Shown in pieces: positions 1 through 64,000 of a stretch of 64,000 nt of DNA. Positions within the stretch are counted from its first letter, which is position 1. The number at the start of each line of letters is the position of its first letter. This stretch comes from Cloeon dipterum (Eukaryota > Arthropoda > Insecta > Ephemeroptera > Baetidae): contig NC_088786.1 of NCBI RefSeq assembly GCF_949628265.1, positions 26,123,681 through 26,187,680 on the forward strand. Reading direction: 5' to 3'. The notes below the pieces were generated by a model that saw nothing but the letters and a program-made list of their open reading frames with translations, searched no databases and was not told the DNA's origin. The position numbers and the translations under genes are program-made.

Positions 1-635
1 TAAATTAATATTAAATTTTCCAACCAACTGATAAACTTCTCAAAAGAGGCATCAACAGGTATTTTAAAGATAGTAAACAAAGTATATTTTGCACTGTTCA
101 GTGATCCAATTGATCTGATTAATTATCAATAGTAAATTTATAGATAACTACATAGGTCCATTTATAGAATACCAGGTGTATCCATGAGGTTATTTGAAAA
201 CCCAGAGCTTGGTTACTATTACATAGTTATATCTAAATCCACACCTGCTCCAAGATTACGAGTTTTTGGCTCTTGTGATTTTACCCTGAAATTATGGTAT
301 CAAATAATTAAATAAGATAAAAACTATCAGTTATAATTTTAGATTTATCAATCCTTTCTGCATTTTAGTGTTTGAATTGCAAAACAGGGTTGCGAAGTAG
401 CCATAGTTTAAATAAGTTAAATACAGCAGCCTAATACAGACATTCTAATGCAATAATATCAAATAATAATCTGTCCTAAAATCAAAATTTAATGCGTTTT
501 AGTGTGATGATTTGACCATGTGGTACAAATTTTGTAATTCAGGTGCTGAATTTGGGATTAGGTTTTGTTCCAAAAATGCTAGCCATGCAGAGCTTTAATT
601 TTTACAACTTTTAATCTTCCAATAAAATTACAAAC
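1..635. other. AT-rich non-coding stretch, probably intron of the FAM89-like gene
   Basis: No exon with recognisable coding content was found on either strand. Because the FAM89-like coding exon ends at a splice donor at 634-635 on the minus strand, this stretch is probably the start of its next intron. The following exon, which should continue the conserved family block, is not visible here and would lie off the left edge. Confidence 0.5.
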
Positions 636-977
636 CATTTCCTGTCTGAGAACTGCCAGTTGAGCATCAAGGGAGGACGTCACCCTGATTGGATTGACTT
701 GCAGGCGAGAGGAAGAGCTTTGGTGCTGAAGGCCGATTGGGGGTGGTGGTACAGGAGGAGCAGGAGCGTGCCTCTTCTGACTCGGTCTCGGAGGAGGAGG
801 ATTTCGAGGGGGTGCAGGAGGAGGATTCCTTGGCGGAGGAATGGGACGCTGCCGGGCTGGCTGCTGCTGCTTCACCATCTCTTCCTGCAAGAGTACGAGA
901 TTGTCCTTGTCCAAGGCTCCACTCAAACTCTTCGGCAAGGGAGGCAAGGTGAATGGCAATGAAGGAGGAGACGACAT
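636..977 (-). CDS. FAM89/LRAP25-like adapter protein, first coding exon only (partial)
   Basis: This exon encodes 114 residues from an ATG at 977 to a donor-like GTTTGT at 635-630. Two blocks match the FAM89 (leucine repeat adapter protein 25) family: LPPLPKSLSG near residue 12 and LDAQLAVLRQEM at the exon end. The second corresponds to the family block LDSALAALRKEM that precedes the leucine-rich core. Between them is a proline-rich linker with PPPRNPPP-type repeats, possible SH3 or WW ligands. Vertebrate LRAP25 links LIMK1 and MRCK to actomyosin; carrying that over to this gene is inference. Its start lies only 97 bases after the APC11 stop on the same strand, and a possible acceptor (TTTTCCAAG) sits just upstream of the ATG, so a separate 5' UTR exon is possible. 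The C-terminal part is outside the window. Confidence 0.6.
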
Positions 978-1073
978 TTTTCACCTTGGAAAAGATATTT
1001 AATATAATGCTCTTGTTTTGCTATCACTGCGGGAGAAACATACCTTAATTTGAGTACTAGATATAAAATCAAT

Positions 1074-1451
1074 TTATTCCTTGAATTTCCACTCTTGGCG
1101 GCACATCGGGCAAAGACTGTGTACTTGATTGGAATTGAGCCACTTCATGATGCAGTGGATGTGGAAGCAGTGAGAGCACTGGCCCCAAACTGCAAGTTAA
1201 ATTTTTAATTAATTCTCATTGAATCGCAAATCGGTATTACTTACCCAGAGGACAATCATCTCCAGGCAATTTGCACTCAGGGCAGCATCCATCAAATGGC
1301 ATTCGGCAAATTCCGCAGTTGTCATCATTGGCAACCCAGCGCCAAGTCGCCACACCAGCCCAGCCTGGAGCGAACACGTAAAATGTGGTTGTAGAAAAAG
1401 TATAGAAATTCGAAAGAGCGCAGTCAACTCACATTTGATGGTCACTTTCAT
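1074..1451 (-). CDS. ANAPC11: Anaphase-promoting complex subunit 11 (RING-H2)
   Basis: Three exons (1433-1451, 1245-1364, 1074-1189) join in phase to give 84 residues, the same length as the human protein. The product starts MKVTIKCW and carries the family's extended RING-H2 fold: CGICR, then CCPEC, GDDCPLVWGQC, HCFHIHC and [12 protein letters not shown] at the C-terminus. APC11 is the catalytic RING subunit that, with the cullin-like APC2, recruits E2 enzymes to the APC/C to ubiquitylate cyclin B and securin in the nucleus and cytoplasm. All zinc ligands are present. The stop TAA sits inside an AATAAA hexamer (1073-1078), so the 3' UTR could be extremely short. The FAM89-like gene follows on the same strand. 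Confidence 0.97.
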
Positions 1452-2573
1452 TTCGTCCGCATGCAGATTGTGCGAAAAACCATAAATCAAGAAAGACAGC
1501 CGCAAGGCGCTGGTGAAAGTGACTTCGATTCGGCACGCCCTTCGTTTGCTACAAAATAAGAAGAGATGGTCAACGAGAACCTTCCAAATTGGAAATTTCA
1601 TTCAATAGTTGGACGAAGAAAATGCTTGTGTTAATTACCTCTAAAATTGCACAGATATTTGCATATCATACATATTCATATTCTGTCAATCTTTGGAGTC
1701 CTCCCACCGCAAATTTTTGCTGCGGCTGCACAAGCACAACAAACACAGCGACAGCGCCATGCAAAACAAAGAGCGCGATTTATTTGAAAGTTTTATGTAT
1801 TGTATTATTTCTTGCTAGTAATTTATGAGTTTATCAATACATATAAATATATGACCCTGGATTTTCACTTATTAAGTTCAAATTCTTACAATTTAATTGA
1901 TACTGTAATTATATAAGCTATTTTTATTAAGCTATTTAAATTTATTCAAGTTCATGGCGTGTATGATTTTAAGGACTAAAACTGTTGAGCAGCGTAATAA
2001 ATCTAATAAATGTTTGGAATGTACTTTTAATTCTTTTAATTTTAGCATGCGTCTCTGATCTCTGATGTTTGGACAAAATAATCAACTTAAAAATATACTG
2101 TGTAAAAATTTATTATATTTTCTGATATTTAGGTGTCAAAATTGAAGTGATTTTAGATAACGCATTCAAAAAGTCACCCCCAGTTTTACTTCTCAACAGT
2201 TTAGACTTATCTGAAGAAATAAATAATCTTCATCCCTTTAATTCTTGTAGTTAAAATCAAATTTTTGGATGAAAATAATTATTCACGGGAAAAGATCCAA
2301 CGATATTACTCAATTTAAAAAAAAATTCGTTTCTATAAAATATAAATGAATATGAAAAGCGCAGCAGCTTTGAATAATTATGTGGGAACGATGGTTAGCC
2401 ATTAACCATGCATTTTTATATCAATTTTGTTTGATTAATTTGCTTTAAAATAGCACTGCACAGTACAGTTCTGTTCAAACATTTTAACATAAAAAAGAAA
2501 TTTGAAGGTCGAACACAACGAAAACTTGCACCGCTCTCTTCTCATTCTTGCCTGGTGGTCTGTACAGTGGATT
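1452..2573. other. Intergenic region between the divergent APC11 and PSMD4 genes
   Basis: The part next to 1452 is the 5' flank of APC11. The rest is AT-rich with only short, unsupported reading frames. I see no RNA gene or clear mobile element before the hairpin that starts at 2574. Confidence 0.5.
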
Positions 2574-2713
2574 TGTGTGCAAGGTAAGAAGTTCTGTGCC
2601 CACTCAAAGGTGGCACGTCGATCATTGGAGTTGAGGCAAACCGTGGGCGTAACGAGGAAAAACGATCGACGCGCCACTCACGAGTGAGCACAGAACTTCT
2701 TAACTTGCACACA
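2574..2713. repeat. 140-base inverted repeat (hairpin): foldback MITE or miRNA-like precursor
   Basis: The left arm 2574-2623 and the reverse complement of 2664-2713 match at about 43 of 50 positions without gaps, separated by a 40-base loop. The arms begin TGTGTGCAAG and end CGTCGATC. Four of the mismatches are clustered near the middle of the arm. The unit lies about 120 bases upstream of the PSMD4 start codon, so it is in the promoter or 5' UTR. I found no convincing target-site duplication at its edges and no second copy in the window. A foldback transposable element is the simplest reading; a small-RNA precursor is possible because the arms are longer than, but shaped like, an animal pri-miRNA stem. 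Confidence 0.85.
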
Positions 2714-2791
2714 GCCGCTCCATAGTGCTCCATAGTCCATAGGAGTGAAGAGGGCTGGCGGCTGCCGTCATAGCTTAAATTTTTACATTTA

Positions 2792-2800
2792 GCGCATGCG
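2792..2800 (+). promoter_or_regulatory. GCGCATGCG palindrome, NRF-1/Ewg-type site in the PSMD4 promoter
   Basis: The nine-base palindromic core lies 33 bases upstream of the PSMD4 ATG. It matches the core of the NRF-1 / Erect wing binding palindrome, common near start sites of housekeeping genes. The match is seen directly; binding is inference. Confidence 0.45.
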
Positions 2801-2832
2801 TTTGTCTGCCGTCTGCGTTACAGATTTCCAAG

Positions 2833-5130
2833 ATGGTGCTCGAATCAACTATGATTTGGTATGTCTGTAAAATAATATCAAATTCTTCTTAAAGTAGCCA
2901 TACATTTTGCCTTTAATCATTGCGGATGAAATAATGAGTTCATTAGCTTTTATTTGGCATCAAATAATACCGTGTGCTTGTTAGAATTATTTGAAAAATC
3001 GCAATGTGAACTGAACTGCTCGATGACTCGACAGCTTTCAGCCGTGTTTACGTATTTTCGGCACAAAACATTTTAATTTATTCTTTCTCCAATGGCGTCA
3101 ATTGATAAATACATATCATCTTTCACGCTCTAGTGTGGACAACTCGGACTTCATGAGGAATGGCGATTTCTTGCCAACGAGAATGCAGGCCCAACAGGAT
3201 GCCGTCAGTATGGTTTGCCACTCGAAGACCAGGTCCAACCCAGAAAACAATGTGGGACTATTAACCATGGCTAAGTACGTCGACCTCATGAATTCATAAT
3301 TTATGACTGATTAAATCAAATACTTCGTGTTCAGCGTTGAGGTTTTGGCCACCCTGACCACGGATGTTGGAAGAATTATGTCTAAGCTGCACCAAGTCCA
3401 ACCCAATGGAAATATCAGCCTTCTTACTGGAATTCGCATTGCCCATGTTAGGAACCAATATTAAAATTCTTATTTAAAATTATAACCTCCTCTTGTTTAG
3501 TTGGCATTAAAGCATCGTCAAGGAAAAAATCACAAGATGAGAATTGTAGCTTTTGTCGGCAGCCCTGTTGAGATGGAAGACAAAGAACTGGTAAAATTGG
3601 CAAAGCGTCTGAAGAAAGAAAAAGTTAATGTTGATGTTGTGAGCTTTGGTGAGGAGGTAAGTACCGTCGATCCAGCAAATGCCACCAAATTTAAAACTTC
3701 ATTGGTTTTTAGGTTTCTAACAATGATGTGCTTACATCTTTCGTCAACACTTTGAATGGAAAGGATGGTACTGGAAGCCACTTGGTCACTGTTCCCCCGG
3801 GCCCACATTTGTCTGACGCTCTTCTCTCGTCTCCAATCATTCAGGTTTGAATCATCACAATATTATTTAACATAGATTCATTGAAATCCAACTAAAAATA
3901 TTCAGGGTGAGGATGGCACAGGTGGCGCAGGACTTGGAGCTTCTGGTTTTGAATTTGGAGTTGACCCCAACGAGGATCCTGAATTGGCTCTGGTAAGTTC
4001 AATCCTTTACTTTCAGCAAATATTATTTTTAAACTCAAATTAGTGACTTTTGTGCCTCAGTATTTTTCTATTTTCATTATTCAAAATATTATCAATTCTA
4101 TTTTATTTTAAGTTGCTTTTGATATTACCTTTCTCGTTGCTCTTCTCTTGCTCTTAAATTTGCTACAAAAAAATCACTAAACATTGTTTGAATGAATGAA
4201 TTAAACTGAAAAGTGATTTAGTGAGTATTAATTAATGTCCTTCTCATCTGATCATTTTTGAAAATGGATAGTTGTTCAAATAATGGGCCTTCAAATAAGA
4301 TGCTTTTCTATTTTAAGCATTGTACTAATATTATTTCATTTTCCCTCAATTAACAAACAGCATGATTTTTTTGTATATTAATTAAATTTATTGATATCGT
4401 CGCATTCAAAGATAATTTTGAATTATTTTGAGGCTGTTACATAACAACAATGTCATTGAATATGAATATTTCATCGGAAAGTGCATTTTTTTAGGAAATG
4501 GCTTTATCAGATTGAGGAGAATTACAGTTATTATGTGTTGTAGGCCCTTCGAGTTTCTATGGAAGAGCAACGCCAGCGAATGGAAGATGAGGCTAGGCGC
4601 ACACAGGCTGAGTCCGCTCAAGCTGCTCCTGCAGCTGCCGAAACTGGTGGAGGTAATTTACTTTTTTGTCGCTGGGTAGAAGCTTCAATGAGATCTTGCT
4701 CATTTCCAGCTGGAACTGACGAAGCTATGCTGGAGAGAGCACTCGCTATGTCCATGGAGGGCGTGGAAGAGCCTCTCGCTGCCACCCGCGCGACTCCTGA
4801 TTTCAGCAATATGACTGAGGACGAGCAGATTGCTTTCGCAATGCAGATGTCCATGCAAGATGCCCGTAAGTTGATGCCCAGAGGATCACAATGAAGGGTT
4901 TTATTTCATTTCATTACCTTACAGAGGAAATGCCGATGGATGTGGATGAGGGTGCTGGCACAGCAGCTGCCGGCACTTCGATTGCTGAAGTTATGAATGA
5001 CCCAGACTTTCTGCAGAGTGTCCTTGAGAATTTGCCTGGAGTTGATCCGCAGAGTGAAGCAGTGCGTCAAGCAGTTGATAATGTTGCCAAGGAAAAAAAG
5101 AAGCCACCTTCTGATAAGGACAAGAAATAA
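2833..5130 (+). CDS. PSMD4: 26S proteasome ubiquitin receptor Rpn10 (non-ATPase regulatory subunit 4)
   Basis: Nine exons (2833-2858, 3134-3274, 3335-3446, 3501-3656, 3713-3844, 3906-3992, 4544-4652, 4710-4865, 4925-5130) join in phase to 374 residues; the human protein has 377. Residues 1-189 form the VWA domain that bridges proteasome lid and base (start [20 protein letters not shown]). Three ubiquitin-interacting motifs follow: [13 protein letters not shown] near 212-225, [13 protein letters not shown] near 259-272, and [15 protein letters not shown] near 292-306. The tail is lysine-rich ([12 protein letters not shown]). The protein captures polyubiquitylated substrates for the 26S proteasome. 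The start is the first ATG, in the context CCAAGATGG. A second proteasome gene, PSMB4, lies about 40 kb away. Confidence 0.98.
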
Positions 5131-5985
5131 GGACCCACTTCTGCTTGCATTTATATCATAGAACTTATTATATGGATATTCTTGCTGGCAATATAAATTT
5201 AATTCTGATTTAATTTTTTTCCATGCAAATGCTTATTGTGAGAGTTAAAATTAGATAAATTCCATGCCTGGTTTGAATCTAATTTTTTGAATGTAATAAA
5301 ATGCGCTAAAATTGCTTAAAATACTTGCGTTTTGTTCATGTTTCCTATTGACCACAAAGAAAGAAAAAGACTGGTTTAATCATTATATTTAAGGTAAACT
5401 AAATTTACTATGTATTATTTGTTAGATCAGCTAATGCAAGTCAGATTATATTGGGTTGTGTTATCACCATTACTCACCAGGCAAAGTCATATATAAACTT
5501 TAATTTAGACAAAATTGTCCTCTTTTGAGCGAGTGTGAGGTTATCTTCAATTAATTTAACCAAACAATTGACATACACAGGAAAACGTCATAAGAGATTT
5601 GAACTAACAGTATCTTCCCGCGTTTCAAACTAGTAAAGATGTTTGTTGAAATGCAGTACAAATTAATCTTCAAAACAAATTTATTGGATCAATAAAATAA
5701 ATTTTAATTTTTTAATCACATTTTTAACTCTTTTGCACTTAAAGTGAGAAAGAGTTTTTAAAAATAGCACTGATTTTGACTTGACAGTGCTAAAGGGTGG
5801 TCAATGAACTTCCGGTTTGTGTCATTTCATTTCTCAGCTGGAAGTGGCGAGGAGTGTTGTTCAGGGTTAAGAAAATAACCCTTTTCCTACTATCATGACA
5901 CGTCCGTAAATTTTACTGTTGATTTCGTTAAAATGTTTGTTGTTGAAGATATTTTGGCGTTGTGTTAAAATCCATCTGAAGAGAA
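5131..5985 (+). other. PSMD4 3' UTR and BicD 5' flank
   Basis: The sequence just after the PSMD4 stop is AT-rich and carries an AATAAA at 5295-5300, the likely poly(A) signal. The part from about 5780 to 5985 is richer in GC and probably holds the Bicaudal-D promoter and 5' UTR. No coding sequence was seen. Confidence 0.6.
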
Positions 5986-8900
5986 ATGGCGACTTTAGAC
6001 GAGTTAAAACTTGAGGTGGATCGGCTGACCCGCGAACTCGATCAAGCGGTCAGCGAGAAGATCCAGTCGGCGCAGTATGGACTTGTCCTGCTGGAAGAGA
6101 AACAGGCTCTTCAGCAGAAGGTTGAGGAGCTGGACAATTTATACGAAAGCACCAGAAGTGAACTGGAGATCACGCAAGAGGTTTGTTTTGCGTTTTACAT
6201 AACATTCTTTCCACGCGCTTTGCGACTATTTCAGCTATTTGGCACACTTCTTACACTGTTTTTATGAATTTTAATAAAGCTGAGGTGTTTAAATATACAC
6301 TGATCACTCTTGAAGGTGTTAATTTTGAAAAATTTGTCATGACAGCTCTATCGAGAGAGTATTATATTATGTGTATTATGAAATTTGAGGCCAAGGTTCT
6401 CAGTTCTCATTTTAAATATCTCTGTTTCAGGCTGTAGCTAAGTTTCAAACATCTCACAAGGTGACTACACTGTCCGGAATAGAGCAGGAGGAATCACTAT
6501 TAAGTGAATCGGCCATGAGGGAAACCTCACTGAACTCTCAAATATTAGATCTTGAGAGTGAAACCAAATTTGTATGTATCATAATTGCGTCATAACCAAT
6601 CCTGAATTCCTGTACTCATTAGCTCCGTGCTGAACTTGAAAGAGTAAAAGCAGAGAAGGAGAGCATGTCTGCTGAAATCAACAATTTCATTAAGAGGGAA
6701 GATGAACGAGAGGGCGACCGAAAACAAATGCGGTGCGAGCTTCGAGAAATCAAAAGTCGAGAGACTAGCTGGTTGACTGAATACTCTGAACTCGAGGAAG
6801 AAAACATCTCACTTCAGAAGCAAGTCGCAAGTCTCAAATCAAATCAGGTTGGTAGATTAAAGTTTAATGTGGAAAACAAATTTCTAAATTGTAAGGCATT
6901 CACAGGTTGAGTTTGAAGGAGTAAAGCATGAAGCTAGGCGCTTAGCAGAAGACGTTGATTTGCTTCATGAACAAGTTGCCGAGCTGAGCAACTTGAAGAA
7001 AATTGCTGAAAAGCAGTTGGAGGAAGCTTTAAATAGTTTACAGGTAGAATTTCCACCAAGTATTTTTGTGCAAGTTTTAATTGTATTCCGCAAAGGCTGA
7101 GAGAGAAGCAAAGTATGCTCTGAAGAAAGACCTGGACCAGAGAATGAATAGCCAATCCATGTACAATCTCAGCAACCTTGCTCTGAGCATCAGAGGTATT
7201 ATTTATAAGTCTTGAAATATAAATTAAATAATCCAAATACCTCGCCATCCCAGGACTTGCTGAAGGTTCTGGCCTTGGAAGTGATGGTGAGGAGGAGGAA
7301 ATGCCCGAGTTGAGAAGAATCGAAGCTGATTTGCAATCTGATGAGAATGCTCCCAAGTCTAAAGACAAACAAGTCGACCTCTTCAGTGAAATCCACTTGA
7401 ACGAACTTCAGAGGCTTGAAAAGGCAGTTGAGCAGGCTGAAACTGACAAGCAACTACTGACACAAAGTCTCCGTGACGCCCAAGGCCAATCTGAAAAGAG
7501 TCAGGCTGAATTGCAGGGATTGAGTGCTCGCATCGCCACTCTTGGTGCTCATATGGAGAGCCTTCTCTCCCTTAAGGAACGTCTCCTTCCCGATGGAATT
7601 GTGGTGAGTGCAATACATGTAAACACCCTAAAATTATTGAGGCTGAGAATTGCTAGTTCATTTGCCTCAATTCTTTTAAAGAAACCAGGCCCAAACATAA
7701 CTAGAGTGCTAAGAAACGTTTAGAATAATATATAATATATTGTTTTGCTATCTGATTAATTTCTAAGCATTTGTCGCACTGTAATTAGAAAATGTAGCAA
7801 ATCATAAAATGTTTCCTCCTTCTTTATTTACTTAATGTTGTCTATATCTGTCGCAGCCCAAAGATGTAACTGCTTTGAAAGACTGGTGTACACTATCAAG
7901 CCAGGAAATCATGGAGCTGCAGAAGCAATTGGCTGAACTGGAGTCTGGTCTTAACTACTCAGAAGCCGCCCAGCAACTGCGAGAAGATATTGCCAATTTG
8001 AAGGGAAAGGTGTTCTTTTGATTGAGAAGTTGAGAAACTGGTCCTAAACTTTATTATCATTAGCTCCTGGATGCTGAACAGAGAGCGAGAGGAATGTCTG
8101 CTGACTCGGTGGTTCTTGCTGAGCTGGCGTCTGAGGCTAGCAAGGCCTTTGAGGCTGCTCAAACCGGATTAAGCACCACCTGTGATGAACTAGCCACTTT
8201 GTATCACCATGTGTGCACAGTGAATGGAGAAACTCCGTCCAGAGTTATGCTGGATCATGAAAAACATGTGAATGAAGGTGATAATTTTTGTTTCACTCTT
8301 AAGAGTGTGGATGATAATTCGTATTTCAGATGGCAAGGTCAAGGTTGAAGAGGCGGAGAACAAGATAAGCTCCAGACTAGACGAGATTCGATCAAAACTG
8401 CAGGCAGGTGGAGTGGATGGTCTTGACAGTCTGTGCGAGGCAGCAAATTTGGCCCACAGCGTTGAAACAGCCCTTGACCAAGTGAGACACCTCAGCAAGG
8501 CAGTCTACCACACCCTGGAGCAAGGAAAGGGTGCTCGAGCTGAAGAAGGTACGTTTCTCAACCTCTCACTGGCTACACAGATTTTAATCTTTCAATCTCC
8601 ACAGCTTCGAGGGACATAGCTGAAGCGGAAGACCTCAATGAGCAAGTTATCAAGTTGAAGGCTCTGCTGTCCACGAAGAGGGAACAGATTGCCACGTTGA
8701 GAACCGTCATCAAGTCCAACAAAAACACTGCTGAGGTCGCCCTTACTAACCTCAAGTCTAAATACGAGACAGAGAAGGCCATTGTTAATGAGACCATGAC
8801 CAAGTTGAGGAACGAACTCAGAGTGCTCAAGGAGGACGCAGCCACTTTCTCAAGTGAGTCCATTTCAATAATATCTTACGCAAGGGTCTCTACACTATTG

Positions 8901-9500
8901 ATGCTTCAAATAATTTCTAAAATTGCAATGTCAGATCAGGCAGTATTAAGTTTGGTTTAGTTTTAGTGTATTTTTCGTTCTACTACAAACTTTCGCCAAA
9001 GGGTTATTGCTGATTATGAAGGCAATTGCATACATTAATCACAGACAAATCTTTAGAAAAATGAACGGTTTTCAAAAGACAGCCGTCAAATAAAAAGTAT
9101 ATAAATATTTAACTTGCTTTTGCAGTTAAAGCTATTGAAATTCCTCTACAGTTCCCTTCTCCCTTCTACACACTCCATCCACTTATTTGCTCTCTTTTCA
9201 TGTCCAGGTTTGAGAGCCATGTTCGCTGCTCGTTGCGAAGAATATGTGACGCAAGTTGATGAACTCCAGAGGCAATTGGCAGCAGCCGAAGATGAGAAGA
9301 AGACGCTGAACCAACTGCTACGCTTGGCCGTCCAGCAGAAGCTTGGCCTCACCCAGCGCCTCGAGGAGCTGGAGGTGGACCGGGAGATGAGGAACGCGCG
9401 CGGTCGGCACCTGCAGGCGCAGAGAGGTGCGCCTGGTCCTGGCCGAGTGGGGAATCGGCCCACTCGCCCTCATCGCAGTGGTGCTGGTGATTTCTTTTAG
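5986..9500 (+). CDS. BicD: Bicaudal-D, dynein-dynactin cargo adaptor
   Basis: Eleven exons (5986-6180, 6431-6571, 6623-6847, 6906-7043, 7096-7195, 7254-7603, 7857-8009, 8064-8277, 8330-8548, 8605-8853, 9208-9500) give 758 residues, close to the 782 of the fly protein. Almost the whole chain is coiled coil. The N-terminal CC1 box that contacts the dynein light intermediate chain is [13 protein letters not shown] at 28-40. The C-terminal cargo-binding helix is encoded by the last exon ([20 protein letters not shown], then [20 protein letters not shown]). BicD links dynein to Rab6 vesicles and to mRNA cargoes via Egalitarian. The basic, proline-containing tail after the coiled coil is variable in the family. 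A donor-like GTGCGC at 9426 could give another C-terminus, so the last 25 residues are less certain. Confidence 0.96.
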
Positions 9501-10827
9501 CCCTTCCTGTACATTATACACGACTAACTTCCTTCCTTGAAGCTACGCAACATAGAAATCTCTCAGAATCGCTCGCCCCAGACGCCGAGGGTGAGGTTCT
9601 GAATTAATGTCCAAGTAAATTGTACCGTCCCTGTTTTTGGTGGTGGCGAGTTCGTTTTTATACACGTAACAATCGCATTTTTTATCGTTAAGTGGGGCTG
9701 ATTTGAGAGGTCAGTGTTTTGGAAGCCACTGACTGGAAACGCCATTTCAAGATCGTCATAGTGTGATAAATGTTCTAATTTATTGGCAACTATGCATACT
9801 CACCGAAAATGGTGTGACAAACACTTGCAAAATCATTTGATGAATAGTTATATATTTTCTACGCGTCATCCTCTCGTTCAAACGAGAGGGCTGATAAATA
9901 ATTATTTTCGCTCTCGGACTACTCTCCTTGGTCGCAAAGAGGCCACTAGTTACTCTTCTCTTCTCTTTCCTTTCTCTTGTTACTAAGTGAGCTATTTTCA
10001 ACTTTTTATCCTTTTTGTGTATTCGTTCTTGTTATGACCGAATTTTACAGAGCATTGGTCAATATTTTACTTATAAAGTAAGTATCGATTTTGGGTCTTT
10101 TCCATAAATTGTGATATGAAGACAAATTGCAACTTTTCCTCTGCCAAGGATATCTCTACTCGCTTATGTTTTATTTGCTGACAAAATATTCTTCCAATGG
10201 TAGGGTAGATTAAAGGCAACTAATATCACCAAGGGTCACATCTTTACTGACTCCTTATTTGATAACACTTTGAATATTTACTAGTCCGAAATCATTGGAA
10301 GCCTGGTGTCGGAGTTGCTCTGTAGAAGAATCGAGCAGAACTTACTCATGTAATTCGGTAGGGAAATTGTTTTCCAGATCGCAGGGGTATAATTTCACTA
10401 TATTATTTATTTATTGTGCGATTCTGTTCGTTGAACACGTTAACTTGATAACTCACCAGCGCAGTTACACCTAATATTTAACCAAGCAATGTTACGTCAA
10501 CTTTGTTGCTTTCTAAGCATTTTGATAGTGGCGTAGTAGAACTGGTTACAAGGATATAATTGTATGCACTCATTTATTTATTGTATTTGAATTCATGTTG
10601 ATGACCAGTGCACTGTACGCATTATGAGCTAGCCTTTTTACCTGAACTATTTTTTAATGTTCATTAAGTAAACATTAAAAGTCTGTTAAAATTACAATTG
10701 CGTTTTATTTCTTCAAATTTAACATACAAGGACAAACAGAAATAGTATTGTCATTTCCTTGTCCGTGAACAAACTGTGCAGTTGGCGGGTACACGGCTCA
10801 GCACCGGAACAGATAGTAAGTTAGAAC
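9501..10827. other. BicD 3' UTR and PARL 3' flank (convergent genes)
   Basis: No coding sequence is visible. The + strand part is probably a long BicD 3' UTR. On the minus strand an AATAAA at 10704-10709 lies about 120 bases beyond the PARL stop and is the likely poly(A) signal of that gene. The two genes are tail to tail. Confidence 0.5.
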
Positions 10828-11739
10828 TCATTTTGAACTCCGGTTGTTGTGCCACCATGTAACTAGAACTTCCCTTTTCATCCACAAATTGTGTCCGCAC
10901 ACTGCCCAGAAAATACCAAACAATGCGCCACCAAGATGAGCGGCGTGGTCAAAAAATCTCCACCTCATCACCATTCCAACAGAGTCCATCAACAGCAAGC
11001 CTTTAATGGCCATTTCTCCTGTGAAGTGGAATTGCGGCAGGAAAATAATCGACAGCCTAATATCGGGATGCACGGTGCAGATGTAGCCCAGGATGGCCAT
11101 GATGGCGCCTGAAGCTCCCAAGGACCTGCCAGGGAATCTTGTCAAAACTTTGTAAGTGTGGCTGGCCAAGGAGGACACCACTCCCGAAGCCAGGTAGAGT
11201 CCGAGGAACTGCTCCTTGCCCAGGATGGCCACCGTTCCTGTGCAAAAACTGTGTAGGACAAACATATTCGCCGCCAGATGCAGGAAGGACTGGTGGCTGA
11301 AGGTGGAGAGCAGCATTGGCCAGCAGACAGCCTTTTGCGCAGGATCAGCGGAGAAAAGCCGGTACATGAATGGCTGCAATCTTGGCAGTCTCCACGCGCA
11401 GAAAACAGCGACGTTGCACGCAAGAATGGGTGCAAAAATCTTCTGTCCTTCGCTTAGACTGTTCCAAAAGGCGTTCATGTGCTGTCTGAGAGACCCAGCC
11501 TTCTTGAACCTAGGCTGCAACAGGGATTTGCTGATCATCTTGGCCCTGAGTTCCTCGTACTGCCAGATGCTGGCCCCAACGTAGCACGTAGATCCAACGG
11601 CGCCAGTGAAAAGAATTGGTTTTAAAATTTTCATGGACGGGCCTGCACTGTTGGATGCCAATTTGCCCATACGGAAGAATCGCAGTTGTTGCCCTCCGCA
11701 GGGAGGGCGAAAGATGCACCTTTGCGCCAAGCTCAGCAT
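10828..11739 (-). CDS. PARL: Mitochondrial rhomboid protease (PARL / rho-7)
   Basis: A single uninterrupted frame of 303 residues. The N-terminus is basic and lacks acidic residues (MLSLAQRCIFRPP), as expected for mitochondrial import. A first membrane segment near 40-60 precedes the six-helix rhomboid core, as in PARL-type (1+6) rhomboids. The catalytic serine is S210 in GASGA and the catalytic histidine is H268 in DHAAHLGG; their 58-residue spacing equals that of human S277 and H335. The enzyme cleaves inner-membrane proteins such as PINK1 and PGAM5. HLAANMFVLHSF near 154-165 is the conserved helix-2 motif. The gene has no intron in its coding region, unlike its neighbours. A retrocopy origin cannot be excluded, but the frame is intact. 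Confidence 0.96.
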   Translation of the reverse strand: MLSLAQRCIFRPPCGGQQLRFFRMGKLASNSAGPSMKILKPILFTGAVGSTCYVGASIWQYEELRAKMISKSLLQPRFKKAGSLRQHMNAFWNSLSEGQKIFAPILACNVAVFCAWRLPRLQPFMYRLFSADPAQKAVCWPMLLSTFSHQSFLHLAANMFVLHSFCTGTVAILGKEQFLGLYLASGVVSSLASHTYKVLTRFPGRSLGASGAIMAILGYICTVHPDIRLSIIFLPQFHFTGEMAIKGLLLMDSVGMVMRWRFFDHAAHLGGALFGIFWAVCGHNLWMKREVLVTWWHNNRSSK

Positions 11740-13260
11740 TCTTCTAGGATTTTTTTCACAGCTCTTGAATTATTCTCAGTGCTGCTACCAGAATATCTAG
11801 GGAAGAATTTCATGTTAAACTAATTTGGTCGTACTTAATTAACTCTAAAACCTTACCATGAAGGCCATCAAAACACCGCACCGCACATATGATTTTTGTT
11901 TCTTGGATTTTAAACTTATCAACGCCCACATTCCATGGACCAATGAAACGACAACATTGTTGTTATGGTGTCTCACGTGACCTTTTTTTAAAACACATTT
12001 CGCGGTAAATAATTTGGTGTCTTTTGTCAAGGAAACATTCCTATTAGGAACAACAATTTTACTGTTGGAAAATATTCCATAATAATTAAAATTTAGAATC
12101 ATAATAAAAAGAGGTAAATATTTACACAATTTTTTCTTTTTTCCAGAGCACTCGCAATTTCTACCAATTAAATTAAATATTAACTGGAAATTTATACATA
12201 ATATAATACATAATTTCATAACATAAATTTGCATGAGATATTCGTCGATAACGAAATGCACGTGTATGTACTATTTATCTCATCTATAGTTATTATAATA
12301 TTGCGCAGACGCATAATATCCATGCATTTTAATGTAGGTTGCATAATATGCATAATATCAAAAAACGTAAAAAAATTCTCACCCACATATTATCCGTCCA
12401 TAAATTTTTTCAATTATTATTATTAATATTATTTTATTGTCTGTCAAAAATAACTATTTGATATCGTGTGTACATAATTATGATTTTTTTTTAAGAATTT
12501 TCTAACTCATTTTAACAGAATTAAACTCTAAGAATAACTTCATATATTATTATTTTTTGTGTCCATACATTTAAATGTTGTTAAAATGTGAGTGAGAAGA
12601 GATTTACCTAATTTTGCTTTTAAGCTTTACAATTCTATTTTTACCTGCCAAATAAGACCTATTTTTACCTGCCAAATAAGACATTTTTGTGGACAAAGTA
12701 ATTTATGCGAAGGTTGAATAACTCGAGAAATTAACAGTGCAGCATTAGTGACCACAAGTGTTTCGATTGTTTTTTACATTTTTCTATTAATTCAGTATTT
12801 TTTGGTAATTTAACTCGCGAAACACAACGTGACAGGACGCAAAAGCAATAAATTTATTAAAAATGTAGTGATAAAAAACTATTTTGCATCAAATCTCGTA
12901 AACATTCGCGTAGTGAGTCATCCCATTCATGAAATCTGGATAACCACACCTCGCACAAATTTCTGCCTTTCCCTGCGCGTTGGACTTTGCGTGTTCAGAG
13001 GATTAAAGAACGCTACGAGCAAGAATCGGGCGCTCTAGTGGCGATTAAATTAAATACCCTCCCAACGCAGCACAAAAACGAATTAAGCTTGCACGCACTC
13101 ATGCTTGTTATCGGGCCCGCACCTCGATTCCCGATTCGCAAGTTTTCGATAATTTGAAAACCCCAGCACACATCCGCAAGCAGGCGGCCAATAAAACGCG
13201 AGTACGTCACAAGTTCCAATTCCAAGAAACTGCGTCGTCACTCTCGTCCAATCGCAGCGT
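11740..13260. other. Intergenic region between the divergent PARL and Jra genes
   Basis: Next to 11740 is the PARL 5' flank. The stretch 12050-12800 is very AT-rich with many ATAATAT-type words. It contains an exact 24-base tandem duplication (entered separately). No gene was recognised; short frames on both strands have no family resemblance. Confidence 0.5.
12635..12682. repeat. Exact 24-base tandem duplication
   Basis: Two adjacent identical units, each starting CTATTTTTACCTGCC and ending AATAAGAC, at 12635-12658 and 12659-12682. This looks like a simple replication slippage event in AT-rich DNA. Confidence 0.9.
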
Positions 13261-13267
13261 CGGGAAA

Positions 13268-13370
13268 TGACGTGACGCTCCGAAAATAGCACGCATGAGT
13301 CAGTGAAATAAAAGCACAGTGGTTGCTGGCTGGCAGGAGGCAGGATCAGTTGTAAAGAGTGAGTGAGTCA
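13268..13370 (+). promoter_or_regulatory. Jra proximal promoter with CRE-like and AP-1 sites
   Basis: TGACGTGA at 13268-13275 resembles a CRE/ATF site. TGAGTCA at 13296-13302 is a perfect AP-1 (TPA-response) element, and a second TGAGTCA followed by GC at 13364-13370 fits the CNC/Maf-type antioxidant-response core. ATAAAAG at 13308-13314 is TATA-like, and an initiator-like TCAGT lies at 13346-13350. The first ATG downstream is the Jun start at 13492. Jun genes in other animals are autoregulated through AP-1-like promoter sites, which makes this arrangement plausible. Which element is active is not shown by sequence alone. Confidence 0.6.
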
Positions 13371-13491
13371 GCGAGGAGGTCTTACAGCGTGCTCGAACAA
13401 GCCTCCTGCAGTTGTTGCGTGCAGCGGATTCCTTTTCTCTTCCACAACGCCGGTTACCATAGCAATCGCTGGACGCTACTCGTCCGTTCCA

Positions 13492-16400
13492 ATGGACAAC
13501 AACAACCAAGGCATGAACAACAACCCTCCGACCATCAAAGTGGACCCGATGTACTACGAGCAGCAGCAGCATCAACATCTCGAGTACCAGCCGCAGCAGC
13601 AAGAGCAGGTGAACCGACTGAAGCGGCCCCTGACCCTCGACCTGGGCAAGTCGCCCTTATTCAAAAAGAGCAGGCTGGGACACCAGACGGTGCTGTCGTC
13701 GCCGGACCTTAAATTGCTGAAGCTGGCCACGCCGGAGCTGGAGAATATGATCATGCAGAACCAGAACGGCTCCCTGACCACACCCACGCCGTCTCTGTTG
13801 TTCCCGCGCACGGCCACCGAGGAACAGGAGTTGTACGCCAGGGGCTTCGAGGTCGCCCTCAACCACCTGCACAACAGCGACTCTTCCAGCCAACTGGACG
13901 GCCCTCAGGGCCCGGAGACGCCCGTCACTTACACTACCCTGGAGTCGCACCCTCAGCACCACCAGCAGAGCATCTCGCCGCCAAACAACATCCTTCAAGG
14001 GTATGTATCATATTTAAATTTTCAACCAACTCTGTTGACGAAATTAAATTAACTCTTCTCTTATTTTTTTGTGCTGCACATACTTTTGCGGTTCAGATAG
14101 TCACAACTTTGTGGAAACACCATCAATATTACGCGCTTTACTTCCGTTCCGAAAAGCCGCCGAAGGAAATTCCAATTCCGCTTGAGCTCAAGCCTTTTAA
14201 ATACAAACTGATGCGACAACTTGCGCAATAGACTATTTTTCACCAGCAAAGCTTGTTGACCTGCTCTCTCATAATTATGATATAATCTAGTTAGTTTTTA
14301 ACAATAATTACAATCTTTGAGTTGGACAGTTGGTTTATTTTGTTAATTACAGTAATATTCTAGAGCCACACATCATGTAACAATTAATAACTTACCATAA
14401 CTTAAAATATACCTATTTTAGCATAATTGTAGGTAACAATCTACAGACCTCAAGAGTTTTCAGGCCAATATTAAATTTGTTAGGTTATTATTCCAATAGG
14501 TTTAGAAATATTAACACAAAAAAGTCCAGAAAAAATTTAATCTGAATTCAATTTAAGCATTCTGTACATTTTTGTTGACGTTAATTATTTCCTTAAATAT
14601 TTGAAAAAATATTTCATGCCTCAATCAATCTAAGAACAAATTCATTTAAATAAATAATTCGGCAATAAGTAAGCAAAATTATTGCAATTTATTCAAGGTA
14701 ACGTGTAATTGAAATAATAATTCGAGTTCATTTCTTCCTATTTAACACTTGACTCAATCAAGAGCTGATTTGGGTGTTGTTGTCGTTGGATTTTGGCCAA
14801 AGACTTGTTAAGACTTCCTAGAAAACGTTTTGGCACCAACAGAAAGATCAGAGGAGCAAATCTAGAAAATCTCTTAAAAGCCACCTAAAAGAGAGTTGAG
14901 TTACCCTGAAGGCGTGCTAAATTTGCCAATTAGGAGTGTGACGTAAACTGTCGCAATTTTCGTTCGGCGTGCAGAAACATTTCAATCGCATCGATTTCAA
15001 CCCCAACCCCCATTTTTTCGTTTTCTGCCCCAAACAAAAGCTAGAGAACAAAGCAAGGAGAGTCGATCTGTTTCATTATCTGGCAGAGTGCGATAAGGAA
15101 AGTATTGCCAGCCAGCCGGCGGCGTTGCTTTTATCGCCGTGTGCCGTTCAGCCGCAATAATTATCTCCAGCTCTCTGTGTGCGATTTGCGTTTGAGCAAA
15201 TAAATAAAGAAGTCGAGCGCCAGGGCACACAGCACAAAGGCGCGCGCGGGGACACTCCTCTCGCTCTTCTGATTGTTGCACGCCGCCTTTCCTGGAATCC
15301 GTCCGTGCGCCGCGTTCTTGCTTTCGCAACTCGCACGTGCTTATTAATATTATTTTTCGCTCGGCACATACAATATGGTACGTGCCTTTATGCGGCAGCC
15401 GAGTTAATTACAAAGAAACTTATTATTCCGGCTTGGAACGTGAGAGTAATTAATTTCGCGATTATTCATCCTGCCGGCAGCGCGGCGCACAAATGGATGC
15501 CGAGGGCAGGCAAGGATTTCTGCTTTTGCTCGCAACCGTGTCTTTGTTTTGAAACACTCCTCACTTGTGAAGCGGGAAATGCGACGTCGAAACGGTTTTG
15601 TTTTCACTTTGATTAGAAACATACACGCTCGCTTACAAGGTGACAAGGGTCGAGCAGGGTTTTCTGTTAAGTGCGCAATCGAATCGCAGTTTGCTTTCCG
15701 CGTTTCAAAATAGATACCCCGGGGATTTTGATTTTGACTCGTTGATATGGTTCGCAATTGTGCAACAGTTTCGAAATATTTCGTGCGCAAATAAATATTC
15801 CGCCGCTCCCATTTCCTCCTTCTTATCGTTCCTCCGACTTGGATGTTTGCTCTCGGCTCTGTTTCGTCGGCGCCAAGCGAAAACCGCGGACGGACGGACG
15901 GAAAGAGCGGGCGGCGAGCAAAAAGCGCACAAATAAACGGCCGACTTATGCGCTCAAGGCTTTTCGCCACACATGTGTGCGGCGGGCGTTCTGGCTGCAG
16001 AGATTCAGCTGCAGCTGGCTTGCACACGTTGCGCAACGACCACTTTGCTTCGCTCTGCTCTCGCGGACGCGGTGCTCACTCGTTCTCCGCTAACTTGTCG
16101 CGCGCGATTAGCCAACACTCGGCTCACACACACGCTCGTTAGCAGCGCGTACACGACCTCTATTAAAATCGGGATTTTAAACTTTTCCAAAGCGCGCGCG
16201 ACCGTTGCTTTTTCAGGGAGCGTCGCGTTTAGAAAGTTAATTTCGACTGAAATGTTGTTGTTGTTTCCTCGTCGTCGTCGCCGCCGCCGCGCACATACGG
16301 TTTGCATCGCGTATGTGAGGCTCAAAGTGTTATTGCGCACTCGTGGAGTGAATGCTCAAATCGGCTTTCCAGTCGTTTCGACGAGCGCGCGTCGTTTGAC

Positions 16401-17948
16401 CTTAAAAGCGAGCGGCGAACGACCGGCCAACCACCATTTTTTCGACTACTCGTCCGAATTAGCGCCAATTAGGAGAACGGGCGTCGAGCGGGATTAATTT
16501 GCATGCGTGCCGCAATGAATGCAAAATGCGAACCGGCCTCGACTCCAAAGTGGACAGTTTACTAGAAAATTCCAAAGACCACTTGCCTCTGTAAATCTAA
16601 AAAAATATTAACATGAATTTAAAATGTAAATAACATTGTTTAAGCCAGTATTAGTCAGTTTTGGTTATGTGTTGCGTAACAAGTGATGTATGCTTTAATT
16701 TAAAAATCCTATCACTTTTTAATTGGTGTCAAACAACACACATGACATTAGTTAAAATAACTTTTGACATGAGATATTTAAGTCCAACAGTTTCTCAATT
16801 GTAATAAAGTGAAGAAAGAAATGGGCTCTGGCCTAATGTGTTGCCCTTGAAAAATAGTACACGGGTTTCTATTGCCATTTTTATTAGGCATTATTCCTAA
16901 AAAAATCCTCTAAATAGTGTTGATCAAAAATCAATTTTGAAAGAAAATAACCTAGACTCTAATTAAACATTCATGAAAAATCTAGCCCTCCCCCCTCCAT
17001 ATGATACAAATATTAATTTTATTAGTAATAAAAATCGTTGGACAGTTAATTTCAGGAAGCTCTTTTCTTTGTCCTTAAGCAATATTTGCAGTGAAACAAA
17101 AGGGTAAATATTGAAGCAATTATGAAATGAAAAAGTAACTAGCAGGTTCCCGTACAGGATGGCCATTGTTTCGGCCCTTCAGGCCTCTCATTATTTGCCA
17201 CATTAATCTCTCACCCAGGCAATTTGTGTTTTTATTTGTCATTGAAAACAATTGACCGCCCTTGTTGCTCAGCACATCTAAAAACGAAACAAGTATGTAG
17301 TGACAAAATCTTGTGAAACCCCCGATCGCTTCAACTTCCAAGTCACATGATCCTTCTTGTTTATCAAAGAATGGAATTTCCTGTTTTCAAATTACATTTT
17401 CGAATAGGAACATACTTGACGATCATTTCTTAGTCTGCTACGTGTAAATTTATTGATTTACGTCTTTAAACATTGAAATCTGATCATCGAATTCTCGTTC
17501 TGCCCTCAGGATGGATCATGGCGGTTACTTGGCGTCAAGCTGCAGCGGCAGCACATCGAGCGGTGCCTCGTCGCCGGTGAGCAGCCACTACGGGGCCAGC
17601 ATGTCGCCGGCCAACACTCTGCACGGCCATATCCGCATCAAGGAGGAGCCGCTGTCTCTGAGTGGCAACACGCCACCCATGTCGCCCATCGACATGGACA
17701 ACCAAGTGCACCTGAAGTTGGAGCGAAAGCGGCAGCGCAACCGCATCGCCGCCTCCAAGTGCCGCAAGAGGAAGCTGGAGCGCATCACCAAGCTCCAGGT
17801 CAAGGTGGACCATCTCAAGGGCGAGAACTCGGAGCTCAGCATCGTCATCAACAGGCTGAAGGAGCACGTCTGCAAGCTCAAGGAGCAGGTGATGGAGCAT
17901 GTCAAGAGCGGCTGCCAGATCTCGCCGGTCGCCTCGCTCAACTTCTGA
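13492..17948 (+). CDS. Jra: Transcription factor Jun (Jra, c-Jun orthologue)
   Basis: Two exons (13492-14000 and 17510-17948) join in phase to 315 residues. The N-terminal half has a JNK docking site ([11 protein letters not shown] at 42-52, matching ILKQSMTLNLA of c-Jun). Proline-directed phosphosites follow: S70-P in VLSSPDLK (c-Jun S63), T80-P in LATPELE (c-Jun S73), and T97/T99 in TTPTP (c-Jun T91/T93). The second exon carries the bZIP: basic region [20 protein letters not shown], then a leucine zipper ([16 protein letters not shown], continuing with leucines every seven residues). Jun pairs with Fos/Kayak on AP-1 sites in the nucleus under JNK control. The 3509-base intron separates the activation domain from the DNA-binding domain; vertebrate JUN has no intron. 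A MITE sits 162 bases past the stop. Confidence 0.98.
14001..17509 (+). other. 3.5 kb Jra intron with a GC-rich, CpG-rich core
   Basis: The outer parts are AT-rich, but about 14950-16550 is clearly richer in GC and CpG than the surroundings, with GCGCGC words, four tandem CGGA units near 15890 and CGTCGTCGCCGCC near 16270. Open frames of up to 210 codons occur there, but they show no family motif and overlap on both strands, as expected of GC-rich DNA with few stop codons. An intronic enhancer or CpG-island-like element is the most sensible guess. Confidence 0.4.
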
Positions 17949-18109
17949 CTGCCGCCCCCGACCCCCGCCAAAGTGGTCACCGCGATGCTAGTTTTCCTTT
18001 AGTTTGTTTCCTGGGATCGAGGAACAACTTTTCGCCAGACAGTGCGGCGAGCAGTATTTTTATTCCTGACACCGCCTGACTCGAACCACACGCCCCTCTG
18101 ACAAGTGGG

Positions 18110-18419
18110 CAGTGTTCGCAAAATGCCGTCTTTTTCCGGAAAATGACATGCCAGTGGTTAAAACCGGTTTTAACCGGTTGTAACCGGACGATTCCGGACT
18201 CCTAAAAATTGTTAATTTTTGTATCACAACAATGTATTTAGCACACCGTTGTCGTCACATAATGTGCCGTCAATACCGTGAACGGTGACAAACTAAGGTA
18301 ATTTTTTTTTTAAATTGGAAAAAACCGGAAAGTGTCGGTTAAAACCGGCTAAAACGTTCTGGCAAAAACCGGTTTTAGCCATGCCGGTTATAACCGGCTG
18401 GCTGAAACTTTGAACACTG
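18110..18419. mobile_element. hAT-type MITE, 310 bases, with exact 8-base target-site duplication
   Basis: The element starts CAGTGTTC and ends GAACACTG, a perfect 8-base terminal inverted repeat extended imperfectly (GCAAA against AAAG). It is flanked on both sides by the identical octamer CAAGTGGG (18102-18109 and 18420-18427). An 8-base duplication and CAGTG-type ends are hallmarks of the hAT superfamily. There is no transposase, so it is a non-autonomous MITE. At least seven AACCGG hexamers (several as AACCGGTT) cluster in subterminal blocks at about 18160-18190 and 18320-18400. hAT elements often carry subterminal repeats that bind transposase; AACCGGTT is also the Grainyhead/CP2 consensus. 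It lies just downstream of the Jra stop, probably inside the 3' UTR. Confidence 0.92.
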
Positions 18420-18427
18420 CAAGTGGG

Positions 18428-21299
18428 TGTTTCACGCAATCTGCGGGAGTGGAAATTCCCATTCTGTCCGCTCTGATCTTTTGAGTTGTGAAATTAGTTG
18501 TATTCAAGTACAAGCGATCAATGTCCGCACCAGTCATCAGAGCAATAATAACGCGAGGCGCCAAGCCCTCGCGAATAATGCTGTAATAACTATACCGTGC
18601 TTATTGTGTATGAATTTGACCGGCTGTTTTGCGCAGAAAAATATTATTATTATTTAACTAAAAAATTTCGGTCAATTTGTATTCTACGACATGTTGTGAT
18701 TTAGAATTAAAAGTGCCAATGAAAGTGTGAAGCAATTATAATTTTTGTTCGTGCTAGAAGAGGTGGCTTTATTCTAAAAGCTCGTAGGCCTAGTCTCTGA
18801 TTAACAATCAGCTCAAAAGGGTTGCCAAACTTTTGAGCGCGTTGAGAAAGTGCTTTCCTTCGTCGATCTAATCTGGATTTTCCCGGCAGACGGGCCTTCC
18901 CGTCCGGCCACGGCCAACCTCTCACTTTCGCCAGCCTCTCAGCAGAATTTGAGAAAATTTGTACACTATTTATCAAGTAACGTTGCATGGTACAGAACAA
19001 ACTACCGAGTCCACAAGAATTGTGCTTGCGCGAATGGCGTTGATAACCATTTGTAATGTATTTTTACACGCATGAAAACAAATTTTAATCATGTTTGCTG
19101 TAGTCTGTAAGGAACGATACACCTACCATTCATCGTCGGTCACCATGACAGTGGTGCGACTGAACTTTACATATGTATTCGAGCATGATAAGATTATTGA
19201 TTTTTATATTCTATCCTTAAGGAGCAATAATAAAGTCACACACAATGCCATGTGTGCTTAAAGAATGAAACAAGTTTCTTTTTTTAAAACAAACACTTTC
19301 TTTAATATTTCTCTAACGTTTTTGGTTTCCAATTATAATGAGCTGAAACAGGATGGATTTCTGTGCTCAAATTAAAACTTCTTTAAAATTAACTATTTAT
19401 TTTAAGTAGGTCAGCAATTAATCAGTTTTTAAGAAAACTTAAATGTGAATATTATGGATTAATTTTTGGGAAAACTGAGTTATGATGTAAGCAAGTCCGA
19501 ACTTTTAAACCTTCTATTAAGCTAACTAGTAGAAGTTTGCTGGTTAGAATTATTACAATACAACTAAATGAAAATCGTTGCCTCGATCCTTTCTTGAGGC
19601 ACGAAGCTCACTACTCCCCCAAGTAAGTTGCTTGCATCTGCTGCCAATAGGTCAGGACGAGGTCAGGGACCGCGGCACACTTAAGTGCACGCTTGCCTGT
19701 CGAGAAGAACACATGCATACATAAACTTTGTAAATGATCACCTTTCACTGTTCAGGGTGCCTCTCATGAGCCTCGTGTTTGCTGTGCTCGGCTCATTAAA
19801 AAAAATCAAAAGAGCTGCCAAGTTTATTGTTCGTGTGGCGATTAAATAAACACCACAAAGAGCGACCTCCATGTGTATATATCTTTGAGAAATGACAAGC
19901 GAATTTTCTGACAAATTTTCCTTGAAAAAAAGTATGGTGTTTACTCAATTTTGTTTGATCATGTTGAAAAAAAAAGAAATAAGTGGTCGAATGTGCTGGA
20001 GTGGATTTTATTTTACGCCCAGAACAATCGAGTTGAATTAACTTTTACAACGCGATGTTATGCTGGCAGACGAAAACCGCCCAGCGTTCACCCACACCGC
20101 GCCCGCCCGCTTCTATATCATTGTTCTGGATCAGAAAAAATAATTTAATGAGCCCGGCTCCAAGCGGTCGGTCAGACAGAAAGAGAGAGAGAGAAATTTA
20201 TAATCTAAATGTGTCTCTCGCTGCGTTGTGTGCGCGAGGAGAAAAATAAAAGCTATAAAAGAGAATAGGGGCCTCCCGGCGCAGCGTGTGTGTTGTGAGT
20301 ACAGCACACACACTTGGCATCTGGTCTGGCGTGCGGTGTGTGCGAGAGCCAAGCGGGCGGGCGCTCCCCGTTCAGGGGGAGGCACTACAATGGGTGGCTG
20401 ACTCATTCCAATCTTATTTGAATACGTACACAGGCGGCGCTCTCTGCTCGCGATTATCAAATCGGCCTGGCACTTTATTTTTTTCCTCGCATCCTTTTGT
20501 CAACTGGGCGAGTGCCCCATATTTTTATCTCGTGATGTCATCCCCAGAGCCGGCACTTGGGAGCTCCCACCAGTTGAATTCAGAAATAAACCCTTCTTAT
20601 TCTAATTCCAACCTGTGTGGCGCTAAACAACAAAACAAATTACTCGCTTGTGACCAGCGGCTTAGTCAGCTAGTCGCGATTTGGGTCACCTTTCGGTTGC
20701 AAAGTTAACACTCACGGTTTCACAGTTGCGTATCTGGTTTTTTATTTCTTTTTAATCACACAATTATTAGAAATCAGGTCTGCAGCAGTTTAGTCGATTA
20801 CTGTGAATTAAATTGGGGAGGTTTAACAGAAATATCTAGAAAATACGTTAAGCTCTTTCTTCCCATGTATACTATTTATAAAATTATCAATGGCAGCTGC
20901 GGCATCCTACTCAAGACTTTTTCACTCAATGCAACGGAGCTCTTTCTGACAGAAAACATGAATTTTCAAACACATATCTCCAATGATTATAATAAGGCCG
21001 TCTTTGAGAAGTAAAAATAAGGCTTCACTGGAAACCACCCTTTTGATAGCCAAACTATTCAGACAATTAGTTTTATCAGTTCCTTCCCACTTGTTATGCG
21101 TGCACTAAAAATAACTCAAAAGTCTTAAAAATTGGGGAAATGCATTTTCTAAAATGAGGTGTCGGGACACACTGATTAGAGTCTGTATCTCCTTGCTTCA
21201 GTTCCATTTTTCGATTCAAGGCTCACTCGATGGGCAATCAGTATTGGGGAAAAGCACAAAAATCGCCAAAAGGACGGCGGCGGCGTTTCTTGTTGATCT
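18428..21299. other. Region between Jra and the 3' end of CFAP410
   Basis: It begins with probable Jra 3' UTR; an AATAAA at 19229-19234 is one candidate end. No protein-coding gene was recognised. A GC-rich island at about 20040-20360 contains a consensus TATAAAAG (20254-20261) on the + strand, entered separately. The rest is AT-rich and featureless to the eye. Confidence 0.45.
20254..20261 (+). promoter_or_regulatory. TATAAAAG box without an assigned gene
   Basis: A perfect TATA consensus lies at the edge of a GC-rich stretch. The CAGCGTG at about 20281 is near the usual 30-base spacing for a start site. No coding exon follows that I can identify, so a non-coding transcript, a distant first exon or chance are all possible. 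Confidence 0.3.
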
Positions 21300-24200
21300 T
21301 CAGGCGTTGTGCTCGTGCATCAGTTCGTTCATGCGAGCGTTGACTGTGTTGTCCACGACCTCGAGGCTCTGGTAGTCGAGCTCTTTCAGCAGGCACAGTA
21401 CGGCCGACAAAATGTTGGAGGTCTGCAAAATTACGCAAAACTTCAATTATGTCGTATAAGATTAGTCAAAGAAAAATATATTATTTGGCTTGGTTAAATG
21501 GTTTTAAGAGCTAGGGAGTTTTTGTCGCAAGGGAATTGCGGTATTATCAAGACTTTGTTCCTCGTTTCTGTCTTTATGTGCTCAGAGATGAGTACAATCG
21601 CAATTGGTCGTTTTCAACTATGTTCTCTGCAGCTATTACTGTGGTATTTATTTTGTTTAGGAGGTAAAGTACTGCAGATGAGCAAGAGCGTGTGATATTA
21701 TAATTTCTTTCGCAATTCGTTCAATTTTTGAGCCACCCATTCCTTGCTTGTTCACCTATGGCAGTAGCCATTGCAAAATCTACTCCGCATAAATATATAA
21801 GAAAACGGAAAGTTTCCCCTTGGACCGCCCTGGAAATCCCAGGAAAAAAATCTGCCATAAGAAATGTTGAGAGAGTTGTAATAAAAAATTGTGAGCGCAC
21901 CCTTGATTTTGGTCTGCCGTTGCCCGTGATAGGCACAGAGGGTGGATGCTGCTGGATGCTACTGGGGTGATGAAATCGGTGTCGTGGCTGCTGCTGGGAC
22001 CGGTAGTAATACTCTTCGTCCTTAAAGAGAGCTTTCGATTAATAATAGAATGAAATTATTTTAAACTACACTAGCACTCGATTGCATATACAGATACGCA
22101 GTGAATTCTGAGAATTGCTTTAGCAATATAAATAGACGCACGTTTTTAATTATAGGAGTGTAGCGATCAAAGGAAGCAATACTCTCTCTAACTCGTTACA
22201 GAGCAACAGATAAATTAGATAAAACGACATGCGGCAAAACAAGCAAAACCTGTTTGCCTTATGAATCTTAATTAAATTACTTGCAATTTATAAAAGCAGG
22301 AAATCGTGTCCTGCATGAGAGACCTGTCGCGCTATGTTTATCTCTCAGTGTCAAATTGATTATTTTTTTTCTAAATAATAGGTATAACACAAAACGTTGG
22401 GAATTAAATTATATTGCAACAAAATTTGAAATAAAGATTGGCGTTTCGTAAACTTTTTCTTCGCAAAAAGTAAAAATGAAATGGAAAAGACTCATTACGT
22501 GAAAATACCAGAGATAACAGGAACATTTTGGAACTGCACAATTGCACAACAGCGACATTGTGTTATTCTTTTAAAATAAATTTTCAATGCATCTTTTAAG
22601 ATTCGTTCAAAAATCAAAAGTAATGTTGAATTATTGCAACTAAAAATATTTCAATCAGGTATTTTTATCCACTTCAATAAAAATTGGGAACTAATGTCCT
22701 TTAGACTTAGATTTTAACTCATAAAGACAGTGATAATTACTTTCAAAACTATATATAAGCGAAAGTAAACAAGAGGAAGGAGAATTCAGAATGATTGAAC
22801 ATAAATATTTTCTTTGTGATGTCGGTGATATTGATATTTCCAGCTCTGTGTACTCGTAAGGCCAATTAAGCAAGCCAAGGAAAGAATGAAAAATTACAAA
22901 CTTGTTTGTCACTACATACCTAAAAACTTCAAATGTTTTTTAAAGTAAGAGGAATTCAACAACAACCAGACCATTGCTTTGCGTGCACGTTGCAATGTGT
23001 GAATCCAAGCCATGTTTGGGGTAGAGTGCAGACTGATTTGCGCCTACGTTTGATTCCCTTGCATTGTAATGACGTCTCCATTCAGATTTGGGAGGGTTAC
23101 GAAAAGCTACTTGCTGGTTTTCACATTTCCAGTAACCGTGAATTAATTTCGCGGGACAATTGTCTAGCGTTTCAATATAAAGACCCCAGTGCGGGCGCAG
23201 TAACGCGAGCTCATCCTTTTCTGGACTGGGCTTCCTCCAATGAGGCCCATGCGCCCATGTTATTGGGATACGGAGTTTTCACGAGTTATTCGCTATCAGG
23301 TCACTATAGCCCATCTCGAAATAGACTAACCAAAAAATTGTCCTCAAGAATAAATAACAATGCGAAAGTAGTCGAATTTACTTTATACAAACAAATTAAA
23401 TATTACTGTCCAATATTTTAAAATTCACCATTTGCGAAAGCCCTTCGTGTTTGAAGCAACCAATAAATGGCGCCAGCTGTTACTTTCGATTTTAAGGCAT
23501 TTCAGTGTCAATTATGTCACTATTCATTCTACACAAGAAATTATAACGACACAAAAGTCGTCATTACTCAAAATCTAATAAACTAACAAACTCCGGACTC
23601 AAATTAGCTCAACTCTCAGTTCGTGGAAAATTCGACCTTTAAAATGAAGTTAAAGTGTTGCTGGTGTGTACGGATAAATTAAACATTAAACAATTAAATT
23701 GTAGAATAGTTATTATTAAATAGAATATTGATAATGTAACGAGATAATGGTAATTTGATAATAATTGTGATATAGAACAATTTGGGGTTTACAATAATTG
23801 GGGAATAGGCCTTTCAATAAAAAAAAATATTCGGAATCGGAAGATACGGAAAATACGCGCGCACACGAGTCTGATATTGTACTTAACGTTTGACGATCTA
23901 TACGATGGGTGAAGAAGGAGTCGATAACGGCGCCGACGACGACGAACGGTGACGCTCCAACCGAGGACGTCTCCCGTGCCGTAGTCGCGCAAGGTGAAGG
24001 GAGCTGCTACACACGAAGGGTCCAGGCAAGGTGTTGTTTGCCGACCGCTTCAGGATGGGGAGGTGCCAGCCTAAACGTCTAAAACGGACCACCAAAAGAC
24101 GGGGCTGCGCCAGGGGTAACGAAGGAGCCCACCAGGGCTACCTGAGGGAAACAACGCACAAAGTCTACCGTCAGTCGCGCCAAATTAAAATAAAAATGAG

Positions 24201-27200
24201 CACACAGAGTGTTGCTCAATTTATAAGTCGCCCAGAAATATGTTTTGAATAAGTTTTTTAAACTTACTTCACTCGTGACCGAGCTTCTGTTAAATCCGTC
24301 CTGCCTACGGACGAAACATTTGCCGAGACCTTCTGTCGAAACCATCAAGAAGGTCGGCGGACAAAGGTTATTGGGCGACTGACTGACTTTCGTGCGAGAG
24401 GTCGCAACCTTTCCCCTCGTGGTAGACCTATTTCGCGCGCAGCTCAGGTGTGGGAGTCTTCTCCTTCTTGTTGCACTCTGCACGCACTGTTTTACACTCG
24501 TTGTACGCGCGGCGCGATTTATTAAAAAAAAAAATATAGGGACAGGGGATATGGGAATCACAATCATTATTTAATTTACCACATATCGTTATACTCCCCT
24601 CCCCGAAAGAATAATTTTTCAGAAGGAAAAATTATTGTCTTTGGCCTGCGTGTTTTAAGTCCTTCACATGAAATTCCCCAAAACTAACAGAATGATTAGA
24701 TGGATCAACTAACTTGAAAATATTATCTGCCACTTGTCTTTGAAGCAAATACGGACCAACAAAATATGGCAAAAGTTTGGCAGTAATTCCAGCACCCTTC
24801 TTTGATAGGGCGTAATTCTTTTTCATTACTAAATCTCCTATTTTGAAATCAGAAGGACGACGACGCAAGTCGTAATGGCGTTTATTTTTCTGGCTAGCTT
24901 CAAACATTTTAACCTTAACCAATTCATGAATTTTCTTTAACTTGGGAAATCTAGCTGCGTAATTTTCAATTAAATTAGGCGCTGAAAAATCACACTCTTT
25001 AATTGCTACTGAGCCATCAAAGGTTGGCTGTCGCGCCATAAAAAGGAAATAAGGCGAATATCGCGTTGTTTCATGAACTGCAGAATTAATAGCAAACGCA
25101 ATTTGAGGCAAGTTGCGGCACCATTCCTTCTGGTTATCGCTTATGTAACAACGTAAAATCGTCTCAAACACTCTATTCGTGCGCTCCGACGGATTTGCCG
25201 CGGGATGATAACGAGGAGTGTACTGTAACCTAGCATTGTATTTTCTAGCCATATCTTTAAATGTTGAGCTGTGATATATTTTAGCATTATCTTGTACTAA
25301 TAATTCTGGTGCACCATATTGCTGAATAGCTGACTCAATAGCGTTACAAACTGATTTCGCTGTGGCGTCTTTCAAAGGGAACAGCATGACAAATTTGGTG
25401 AAAAAATCTACTAAAGACAAAACATAAGTAAAACCTTTAAGGCACGAACGGTGATTTCTTTCAATGCGTTGAAAACAAAAATTCAGTCGGATAATTCCCG
25501 CTAGAATAAATAAGAATAACAAATAAAAGAATCGCAAACACTAATTTAAAAAAAATCTTTGCTGACGTGTCTACAGCGAATGGCTAGACCAATTTATCAA
25601 AAGAAAAATTGTTAATTGTAGTATTGAGACTAAAATCGCAACAGAAGTGCCTTAAAATTAAAGGTTACAGCTAAAGACATCAATTGACGCTTCAAACACT
25701 ACAGACTCTCGCAACCGGTGAATTAAAACACCTAAAACATAATTTATCATCGATTGAAAAAAAAAACATCTGTCTAGAAAACACGACAGTGAGGATAAAA
25801 TGCGATTTTCCAGCAATCTTGTAGCAACATTGACAAACTCTAATTCAAGTCTATATATTGTGATGAAACTTAAATTAAATCTGAAGAGTAAGCACAGTAA
25901 AAAGAAAACGTGCAAGCAATCCAAGAAAATGAGTGAGAAGCTTCACGTGCAATCAGGTCGATGGGTGCTTCAAAGACTGCAACACGAGTTACTCACTTGG
26001 TGGTTGCACGGATACAGGGGCAGCTGCTCAGGGTAAACTCTGGGCTCGCTTTCGGACCGAAACCTCGGGCCGTGCTCAGACGGCGAGCAGGTGGTAGAGT
26101 TAGGCGTGTTCTGGGACAGCATTGGGGGCGAAGAGGGCGACGGCGGAAGGTATGGCGCGGCCTCAGGGGACGCCTCCTTCTGCCGTCGCTGGGGGGTCAT
26201 AAGGGGGTCGGGGCTGTTGGGGGTGGGTGGCTGCACGGAAAGCACAAGGTTAGTCTTGCCAGTTAGTTGCGATAGCTGATAATGTATATGGTTAAACACT
26301 TTTCTATTCAACTAAAAATAAAAATATTCTAAAGAATTTAAAGCTCTAGAAGAATATTTTCCGCATTAATTGATGAATCCCGTCACCACAAATTATGTTA
26401 ATGGTTCGTGTGTGAAAATTATTTTAACTATAATAGCATCTCACCTGGTAAGTTTGCTGTTGATAAGACTGCCCAGTAGAATGGTATGATTGAGTGCTGT
26501 CACGTCTGTGGCTGTAGCTATGTGTCAATAATTATTTCATAGTGGGCAACAGGTATTAAAACATACCCAGTGTGGTTCTCCGAGTTGTTGTAGTTTGCGT
26601 TTCGGCGATCGGCATACTCATCGTGATATTGGCGGGGCGGCTCAGGAGACTCCATTTCAGGCGGCGTTTGGTCTGGAGACATCTGCAATTCACCCAAATT
26701 ATTACGACCATCAAGAAACATAATTGCATTTTGTTCTAATTCAATCAATAAGGAAAACTTCCTTAAATTTAATAAAATGACTAAAATAATGAAAAAAATA
26801 TTAACAGATGTCTTCCGGATTTCTCTACTTGAATTTTTAAAACGTTGCCACATTTTTAGGCACAATTTACACACCCTTAATCTGTTAAAAAGTTGTATAA
26901 TTTAAACTAAAAATTGATAAAAAAAATACATAGTATAAATTGTAAACTGCACAATTTAAATTTAAATTTCCAATTCCTGGTCCTACAAGCAAATGGAAAA
27001 TTCCCAGTTCCACCTTGGGAAATTTTCTCAATTGTTTTTAAAATCATTCTTAATGGATCAGGCATCATTCCATCAGGTCCCGTGCGAATTGGAATATTTG
27101 AGTTCGAAATGAACATAATTTTTTGCATAAAACAAAAAGCAAAAAATTTAGCAGCTATAAAGCGAAGATTTAAAAACTAGTCACACGTTAAAACATATAA

Positions 27201-30200
27201 ATCAGTATTTTACGATAAATTACAAATCACAGAGGGTTGCTAAGTGATTTTAAAACAGAAATAAGCATCCAAAAAACATTGATGAGGCTCTAGCTCTGCA
27301 TTCCAGCTGAAAGCAGCCTAGAACAATAACCAGAAGCGTGCGTATGTCTGTGACGAAAAAATCGGGGGATTGAAAAGCAAAGCCAAAGAAGCACCAAAGG
27401 GAAGAACATGCAGCAGCAGAGAGGACAGCCCCAAGTACCTTGCAAGCTTTGCCCTTGGCGTCACACCATTGCACAGCCTTGGAACTACTGCGAATGAGGC
27501 GCGCCTTGCTGTGCGGCTCGCATGCAGTAGTGGTAGGCACCAGAGTAACCCCGTAAGTGAACGACGAGGCTTTGTTGTTAAGACGCACCTTGTGGGCCAC
27601 CAGCACCTCATTGCTTACTTCAGGTGAAGACTGCCTGCCGTTGGGTTCGACGCCAGCCTCCTCGATAGACTCGTCCCATGTTGGCTCGTCACTCTGCAAC
27701 GCGACCACCACAAACACAGGCTCAACCGTGCACCCTTAGTTACGGGCTTGGATGGAGTGTGTTAGATCTACTGCTTTACGATGGGTTCATGACATGGTTT
27801 AGGGTTAAATGAATTTTTGAGTTTGGAGTCAAGACCTGCTTTGCTATGCAGACACATTTGTAAAGGACATTCTCAAGACTTAGAGGAAGTACAATGTGTG
27901 AATTGCAGAACAGTTGTTGAATGTCTACTAATGAGATGTATAAAAAAAATTGGATAAGTTCTAAATAGCGCGTTCCTCAAACCCTTTATAATTTAATATT
28001 TGAATTTTTGCAATATGAAATAATCCAAAAATTTATCACCAAAGTTGAGGGAACGTGTTCATTGGGATTTAAAGGTACCCATTTCATAAAATTGTTTTTC
28101 GACACTCCACTTTTAAGAATATTTGATTCAACCTTTGAAAATCAATTTTCAAAAATTGAATACCAAATAAACAGTTGAGGTTAATATTTTGGTTGAAATA
28201 CAAATCAACAAAAACGACACAATCAAACAAAATGAAGACAGATACTCAACAAAGGTGAGACAAGTGAATGTAGCATTCTGACGTGTGATGGCTACCTCAT
28301 ACTTGACGCCGTTCGAATAGCCATTGTGATCTGGCGGTGAATAGCCAGAATACTGGCAATCTTCATCCTCTGGATGCAGCAAATCAACACCCTGCCGAAC
28401 GGCAGTTCTGCGCTCCTCGTCCGTAACCTCCAAATCATCCAGTTTCTGCAGTCTTGGAAGCGCCCTGATCACAGACAGGCGATAGCTGGAAAAGGTAAAA
28501 ACTCAGTCATGATTGAATTTCTTAGATGAAAAATTACCCCTCTGCGTTGGTGCAAGGGTTTTCAGAGAGGGTGAGATTTTGCAGGTTGGCACAATCTTGC
28601 AGGTAGCACACTTCGTTGAGTTTCGAAATCAAATTCTTGCGTAAGTACAGTTCTCGCAACTTGCTGCAGCATCGGAAGTCCCCAAGTGAGCTGATTTTGT
28701 TGACACTGCAATAAAAATAAAATTTAGAACAAATCGTGAGGATTTTTCTCAAGGATCTTAAAAAAGGATGGTCTGTTTATGCACAGAATTTCACTCTCAT
28801 TCTCCGTTTCCCGCGATCATGATAAGAGGTTTAGATTTCTTCCTCATATAAAACGCTGAGCAAAAGCGTGAAATTGAGTTCCATTCAAAGACCAGCCGAT
28901 CACTTTTCCCCGCGTTTCCTGTCGTGCGAAAGGAAAGTTGATATACACGCGAGTACCTCAGCGTCGGCTGCCAGGTTTTAAGTGAAGCGAGGTGTAAATC
29001 ACGAATCGGCGCAGAAACGACCAGAGTCGACCGCACTTGGGCCTTGGTGCGAGAGCAAAAAATGGCTGATATGCCCATAAAAGTGGCAGCAAGCGAGCAA
29101 ACTCGTCTGTGTCTTGACGACCAGAATTTCCGATGTAAAAAACATCGTCGTGTGTATCTTACGGCGATAAATTTGCGCGGAAAGACAGGAGGCGAAATTC
29201 TCTCTCCACGCTTACACAGTGTGTTCTCAAATATTTGCTCATGACTAAACGGAGTCAACAGAATAAATCGTGAATAAAAAAAATGAGTGGTCGTGCGGCC
29301 GTGCGCTGTTTGCATGAGATTACGCGGGGAATTTAGTGTGTTGTGACGCTTTCATGCGAAAAACGAACAATTCGGGTAACTCATCGTTGATGTAATTCTC
29401 GTTTCATTTCAAATTATAAAATATAAAAGAGGCAGCGCATTGAGTAATGATGTTATTTTTTATTTGTTTCCAGTGTTTACTGGAGTATGAAATGAGGTAG
29501 ATTCCCGCCTCTTTGTCACGAGCCAGAAGCAAGCAAACGTGACTTTATCGTAAGTTTAAATGTTCATCAACAATTGCTGAGGATAATTAGAAGTAATTAG
29601 GTAATTAGAACAAATGCATGGACTGTTCACATTGCAATGCTAATTTACGAGGAACTGCACGGCCCATAAATTGAAATTTGCTTCTCATAATTTTTGTCGG
29701 ATTTTCACGGTGTGGAGCGAGTATCAATAGCATCATCGAGCAATTTCAGGTCATTACGGCCAAGAAATAATTGCAAATTGCAGCGGGAGCGAGATAAAAT
29801 TAAGCAAGCGCTCGGTTTGAAATTATAGGCGGACGCGTAGACGCAAGCCGAGCTCAAGCAGCGTGGAGGACTGGAAAATAAGATATGGCAATAAAACGCG
29901 CCATGAGAGTTGCCGCCGCAAAAAGGGTAGACACGCTGCTGCCGCTACTGGAAAAGGAGTTTATTGTGCTTTTGAGAACTGACTCGTTTGGCGCAGTGAA
30001 TTTCGCTCTGCCGCTGCAGTGCTCCTCTATAAAAGGCACCACTCGAGCGAGTTCTCGTTTTCCCGCAACTCCAGTAATTCCAAATTTACACGAGCGAAAA
30101 ATCGGAAATTATTGCGACGCGCAAAGAGCGGATTTGTTGAAGCGGAACAAAGTGTGCCGGACGATGCATCCAAAACGAAATATCTTACAACACACCAGTT

Positions 30201-33200
30201 TACAACGGTACTCTCTTCAAGATGGAAAATGCGATGGTGAATAGCAAAATTTAAAGAACGAGTGAGCGTGAGGCTTTTTATTGGACGAAAGCCTCTAGGA
30301 TGCTGGATTACCCGCTGAAATATGTGCTGCACTATCAACCAAATTATGTTTTTCTCCGTTACTCGCCAAATGGTGTTCCCAATGAATTACGATCTTGTTG
30401 AGTCATTAATATGTCCTCTTTATTCAAAAGTATATATTATATAGGATTAGAATAATCTTAACACAGGAAATGAATTTCGAGTTTCAATTTCTTAGGAAGG
30501 TAGGAAGGCCACAAACTGCAACGATTACACGCGTCAACAACTGTTATTGTGCCAATACTCATCCGCAGAAACAATAAAAACTTCCACACACTCCGCGATT
30601 TCCCGTTCTCTCAAGCGAAGCGGAGAAAGAGCTTGCGAAAGAAGAAGGACAATGAAATTGTCGCCGTTTGGCAAGAACGGAAGAGTTTCTGTTCATGTAA
30701 ATAATGCACTTAATTTCACAATCAGGCGAAAAATGGTTCGGGCCTGCGAGATCGAAAAAAGAGGAGCGACGGAGTGATCGCGGCGGCGGTGATGGGCAGT
30801 GCCAAGGTTGCGCTAGGGCGTGTGCCCTGAAACGCACCTATTCGATCGTCATCGCTATATATCGCATCCAGAGTGCAGCTTACGGCCCCGGGTGTCACGC
30901 CTGCATGTGAATTTACGCTCCAGCACTGCAATTCGGCGCCCTCCTTCTGTCTAGTCTATCTCAACGCAGTCTCGCGTGCGCCATAATATATTCTATTCCT
31001 GCCCGCGTTTACGGTCGCTCGGGGTGGCTGGCTTCTCAGGCGTGGGAATCCGATTGATCGGGACAGCACACACACCTCGTGACGCGCATTTCGACGAGCG
31101 CTGGTTTTGCTTTATTTTCTGCCGGAATATTTGAATTTTAAATAAGCTGTCGGGAAAAGGCTCGGCGAAATAGCCTAAATCGCTGTGAAATAGAAATTGT
31201 TTGGGAAGTTGTCAGACCTGTTTTTTCATTAAATTGTTGGAGTAATCAACGAAGCGAAAATTTTTAAGAAAGAAATCAATCGAACAGTCGTGAATTTGTG
31301 CAAAACTCGTATAAGGGGAATTCTGGTTGAGATGCTCTAAATCTAAATTTAAGAATTAGCTTATAACGTTGACAGGTAAAATTCATGCACACTGAGGCAT
31401 ATTTTTGGTTGCTATTATATATAGAAAAAAATGCATGTACCGTTTGAGATTGATTGAGAGCAAGACAATTACTGACGCGCGCTGTCAACTTGCCAGAAGC
31501 AAAAAGTTTCTTAACATGAACTTTGTTTCGTTGATTTAAAAAATCATTGCAAATCGACTAAATCAACGGAGGTTTCTTAATCGTAGACAGTTAATATTTT
31601 ATAAAATTTACGGCCTTGGGGCAAACTGTGCAGAATTGATTTTCCATAGCCAGTGTGGCAGCCGGCTTGGAGTCGATGAAAGGAAACTCGATCCCATTTT
31701 CTCTGTTTATCTTCAAGGCGGCACCCTGCACGATAAATAAAGCAAAGACGAGTGCAAATCGGCCGACATGAGTGCGCGAATGATAAATAGTCCATCGATC
31801 CAACCTGGATGGGCCTGACGAGCAAAGTGCTCGCTCGGTCAGCGAGCACACACGACATTTTTGCCGTTGCATGCAACAGAAGCATTAGCAGTGGCGAAAA
31901 CAAAGGGCAAAACGCGCCCAAGTCGATTTGCTGGTGCTGACGAAGGGCATTTTCTGCTCACAACACACCCCACGCAATACATGTTCGCCGAACGTGCGAT
32001 AACTACCTCTATCTCATGGAATGTAGGACGGAGATGGAATCGATAAGCCACAGGGCTGTGTTACGGCCGAGGGTCGCTAGTAGAAGTGGCGATTTTTGCG
32101 GACGCAAGCATATGTATCCATCAGTCTGCAGTGCGGCTTAATTATTAATATCCGTGAGCTAAGAGAGCCGCGGCAGCGTTGGAAATCGATATTACGCTGT
32201 TTCGTTGAGTTGTGCCACCTCCTGCCTCAAAATTCATTGATAAATTTTATTTCATATTTTAATGATTTTTGTTATTAAATTTACATTTCAATTTGAACGT
32301 GCATGACGTCTGGTAGAAAAATTCATGAATGTGAAAGGAAATGCTCTCTCGTGAATATGGATCACTGTGGATCACAATTTTTGCACTCGTCTATTCTGAG
32401 GGTAAGAACGGATTGGTGCCAGCTGATGCAAACATTCCAATTTATTCAAAGCGATAAAAAGCTTGGCTGGCGTCAGTGTGGGCGATCAAAAAGAAATTCC
32501 TGCGCGGTAAACAAGCCCAAGTCACGTCCAAGTAGAGATTGATTCCTTTGCGGCAAGATTTGGGTCAGATCCGATTCCGATCCTTACCCGTGCCACAAAC
32601 TATCCAACTCGAGTCTGCTCTTCAACGAAAACACAAAGTGCGAATAATTGTTCGGGGGTTGCTGATGTTGAGGTGTGGGCCAGCGGGCCGGTTGGTATTG
32701 ATCTGACTGACTAGCAGGCGCCAGGCAGCGTGCATTTCTCCGCCCAGCGTTAAAGGGCAAAAACCGAGACGCCGGCGGATGCATGCACGTTGAGCAAATA
32801 TCTGAATCGTTTATCCGACGGGGCAGATGTTTCAAAGCGTGTTTTTGCTGACATATATAGCTCCTGCAGTAGGAGTATTTTGAATCTGGTCGATTGACTC
32901 AAGGACTCTATATTGAAATCCCATTCGTGTGCATACATTTCGCTCGTGAATTTGCATCCGGTTGGACAAATAAGTTGTGGTGATTGGCGAAATGTGGTTA
33001 AGTGTGGTGAATCACGAATCCATCCATTAAGTACTTCCCACGGAGAGAGCCATGCGATGCATAACACGCAGAAGGCCGCGTTTTGGTTCAACGTTTTCGC
33101 CCACACTTTTCGAAAAAAGAAAAAAGTCTGCAAACAAAGCAAGAAACAACTGTTCATTTCACAATGGCATTCATCGTGACTCTCTTCCTTCCTCAAAGAG

Positions 33201-36200
33201 CACAAAAGCGTGTAAAATTCACGGTTTACTGATCGACGGCGGTTTTTTGCTTTGTTTTGTTTGCCGAATTGCTCCCTTTTGCATTTTAAGGCAATGCGAG
33301 TCTCAATCAACACCTCTTTTATCCCGCTCGAGACGTGTTCATTCGGCATTGATCAACAGATTTTATTCTCGCTTGTGACCACACCCTTTGTGCACGTCTG
33401 AATCACGGTCTTTCCTCGTTGCTTGATTTGGATTGAGTAGGTGCGAGGAGCAATGATTTTTTCGTTTCCCACCGATGAATTCAACATTTTATATGCACAG
33501 CCATAAATATCAATTGAAGCAGTCGATTTCAAAATCATTTTGTGGGTTGAATTTATTCTTCTTCTTCTTATTGATCAAAGTGACTAACCTGTATGTAAAT
33601 TTGTGTAAAAAAATAAAATAAAATATGAATGTGAAATGATACCATTTTAATTTGTTTTATCTAAATACCTCTGAATAATTGGAAAAAAGAAAAACGCTTC
33701 CAGTAAGTTGTTTTTCTTATTTCCAGAAAAGAAGCTAACCAGATGAATGACTTTAATCCGAGCTCAGTGTCAAAATAAATTATTCTTTGGGCGTATTAGG
33801 AGCAGATTGAACCATTGATCCGAATTACCTTTAAATATTTCTCATAAACTTAAAAAAAACCTTCCTTATTAACTGACTATAGGAATCGATTAATAATTAG
33901 TTCCACATTTAGTTCAGGCTCTTTATGAATTAAAATTTTTGAATTAAGACAATCTGAGAAAAATTTTGTTGAGTGATAAATAATTTATATTGTTTCCATT
34001 TCAGATCGTACATATCTTTCAATCTTAATCAATGGCGAAAAAATGTATCAATGATGCAATAAACCTTCCAGTAACTTGAACAAAGAGGTGTGTGAAAGTT
34101 TGTGCCAGCGACTGCTTGATTTGCATTTTAATTTGCTTGGACCTTCTCCCGCTTGCAGAAGCATATATATTTCATAAAATTTAATGGCTGTGTCCAAAAA
34201 GAGCTGATGAATAACCCGCAGCAGTAGCAACAGCAATTCGGAGTCGAATTCAATTAGCCGCATACCCGGTATTTAAAGCACCATCCAAACAAATCGCCCC
34301 ACGCTGAAGTGAGTCATTCTGTGCTGCTGCGATATGCTTTTTTAACTTAATGCTGCGGCGGCTGCGGCCAGCAATGTGTGTCCGCGCGCTGAAAAGAAGT
34401 TGCTTTTGCATAGTGAAACCTGCGCAACCACAATCAATTTTCTGTTCCCACACACTCGTTTTTCAACTTTGACGACCACGCATTTGACCGAAACGAGCTT
34501 ATTGCCACTCAGGTTCTTTTGTTGGCGCAATTTTTAGACGTGTATAGTTATTAAACGACTTTTTACTTTCACTAGTTTTATCTGATCTTGAAAAGAGATG
34601 CGCACGGCTGAAGAGCTTGCAAGTTGAGAGATTTTTAGCCTTGGATCCTGAGCAGTGAAATTTCTTCCGTTGGACGCTTTCATTCAAGAAAGAAAAAAGC
34701 TAGGACGATGCTTTGGTGAGATAAGCAAAATAAGAGTTCATTTTAACACGGTTTAGTTCACAAGGAAAACAACCAAGTATGGCTATTTTCCCTAGTTTTG
34801 CGAGAATGTGATAAGATTAACAATTCAAGAGCACTCGCGAGCACTGCCAATGCCAGCGATGCATGGAATTTGACAGTTTGTGACTTTTGGTCTCCCGTTG
34901 TTTCTATCTATTATTCTAAAAGGCTAGAGATTATAATAAGGAATATGACACGTGACAAAGCGTAAAGTAATTTTCGGAATCTAGCAACAGAAACAGCTTG
35001 GCTTTGAAAGAGGCAAGGTCAGAGAGCCTAAATTCCTCGCCTTAAAAAGAGACTCTTTTTTCAGGAAGCTGCTCCTCGGCCTTTTATTTTCAAATCCACT
35101 CGAGTCTCCGCAAATTTCGCAAACTAGTATAAATTTGCATGCCCTTTACGTCTCACCACCATTTGACGGCGACCGATAATTAAATAAACTAGAGACGCAG
35201 GACTTTTACATAAGGCGCGATTCTGCGCGTTGCTCAGTGTCGTGCGCATAAATGGCGATTAGGAAACATTATTTGTTTCTAGTGGAACGACTCAACTAAA
35301 GGTAGATGTTCCCATTTAAGGCGAGTACCAGGACTCGAGTGGGCGGAACCGGCTCTGCTTTCGCTGCCAGCTCGTCCGTTTGTGGAAGGTGTGCGCGGGA
35401 CTGCTGCGGCGAAACCCACGCGTCCTGCGTGATTTTCCAAGCACCAGACAAGCCGAGCGATCGCCACCTAATACCACGAATAAATGGTTCGGACTGAAGT
35501 CGGGAGCCATTGTCTTGCGTCTGAATCCTTGGAATCAATTCTTTTTATTTGTTGCCGGAAATGAGATGAAACATCACTCAACCAAATTAATCGCTTCTTC
35601 ATTAAGGCATTGATGCCGACGAAGATCTATAATAAAACTCACCGCGCCTTGATTTATGAGCGATTTGGAACTATTTTTTATTATTTAAAATCAAACTGGG
35701 AAGAGCCGGAAGAATTTTTGGATCAAAAGTTTGTTTGCCAAAATTGTTATCTTTTCATTGGATTTACTCAGTGTAATTATAGAATTAATGGCTTTTAAAA
35801 GAACAATAATTGATTTTTGAAAACATTCTGATACAATAAACAGCTAACTCAAAAATTTAAACATTCATTACCGAACGAAGTCTAAATAATTTAAGTTTTG
35901 CATTTGGCAGGAAATCGAGGATATTGACTATACGTGCGCATTTGCATAACAACCTAGGAAAACAAAGTGTATGCGTAGGAACTTGAGTGTTTTGTATGTA
36001 GATATGGCTCAACGAAATCGTCAGCAAGGTCGATTTTCATTAACACGCTTACTGACAAGCTACTGTTTTTAAACATTTTCAAGACCTTTCCGCTCAGGTA
36101 ATGAACTCGCGGCCTCTAAAAGCATTTGTAAAGAGTATGTTCAACGATATAGAGTTATTTCACAAATTTTCCAGGAAATTTCACAGCGACAAGCAAAGAG

Positions 36201-38270
36201 CATTGATCCATATTGCAAACTGTATCATCCGAGGGTTTGTTATTGGTGAAGTTAACCTAGCATAAAAAACAAAGCCACGGTAAAAAATCGCAAACAGTAT
36301 TGAAAGTTGCTGCTGTTGGCACTTAATGGAACCTTTGCCTTTTGACTCTCTCGCTTTAATTTTAGCCAAGCTTGGCACCGCTTGTTTTGTGGTCGATGGG
36401 AATGCGGAGAAGAGTAATTATCTGTGTGAATGGTGCGACGTGTTTTCCTAACCTTACATGGTGACCCCTGTCCCGCGCCCAGTGGGAGAGCAAGCAAAAT
36501 AGTATTTACCTCAAAGCCAAAACCTCCACGTTTGGCATCCGCTGCAGCAAGCTCACGTCAGTCAGTTCATTTCCCCTGAAATAAAAAAAACATAATAAGC
36601 ACTTACACTTGCGATTAGCATTTTTGGCAAGTTCCTATAAACATAATTTCAAGATTTGAGCACATCTTGTGCATTGAAGTTAAATAATTTTTCAAAAGCA
36701 TTGGTAAAATATTTATTATTTTGATTGTTCACTCCTATCTCTGTTTACTAGGTCATAGCAAAATGTGACACACTGTCAAACATAAATATTGAGTAAGGGC
36801 TACAATTGTCACAAAGCTATTGCCAAATAATAAATCAGACGGAAATCGTTGCGATGCGCCATGCGCCAGTTAATCAGTAATAACTCAACAAACGAAAATA
36901 ACACGGAATTCATAATTAAAGAAAATATAATCAGTGAGAGTAGTTATTTTCTTTGTTCGTTGATGGTTTTTACATTACTCAAACTAATGAAACAAAAGAG
37001 CTCAATTAGTAAGAACAGTGCGGAGAGTGAGAAAAGACCTGATTTCTCACGCCGAATTCCGCGTGAAAACCTTTTTCACCTAATGTAACTTGCTTAAGTA
37101 CACATTCTCATTTGCGCGCTTCTCTTTTTTAATGATGCAACCACTTCTCACAGAAAGGTAGCAACCAAAGTGCTCCTTGAAAAGGCAGTTCTAATTCACT
37201 GCTCAGAAATCGATTCACTCAGCACGTGTTTTACTGTTATACTTGTTTAGAGATTTGCGCCAAATAATTAAAGGAAGATTAATGCAAGGCATCCTTATAA
37301 AACGGATAAAGCGTTTCAGGTTTGCCCATTTCCGTTACATCAATCATTCCAAGAAAGGAAAACTAGCTCTCATCTAGCGCACCGTTACTCGCGGAGCAAA
37401 TCAATTTATCTAAATCCGACTTGGCCGAATTATCGTCTGAGCGACTATAATTTAGAGACTGTACGGAAGCAAGTAGAGCAGGGACAGAAAAATGAATTAC
37501 TATAAAAAATTATGTGTTGAAACTAGAAAAAATCCCGTGATTTCTTATGAAATCAGCAAGTCTAAAAGTATTCCCCTCGCTAGGCTGATAAATATTTTTG
37601 CAAGTGTTTGACACTTTTGGGGATTCTATGCTGACAGTATGGTGACACGCTCTCTATTCTACGCCAAAGAGGAAGTAGTGTGAAGTGCTTTGTATTGATT
37701 CCCGTGCTCCATGCGATTGCTCAAGTGGCAATTTGTGTCCGCAAAAAGACAAAGTGCAAACTCTGTTCTGCATGCGGAAAGCTCACAGACTAGATGTCAG
37801 GTGCACACTGCACGAGCAACAGTTTAATTGTTGCCTGCAAGCAGAGCGGAGACGGAGAAGAAGAAAAGTGTCAATTGCGTATTAAACGCAGCTGCGTCAA
37901 GTTACAATAGTGCATGACATGTGTGTCTAGTCGATCGACGTTGCACTCATTGACCAAGAAAACACAAAAGATATAGATTGATTACAGATTACAAATAATT
38001 GTGAATTAAAACTGGGAAATAAATTGAAAGAGTAGAACAATAAAGCACAATAGATGAAATAAATTATGCTAATGCTATTAAGTAGATTAGATGAGTCTGC
38101 AATTTAAGGCAATTGAGTGGGCAGTGAGCTTTCCGCATCCGCAGGTTTCCTTCGTACGTCTGTCTGTTCTGTAGCGATCGGGACACTCACCAGCAATTGA
38201 GCTTTTTGATGCTGTTCAGGTCAGAGGACTTGGCCCGCGCTATGATCATCGGTTCAGTCAACTTTGCCAT
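21300..38270 (-). CDS. CFAP410: CFAP410 (C21orf2)-like leucine-rich repeat ciliary protein
   Basis: Ten exons join in phase: 38191-38270, 36510-36575, 28538-28705, 28296-28485, 27439-27693, 26567-26682, 26445-26517, 25997-26230, 21901-22020, 21300-21422, giving 474 residues. Residues 1-140 are the leucine-rich repeats and cap: KKLNCWGNELTDVSLL, LRELYLRKNLISKL, LTLSENPC, then RALPRLQKLDDLEVTDEE, matching human RTLPRLQKLDNQAVTEEE. The last 40 residues (ILSAVLCLLKELDYQSLEVV onward) match the C-terminal oligomerising helix of the family. Between them lies a long Pro/Ser/Gln/His-rich linker that makes the protein almost twice the 256 residues of the human form. The family acts at the basal body with NEK1. 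Exon 27439-27693 (85 residues) is in phase on both sides and could be a cassette. An alternative first exon lies upstream. Confidence 0.9.
23540..25540 (-). mobile_element. Degraded Ty3/gypsy LTR retrotransposon, 3' part only
   Basis: Minus-strand coding from about 25480 to the stop at 24632 encodes the integrase core and C-terminal part. The triad is visible: D in SLVDFFTKF, D in LVQDNAKIY, E in NPSERTNR, with about 35 residues between the last two. A GPY-type end follows (YFVGPYLLQRQ). The N-terminal zinc domain, gag, protease, reverse transcriptase and RNase H are missing, so the copy is 5'-truncated. A purine tract (CGGGGAGGGGAG at 24594-24605, minus strand) follows the stop, and the roughly 1 kb beyond it should be the 3' LTR. 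The left limit near 23540 is a guess from a short inverted TATAACG word. The element lies inside the 4 kb CFAP410 intron (22021-25996) on the same strand as the gene. Confidence 0.75.
28706..36509 (-). other. 7.8 kb CFAP410 intron
   Basis: It separates the second and third coding exons. Several GC-richer blocks (about 28860-29340, 29820-30240, 30540-31100, 31640-32100, 32640-33400 and 35090-35520) alternate with AT-rich sequence. No coding exon, RNA gene or full mobile element was recognised. A TATAAAAG word sits at 30028-30035 (+). The alternating pattern is compatible with regulatory elements, which is speculation. Confidence 0.45.
30028..30035 (+). promoter_or_regulatory. TATAAAAG box inside the CFAP410 intron, antisense to the gene
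   Basis: A perfect TATA consensus is preceded by a GC-richer stretch. No coding exon downstream on the + strand could be recognised. It may drive a non-coding transcript or be chance. Confidence 0.25.
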
Positions 38271-38539
38271 TTTGACGAGTCCGAATTGAGTTCTCTCAGA
38301 CCGAAAAACGAAAAAGCGGAGTCACATGAAAGTGCCCGACGGACAGGTCTTTGACAGCAACACCTGGTTCGCGGGCGCACCGACACCGACTGACGGAGAA
38401 ATCAGCGTCCAAGGAAAATACCAGCGAGTTAGTTGGGAGGCGCAGAGCAAGAGGCGCACTGAGCGGTGCGCACTTCTTTCTGGTGCGGAACGAAACGCGA
38501 TGCAAAATTGACAGCGCCTTATAGACCTTTTGAACTTAC

Positions 38540-38619
38540 ACCATATTGAGCTGAGTGACGTTTTCGAGGCAATCCTGTTTAGCGTATTGGCAAACAATGT
38601 ACTCCTTTAATTTGCTCAT
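38540..38619 (-). CDS. CFAP410: Alternative first coding exon of CFAP410
   Basis: From the ATG at 38619 to a strong GTAAGT donor at 38539 this exon has 80 bases, exactly the length of the proximal first exon (38191-38270), and it also ends in phase 2. It encodes MSKLKEYIVCQYAKQDCLEN and then VTQLNMV, 27 residues. The proximal exon encodes MAKLTEPMIIARAKSSDLNS and then IKKLNCW. The two align without gaps: both start M-x-K-L, both have A-K at 13-14, and both end in an LN-x pair that leads into the first leucine-rich repeat. Spliced to the exon at 36510-36575 it keeps the frame. An internal exon duplication with separate promoters is the best explanation; the alternative that it belongs to an unrelated gene is unlikely given length, phase and similarity. 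Confidence 0.75.
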
Positions 38620-39374
38620 ATCGGCAGTTTGTTTCGGAGAATCACTCAAAAGTGTGTGCCTGTTTCTCACGACAAGTCTGCCAGAACTAATATGGAATTT
38701 AAAAATTCTATCAACAAAAATGCCAAGCATTTCAACAATTTTATTATAAATAAAATTTGAATTGTTGTTCAAGAATTTGTCTTGGTGCCATAAAAACTGC
38801 TTTACCAAACACCTAAATTTTCATTGTCAAATTGATCGTTGCCCTTTTTTTTTGAAGCAGTGAAGTTTTAGTTTGTATGCGCAATTTTTACGACACCACG
38901 ACGAATTACGGAATTAAATATTTTACTAAAATATCCTGAATTAAAATATAGCAAATAAAAATTACTATGATATATTTTCTGCATTAACGTACAACAGTAA
39001 TTTTCACTTCATTTAATTTCTCCAATAACAGCTCAAAATACGTTTTTCGAATTTGTAACTCAAAAAATAATCTTAAATAATTATTACTTTTGTAAATATT
39101 TTCACATTAGTTGAACTTTGATTGTATTTGTGTACCTGTTAAAAACAATATTTGTTTTCTGTCTAAACCATGAGCGCCTTGAAGTATTGCTTAATTATTG
39201 CAAATGTCTATCAGCAAATCAGATAGGGACGTATGGGAAATTTTTTGAGCACTGGAAATTCCAGTTATAAATGGAATAATCCTTAAAAATTTACATAATC
39301 TTATCGATTTCGGCACGTTTAACATTACAAAATCTCGAGATAAAACTGCTCACTTTTGATTTTCAACTGGTGAA
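38620..39374. other. Intergenic region between CFAP410 and the carboxypeptidase gene (divergent)
   Basis: AT-rich sequence without recognisable coding content. It should contain the promoter of the distal CFAP410 first exon and that of the carboxypeptidase. A TATA-like box could not be fixed for either. Confidence 0.45.
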
Positions 39375-41037
39375 ATGAAGTTGATTGTATTAATTTTGGC
39401 GACTGCATTTGCAGTTTCTGCCTATAAATCATACCATGGGTAAGCAAAATTTGTTAAATTTAACAATCTTTCAATGAGAAAAAAATCCTGCCAGGTACCA
39501 AGTTCTTACCTCAAGAGTTGTCATGGCAGCTGATCTTGAGGGGCTGCACCATCTGGAAAGAGATTCCCGTTTCATTTTCTGGGCAAGGCCTGCAGTCGGC
39601 CGACCTTTGATGGTGATGACTTCTCCAGAGGCTGTTGAGAGCTTGTGGCAACAGCTGGATCTCATGGCTTTGGAACCATCTGTACACATTGAAAACGTTG
39701 GATTGTGAGCATTAATAATTTCATTTTATCACAATTTAATTTCAAATTTTTAGGATTGTAGAACGAGAGTTTCAACAACGACAGGAGTTTAAAAACTTCC
39801 CTTTAAATAGAGAGGTGTCTTTTGAGCGGTATATGACACTTCAGGAAGTATGAGCGTCATACGTTTTTAATTCTGCAAAAATAAGTTGATTCTTCTTCAA
39901 GATTATCGACTACACAGAGGAAGTGGTCCAGAATAACCCCTCAATTTCAAGCTTGATAGACTTGGGAACAACCTACGAGGGCAATCCATTGAGGGCAGTT
40001 AAAGTTAGCAACGGTCCAGGAAAAAGAGGAATCTTTCTTGATGCAGGAATTCACGCAAGAGAGCACATCACTCCTCCTGTGGCACTCAAACTGATTTATG
40101 AGCTTATTGAAAATTACGCTCAGAATCAAGCTTATGTTGACCTCTTTGACTGGTACATTTTGCCATCAGCAAATCCTGACGGTTACAACTACACCTTTAA
40201 TGAGGTTGGATCTTGTTAAAAACATATCAATTTTTACTAACTGAAACAACAGGACCGATTTTGGAGGAAAAATAGAAATCCCAATGAAGGCTTTGACTGT
40301 GTGGGAACTGATCCAAACAGGAACTTTAATATCAGCTGGGGAAGTAAGAATTTAAAACACTCTTTTGGCCTATTTTTTACAATCAAAACAAAACGAATAA
40401 GTTGACGGGGATGCTGACCCATGCAATGAAGGCTATCGAGGAATTGCAGCATTTTCAGAGGCTGAAAGCTCAGCGATTGGGACTGCTGTTAGAAACATTG
40501 AGGAAAATGGAGGACTGGCGCTCTACATGTCAACGCACTGCTTTGGAACAGTAAATTCATTTCAAAATATATTAGGGAAATTAATAACAATTTTTAGTTC
40601 TTGATATATCCATGGGGTTTTACATATGAGTTTCCCCAAACTTTTGATGAGTTGGTAAGTAATTCCAGAATTAATTTTAATAACTAAAAGAGCATATATA
40701 TTTAGACCAAAGCAGCGAATTTGACAGCTGCGGCCATTGAGGCTGTGTATGGCAGAAGATACATAATAGGCACTAGTGCCAATGTGTATTGTAAGAACAG
40801 GAAAATATTTCACAGGCAAGTTTTAAACCTTTCTGTATAAATTTAGTCCCCGCAGTTGGCGCCAGTATGGATTATGCATATGCGATTGGGAGTAACAATA
40901 CCTATTCCTACACATGGGAGCTGCCTGCAGGCGGAGAGTTTGGATTTGAGCCACCCCCAGAGGACATCCTGCCGATTGTTCAGGAAATTTGGGAAGGAGT
41001 TAAGGCTCTTGCAACCTACATCAGCACTAAAGCTTAA
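39375..41037 (+). CDS. Secreted zinc carboxypeptidase, M14A family (digestive type)
   Basis: Nine exons (39375-39439, 39495-39704, 39754-39847, 39902-40204, 40253-40343, 40402-40550, 40598-40654, 40706-40790, 40847-41037) give 414 residues, a normal length for a pre-pro carboxypeptidase. A signal peptide (MKLIVLILATAFAVSA) is followed by a propeptide to about residue 105. Zinc ligands are H174 and E177 (GIHAREH) and H300 (STHCFG). Substrate carboxylate is bound by N246-R247 (DPNRNF), and the general base is E376 (YTWELPAGG). The residue aligned with CPA Ile255 is a methionine (ASMDYAY), which suggests an A-type preference for hydrophobic C-terminal residues rather than basic ones; this is inference from the alignment. 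All catalytic residues are present. Its 3' end abuts RTCA. Confidence 0.95.
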
Positions 41038-41058
41038 TTTGCTGCCATTTTGAGGGAA

Positions 41059-41064
41059 AATAAA
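41059..41064 (+). terminator. Poly(A) signal of the carboxypeptidase gene
   Basis: AATAAA lies 22 bases past the stop codon. The stop of the opposing RTCA gene is at 41100-41102, so transcripts processed here would reach or overlap the RTCA 3' end. Confidence 0.7.
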
Positions 41065-41092
41065 GCGCATACTTGGATAATGATGGTTGAAT

Positions 41093-41098
41093 TTTATT
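41093..41098 (-). terminator. Poly(A) signal of RTCA
   Basis: AATAAA on the minus strand begins two bases after the TGA stop of RTCA. Only 62 bases separate the two opposing stop codons, and both poly(A) signals lie in that gap. Confidence 0.65.
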
Positions 41099-41099
41099 T

Positions 41100-42967
41100 T
41101 CATTGGGTGTCCGTAGCCAATACAGGTGGATCTCCAGTGCAGGTAATCCTGAAAAGCGTCTCAGATGTTTTTTCAACTTCAAATTTCGCCTAAAATTGGT
41201 AAAAAGAATATTAATTGAGTAAAAGAGAATAAGTAAATTGGAACATACAGATGAGAGCTGTTTGACTATCTCAATTGCAGTTTGTGTGTGCAAGGTAAGA
41301 GGACCACAAACCACAGTTGATGTTCCAGCAGCGAGGGACATAGGCAGTATAATCTGAAGCACAATTTTTTTTCTGTGCAAGCTCATAGATTACAAATTAC
41401 CTGATCCTGCGCATAGCTGTCAAGGCAAGATTGCCCAGGTAGGAACTTAATAAGCTCAGCCACGGCTTCCTCTCCCTGCTGAGCAGGTGACTTTGATCTA
41501 TGGCTAATGACACTTGAGCCAAATATGCAGCCAGTGGAAGTTTTACCCACAATTCTAAAATTGAGCTTGATTAGAAACAAAAGTTTGATAAGATGAATGA
41601 CTCACAGGAAGCTTGATCCAGGACAGTATGCGTTGAAACGCTCAACAGAGATGTTGGGCTTGCATCCAAATTCCTCCAATAATAAGCTCTCAGCTCCTTG
41701 TTTAAACTCATGTCCAACCTAAATTTAAAAAGTGGTTAAAATTTTGCTAATATTAAATCAAACTTTTTTAAGCATACCCTTATAGGACACGATCCACCAA
41801 CATTCACCGAGCCTTCAATTGAAATAATTTTTCCAGGTTGAGTTAAGGTAATAGGTTTTAAACAGGTTTGTATGTTTTCAACTTTAACATTGACCTCTCC
41901 TCCACCCTTGGGAAAAAAGCCCCTGGAATTTAAATCTTAAATTAAAAATAAATTTATAGATTTTGAATAAAACTTAGGCTTTTTTATAGAGTTGTAGAAG
42001 CATGCAAAACCAAATTTGCAAGCATTTTCAGAATACGTAGACTGATTGCAAATTTGGGTGAAGTCGCTTCTTTAGTTTTAATATTCGACCACTATAAAAA
42101 CTTTACAAAAACCTTTAGAGTTGCAAAGAGGAACAGTAGTCGTATAAATAAATGCATGCGCACTGATTCCATGAATAAAATTGATTTAAATTTTTATATT
42201 CTTACCTCTGTATCACTTGGGTTTCAAATTTGGCTCCAAAATGAGCGAAAACTTCGGAAGTAACCTGTTTATACAATAAATTGTTAAGCAGTCAATGGGA
42301 TACATGAAAATTTTACAATTTTTAAATAATCAATTGGTGGAGCCATATCTGCATCTGTCCCACCACGCAAATTAAAGTTGCAAGGTCCAGGAGCAAATAA
42401 AGCACATGGAACAGCAATTTGCATAAGAAGGGAAACACTCCTGAAATAATTCATGGAATTCAAATAAAAGCATGAACATTGAATACAAAATTAATCTGAT
42501 ATTAAGTACCCTGCCGTGCTGATTTTTGATGAGAATGTACCGCTCGTAATTTTTCCTGGACGGAAAATTATCTCAGTTGATCCGAGATGTGCGTTTTCTA
42601 GCTCCCCATTGCACATGTCACGCACAAGTAACAACCCTATATAATCGGGGCCAACGTTGTAAATATGTCATATAGCTTAAAATGAAACAAAACCTTTCAA
42701 GTGCTGCTCTGCAAGACCCGGCTTTTTCCGTCCAGCTCTAATGTTAGTAATTTTGACTGCTTTGCCCCTGATTGCACTCAACGCAACAGCAATGCGAAGC
42801 ACTTGTCCGCCCTGAACGCCAAAGAATATTATTGGGAGATAATTTAAATATAATTGATTACCAACCCCTTCTAAAAGGCTGCCATCAATAACAACCATGT
42901 CGCGATTTTCGTGCCTTCCTATTTCTCCGAAGTCTTTGCCGTCTGTGGCTGTTGTATTGAGCGCCAT
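41100..42967 (-). CDS. RTCA: RNA 3'-terminal phosphate cyclase
   Basis: Ten exons (42866-42967, 42694-42811, 42510-42636, 42317-42440, 42206-42264, 41778-41922, 41606-41718, 41401-41554, 41249-41353, 41100-41189) join in phase to 378 residues (human 366). Family blocks in order: [19 protein letters not shown] near the N-terminus, [62 protein letters not shown], and [13 protein letters not shown] near 331-343. The histidine at about 336 is the likely adenylylated residue by position. The enzyme converts RNA 3'-phosphates to 2',3'-cyclic phosphates using ATP. The N-terminus has about 20 extra residues compared with bacterial forms. The gene is divergent from PSMB4 and convergent with the carboxypeptidase. 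Confidence 0.97.
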
Positions 42968-43125
42968 TGTTTACTTTACACTAAAATTTAAAAATTGGCG
43001 CTCTTGGATCACAGAGGCGATGTCAGCCAATGAAGTATTTAGTTGCAGTCAGAAAACGCAAAGATTGACGCAAACAGCAGCACATTCGCTTCGAAAGGAT
43101 GACAAAGCGAGTAAATACAACAAAA
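42968..43125. promoter_or_regulatory. 158-base divergent promoter shared by RTCA and PSMB4
   Basis: Only 158 bases separate the two start codons on opposite strands, so both 5' UTRs and promoters must share or overlap this gap. No TATA box is visible. A TTGGCGC word (E2F-like) lies at about 42997-43003 and a CCAAT box at about 43027-43031. Confidence 0.7.
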
Positions 43126-44229
43126 ATGGCTCAGTTCGGCTCAGATGCATTTGCGGCTAAAAGTTTTTGGCATAATGGGCCAGCTCCAGGCGCTTTTTAC
43201 AACTTCCCTAACATGCGGAGTTCATCAGGTGAAGAGGAGATGCAGAGATCCCAGTAAGATTCCCTATTTTTACTAGAATTACGCTGTAATCGTTGAATTG
43301 AAAGACCCCCATCTCTCACCGGCATGAGATTTATCATTTTCTCAATTTCACATGAATATTATTTAAAAATTTAAACATACATACTTATTTTACAGGACGC
43401 CCATCACTACAGGCACGTCTGTTCTGGGCCTGAAATTTGAGAATGGCGTCATCATATGCGCCGATACCCTTGGCTCCTATGGCTCACTCGCCAGGTTCCG
43501 TGACTGCCAGCGAGTAATGAAAGTCAACAACAACATCGCCGTCGGAGTTGGTGGCGACTATGCTGACTTCCAGTATCTCAAGAGGGTCATTGATCAAAAG
43601 ATGTAATATTGATCCCTCTGAATTAACAAAATTATTAAATATTATGAAACCTTGACAGAATGGACGAACATATTGCCGATGATGGATTCGCCTTGAAGCC
43701 AAAGGCCCTGTATACATGGCTCACTAGAGTGATGTACAACAGAAGGAACAAGTTTGATCCCCTTTGGAACAACTATGTTGTTGGTGGGATGCAAGAAGGC
43801 GTTCCATTCCTAGGCGCTGTTGACCTCCGTGGAATGGCGTATCAGGACAGGCACATTGCAACCGGCTATGGCTCGTACATTGCACTGCCTCTGCTCAGAG
43901 ATGCAGCTGAGAAGAATCCCAACATGAGTCTGCAGCAGGCTAAGGAAATCATGGAAAAGTGCCTGGAAGTCCTGTACTACCGTGACGCACGCTCTTTCCC
44001 TAAAGTAAGATCCAATGAAACACGAATTTGGCTTTGAAGTTAAGCTTTAACACCTTTCCCTCAGTATCAAATGGCTATTGTGACTGCTGAAGGAGTGACT
44101 GTCTCTGATGTTCTGGAGGTTAAGTCCAACTGGGAAGTGGCCCACATGATCAGGTAAAATTATAAACATATTTTGTTTAGTGGAATTATATTCTGATTAC
44201 TTTTTTGTTTTCTTTTCAGTGGATTCTGA
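43126..44229 (+). CDS. PSMB4: 20S proteasome subunit beta type-4 (beta-7)
   Basis: Five exons (43126-43253, 43396-43602, 43659-44004, 44065-44153, 44220-44229) give 259 residues; the last exon encodes only the final residues SGF and the stop. The propeptide ends before [20 protein letters not shown], the start of the proteasome beta fold. [20 protein letters not shown] and [20 protein letters not shown] are characteristic of the beta-7 subunit. The subunit is processed but has no catalytic threonine activity; its C-terminal tail clamps the two beta rings during assembly. Poly(A) signals follow at about 44279-44288. It is the second proteasome gene in the window. Confidence 0.97.
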
Positions 44230-44341
44230 ACATTATAATTAAGGTAATATTCCCATCTTAATTTGATAAATTTGGTTAAATAAATAAAACAAGTTGTAAG
44301 TATTCTACTCTCTGATTTATTCATGCCAATGACTAAGCAAT

Positions 44342-45994
44342 TTATTTATTTTTCTTTCTGTGCGTGGCAATGGAAGGTGAAATACGCTTTGAAGTGTCCA
44401 CTTCATTTCCAGCATGAAAGTGCATATTTCTAAGCACGTTGAAAGCTAAAAACGTTAATGACGCTATTACAGCAATGTACTCGGCCCTGTTTTTAAATGG
44501 TGTTCCACATATTGTGTACCAAGATGCAAAGTTGGATGGTGGCTTATTGATGCAGTGGAAATCAAAGTAATCCTCATCATAATCCTCCAAGCATAGATAT
44601 TTTCGCTTCTGGAGAACCTAAATGCAAAATGAATATGTAGTGTTTTAACTCAAATTTATTATATTACTAAATTACCATTCCAAACGCAGTATTTACTGGC
44701 AATGTTTCTTTGCATGGACCAACGGGTTCATGGAGACCGCTTGCGACTTCATCTTCAGGGTTGAAGAAAATGGTCATTGCGAGAAACGAAGCGTAGTGAA
44801 AAATCAGATGAATGAGTAGTATCCAACTCTTTCCCAAGGAATGAACTGAATTATTAAATATATATAAAGTACTGTCCTATAATGCAATCAAGTAACTTAC
44901 CTTTTGGCTTAGCATCAGGGGGAGCTTTTCTGTCTCCAGACCAAGCAAAAGCTAAGAAAATGGAAAATAGAATGAAGTATGTCACTTCCGAGTGTATTCC
45001 GTAAATGTCATGCAGAGGGTGATAAAGCGGCAGAAACAGAAGAACACCTCCTGGCATTCCGAGTAAACTTGCAATGACTGTTGTACCAAGCTCGTACGAG
45101 AAGCTGAAAATTTGAATATGAAGCTAATCTGGCGAGAGAAAAGCAGATATTTCAGCGCATGCCTCTTTGACTTCCATTTATTTTCAATTCCATCATTGCA
45201 CCCTTTTATCCACCGTCGGAAACCGTGGAACCAGAAGGTAAACGAGGCGGCAAAACAGGAGTGGAAGTAGTACGAGTTCCAAGGCACCCAGTAATGCCTG
45301 TCATATATGTTGGGGTCTGTGTCGTGCCAAGTCCAGTGGATGAACTTAACAGACACAATGTCGTAGGGAATGTCGATGAGAACCACTGTCAACCCAACAG
45401 CGAAAGGCTCGGCCCACTTCGGAAGGCGCAACTTGGATACAGCGACAGAAGCTTGGTAGAGGAAGCTTGGATCTGCATTTATATTCATTTAAATTCCGCT
45501 CTTTCGGAAGCTTGTTTTAAAGCCAATACATAGACACGAGATATGGAGTGGAAGTCTCCGGCCTAACAGCATCACAGGCGTTTGAGAGTGCCAAAAGTTG
45601 TCAATGTCCGGCATCCAATATGCTGCCATCTCCACGACTAATCCGTGCAGCATTATGCCCAGCCACAAATATGGCATTCTGCCTCCAGAACGAACAGCTT
45701 ACAATTACATTTCATAGATTAGTTGAATTAAAAATCGAAAAATGATAGATATACCATGAATGAAAGTGCATATTCCTCCAAGTAGAAAAGAAACCTGGGA
45801 AATCAGATAAGTTGGCTGAACGTCCCAATGTGGCCTGGGATCCTCAACGTGGATAAACCAATCTAGGAACTGAGGATGAGAAAATTATAATTCAGTCAGT
45901 TTTGATACATATATTATCATAACGAAATAAATACCCCATCAAATGTAAATTCAGTGAATTCTTTTCCAATAAGTGATAAAGCCGTTCTACCCAT
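44342..45994 (-). CDS. Uncharacterised multipass membrane protein
   Basis: Seven exons (45935-45994, 45755-45869, 45530-45682, about 45163-45472, 44901-45103, 44676-44845, 44342-44617) give about 428 residues. I do not recognise a named family. About nine hydrophobic segments are visible, for example LISQVSFLLGGICTFIHG, WLGIMLHGLVVEMAAYW, FAVGLTVVLIDIPYDIVSV, FLPLYHPLHDIYG flanked by helices, and IAVIASLTFLAFNVL. Many His/Trp residues lie in the loops (FIHWTWHDTDPNIYDRHYW). The tail is basic (HRKKNK). The fourth exon lacks a good GT donor: either a GC donor at 45162 (AAGAG then GCATGC) or a weak GTCAAAG at 45171 keeps the frame. Exons 1 and 2 are duplicated at 54.1-54.4 kb. Conserved exon phasing indicates a real gene. 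Confidence 0.8.
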
Positions 45995-46371
45995 GGTGCC
46001 GGCTGCTGCTATTTTGGGACTAACAGGTGTCTCTGATTTCTGCTCGTCCGCCTATCAAGACCAAAGTCCCCACTGTTTCAATGCCAACATAACGTCAAAA
46101 ACGACACAGAATCAATGATAAGCAAAGGATTGATTGAACTGAAACCACGTGTGTACTATCTTTTTATCTTTATTCAACAAAAACTTCAGAAAATCACAAT
46201 CTCTTGTCAAAACCTACACAACTACATTAAACTGAAATTAAAAAAAATTGAGCTTCCGTAGCATGATCTATTTGCTCCTGACAGCAGGGTGTCTTAAACG
46301 CATGCAGCCTGCTGAAAGCATTATAGGTGAAAAAGCCGTGCTTCTAAGATAATAATGTGTCTGAATAAGAG
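45691..46371. repeat. Direct repeat copy A (membrane-gene exons 1-2 plus NFXL1 3' end)
   Basis: This segment is highly similar, in the same orientation, to 54059-54737. It begins CGAACAGCTT in the intron after exon 2 of the membrane-protein gene and runs through exons 2 and 1. It continues past the start codon through sequence equivalent to the NFXL1 3' UTR, including the words CTCCTGACAGCAGGGTG and GCCGTGCTTCTAAGAT. Similarity stops around 46371. Immediately after, GGGCGTAGGTTTAGAGATC (46377-46395) matches the region just upstream of the NFXL1 gene at about 58848-58866. Confidence 0.9.
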
Positions 46372-47552
46372 CTCTGGGCGTAGGTTTAGAGATCTGTGAG
46401 CACTCGTCATTGGTGTAAAATCTACCCCCCGTGAAGTAATTTTATAATTGATGTGATAAAAGCGTAGTTCATATTGTAAATGAATTTTGGATTATAGGAG
46501 ACTATATGATTTTCATATGGAATAAGTCCTTGGAAGCAGCCCAATCACGCAACGACTCAAAAATAACTAAAGCAATTAAGAAGAAAAATTGAATGTAATT
46601 TTTGAAACGAAAAGGTTTTAATGAGTTTTATGAAATCACCCCTTTTTTCAAATTAAACAGCTTACTGTTACAGACTAGAATGTCAATCTACTTGAGAAGC
46701 TAGAGAAATAAAAAAAATGCATTGCCATCTTATATTTAGTTTATAAGTATAGGCATGCTGCGATATTTGTGTGTTCAACAGGTTGCCTACGTCTCAGTCA
46801 GTATGGATAAATTAGTCCGATATTCCCAATTTATTTAAAGCACTTGTCTTATTTTAACTTATAGGTAAAAACAACCATATCAAAATAGCCACAATGTTTC
46901 AGCTTTCTCCAAGGAATTTAGCAGCACCAAAAAAAACTGATTTTGGTCTGCGTGTCAACTGCTTATTGAGTCTCTCTGGAAGAGTTTGTTGGTTATCACA
47001 TGGAGTTACTCGATCTTTTTCTCACATTAAAGGAGGATTATTGTCCATCCCCTACGTTAGAAACCTTTTGGATGTTTGTTATTTATGCTATGTTTAACCC
47101 GAAAAAAAAAACTAAAATGGTCAACGTCCAATGCAGTTTCGAGCTGATGATGTGTTTAATTAATTGATAAAGAGTTAAATTGTTTGATAATTATCATAAT
47201 TAAAATGGTGACGACACTATAACTGCATGATCTAAAAGCGCAAACAATCTTAAATTCTTAGTGGGCTGCACCAGATATTCACTTTATCTAAAAATGTGCT
47301 GAGATTCTTTCTGTATATTTATTTAAATAAAATAAAGACTATTCAGTACTAATATTACAGGAATGTATATATGCATTTTATTGTTTGTATTTAAGATTTT
47401 ATTAATATTTACAGAATTTGAGCAAACGTGGCATGAATATATATACATGCTAAACTGTAATACAAAAAAGAATAAATAGGTAATAATGACTAAAACAAGT
47501 AACTACTAATTTTTATTAGCAACTAAAATCTATTCGAATTCTTACTTAGATT
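46372..47552. other. Non-coding region between the membrane-protein gene and the orphan secreted gene
   Basis: AT-rich, with no supported coding sequence. Its first 25 bases resemble the NFXL1 upstream flank. The rest shows no recognisable element. Confidence 0.45.
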
Positions 47553-49276
47553 CTACGCATCTGTATGATATTCTGGCAGCAAGTGGCTGCCATGTGACGT
47601 CCGATCCACAAGCTTCTGCTCCTCATATTCATCATAATGATGTTTTGCAAAGTTATCAACCAAGCGTAGAATTTCTACCGCCTTTGTTGGACCCCACTTC
47701 TTGTACACCTAATTTAAACACATTATTTATATCTTCATAAAAACGACCTGTTAGTATAGCTCACCGGCTGGAGCAGATTTTCAACTCCGTTTTTCAGGAT
47801 GCTGTAAACATTGGCAGCGTTTTTTATCAATTGTAATCGCTGCTCGTCAGGGAATAGACGAAACTCCGTAAAAAATGTTACATCAGCTTGGCTTATATCT
47901 TTCTGCCTCCAGCCTTCGCACATTTCGTCCAACTTTCTTGAAAATGCCGGAAGTGAATGATATTTAAATATATACTCGGTTTTCCGAACTGCCGCAACCT
48001 CTTCAGTTATATTTACGAAAAATCTTTTCACTTGATCTTTATCTACCTGTAAATAAAAGAAAATTTAATTTCCAAGTTTAAATTAGAACCAAAATTTTCT
48101 GAACCAGAGCATATGCCTTGTAGTTTTAATTTATAAGTGAACGACACATTGAGAACAGACTTAAAATAAAATCTAAAGAAGAAGCATGCAACAGAACGAT
48201 TCTCCACCGCTGACTGAGTATTTAGAAAAATTGAGTGAAAGAAACTTTTTGATTTCTGCTATAATAAAATTTTAATTTACCTGTGCTTCATTGAGAAGCT
48301 CAAAGATTTCTAGGTTTATTGTATCTTCAAATTTAATAATTTCATTTCTTCTGTAAATTTGTATGTCTTGAAGGGTTCTGCTTGTAAGGAATGGGTACGT
48401 TTCGCACAATCCACGAGCCTGAGAACAGAAAACGTAAAAACAAGACTGTTAAAAACATTATATAGTATTTAAAAAGGTTTGAACATCATTGACCATGGCT
48501 TCGTTTACATGCAAAGTTAATACAAAAACATTTTTGAATAAAATAAATTGCTCAAATGATTGAACTGCAATATTTGCTGTTATATTCCCACATAAAGTAG
48601 TTTTTTCCATGAAAATTAATTCAATATTAATATCTCCTCAATAATCTAATGTGGAAAATAAATAGACACATATACAGTTTTATGGGATGTTAAACATACT
48701 TGCAAAACGGAATAGATCATGCCTAGAGTTTTTAAAATTGGCCGCTGCAAAATTTCAAAATTACGATCACCTGGCAAACAGAGCGCGGCTTATTGGTCGT
48801 GATGCGTCATTAGAATTTAATACGTGTTCGCAAAACCGTGCAAAATCCCGAGCAGCCACCCCACGCGATGCCGCCCCGCGCTCTGCAAAATCGTGCGTAG
48901 GATTCCTTCAACCATGTCGTTACGAAAAAATTGCGAAAACCGAAAAAAGGCACCGCCGCCCTCCAGCCGCCCCCGACCCGCAGTTTTTAAGTGTTTCGTG
49001 ATTGTATAAAAGTATAAGTTAATTCTATCGACCACGGCATGTTTTATCGGTTTTTCGCTAGCGTTTTCACCTGCAGTATATTATTACCTGACCTATGCAT
49101 TATACAAATTATGTGTATATTTGACGTAGATGAAAATAAACAAGTACAATAATGATTCCAAAAAGAAATTTAGAAAGATTGAAAGAGAAAATTTGTCTTA
49201 CCTCGCCGGTTTCACTTTTCACGAGCAGAACCATGATCATGGTCAGAAGAAGCGCAAAATAAGTCTTGAATTCCAT
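47553..49276 (-). CDS. Orphan secreted protein of 216 residues
   Basis: Four exons (49202-49276, 48281-48418, 47765-48046, 47553-47708) all join in phase 0. The first exon is a textbook signal peptide (MEFKTYFALLLTMIMVLLVK then SETGE). The mature chain is mainly charged and helix-like, with only two cysteines (C30 and C114), one N-glycosylation sequon (N83-I-T), and blocks such as RRNEIIKFEDTINLEIFELL and LRLVDNFAKHHYDEYEEQKL. I recognise no family. Consistent phase-0 exons, good splice sites and a signal peptide argue that it is real. It lies inside the 7.7 kb segment bracketed by the direct repeats, so it may have arrived with that segment. Confidence 0.7.
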
Positions 49277-50427
49277 TTTCTGCAAAATATAAAATAAAGA
49301 ATGGTTATAAAACAAATAATGGTAATCTACAGCACTTAGGTTAATGGTTCTAGAATGGGGGCTACAATTTTTAAAGTATCACTTTTTTCTATTGATTTTT
49401 CATCCCTGTCATATTTTAGACGTTAAACGACTAGTAACTTTTTAACTTTTGTAAGGAGAGAAGGCCGAAAGTTGCCTTTGGCGTTGCCATGATCAGGTAG
49501 GCAATTCTCTTTACGCGCGGCGTGCACCCTCATAAATTGCGCGCTACAAAACTAAGGCGCTGCGCCGCTTTTGCTCGCACGATGTCAGTGTGCACTCACC
49601 AAGATCGCGCTGTGAGTTCACATGTATTAAAAGTAATAAAACCTTTTAAAATAAATTTACCCAAAAAATTTAGGAAATTTTTTTAAAGTATAGTTTAATT
49701 GGTATTGCCTTTCATAATATTTTTTCATTTTTATATTATATTATCAACAATAAATATTAACTCCGTAAAAATCAGAAGTAGTCTTCATAAATTAAAGATT
49801 TCAAAATTTGAACCATTTTTATACTACACGCCAGGATTAATAGCAACCACAATTGTTTCAATAATGACCAGTTTCATGATTGTCTTTCGGCGGTTTTGGT
49901 TTTATATTTGAGATGTATAGCGGTCCTAAGTAGAGTCTTTAATACTTAATTTGTTTGCCTAACAGAATTGACAACCCAATTGATAACAAATTGTTTAGCA
50001 TGATTGTATAGACATTAAGACTGAGAATCGTGAGAATAAAGAAGTATATTAAGAGTCTCTGATGTTTGAACTAGTTTTAGAGTTAAAAGAAAGTGCTTCT
50101 ACTAAAAATTCACAAAATGTGTGTAAATAATTCATATTAATTGAAATTTGAAGCAAAAAATATTTGCATCTGTAGTGGATACAAATTTCATACTATTTGA
50201 GGTTGATGGTACTTACTTATTTTGAGTGGCGAGAGATCGGGAGGGATGAACTCGAGAGGAGTTGTGATGTTGAAGGTAGACGATATAGTGGTGGTAGTTT
50301 TTTCCGAGTAGCTGCATCTCGCCAGTGCAGTGATTCTATGCTCTGCACATGCTTCAGGGGAGGGGGGTTAAGTCACAAGAATCATTTTCCTCCCCTTGAA
50401 AATTTACCACGGTCAAACATTTTTGAT

Positions 50428-50446
50428 TAGGGCTGTGAATTTTAGA
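50428..50446 (+). repeat. First copy of a 19-base word, hAT-like terminal sequence
   Basis: TAGGGCTGTGAATTTTAGA is repeated exactly at 52094-52112 in the same orientation, with looser similarity in the next 30-40 bases. TAGGGCTGTG resembles the ends of some insect hAT elements. No matching inverted end was found in the window. Confidence 0.6.
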
Positions 50447-52093
50447 CGGTTATTTTAAGGAAAATAGTCGACTATTTTTAGACGGGCGTTATTGGATACA
50501 GACGGTTTTAGTTGATTTTGTTTATTTATATTTTACACTGCAAATACTATATTACCCTGTTGGAAAATGATAATTTCTATTATTTAAAATCCTTTTTCCA
50601 CGGTGAGCCAGAGATGGCGAGAAAAGTGAGAAAATGGTAATGTTTCAAATATAGTAATTTTTGCATTTACAAATCTCAGGTTCGAACCATTAGAATTTCA
50701 AAAACTACCCAATATTGGACTCGTCTCAACCTGCCCTGACGAGCTGAAAGGGTGCTTACCCTCCAACCCTAAGATGCTACAATTTTTTTACCTTTTTCGA
50801 GGGGGTTGAAGTAATTAGAGCAACTTACAATTAGGGGTGAAGAGTAAGTACCTACACCATGTCGATATTAAATTTTAACAATTCGCTGTCGCAGTATGAA
50901 GAGTGCCATATTAATCTCCGACAATCTGTTAAATTAAAAAAAAAATAATACTGCATAAGCCTGGAAAATCGTTGTTGTCAATTCATGAACCCATCTCTTA
51001 CTTCCCTTGGGATTCAGTTGAAGCCAAATTTGACCTAAATAGCGCTGTAAGGTTGCAAGCTTTTCAAATGGTGAGGAATTTTATTTTATTTCGAAACAAA
51101 GAAGAGTTTCCCAAAAAAGAGTCATAAAATGATGAATAGATCTTGACGAGAGGAATCGAAATCTGCCAAGAAAATGTAGTCAAGCAATGCAAAATTTTGG
51201 AGAAAAAGTTAAACATTTTGAATTTTTACTGCAGGAAGGTCCTTTTTTTAGTAATGGTATAAATTATAATTCAGTACTGTCAGCGTCAGCGCACCGATCC
51301 ACTCTAAAAATAGAGGAATGGGTGTTGATTTCATTTCCGAAACTTTTAACAATAAAATATGTTATATTTTATCCCAAATATTCACTCATTCAACAATATT
51401 GTCAAGCCCAATTAAATTGCGCAACTTTCAATAACCAAACGCAAATTTCCTTGTTGTTGCAAGTAAGGGACAACAATCAATTCGACAAATAAAATTTGGA
51501 TGTTTGTTGGGAGATGCGAAATTTTACCGCGACCAGGACGATTTGAAAAAAATTTCATTCAGTCTGCTGCGTCACTTCTGAAGAAAAATATATTGAATGG
51601 AATCTTAGAGAGAATGGCGAGCTTTAGCTCACGTGGTGCGTGGAGAATTCTCTGGAATATTTTGTTTCCTGTTTGTCTTTTCTTTCATTCAAAATGCATG
51701 AATGGATTTTTGAGAAGAATGAATGCAGTAACTCATATTTCACCTGATTTTCTTTTTTGAGGGCCTGTTGTTATATTTTTGTATATTGGCAGCATCCTTG
51801 ACTTAAGAGCGTCACTAATTTTGAAGTACATACTTGAGAATAACGTGGGAGGTCTTTACAAAATCAACAATAGCCACTCTATTATATTGTGTAAATGAAT
51901 GGACTTTCACAATTGTCACTGCTCGACGTTTTTCTCTCCCTTGAGAGCATGCGGTGCAACTCTCATCAATCATAGTAGGTGAATGACCTCTAACCTTGTA
52001 TTTTTGTGTTGTTGCTTTGAGGTGGCCTGTGGTGAAGGTTGACAAGGAACAAAAATGGATTTACCTTAACATACGCGAGGTTAATATTCTTCA

Positions 52094-52112
52094 TAGGGCT
52101 GTGAATTTTAGA
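52094..52112 (+). repeat. Second copy of the 19-base word
   Basis: Identical to 50428-50446 and in the same orientation. It is followed by an AT-rich stretch with a TTCGATTATTATATTAAC segment. Probably one end of a degraded non-autonomous DNA transposon. Confidence 0.6.
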
Positions 52113-54058
52113 GGATTAACTATTTTTTCTGATGGCCTCTTTATTCGATTATTATATTAACTTATTATTACTAAAAAAATCCTTTAAGTGTTACATACTT
52201 TTTTTTAAAGAAGAATATTTATTTATAATCTTTGGTTATCCAGCCAATTCCGAAGAATTAACGGCTGGTGCTTATACATAGCTAGCTGCAAAAGGCAGCA
52301 TATTTAATACAGTCGTGTACACATTATCCCATGAAAACAAAAATCAATGCAGTGTTGGTTGATAAGAGTTCAATTCAATTGTTTATAAGGAACTTTTTGA
52401 TTTTTCGCTTAACATCACTTTTGTCTCTCAGATTTTTTAACTCACTCGACAGTCTCTTCCACAGTCTCGGCAAAATACATTCAGATGTTATTTTGAAATA
52501 TTTATTATCTAGCATTGGTTCGACAACTGGAGCGGAAACCAAAGTCACCATCAAAATATTAAAACACAATAAATTAAGCTGATAAATCTTGTCAACAGGT
52601 AACACACACGCGCCAAAAATAAAAGAAATCCACAACATTTTGTTGGTGTTTTTTTGAACACATTTTGTGCAATATTTTTGTTCTTGGAGGTGCAATAAAG
52701 GTGACAAGTTCACAGCTCCTCATCAGGGTGGAACTGGTTTCGAAAAATTCACCGGGGAATTCTTAATTTTGACGGCCCCCGAGACCGTAGCGGCCCAGTT
52801 ACCCCTCTCTCCTCCACCGGGGGTTTGCAAAAACAAAAAACTCGCATTTTTCTGGAAAAAAACAATGCATTGCTAATTTTTTCTGAAATTTCGCGCATTT
52901 TTCACATGCATATTTATTGAAAATAAAAATGGGAATCTTTAAAAATCAGTAAAAATATGCCACGTACTCTGGTATCACCAAAGACCAAAAATTCTAACAA
53001 AAGCCGAATTTTTGCGTGAAATGTGACCTTTAAGGTGTTTAATTCGTAAAAATTAATGCGGAAAACTCCAAAACTGGTAATTTCTTCAGCTGGATTTATG
53101 CACAAAAAAACGCTTTTTTGCGCATTGTAACCCTGGAGACCAGTACAATTATGGAGAGTTTTTGCAGTTCTAATGGTTAAATAGAACCCAAAACTTTTGC
53201 GAAAAATTGTGAAATTTGAATAATTACCAATTTTTACTAGTTTTGAAGTGGAAAAATTATCACTAAGAAATTATTTGCAACGTTCGCGTTTGTCATGGGA
53301 CATTTTTTGAACACGTTTTCTAAACATCAAAATCGTATTAAATTTTTTTTTTTAAATTAATTTAACAAAAAAAATATTCATATTTCGGAAAAAAACATTG
53401 AATGCGTGAATTTGCGGAAAAACAGAAAAATGCAAAATACTAGGGGGGTTTTCTCAGGGACTCACAAAGAAGCACTTTTCCAGAAAAACCAACAGTATCG
53501 CATGGAAATTGTTAGTATAGTGTTTTGCCAAAACTTTGCGCATTTAAAAAAAATTGAATATTATGAAGGATTTGAAAATTTGTAGATGTGTGATATCCGT
53601 TTGGTTCATATAATGGGATTTCAGGGAATTTAATAAATTAGAAATTATATATCAACAGATATAAAAATAAAAAACCTTATTATTTATGTCAAAAAGGTTT
53701 AAATAATTATCATTCAAAATTTTAACGTATTTTTGAATACGATTTTGAAATATAAAAAATGTGTTTAAATTTGTTCCATGATTCCATGACTAATGGGAAT
53801 TTTGCAGAAAATTTCATAGCAATAATTTTGCTTTGTAGAAAATCCACTTCGAAACTTGTACAAATTGGAATCTTTCAAAATTTGCCCCCGGACCACCGGA
53901 GTATTGCCCTGGGCTCCTGATGGACTATCCGGGCCTGCTTCCCATGCGGTTATGCCATATAATTCAAATAAGAATGAGCCAGAGAGAAATACATGATGCT
54001 TCGCACATAATAGGCATATTAGCCTAACTGAACTCACACAATACCCACAATACCAAAC

Positions 54059-54737
54059 GAACAGCTTAAAATTACATTTCATAGATTTGTTGAATTAAAA
54101 ATCGAAAAACTGATATACCATGAATAATGAAAGTGAATATTCCTCCAAGAAAAGAATCCTGGGAAATCAGATAAGTTGGCTGAACGTCCCAATGTGGCCT
54201 GGGATCCTCAACGTGGATAAACCAATCTAGGAACTGAGCATGAGAAAATTATAATTCAGTCAGTATTGATACATATTATCATAACGAAATAAATACCCCC
54301 ATCAAATGTAAATTCAGTGAATTCTTTTCCAATAGGTGATATAGCCGTTCTACCCATGGTGCCGGCTGCTGCTATTTTGGGACTAACAGGTGTCTCTGAT
54401 TTCTGCTCGTCCACCTATCGCAAGACCAAAAAATCCCCTCTTTTAATGCCAAAATATCGTCAAAAACGACACGGAATCAATGATAAGCAAAGGATTGATT
54501 GAACTGAAACCACGCGTGTACTATCTTTTTATCTTTATTCAGCGAAAACTTCAGCAAATCACATTCTCTTGTCAAAACCTACACAACTACATTAAACTGT
54601 CTATAAAAAATTGAGCTTGTGTAGTACAATCTATTTGCTCCTGACAGCAGGGTGTGTCTTAAACGCATGCATCCTGCTGAAAGCATTATCGGTGATAAAG
54701 CCGTGCTTCTAAGATAATGTGTCTGAAAGAACTCTAT
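54059..54737. repeat. Direct repeat copy B (membrane-gene exons 1-2 plus NFXL1 3' end)
   Basis: Partner of 45691-46371. Here the NFXL1 side is the intact one: the segment holds the NFXL1 3' UTR (minus-strand AATAAA near 54534) followed by copies of exons 1 and 2 of the membrane-protein gene. The similarity begins at CGAACAGCTT (54059), where the intron after exon 2 should continue but instead meets unrelated repeat-like DNA. Confidence 0.9.
54119..54357 (-). pseudogene. Duplicated exons 1-2 of the multipass membrane protein, non-functional fragment
   Basis: Exon 1 copy (54297-54357) starts with the same ATG context as 45994. It has an extra C in the run next to the donor (five against four), so it is 61 rather than 60 bases and shifts the frame into exon 2. 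Exon 2 copy (54119-54233) keeps its 115-base length through one 3-base loss and one 3-base gain. No later exons exist before unrelated DNA. It could still be transcribed, but it cannot encode the membrane protein. Confidence 0.8.
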
Positions 54738-54760
54738 AGACGCCCAATAAGCAGAACTTT

Positions 54761-57700
54761 CTAATTTTGAGCTTGAAGCAAATTGATGAAAAAACCAATG
54801 ACAATTGCAGCAAGTGTAGACATGATGATGGTTCTGAGGTAGCGCTGAGGCCAAGTCAATTTTACTTCTTCGCTTTCCTTCCGTCGTCTATCTCGACCAG
54901 GCTTCTTCTTGCCCTGCTGCCACTTTTCAAACTTCTCCAACTCCTCCTTATCCTTACGCTCTTTTTCAAGACGCAACTTTTCTTTCTCCTTTTCTCTCTC
55001 CTGTGAACCAAGAAATCGCGTCATGTTGTAGGAATTTAAATGATCAGGGTTTTAAAAATTTACCTCTTTCTCCTTAGCAATTTTTTCTTTGCAAACTTCA
55101 TCACACTCAAGAAAAGCCGTTCCCTGTCGCACGGCACTGCACTGGTAATCCTTTTTCAGCCTTTTACATGGGCAGAAGACCTTGACCCTCTTCTTGCAAG
55201 ACTCGGGGTTTGGGCAGTTCCCAGAATGACAATCTGACTGGCATCTGTGTCCGCATGCGAAATCTTTCGGACACTGGTTGCCACAGCTTAGCAGTTTTTC
55301 CAACTCGTCCTTGTCCTCGCTGGAGTTTGCTGCTATCCACTGATGACATGGACGGAGCAATTGATTCAGTCCGCAATGACACTTCAGCTTGAGGCTTTTG
55401 GTGCAGAGCTTGCACGGAGCTGGGTGGCACGGGAGCAAGCATGGGTGGGAGCAACCCTCTGGTCGGCTGAGTTGGCATGGCAACTCGCACTCGGAACAAT
55501 TTTTCCCAGCCTTGTGTGCATCAGGAGCGTCCTTAACAATGTGACAAAGTTGCGAGCATTGATGATTGCCGCACTGAAGAGCTCGCCCGCACTGTCTTCC
55601 GCATGAGGAAGGGATGGCTTTGAAGCAAGGCCAATCGGCTTTTTCGTGTCCTCCGAGGCAAATGACTGGCATAGGAACCTTTAATATTAATTATTGATTA
55701 GGGAATTAAAGGGTTTTAAAGGTCCTTAATTTTACCAGACAGTCAGGACAGGGCAGCGCTTTCTTTTCTTTGACAACTTGCCGTCTGTCCCAGGGGCCTT
55801 CCAAGGGACGGTCAGGGTCAACCACAGTAGTCACCCAGACTGATGAGTGGCATGGTGCAGGACAAAGATGCTTGCATCTCTCGTGGGTTAGATTGCAAAT
55901 TTGTTTGCACGGTGGACATTCAGCTGGATGACACTTGTGAGGCACTCTCGATGGATGGTGGCAGTCGGAGGCAATTCTAGTGGTTTCACAAAAATTAATA
56001 AAACTGCGATGACACATATATTCTAAGCATTGAATCAGCAACGCTAAGGACGGTGTCCTTAAGCAACGCTAGGCAGAAAGAGACTTGAATAATTTAAATG
56101 CTGCATACTCGCATTTGAGGTTGCACTTTGGTGGCTTGAGCAATTTCTTCCTTCCACAAGGCAGCGTCATTTTAGCAGCGCCACAGGCGCAGGTGTAGGT
56201 GTCAAAAAGAGGGCAAGGGTAGCATGGTCCAGAGTGGCAAACGGCCATGCATTTGTGCTTTCCACAAGTCAATTGGCGGCCACAAACCTTTTCGCAGGGC
56301 GTGCACTGACCATCACAACACTAAACAACTTTTTAATGTACAAAATGAGCTTTTAAGACAGTAAATTCACTGTACCTTTCGGTTGCATGGGTGTCTCATG
56401 CAATTTTTAATCCTTTTGCACTTGGCTTCGCAAGTGAACTCTCGTTGACAAGGCAGTTCTTTCTTGTGCAAGCCACAACGGCAGGATTTTAAAGACACTT
56501 GCAGGCACTGTAAAATGTGAGTGAGCAACGTCATTGAAAGCAAAACATCAGATAACTTGCATTTCCACAACTCTCTTTGTGGCACCGCTCCAAGCACTGA
56601 TGATTTTTGCAGGACAGCATTTTACCGCATGTGTCACCACAAGTAGGAATGTCGACTGTGCAGGACGAATTCAGCTGCTGACTTTTACCACAGGGACAAG
56701 TTTGCACGCCAGACCTGGGGCATGGCCCACATTGGCCAGGCCGATGGCAAACAATGTTACAGCTGTGGCTCTCGCAGGATAACGTCTTGCCACAAATCTG
56801 CAAAATTAATTCAGGTTGGCATTAAAACGTAAATTTTATTTTATTTTGGGTAAGTTTTTTAATGCAAGAGCAGCTGTTGCTTCTTTGCTCTTTGAATGTT
56901 ATCATCATATATGCATTGAACCAAATATATTTGCTTTGTTTATATTGAACATCGTGGATCGGGTAAAACTTTTTATTTATCATGGCGTTAAAAATGAGAC
57001 TGGTCATTGAACACAAAATTACGATGTAATCTTTCTTAAAATATGTTATAACGTTGTATTGATTAATTGGAATTCGACGAAATCAACACGTAAATTATTG
57101 ACACAGACGGGTGATTTATTTTAATTTTTGTATATTAGTAAACAGTGCCGGCAATTAGGACCGGGCCACCCTGCATGCGCCAAAACGACCACAATGTATT
57201 GTCATGATATGCAGCTAGTTTTATAATTAAAAATTTTCATTACTTATTATCACTATACTAGAGCATTTTATATAGTCACCTTATCACATTGCCACGCAGG
57301 GTTGGCACATGGCTGTTCACGAGAAGAGCTTCTGCACATGCAGGTCTGTTTGCTTGTTCTTGGACATGGTTTGCACTCGCCAGGGTGGCAAAGAGCATCA
57401 CAGGTGTGCTTGCCACAAGAGAGAGTGGCACCGCAAACAGATCCACAAGTCCAAAGCTTGTTGGAGCATCTTTTTGCTTGAGGTTTGCTTTTCTCACAAT
57501 AGCAGGTCGTTAGTACCACCTGAGGACACGATGGACAGGGTCCAGGGTGGCACAGAAGGAGGCACTTGTGCCCACAAGCTGGTTGGAGAGGTTTCTGACA
57601 AGTTTCACCGCAAGAATGAGGAATGAGCCACTGTTTGAAGGGTGGGTCTTGCCTCTGGCCACAAAAACAAGTGTACTTCTGCGGCGTATCACTTGGAAGG

Positions 57701-58702
57701 TGCTCTGATCTGCATTTGGGGCTGGAAAAAGGGCCAGGGAGAGGCATGAATTTCTGATGAATAATAATAATCTATGGTAGCGTTTACCATCCCCAATAAA
57801 TTACTGGTGGTTGCTCATATGGTGCAGTTAGTTCTTCAGCTGCTCTTTTCTGCTGAGCTACTGAGTCCGATGCCCATCGTTGGATGCAAGGCAAATGGAA
57901 ATAGCAAAAGCAGCTCTCGCAGCTCCAAATCTACGCAGTTAATTTTGTTAAGTACTAGAATCTCATTATTTTGTAATTAAAATTACAGCATCTGCGTGTT
58001 TCACATTTCCAATACAGATGAGGCATGTTGCAGCTCCTGACTGGAACACTTGTTCCAGAAAATGAGTCGTTCTACCCAGGTCACTTCCACCAGTAGATGA
58101 GTATGATTGCAAAACATTTTCTACAAAAAACAATATTTTCATATTTGAATAATGCAAATTTGACAGTTTGAAAAGTAAATTCAAAAATAGAAAATTTTGT
58201 ACTTTTGAATATATTGTTTAAATAATGATAAAAGAACACTCTTTTAAGCTACAAGTAAAAAATATCAATCAAACCTAAAATATTATCAGTGAGCAATTCT
58301 TCGTCGTCTTCATCTGAAGATGGGGTTTCAACTTCCAAATGTTTTTGTATCGAGCTCTCTAATTTAGCTTTAGCGGCCAGAAATCTCCTTTCTGCTTCTG
58401 CCCTGTCCTTTTCTTTGTCTTTCACCGTCTAAAAAATATTAATTTGAGGAAATGTTTGAGCACATAACATTATGGCAATCATCATGTGAACCGCGTGCAC
58501 TTAGATGAGAAACATCTCTTTTGTAATGTTGGGAAAAATATAATAAATACACATAATATTACGTATTTTTTTCCATTCAAATCTGAACCGAAAATCATTA
58601 GAATCATACCTTGGCAATGTTGTCCTGACGAGGCAAAGGTTTTTGAGCTCCCCAAACATTTTTCTGGCCTCCCTTTCCCCGTTTACCTCTTTGGTTTTCC
58701 AT
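54761..58702 (-). CDS. NFXL1: NFX1-type zinc finger protein NFXL1
   Basis: Eleven exons (58610-58702, 58275-58428, 57987-58120, 57788-57930, 57280-57721, 56561-56797, 56376-56507, 56109-56320, 55736-55976, 55064-55678, 54761-55000) give 880 residues (human 911). After an acidic N-terminal region a RING-CH-like finger begins with CLIC near 115 and continues through [17 protein letters not shown] long series of NFX1-type zinc fingers follows ([55 protein letters not shown] and more). A charged coiled coil ([20 protein letters not shown]) precedes a C-terminal membrane anchor near 855-877 ([19 protein letters not shown]), as in NFXL1 and unlike NFX1. The intron after exon 56561-56797 has a GC donor (AAT then GCAAGT). 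Function is poorly known; a membrane-anchored RING-type ligase is inferred. Confidence 0.95.
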
Positions 58703-59365
58703 TGATATATTGAACCAAAAAATCTTAAAATTAATACTATAATTTTTAAGGCATTTCAGCTAATATTAATTCAAAACAACACAATCACATCTGACGTGTT
58801 TTGTGCCGTCCTAGTGCCGCACTGCTGTGGCATGGGCGTTCCAGGGGCGTAGGTTTAGAGATCAGCTGTGAAACAATTTCCCGCTATGTAATTGGCAGAT
58901 AAGCAAAGCTGTTATTTGAATTTTGAGATACGAGAAATTTAAACTTCTCAACACGTTTTTAATAATTAAACGAATTTTTGATTAATGAAAATATTTTCCG
59001 TTACATATTGTAGAAAATATTCTTCTGGCTTCTTCTTGGCTCAGGTTGTCAAAAAAATGCATTTATATGTATCCAGCATAATATACTCCACACTTTGAAA
59101 TGATCAATAAATATTATAATATAATTAGACTGCAACATTCTACACACCAGTAGATCTAAAAATTCTGATCACTCTTCTGTCAAGGTAGAGTCAGGTTTAT
59201 AGTCCCTATCACCTAATTGAAATTCACTCACTGTAACTCTTGAGAAACCATAATTTGTGCACAACATGCATTTAATTCAACTATTTAAAGATTTAAAAAA
59301 ATAATAAATAAAAGTTCCTCATACAAAATTCACGAGCAGTCTATATTTATTTCTATACAAAGTTC
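58703..59365. other. NFXL1 5' flank and bL9m 3' flank
   Basis: No coding sequence. GGGGCGTAGGTTTAGAGATC near 58847-58866 shares 19 bases with 46377-46395. The remainder is AT-rich and includes the 3' flank of the bL9m gene. Confidence 0.5.
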
Positions 59366-60690
59366 TTATTTAAAATCTGGAGCAGATTTACGAAGAGCTT
59401 TATACTCTGGTAGAGGAATTGATGAAAGTTCCTCAGCTTGTTCTTCAAATATAGGCTCAGCCCTTTTGAACCAGGGGTATTCCGCCTTAATACGGTCTCC
59501 AGGCTCCGTGCTCCAATGGTGGATGCGGCAGCGCATCTTCGCCTTCTCCTTCTTGTTGATCGTCACTGTGACCAAAAACTCCTTTGTTTCCAAACTCAGA
59601 TCAGGCCCACTGATCTCTTTCTCAGGCATTTCGATGCAACTGTCATCGGCAATAATGATGCCTGCCTTGCGAGCACAAGCCCGTATGTGCCATGCCTCCA
59701 ACGTCCATGGTTCTTCCATGTTCATGGTTATAGCAACCAGAGATTTTGAAATATATTGAACCATCTATAATATAAAAAACAACTTTCATGAGATTATTTG
59801 TTTTAAATTTTTATATCTCATGCTGGTAATTTTTTGGGTATATTTTACCTTTGGAGCATATTTAGAGCTGTACTCGTACTCTGAGGATGCTTCACCTGAT
59901 CCATACAATGCCTCGTTTTCTGGATTCGCATACACAGCAAGTTTAGGCAGCAATAAATTGTTGTATGCAAACTGTCTTCTCAGTTTCACTTTCTCTCCCT
60001 TTTTGCCAATTCCTAGGAAACAATTGAAAATCCTTCGATATTAAATTATAATACTTGACTGTGGGAAAATGAACCCATTTAGCCACCCTTAAAAGTATTC
60101 TACAAACATGCTTTTCAATGAAATTATAAGGCATTGGTATTTCAAGTAAATTCACAATACATACCATCCACATATTGAGTTAAGATCACTTCAAGTGGTT
60201 CTTCCTTCTTAAATGGCGCGTCCTCCACAAATTCATAGATGAAATGTTTCCCTTTTAGTTTCTTAGGTTTGTGTCCCTTTTTGTGTAAATCAATTGCGTG
60301 TTTCCGCTTCAGAAGAACTGTACGAGACGACGAGGACACTGACATGGCCTGGAAAATTTGACGATTATCATACATTATGTATATTTATTTCCTTCAATTC
60401 CATGTACATATTCAGTATATTTAGCATTGCAAATTTTGGTTAGAGATTGCAAGATTTGTGTTAAATTTCCCAAGCCGACGTTCCAAATTGCGATAGCACA
60501 AAATGCATAATATGAAATCTATCATACATAATGATTGATTTATAAATAACTTAACTGAATTGTATTTTTTACTCACCCTTGACATCAATGGATGGTTAAA
60601 TAATTGTTGATGCGCTACCCCACATCTCAAATTTTGAAATTGGGTACAAATTTTAAGCATATTAGCAGAAAACAAAACAGCTAAATTCAT
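59366..60690 (-). CDS. mRpL9: Mitochondrial ribosomal protein bL9m
   Basis: Four exons (60577-60690, 60165-60348, 59849-60012, 59366-59764) give 286 residues. A mitochondrial targeting-like N-terminus (residues 1-38, few acidic residues) precedes the L9 core. The core VILTQYVDGIGKKGEKVKLR then QFAYNNLLLPKLAVYANPEN near 86-126 matches the bacterial L9 pattern of VILL..VANLG..GD.V.V..GYARN.L.P. The long C-terminal part (RIHHWSTEPGDRIKAEYPWF) is animal-specific. It is a protein of the mitochondrial large ribosomal subunit. The ATG at 60690 is the first in the frame; another at 60660 (MLKICTQF) could serve. Confidence 0.93.
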
Positions 60691-61348
60691 GTTTTGATCT
60701 GCGTTCCTTCAATTTTAACCCGACTCGTTCCATGTGTGACGGATGAGGAATGTACACGCCCACTTGTATCGTGAAAATGAAATTATATAGCGGGAAAATG
60801 AAAGAGGCTTTAAAAAATTTTAAAAGCATATAAAAGGTTTTCAAGAGAAATTAAAATAACAGATCAGTAATCGAGTAAGAAATCGACACCAATGAAAAAT
60901 TATGAATGAATATTTTATTGTTTTCAACTCTTTTATTACTAAAAAAGAGGTATTTTTAATGAGAGTTCTATACAAAAAGCTTAGCTACTCTATACGGCCA
61001 CCGAACTGGAAGTTCGCTCACTGTCAGCTCATTTCTTCTGCGCAGCAAGCAGCACGAAATATCAATGCTGCTCTCTGATTGGACGTGAGCAGCTTGTGGG
61101 GGAGCTAGCACGATCACACCAACCAATCGAAAATCCCTCTGGACAGCTCTGGTTTTGAGTTTGCCTGGTTCAACGTTACAAGACGCGAATAAGCATTATC
61201 GCTGCATCAGCTGGTGAGCTCGTATCAAGCAAAATGGAGTGATGTTATCAAGGTCGTAATCGTGCGATTTTACGCAACATATATGCAAAATTTCGTCCAC
61301 GGGATAGATGTACTGTCAGCTGGTATCAAAGCAGGAATAACTGGCCTA
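60691..61348. promoter_or_regulatory. Divergent promoter region between bL9m and the WIPI gene
   Basis: 658 bases separate the opposing start codons. The half next to the WIPI gene is GC-richer and contains two inverted CCAAT boxes around 61077-61082 and a direct one around 61122-61128 (ACCAATCGA). No TATA box is obvious. This fits housekeeping promoters. Confidence 0.5.
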
Positions 61349-64000
61349 ATGAACCTCGCAGGGCAAGCCGCCGATCCCAGCAACGGCGTCTATTTCGTCA
61401 ACTTCAACCAGGACTTCACGTAAGCCACTCTTGACTTTGATTGTTTTTGTTGCTATACCAAGAAGTGTGTCGCGGTCTCTACTCTGCGAATAACGTCTAG
61501 GCAATATTCGGATTATTCGGCGGTGACGCAGAGCCCTGTCACTTCCTGCCGTAATTCGCGACGCGCCCATGAGAGAGTTAAATTCACGGCCCGTTGTTGC
61601 TGGGTAATTGTCAAATCGAACGTAGCCTTGGATGGACTCGGTATTATGGCCTGACCTATCTCAAAAACAAGAAGTTGCTTTCAACACTTCTCGGTGAACG
61701 CATGCAGTAGCCCATGGCCTCCGAACCTCACGCAGGTCACTGGCCTTATTTTCGTCGATTCGCTGAAAATTGCTTGCGTTTTATTGCCGCGGTTTCAACA
61801 CACTTAAATTCGTTCCAAGAAGAACTAAAACACTTGAAAGTGTCCCTCGAGAGAAGACGGAAACGTCAGAAACCCATTATTTACAATTTTATCAGCTGGA
61901 CTGACGGGAGTGCGATACAAAAATTTTAAATGCGCAGTAGTGTTGATGTTGTGAATAAAATTATTCCACTCTTCCTGCGCTTGACAAATAAAGGTGTACG
62001 CGTTCACCAGGCGTTTTTGCAATCAACGTACGGGCGCGCGCGTGTTATTCGCAATCCTCAGCTGCAGTGGAGGTGAAAGTAAAAAGAGTGGGAATGGCGA
62101 GCAAACCAAGAGCTTATTACATTATTCCATTTATCCTCGAGTGTCTTTATTGAAATGCAACAAGTCGTCCCCGTCCAGTCTTGATCATTCGAGTGTCGAA
62201 ATCGGTTGAAACAACTCCTCTTGTCGTTGTGCACTTACCTGCCTACCTTCGTCAGCCTTGAATCATCCTTCCAGCTGGCGAGCACGATTGCCTGTCGATA
62301 AGCAATTACACAAAACAATAATTGTTCATATTTTTTTATATTGTGCTACGTATCAAGAACGTTGACTCTCACATTGAGATTAACGATGCAGGGTGCTTGT
62401 CTGCCTTCAGAGTGTTTGTAAACTCAGTGCTAGCAGCCTCAGGATGTTTTTGTCGCAAGAAAACCCTCTGAAATTGTCCCTGTATTTCAGGTCGCTGGCC
62501 GTTGGCTCTAAAACAGGCTATAAGTTATTCACCCTATCTGCAGTAGACAATCTAGTCAAGATCTACGAAAATGGTGAGATTTTAAGATACAATAATATTA
62601 AACAACATTGTTATCTATGTTTTTCGATGAAAAGAAAACGTCATTGTATTAAACGTCGATTCCTTAATTCTGAGTCACTCTCAGTCAAACCACTGTTTGA
62701 AGGAATTTTGAATTTGACAATTTTTTATTTTATTCAACTGGAAAAATTGAATTTCCCTGGCCGTGGCATTAGAAAGTTCAGCTGCAGTCAATGCCACAAT
62801 CTGTAAACTACGCAGTAGTGTTCCCATGCTGCTACTGCGACCTACACACACGCTGGCCGCGTTTTTAATTTCATCACAGACAGAAGTGTGCTAATGATTA
62901 TATCTCCGTAGAATCGGAAGATATTTGCCTGGTGGAACGGCTGTTCAACAGTAGCCTGGTAGCAGTTGTCAGCCTCTCGTCGCCCCGAAAACTGAAGGTA
63001 TGCCACTTCAAGAAGGGCACCGAGATCTGCAACTACAGCTACTCAAACACCATCCTCGCTATCAAGCTCAACAGAAAGGTGAGGAGACAACTTATGTTTT
63101 GAACAATTATTATCAAGGGATAAGTTGCGTTGGTGTAGTTCCCTTGATTCCATTTGAAAATTGTTGCCTCTCAAGGGTTACATCATTCTTATCATTTGCA
63201 TTACATTTCCTGATCCTGACACGTCATGTATTCAAAACTAACATTATTTGGAAAAACTAAATAAATTCCCAACTTCCAATAATTGCAGACCTAAATTAAT
63301 TTTTAAATATAACTTGCCTTTAGCAACAGACAAACGTTAAATTATCCAAACTGGTTATTCCTTTAAGTTATCTGCTGACATATATTCCACTTAATAAGAC
63401 ATTAAATACAATGCAAGCGCTTTGTTAAATATTTACGTCATGGCCATATTTCGTCTGACGTTTGAGGACTCTTCATGCAAATGACAATAGGAGAGAGCGT
63501 CATGCATGCATATGAAAGAGCACTACATGTGATCAATGATCTTGTTTTTTAACCTGTCACACCGTTTTGCTCAATTTCAGCGTCTGGTGGTATGTCTGGA
63601 GGATTCACTATATGTCCACAACATCCAGGATATGCGTGTCTTGCACAACATCAGAGACACGCCCTCAAACCCCATGGGGCTTTGCACGCTTTGCAACGGA
63701 GAGTCCAGCTACCTGGCGTATCCCGGCTCGAGCACTATTGGCGAGGTTCAGGTGTTTGATGCCCTCAACCTGGTATGTGTACCGTTGATTTATAATTTGA
63801 AAATACTAAACTTCAAGACAAGTTCTTGACTTGAATCTATGGTATTTTGGCGTAAATTTGATGCAAGGGAACGAGCCTCACGCATTGTGCCCTCTGTGTT
63901 GTCCAGAGCGCGAAGATTATGATATCAGCACACGAGTCTCCCTTGGCGGCGATGGCTTTTAACTATACGGGTCAGCAGCTGGCTACTGCCTCGGAAAGAG
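61349..64000 (+). CDS. WIPI2/Atg18-type autophagy beta-propeller protein, 5' part
   Basis: Five exons or parts (61349-61419, 62491-62573, 62912-63078, 63581-63772, 63907 to the window end) encode about 202 residues in phase. The start [20 protein letters not shown] matches the WIPI1/2 N-terminus. [16 protein letters not shown], then [40 protein letters not shown] and [13 protein letters not shown] are close to human WIPI2. These form WD40-like blades 1-4 of the seven-bladed propeller. The FRRG motif that binds PI3P lies beyond the window edge. WIPI2 recruits ATG16L1 to the forming autophagosome. An in-frame upstream ATG at about 61283 could add 22 residues, but the family start is the one chosen. 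The gene is truncated only by the window. Confidence 0.95.

Follow-up and report, generated by a model that had tools for sequence, protein, structure and literature searches.

A probable pair of alternative first coding exons in the CFAP410 gene of the mayfly Cloeon dipterum

Alternative first exons that arose by tandem duplication have been described in UGT1A and in Drosophila hydra, the latter being placed, where the source treats it, under untranslated-region duplications (PMC9013439). The locus reported here would share with both systems an arrangement of homologous first exons in tandem, one per transcript, followed by common downstream exons. In UGT1A each first exon is driven by a promoter of its own and gives a distinct N-terminus (PMC9013439). 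The present locus differs from them in comprising two exons with 269 bases between them and in encoding a ciliary leucine-rich protein. In Dscam and Mhc, too, exons are duplicated in tandem and each transcript uses one copy, but these are mutually exclusive internal exons that need a splicing choice, which is not the case for first exons behind promoters of their own. Tandem alternative first exons are already known as a kind, exemplified by UGT1A, of which CFAP410 would be a new case.

CFAP410, a protein located at the base of cilia, and NEK1 are both linked to human ciliopathies and to the risk of ALS. The protein, also named C21orf2, is described from human, Trypanosoma brucei and Chlamydomonas reinhardtii as an N-terminal leucine-rich domain and a C-terminal helical domain, both matched here (PMC11865075). 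An earlier sequence-only reading of the mayfly DNA supposed that CFAP410 genes have one N-terminus; this fails as a rule, since eleven human isoforms with varying N-terminal regions or linkers are reported (PMC11865075). T. brucei possesses a whole-gene paralogue of CFAP410, and the same paper mentions no duplicated first coding exon in its abstract, section 3.1 or Discussion (PMC11865075). Among the titles and beginnings of abstracts listed by literature searches, none concerned a duplicated CFAP410 first exon, and CFAP410 together with insects gave one paper, a review on Parkinsonism.

We analyzed a window of 64 kb (the whole stretch of DNA, to which all positions refer unless stated otherwise), whose relevant features are collected in Table 1. 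We consider it quite probable that this CFAP410 gene has two alternative first exons, each with a promoter of its own, and that the distal form has an altered grip on its partners. An old duplication of exon 1 would have produced two alternative first coding exons, each lying behind its own presumed promoter and spliced onto the common exon 2. Both would encode the N-terminal capping helix and the first strand of the leucine-rich domain, while the remainder of the protein, including its oligomerizing C-terminus, would be common to both forms.

Table 1. Features of the mayfly CFAP410 gene, with positions in the 64-kb window.
Feature	Position	Strand	Remarks
Distal alternative first coding exon (1a)	38540..38619	-	80 nt, phase 2, donor GTAAGT
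Proximal first coding exon (1b), orthodox CFAP410 N-terminus	38191..38270	-	80 nt, phase 2, donor GTGAGT
Spacer, presumed 1b promoter and 5' leader	38271..38539	-	TATAAG at 38523, TCAGTC at 38393, G+C 0.53; predicted
Presumed 1a promoter region	38620..38919	-	A+T-rich, G+C 0.33; predicted
Exon 2, common to both forms	36510..36575	-	66 nt
Exon 3, common, leucine-rich repeats	28538..28705	-	
Exon 4, common, end of leucine-rich domain	28296..28485	-	3' end picked by eye
Last coding exon, CFAP410 C-terminal helical domain and stop	21300..21422	-	

The identity of the gene was established from solved structures. The best match of the leucine-rich part is 8axj_A for the proximal form (E 5.3e-30) as well as for the distal form (E 1.1e-29). 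This entry carries no molecule name, and we take it to be the N-terminal domain of T. brucei CFAP410, of which a 160-residue construct is described in PMC11865075. The last coding exon matches 8axr_A, the C-terminal domain of human CFAP410 (E 7.3e-05). Since the gene thus holds both the N-terminal leucine-rich domain of CFAP410 type and the C-terminal helical oligomerization domain, it is, judged by these matches, CFAP410. Pfam leucine-rich models match both forms, some favoring one and some the other, and are less telling. Further exons between 28296 and 21422 were recognized by eye.

The two first exons, on the minus strand, are of equal length and phase, both begin with ATG and their starts lie 349 bases apart, as previously read. 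The distal exon encodes MSKLKEYIVCQYAKQDCLENVTQLNM(V) and the proximal one MAKLTEPMIIARAKSSDLNSIKKLNC(W), and the 27-residue peptides align gap-free with 9 identities and a BLOSUM62 sum of 36. Computed joins confirmed that exon 2 accepts either first exon in frame, and either of them followed by exons 2 to 4 gives an open frame of 168 residues. Both donors were called good in the earlier reading, to be corrected in that the distal exon ends in T instead of G at position -1. The distal form would retain residues that hold the fold, with V in place of W; the description of the proximal CW as conserved is not borne out, T. brucei having VC there. We regard the proximal exon as the orthodox one because it is closer to the human N-terminus (16/26 identities against 10/26 for the distal exon).

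The resemblance of the two peptides was evaluated against a background of 264 kb, consisting of the window and 20 stretches of 10 kb picked arbitrarily from this genome. This set contains 2,186 ATGs followed by 26 open codons, of which 128 have GT at +80; GTAAG or GTGAG at +80 reduces them to five candidates, two of which are the distal/proximal pair. When the 26 residues after Met were scored and the proximal self-match was left out, the distal peptide ranked as the best match to the proximal one among the 2,186 candidates (score 31, next 19). Against the N-terminus of T. brucei CFAP410, the proximal and distal peptides scored 41 and 40, respectively, and the next of the 2,186 candidates 15. 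Shuffles of the distal peptide that kept its composition reached the real score in none of 200,000 cases against the proximal peptide and in one of 200,000 against T. brucei. Chimeras were likewise compared with T. brucei CFAP410: exons 2 to 4 alone gave 90.4 bits, which rose to 104.9 bits with the proximal exon and 103.6 bits with the distal one, as against a mean of 91.0 bits (sd 0.86, maximum 94.2) with 126 control peptides having GT at +80. The rank among 2,186 candidates and the chimera controls rule out chance resemblance, and by these measures the distal exon and the CFAP410 first exon are homologous.

This homology is found at the protein level. Exon DNA is alike at 35/80 positions, a value attained by 14 of 20,000 in-register shuffles, and a gapped local DNA alignment of the exons is not significant (50/500 shuffles as good). 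Codon positions 1 and 2 are alike at 13/27 and 14/27 (431 and 78 of 20,000 shuffles as high, respectively) and third positions at 8/26, with 6.9 expected by chance; the contrast of positions 1 and 2 over position 3 is weak when taken alone (Fisher p 0.08). The DNA flanking both exons displays no similarity (189/500 and 92/500 shuffles as similar). Because the flanks are dissimilar as DNA and third positions are at chance level, a recent duplication is ruled out, and we read the distal exon as an old copy whose protein sequence has apparently been conserved.

The regions preceding the two exons differ. The 269-base spacer in front of the proximal exon contains a TATA-like and an initiator-like motif (Table 1), and the 300 bases upstream of the distal exon contain neither a TATA nor a TCAGT-type initiator. 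The two regions differ in base composition as well; a separate promoter is presumed for each first exon, as is transcription of the distal exon. An RFX X-box at 38797-38784, with one mismatch and ending 164 bases upstream of the distal ATG, was considered as a sign of ciliary control; the site is weak because 15 one-mismatch matches occur across both strands of the 64-kb window. The distal frame remains open for 67 codons further upstream (38620-38820, minus strand) and includes another in-frame ATG, so the distal exon may extend 5' or have an upstream acceptor. A divergent zinc carboxypeptidase gene lies at about 39372-41037 on the plus strand (limits set by eye), with a Peptidase_M14 match at 39890-40219 (E 8.4e-33); the ATGs of the two genes being about 0.75 kb apart, the distal promoter would sit near this gene.

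Other explanations of the distal exon were weighed against an alternative first exon in use. It could be a decaying, unused relic of the duplication, in which frame and donor have survived by luck, as its divergence, the nonconsensus base at position -1 and the absence of a core promoter motif in front of it might suggest. Third positions are, however, at chance level, yet the peptide fits T. brucei CFAP410 like the proximal one does. In a simulation of neutral decay that started at the present proximal exon, kept the ATG and ran to the observed DNA identity, 26,237 of 100,000 runs stayed open, 12 reached the protein score and 8 did both, while none attained the T. brucei score of the distal exon; we hence judge a relic improbable. 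If the distal form is nevertheless unused, it would be the relic of a common event. The exon might instead be a chance open frame beside a donor site, or an upstream reading frame of 27 codons unrelated to CFAP410, which agrees with the TAA stop that the unspliced distal frame meets right after the exon, two codons into the intron side; such an origin is refuted by the peptide rank and the chimera controls, leaving this explanation with a negligible probability.

The distal exon could also begin a separate, diverged CFAP410 copy, or belong to another gene, and never join exon 2 at 36575. A genome search with the full distal form gave 35 matches, four of which correspond to the query itself (the distal first exon and exons 2, 3 and 4) and 31 are stretches elsewhere, 23-41% identical; exons 2, 3 and 4 are each found at one genomic place. 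Within the 64-kb window, 147 exon-2-shaped frames were scored, the real one reaching 101 and the next 5, and none of them falls inside the spacer between the first exons. With no near copy of exons 2 to 4 in the genome and no copy of exon 2 in the window, a whole-gene duplication with interleaved exons was rejected. A copy of exons 2 to 4 lying outside the window that had diverged as far as exon 1 could go undetected, since genome searches miss the other first exon: with E up to 10, each 27-mer retrieves itself only, and the proximal exon is not among the matches of the full distal form. We nonetheless hold a separate copy to be highly improbable, and the duplication of exon 1 proposed in the sequence-only reading fits, the distal exon being homologous and exons 2 to 4 having no detected second copy.

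Serial use, in which the distal exon would be spliced to an acceptor immediately upstream of the proximal ATG to give a longer N-terminus with two caps, is very unlikely. A join at 38292 would preserve the reading frame and leave it open across the proximal exon, and the tract preceding it is 73% pyrimidine. This is the sole such AG among the 12 of the spacer and would make a GAG acceptor, a disfavored kind, and the distal peptide fits directly before exon 2. Because the spacer offers only this poor acceptor, a transcript started at the distal promoter would be expected to leave out the proximal exon and to continue with exon 2. With alternative first exons, each having its own promoter and the same exon 2, one first exon per transcript would follow; the earlier description of the exons as mutually exclusive would hold in this sense, through two promoters and the want of a good proximal acceptor, and not as a splicing switch.

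The consequences of the exchange were considered in light of the human complex. In an AlphaFold model, Lys13, Arg21, Lys22, Arg29, Arg70 and Lys120 of C21ORF2 form salt bridges and Asn24 a hydrogen bond with NEK1, and a K13E+R21E+K22E protein binds NEK1 poorly (PMC10185812). Exchanging exon 1 covers four of these modelled contacts, where the residues are K, K, K, N in the proximal form, K, T, Q, N in the distal form and K, R, K, N in T. brucei. The distal form thus keeps the lysine and the asparagine (2/4 contacts in exon 1) and lacks the adjacent basic pair, which is T-Q in the distal form, K-K in the proximal form and R-K in human and T. brucei. The equivalent of Arg29 is E and lies within the common exon 2. 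Residues were matched by alignment to the human sequence, which makes mayfly numbering one higher than human; the residues named in PMC10185812 agree with that human sequence.

A NEK1-like kinase is encoded in the genome (L031, G000:C3:30026676-30027490), and its first 153 residues score 107 bits against human NEK1, 94 against an EGFR-labelled entry and 83 against NEK7. This kinase is diverged, being 37-41% identical to human NEK1. Two more NEK-like kinases (L035 and L036) are present in the genome.

By analogy with the human complex, we propose that the distal form is a CFAP410 with altered kinase binding, whose grip on NEK1-type partners would change and probably weaken. A partner switch is a more tentative and rather unlikely extension: the distal form, devoid of the basic pair, might join the same complexes through the common oligomer-forming C-terminus and lower the recruitment of the kinase, or redirect it, at a single type of basal body, such as that of sperm as opposed to sensory cilia. 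Should both forms be made, a natural pair whose sole difference lies in the capping helix and the first strand would allow the NEK1-contact residues to be tested in the intact animal.

Elsewhere in the window, an open frame of 302 codons that contains an integrase core (rve, E 9.6e-11) lies between CFAP410 exons at 24632-25540 on the minus strand and is presumably a piece of a retroelement within an intron. A putative Jun-like bZIP coding region was recognized by eye at 17500-18000 on the plus strand.
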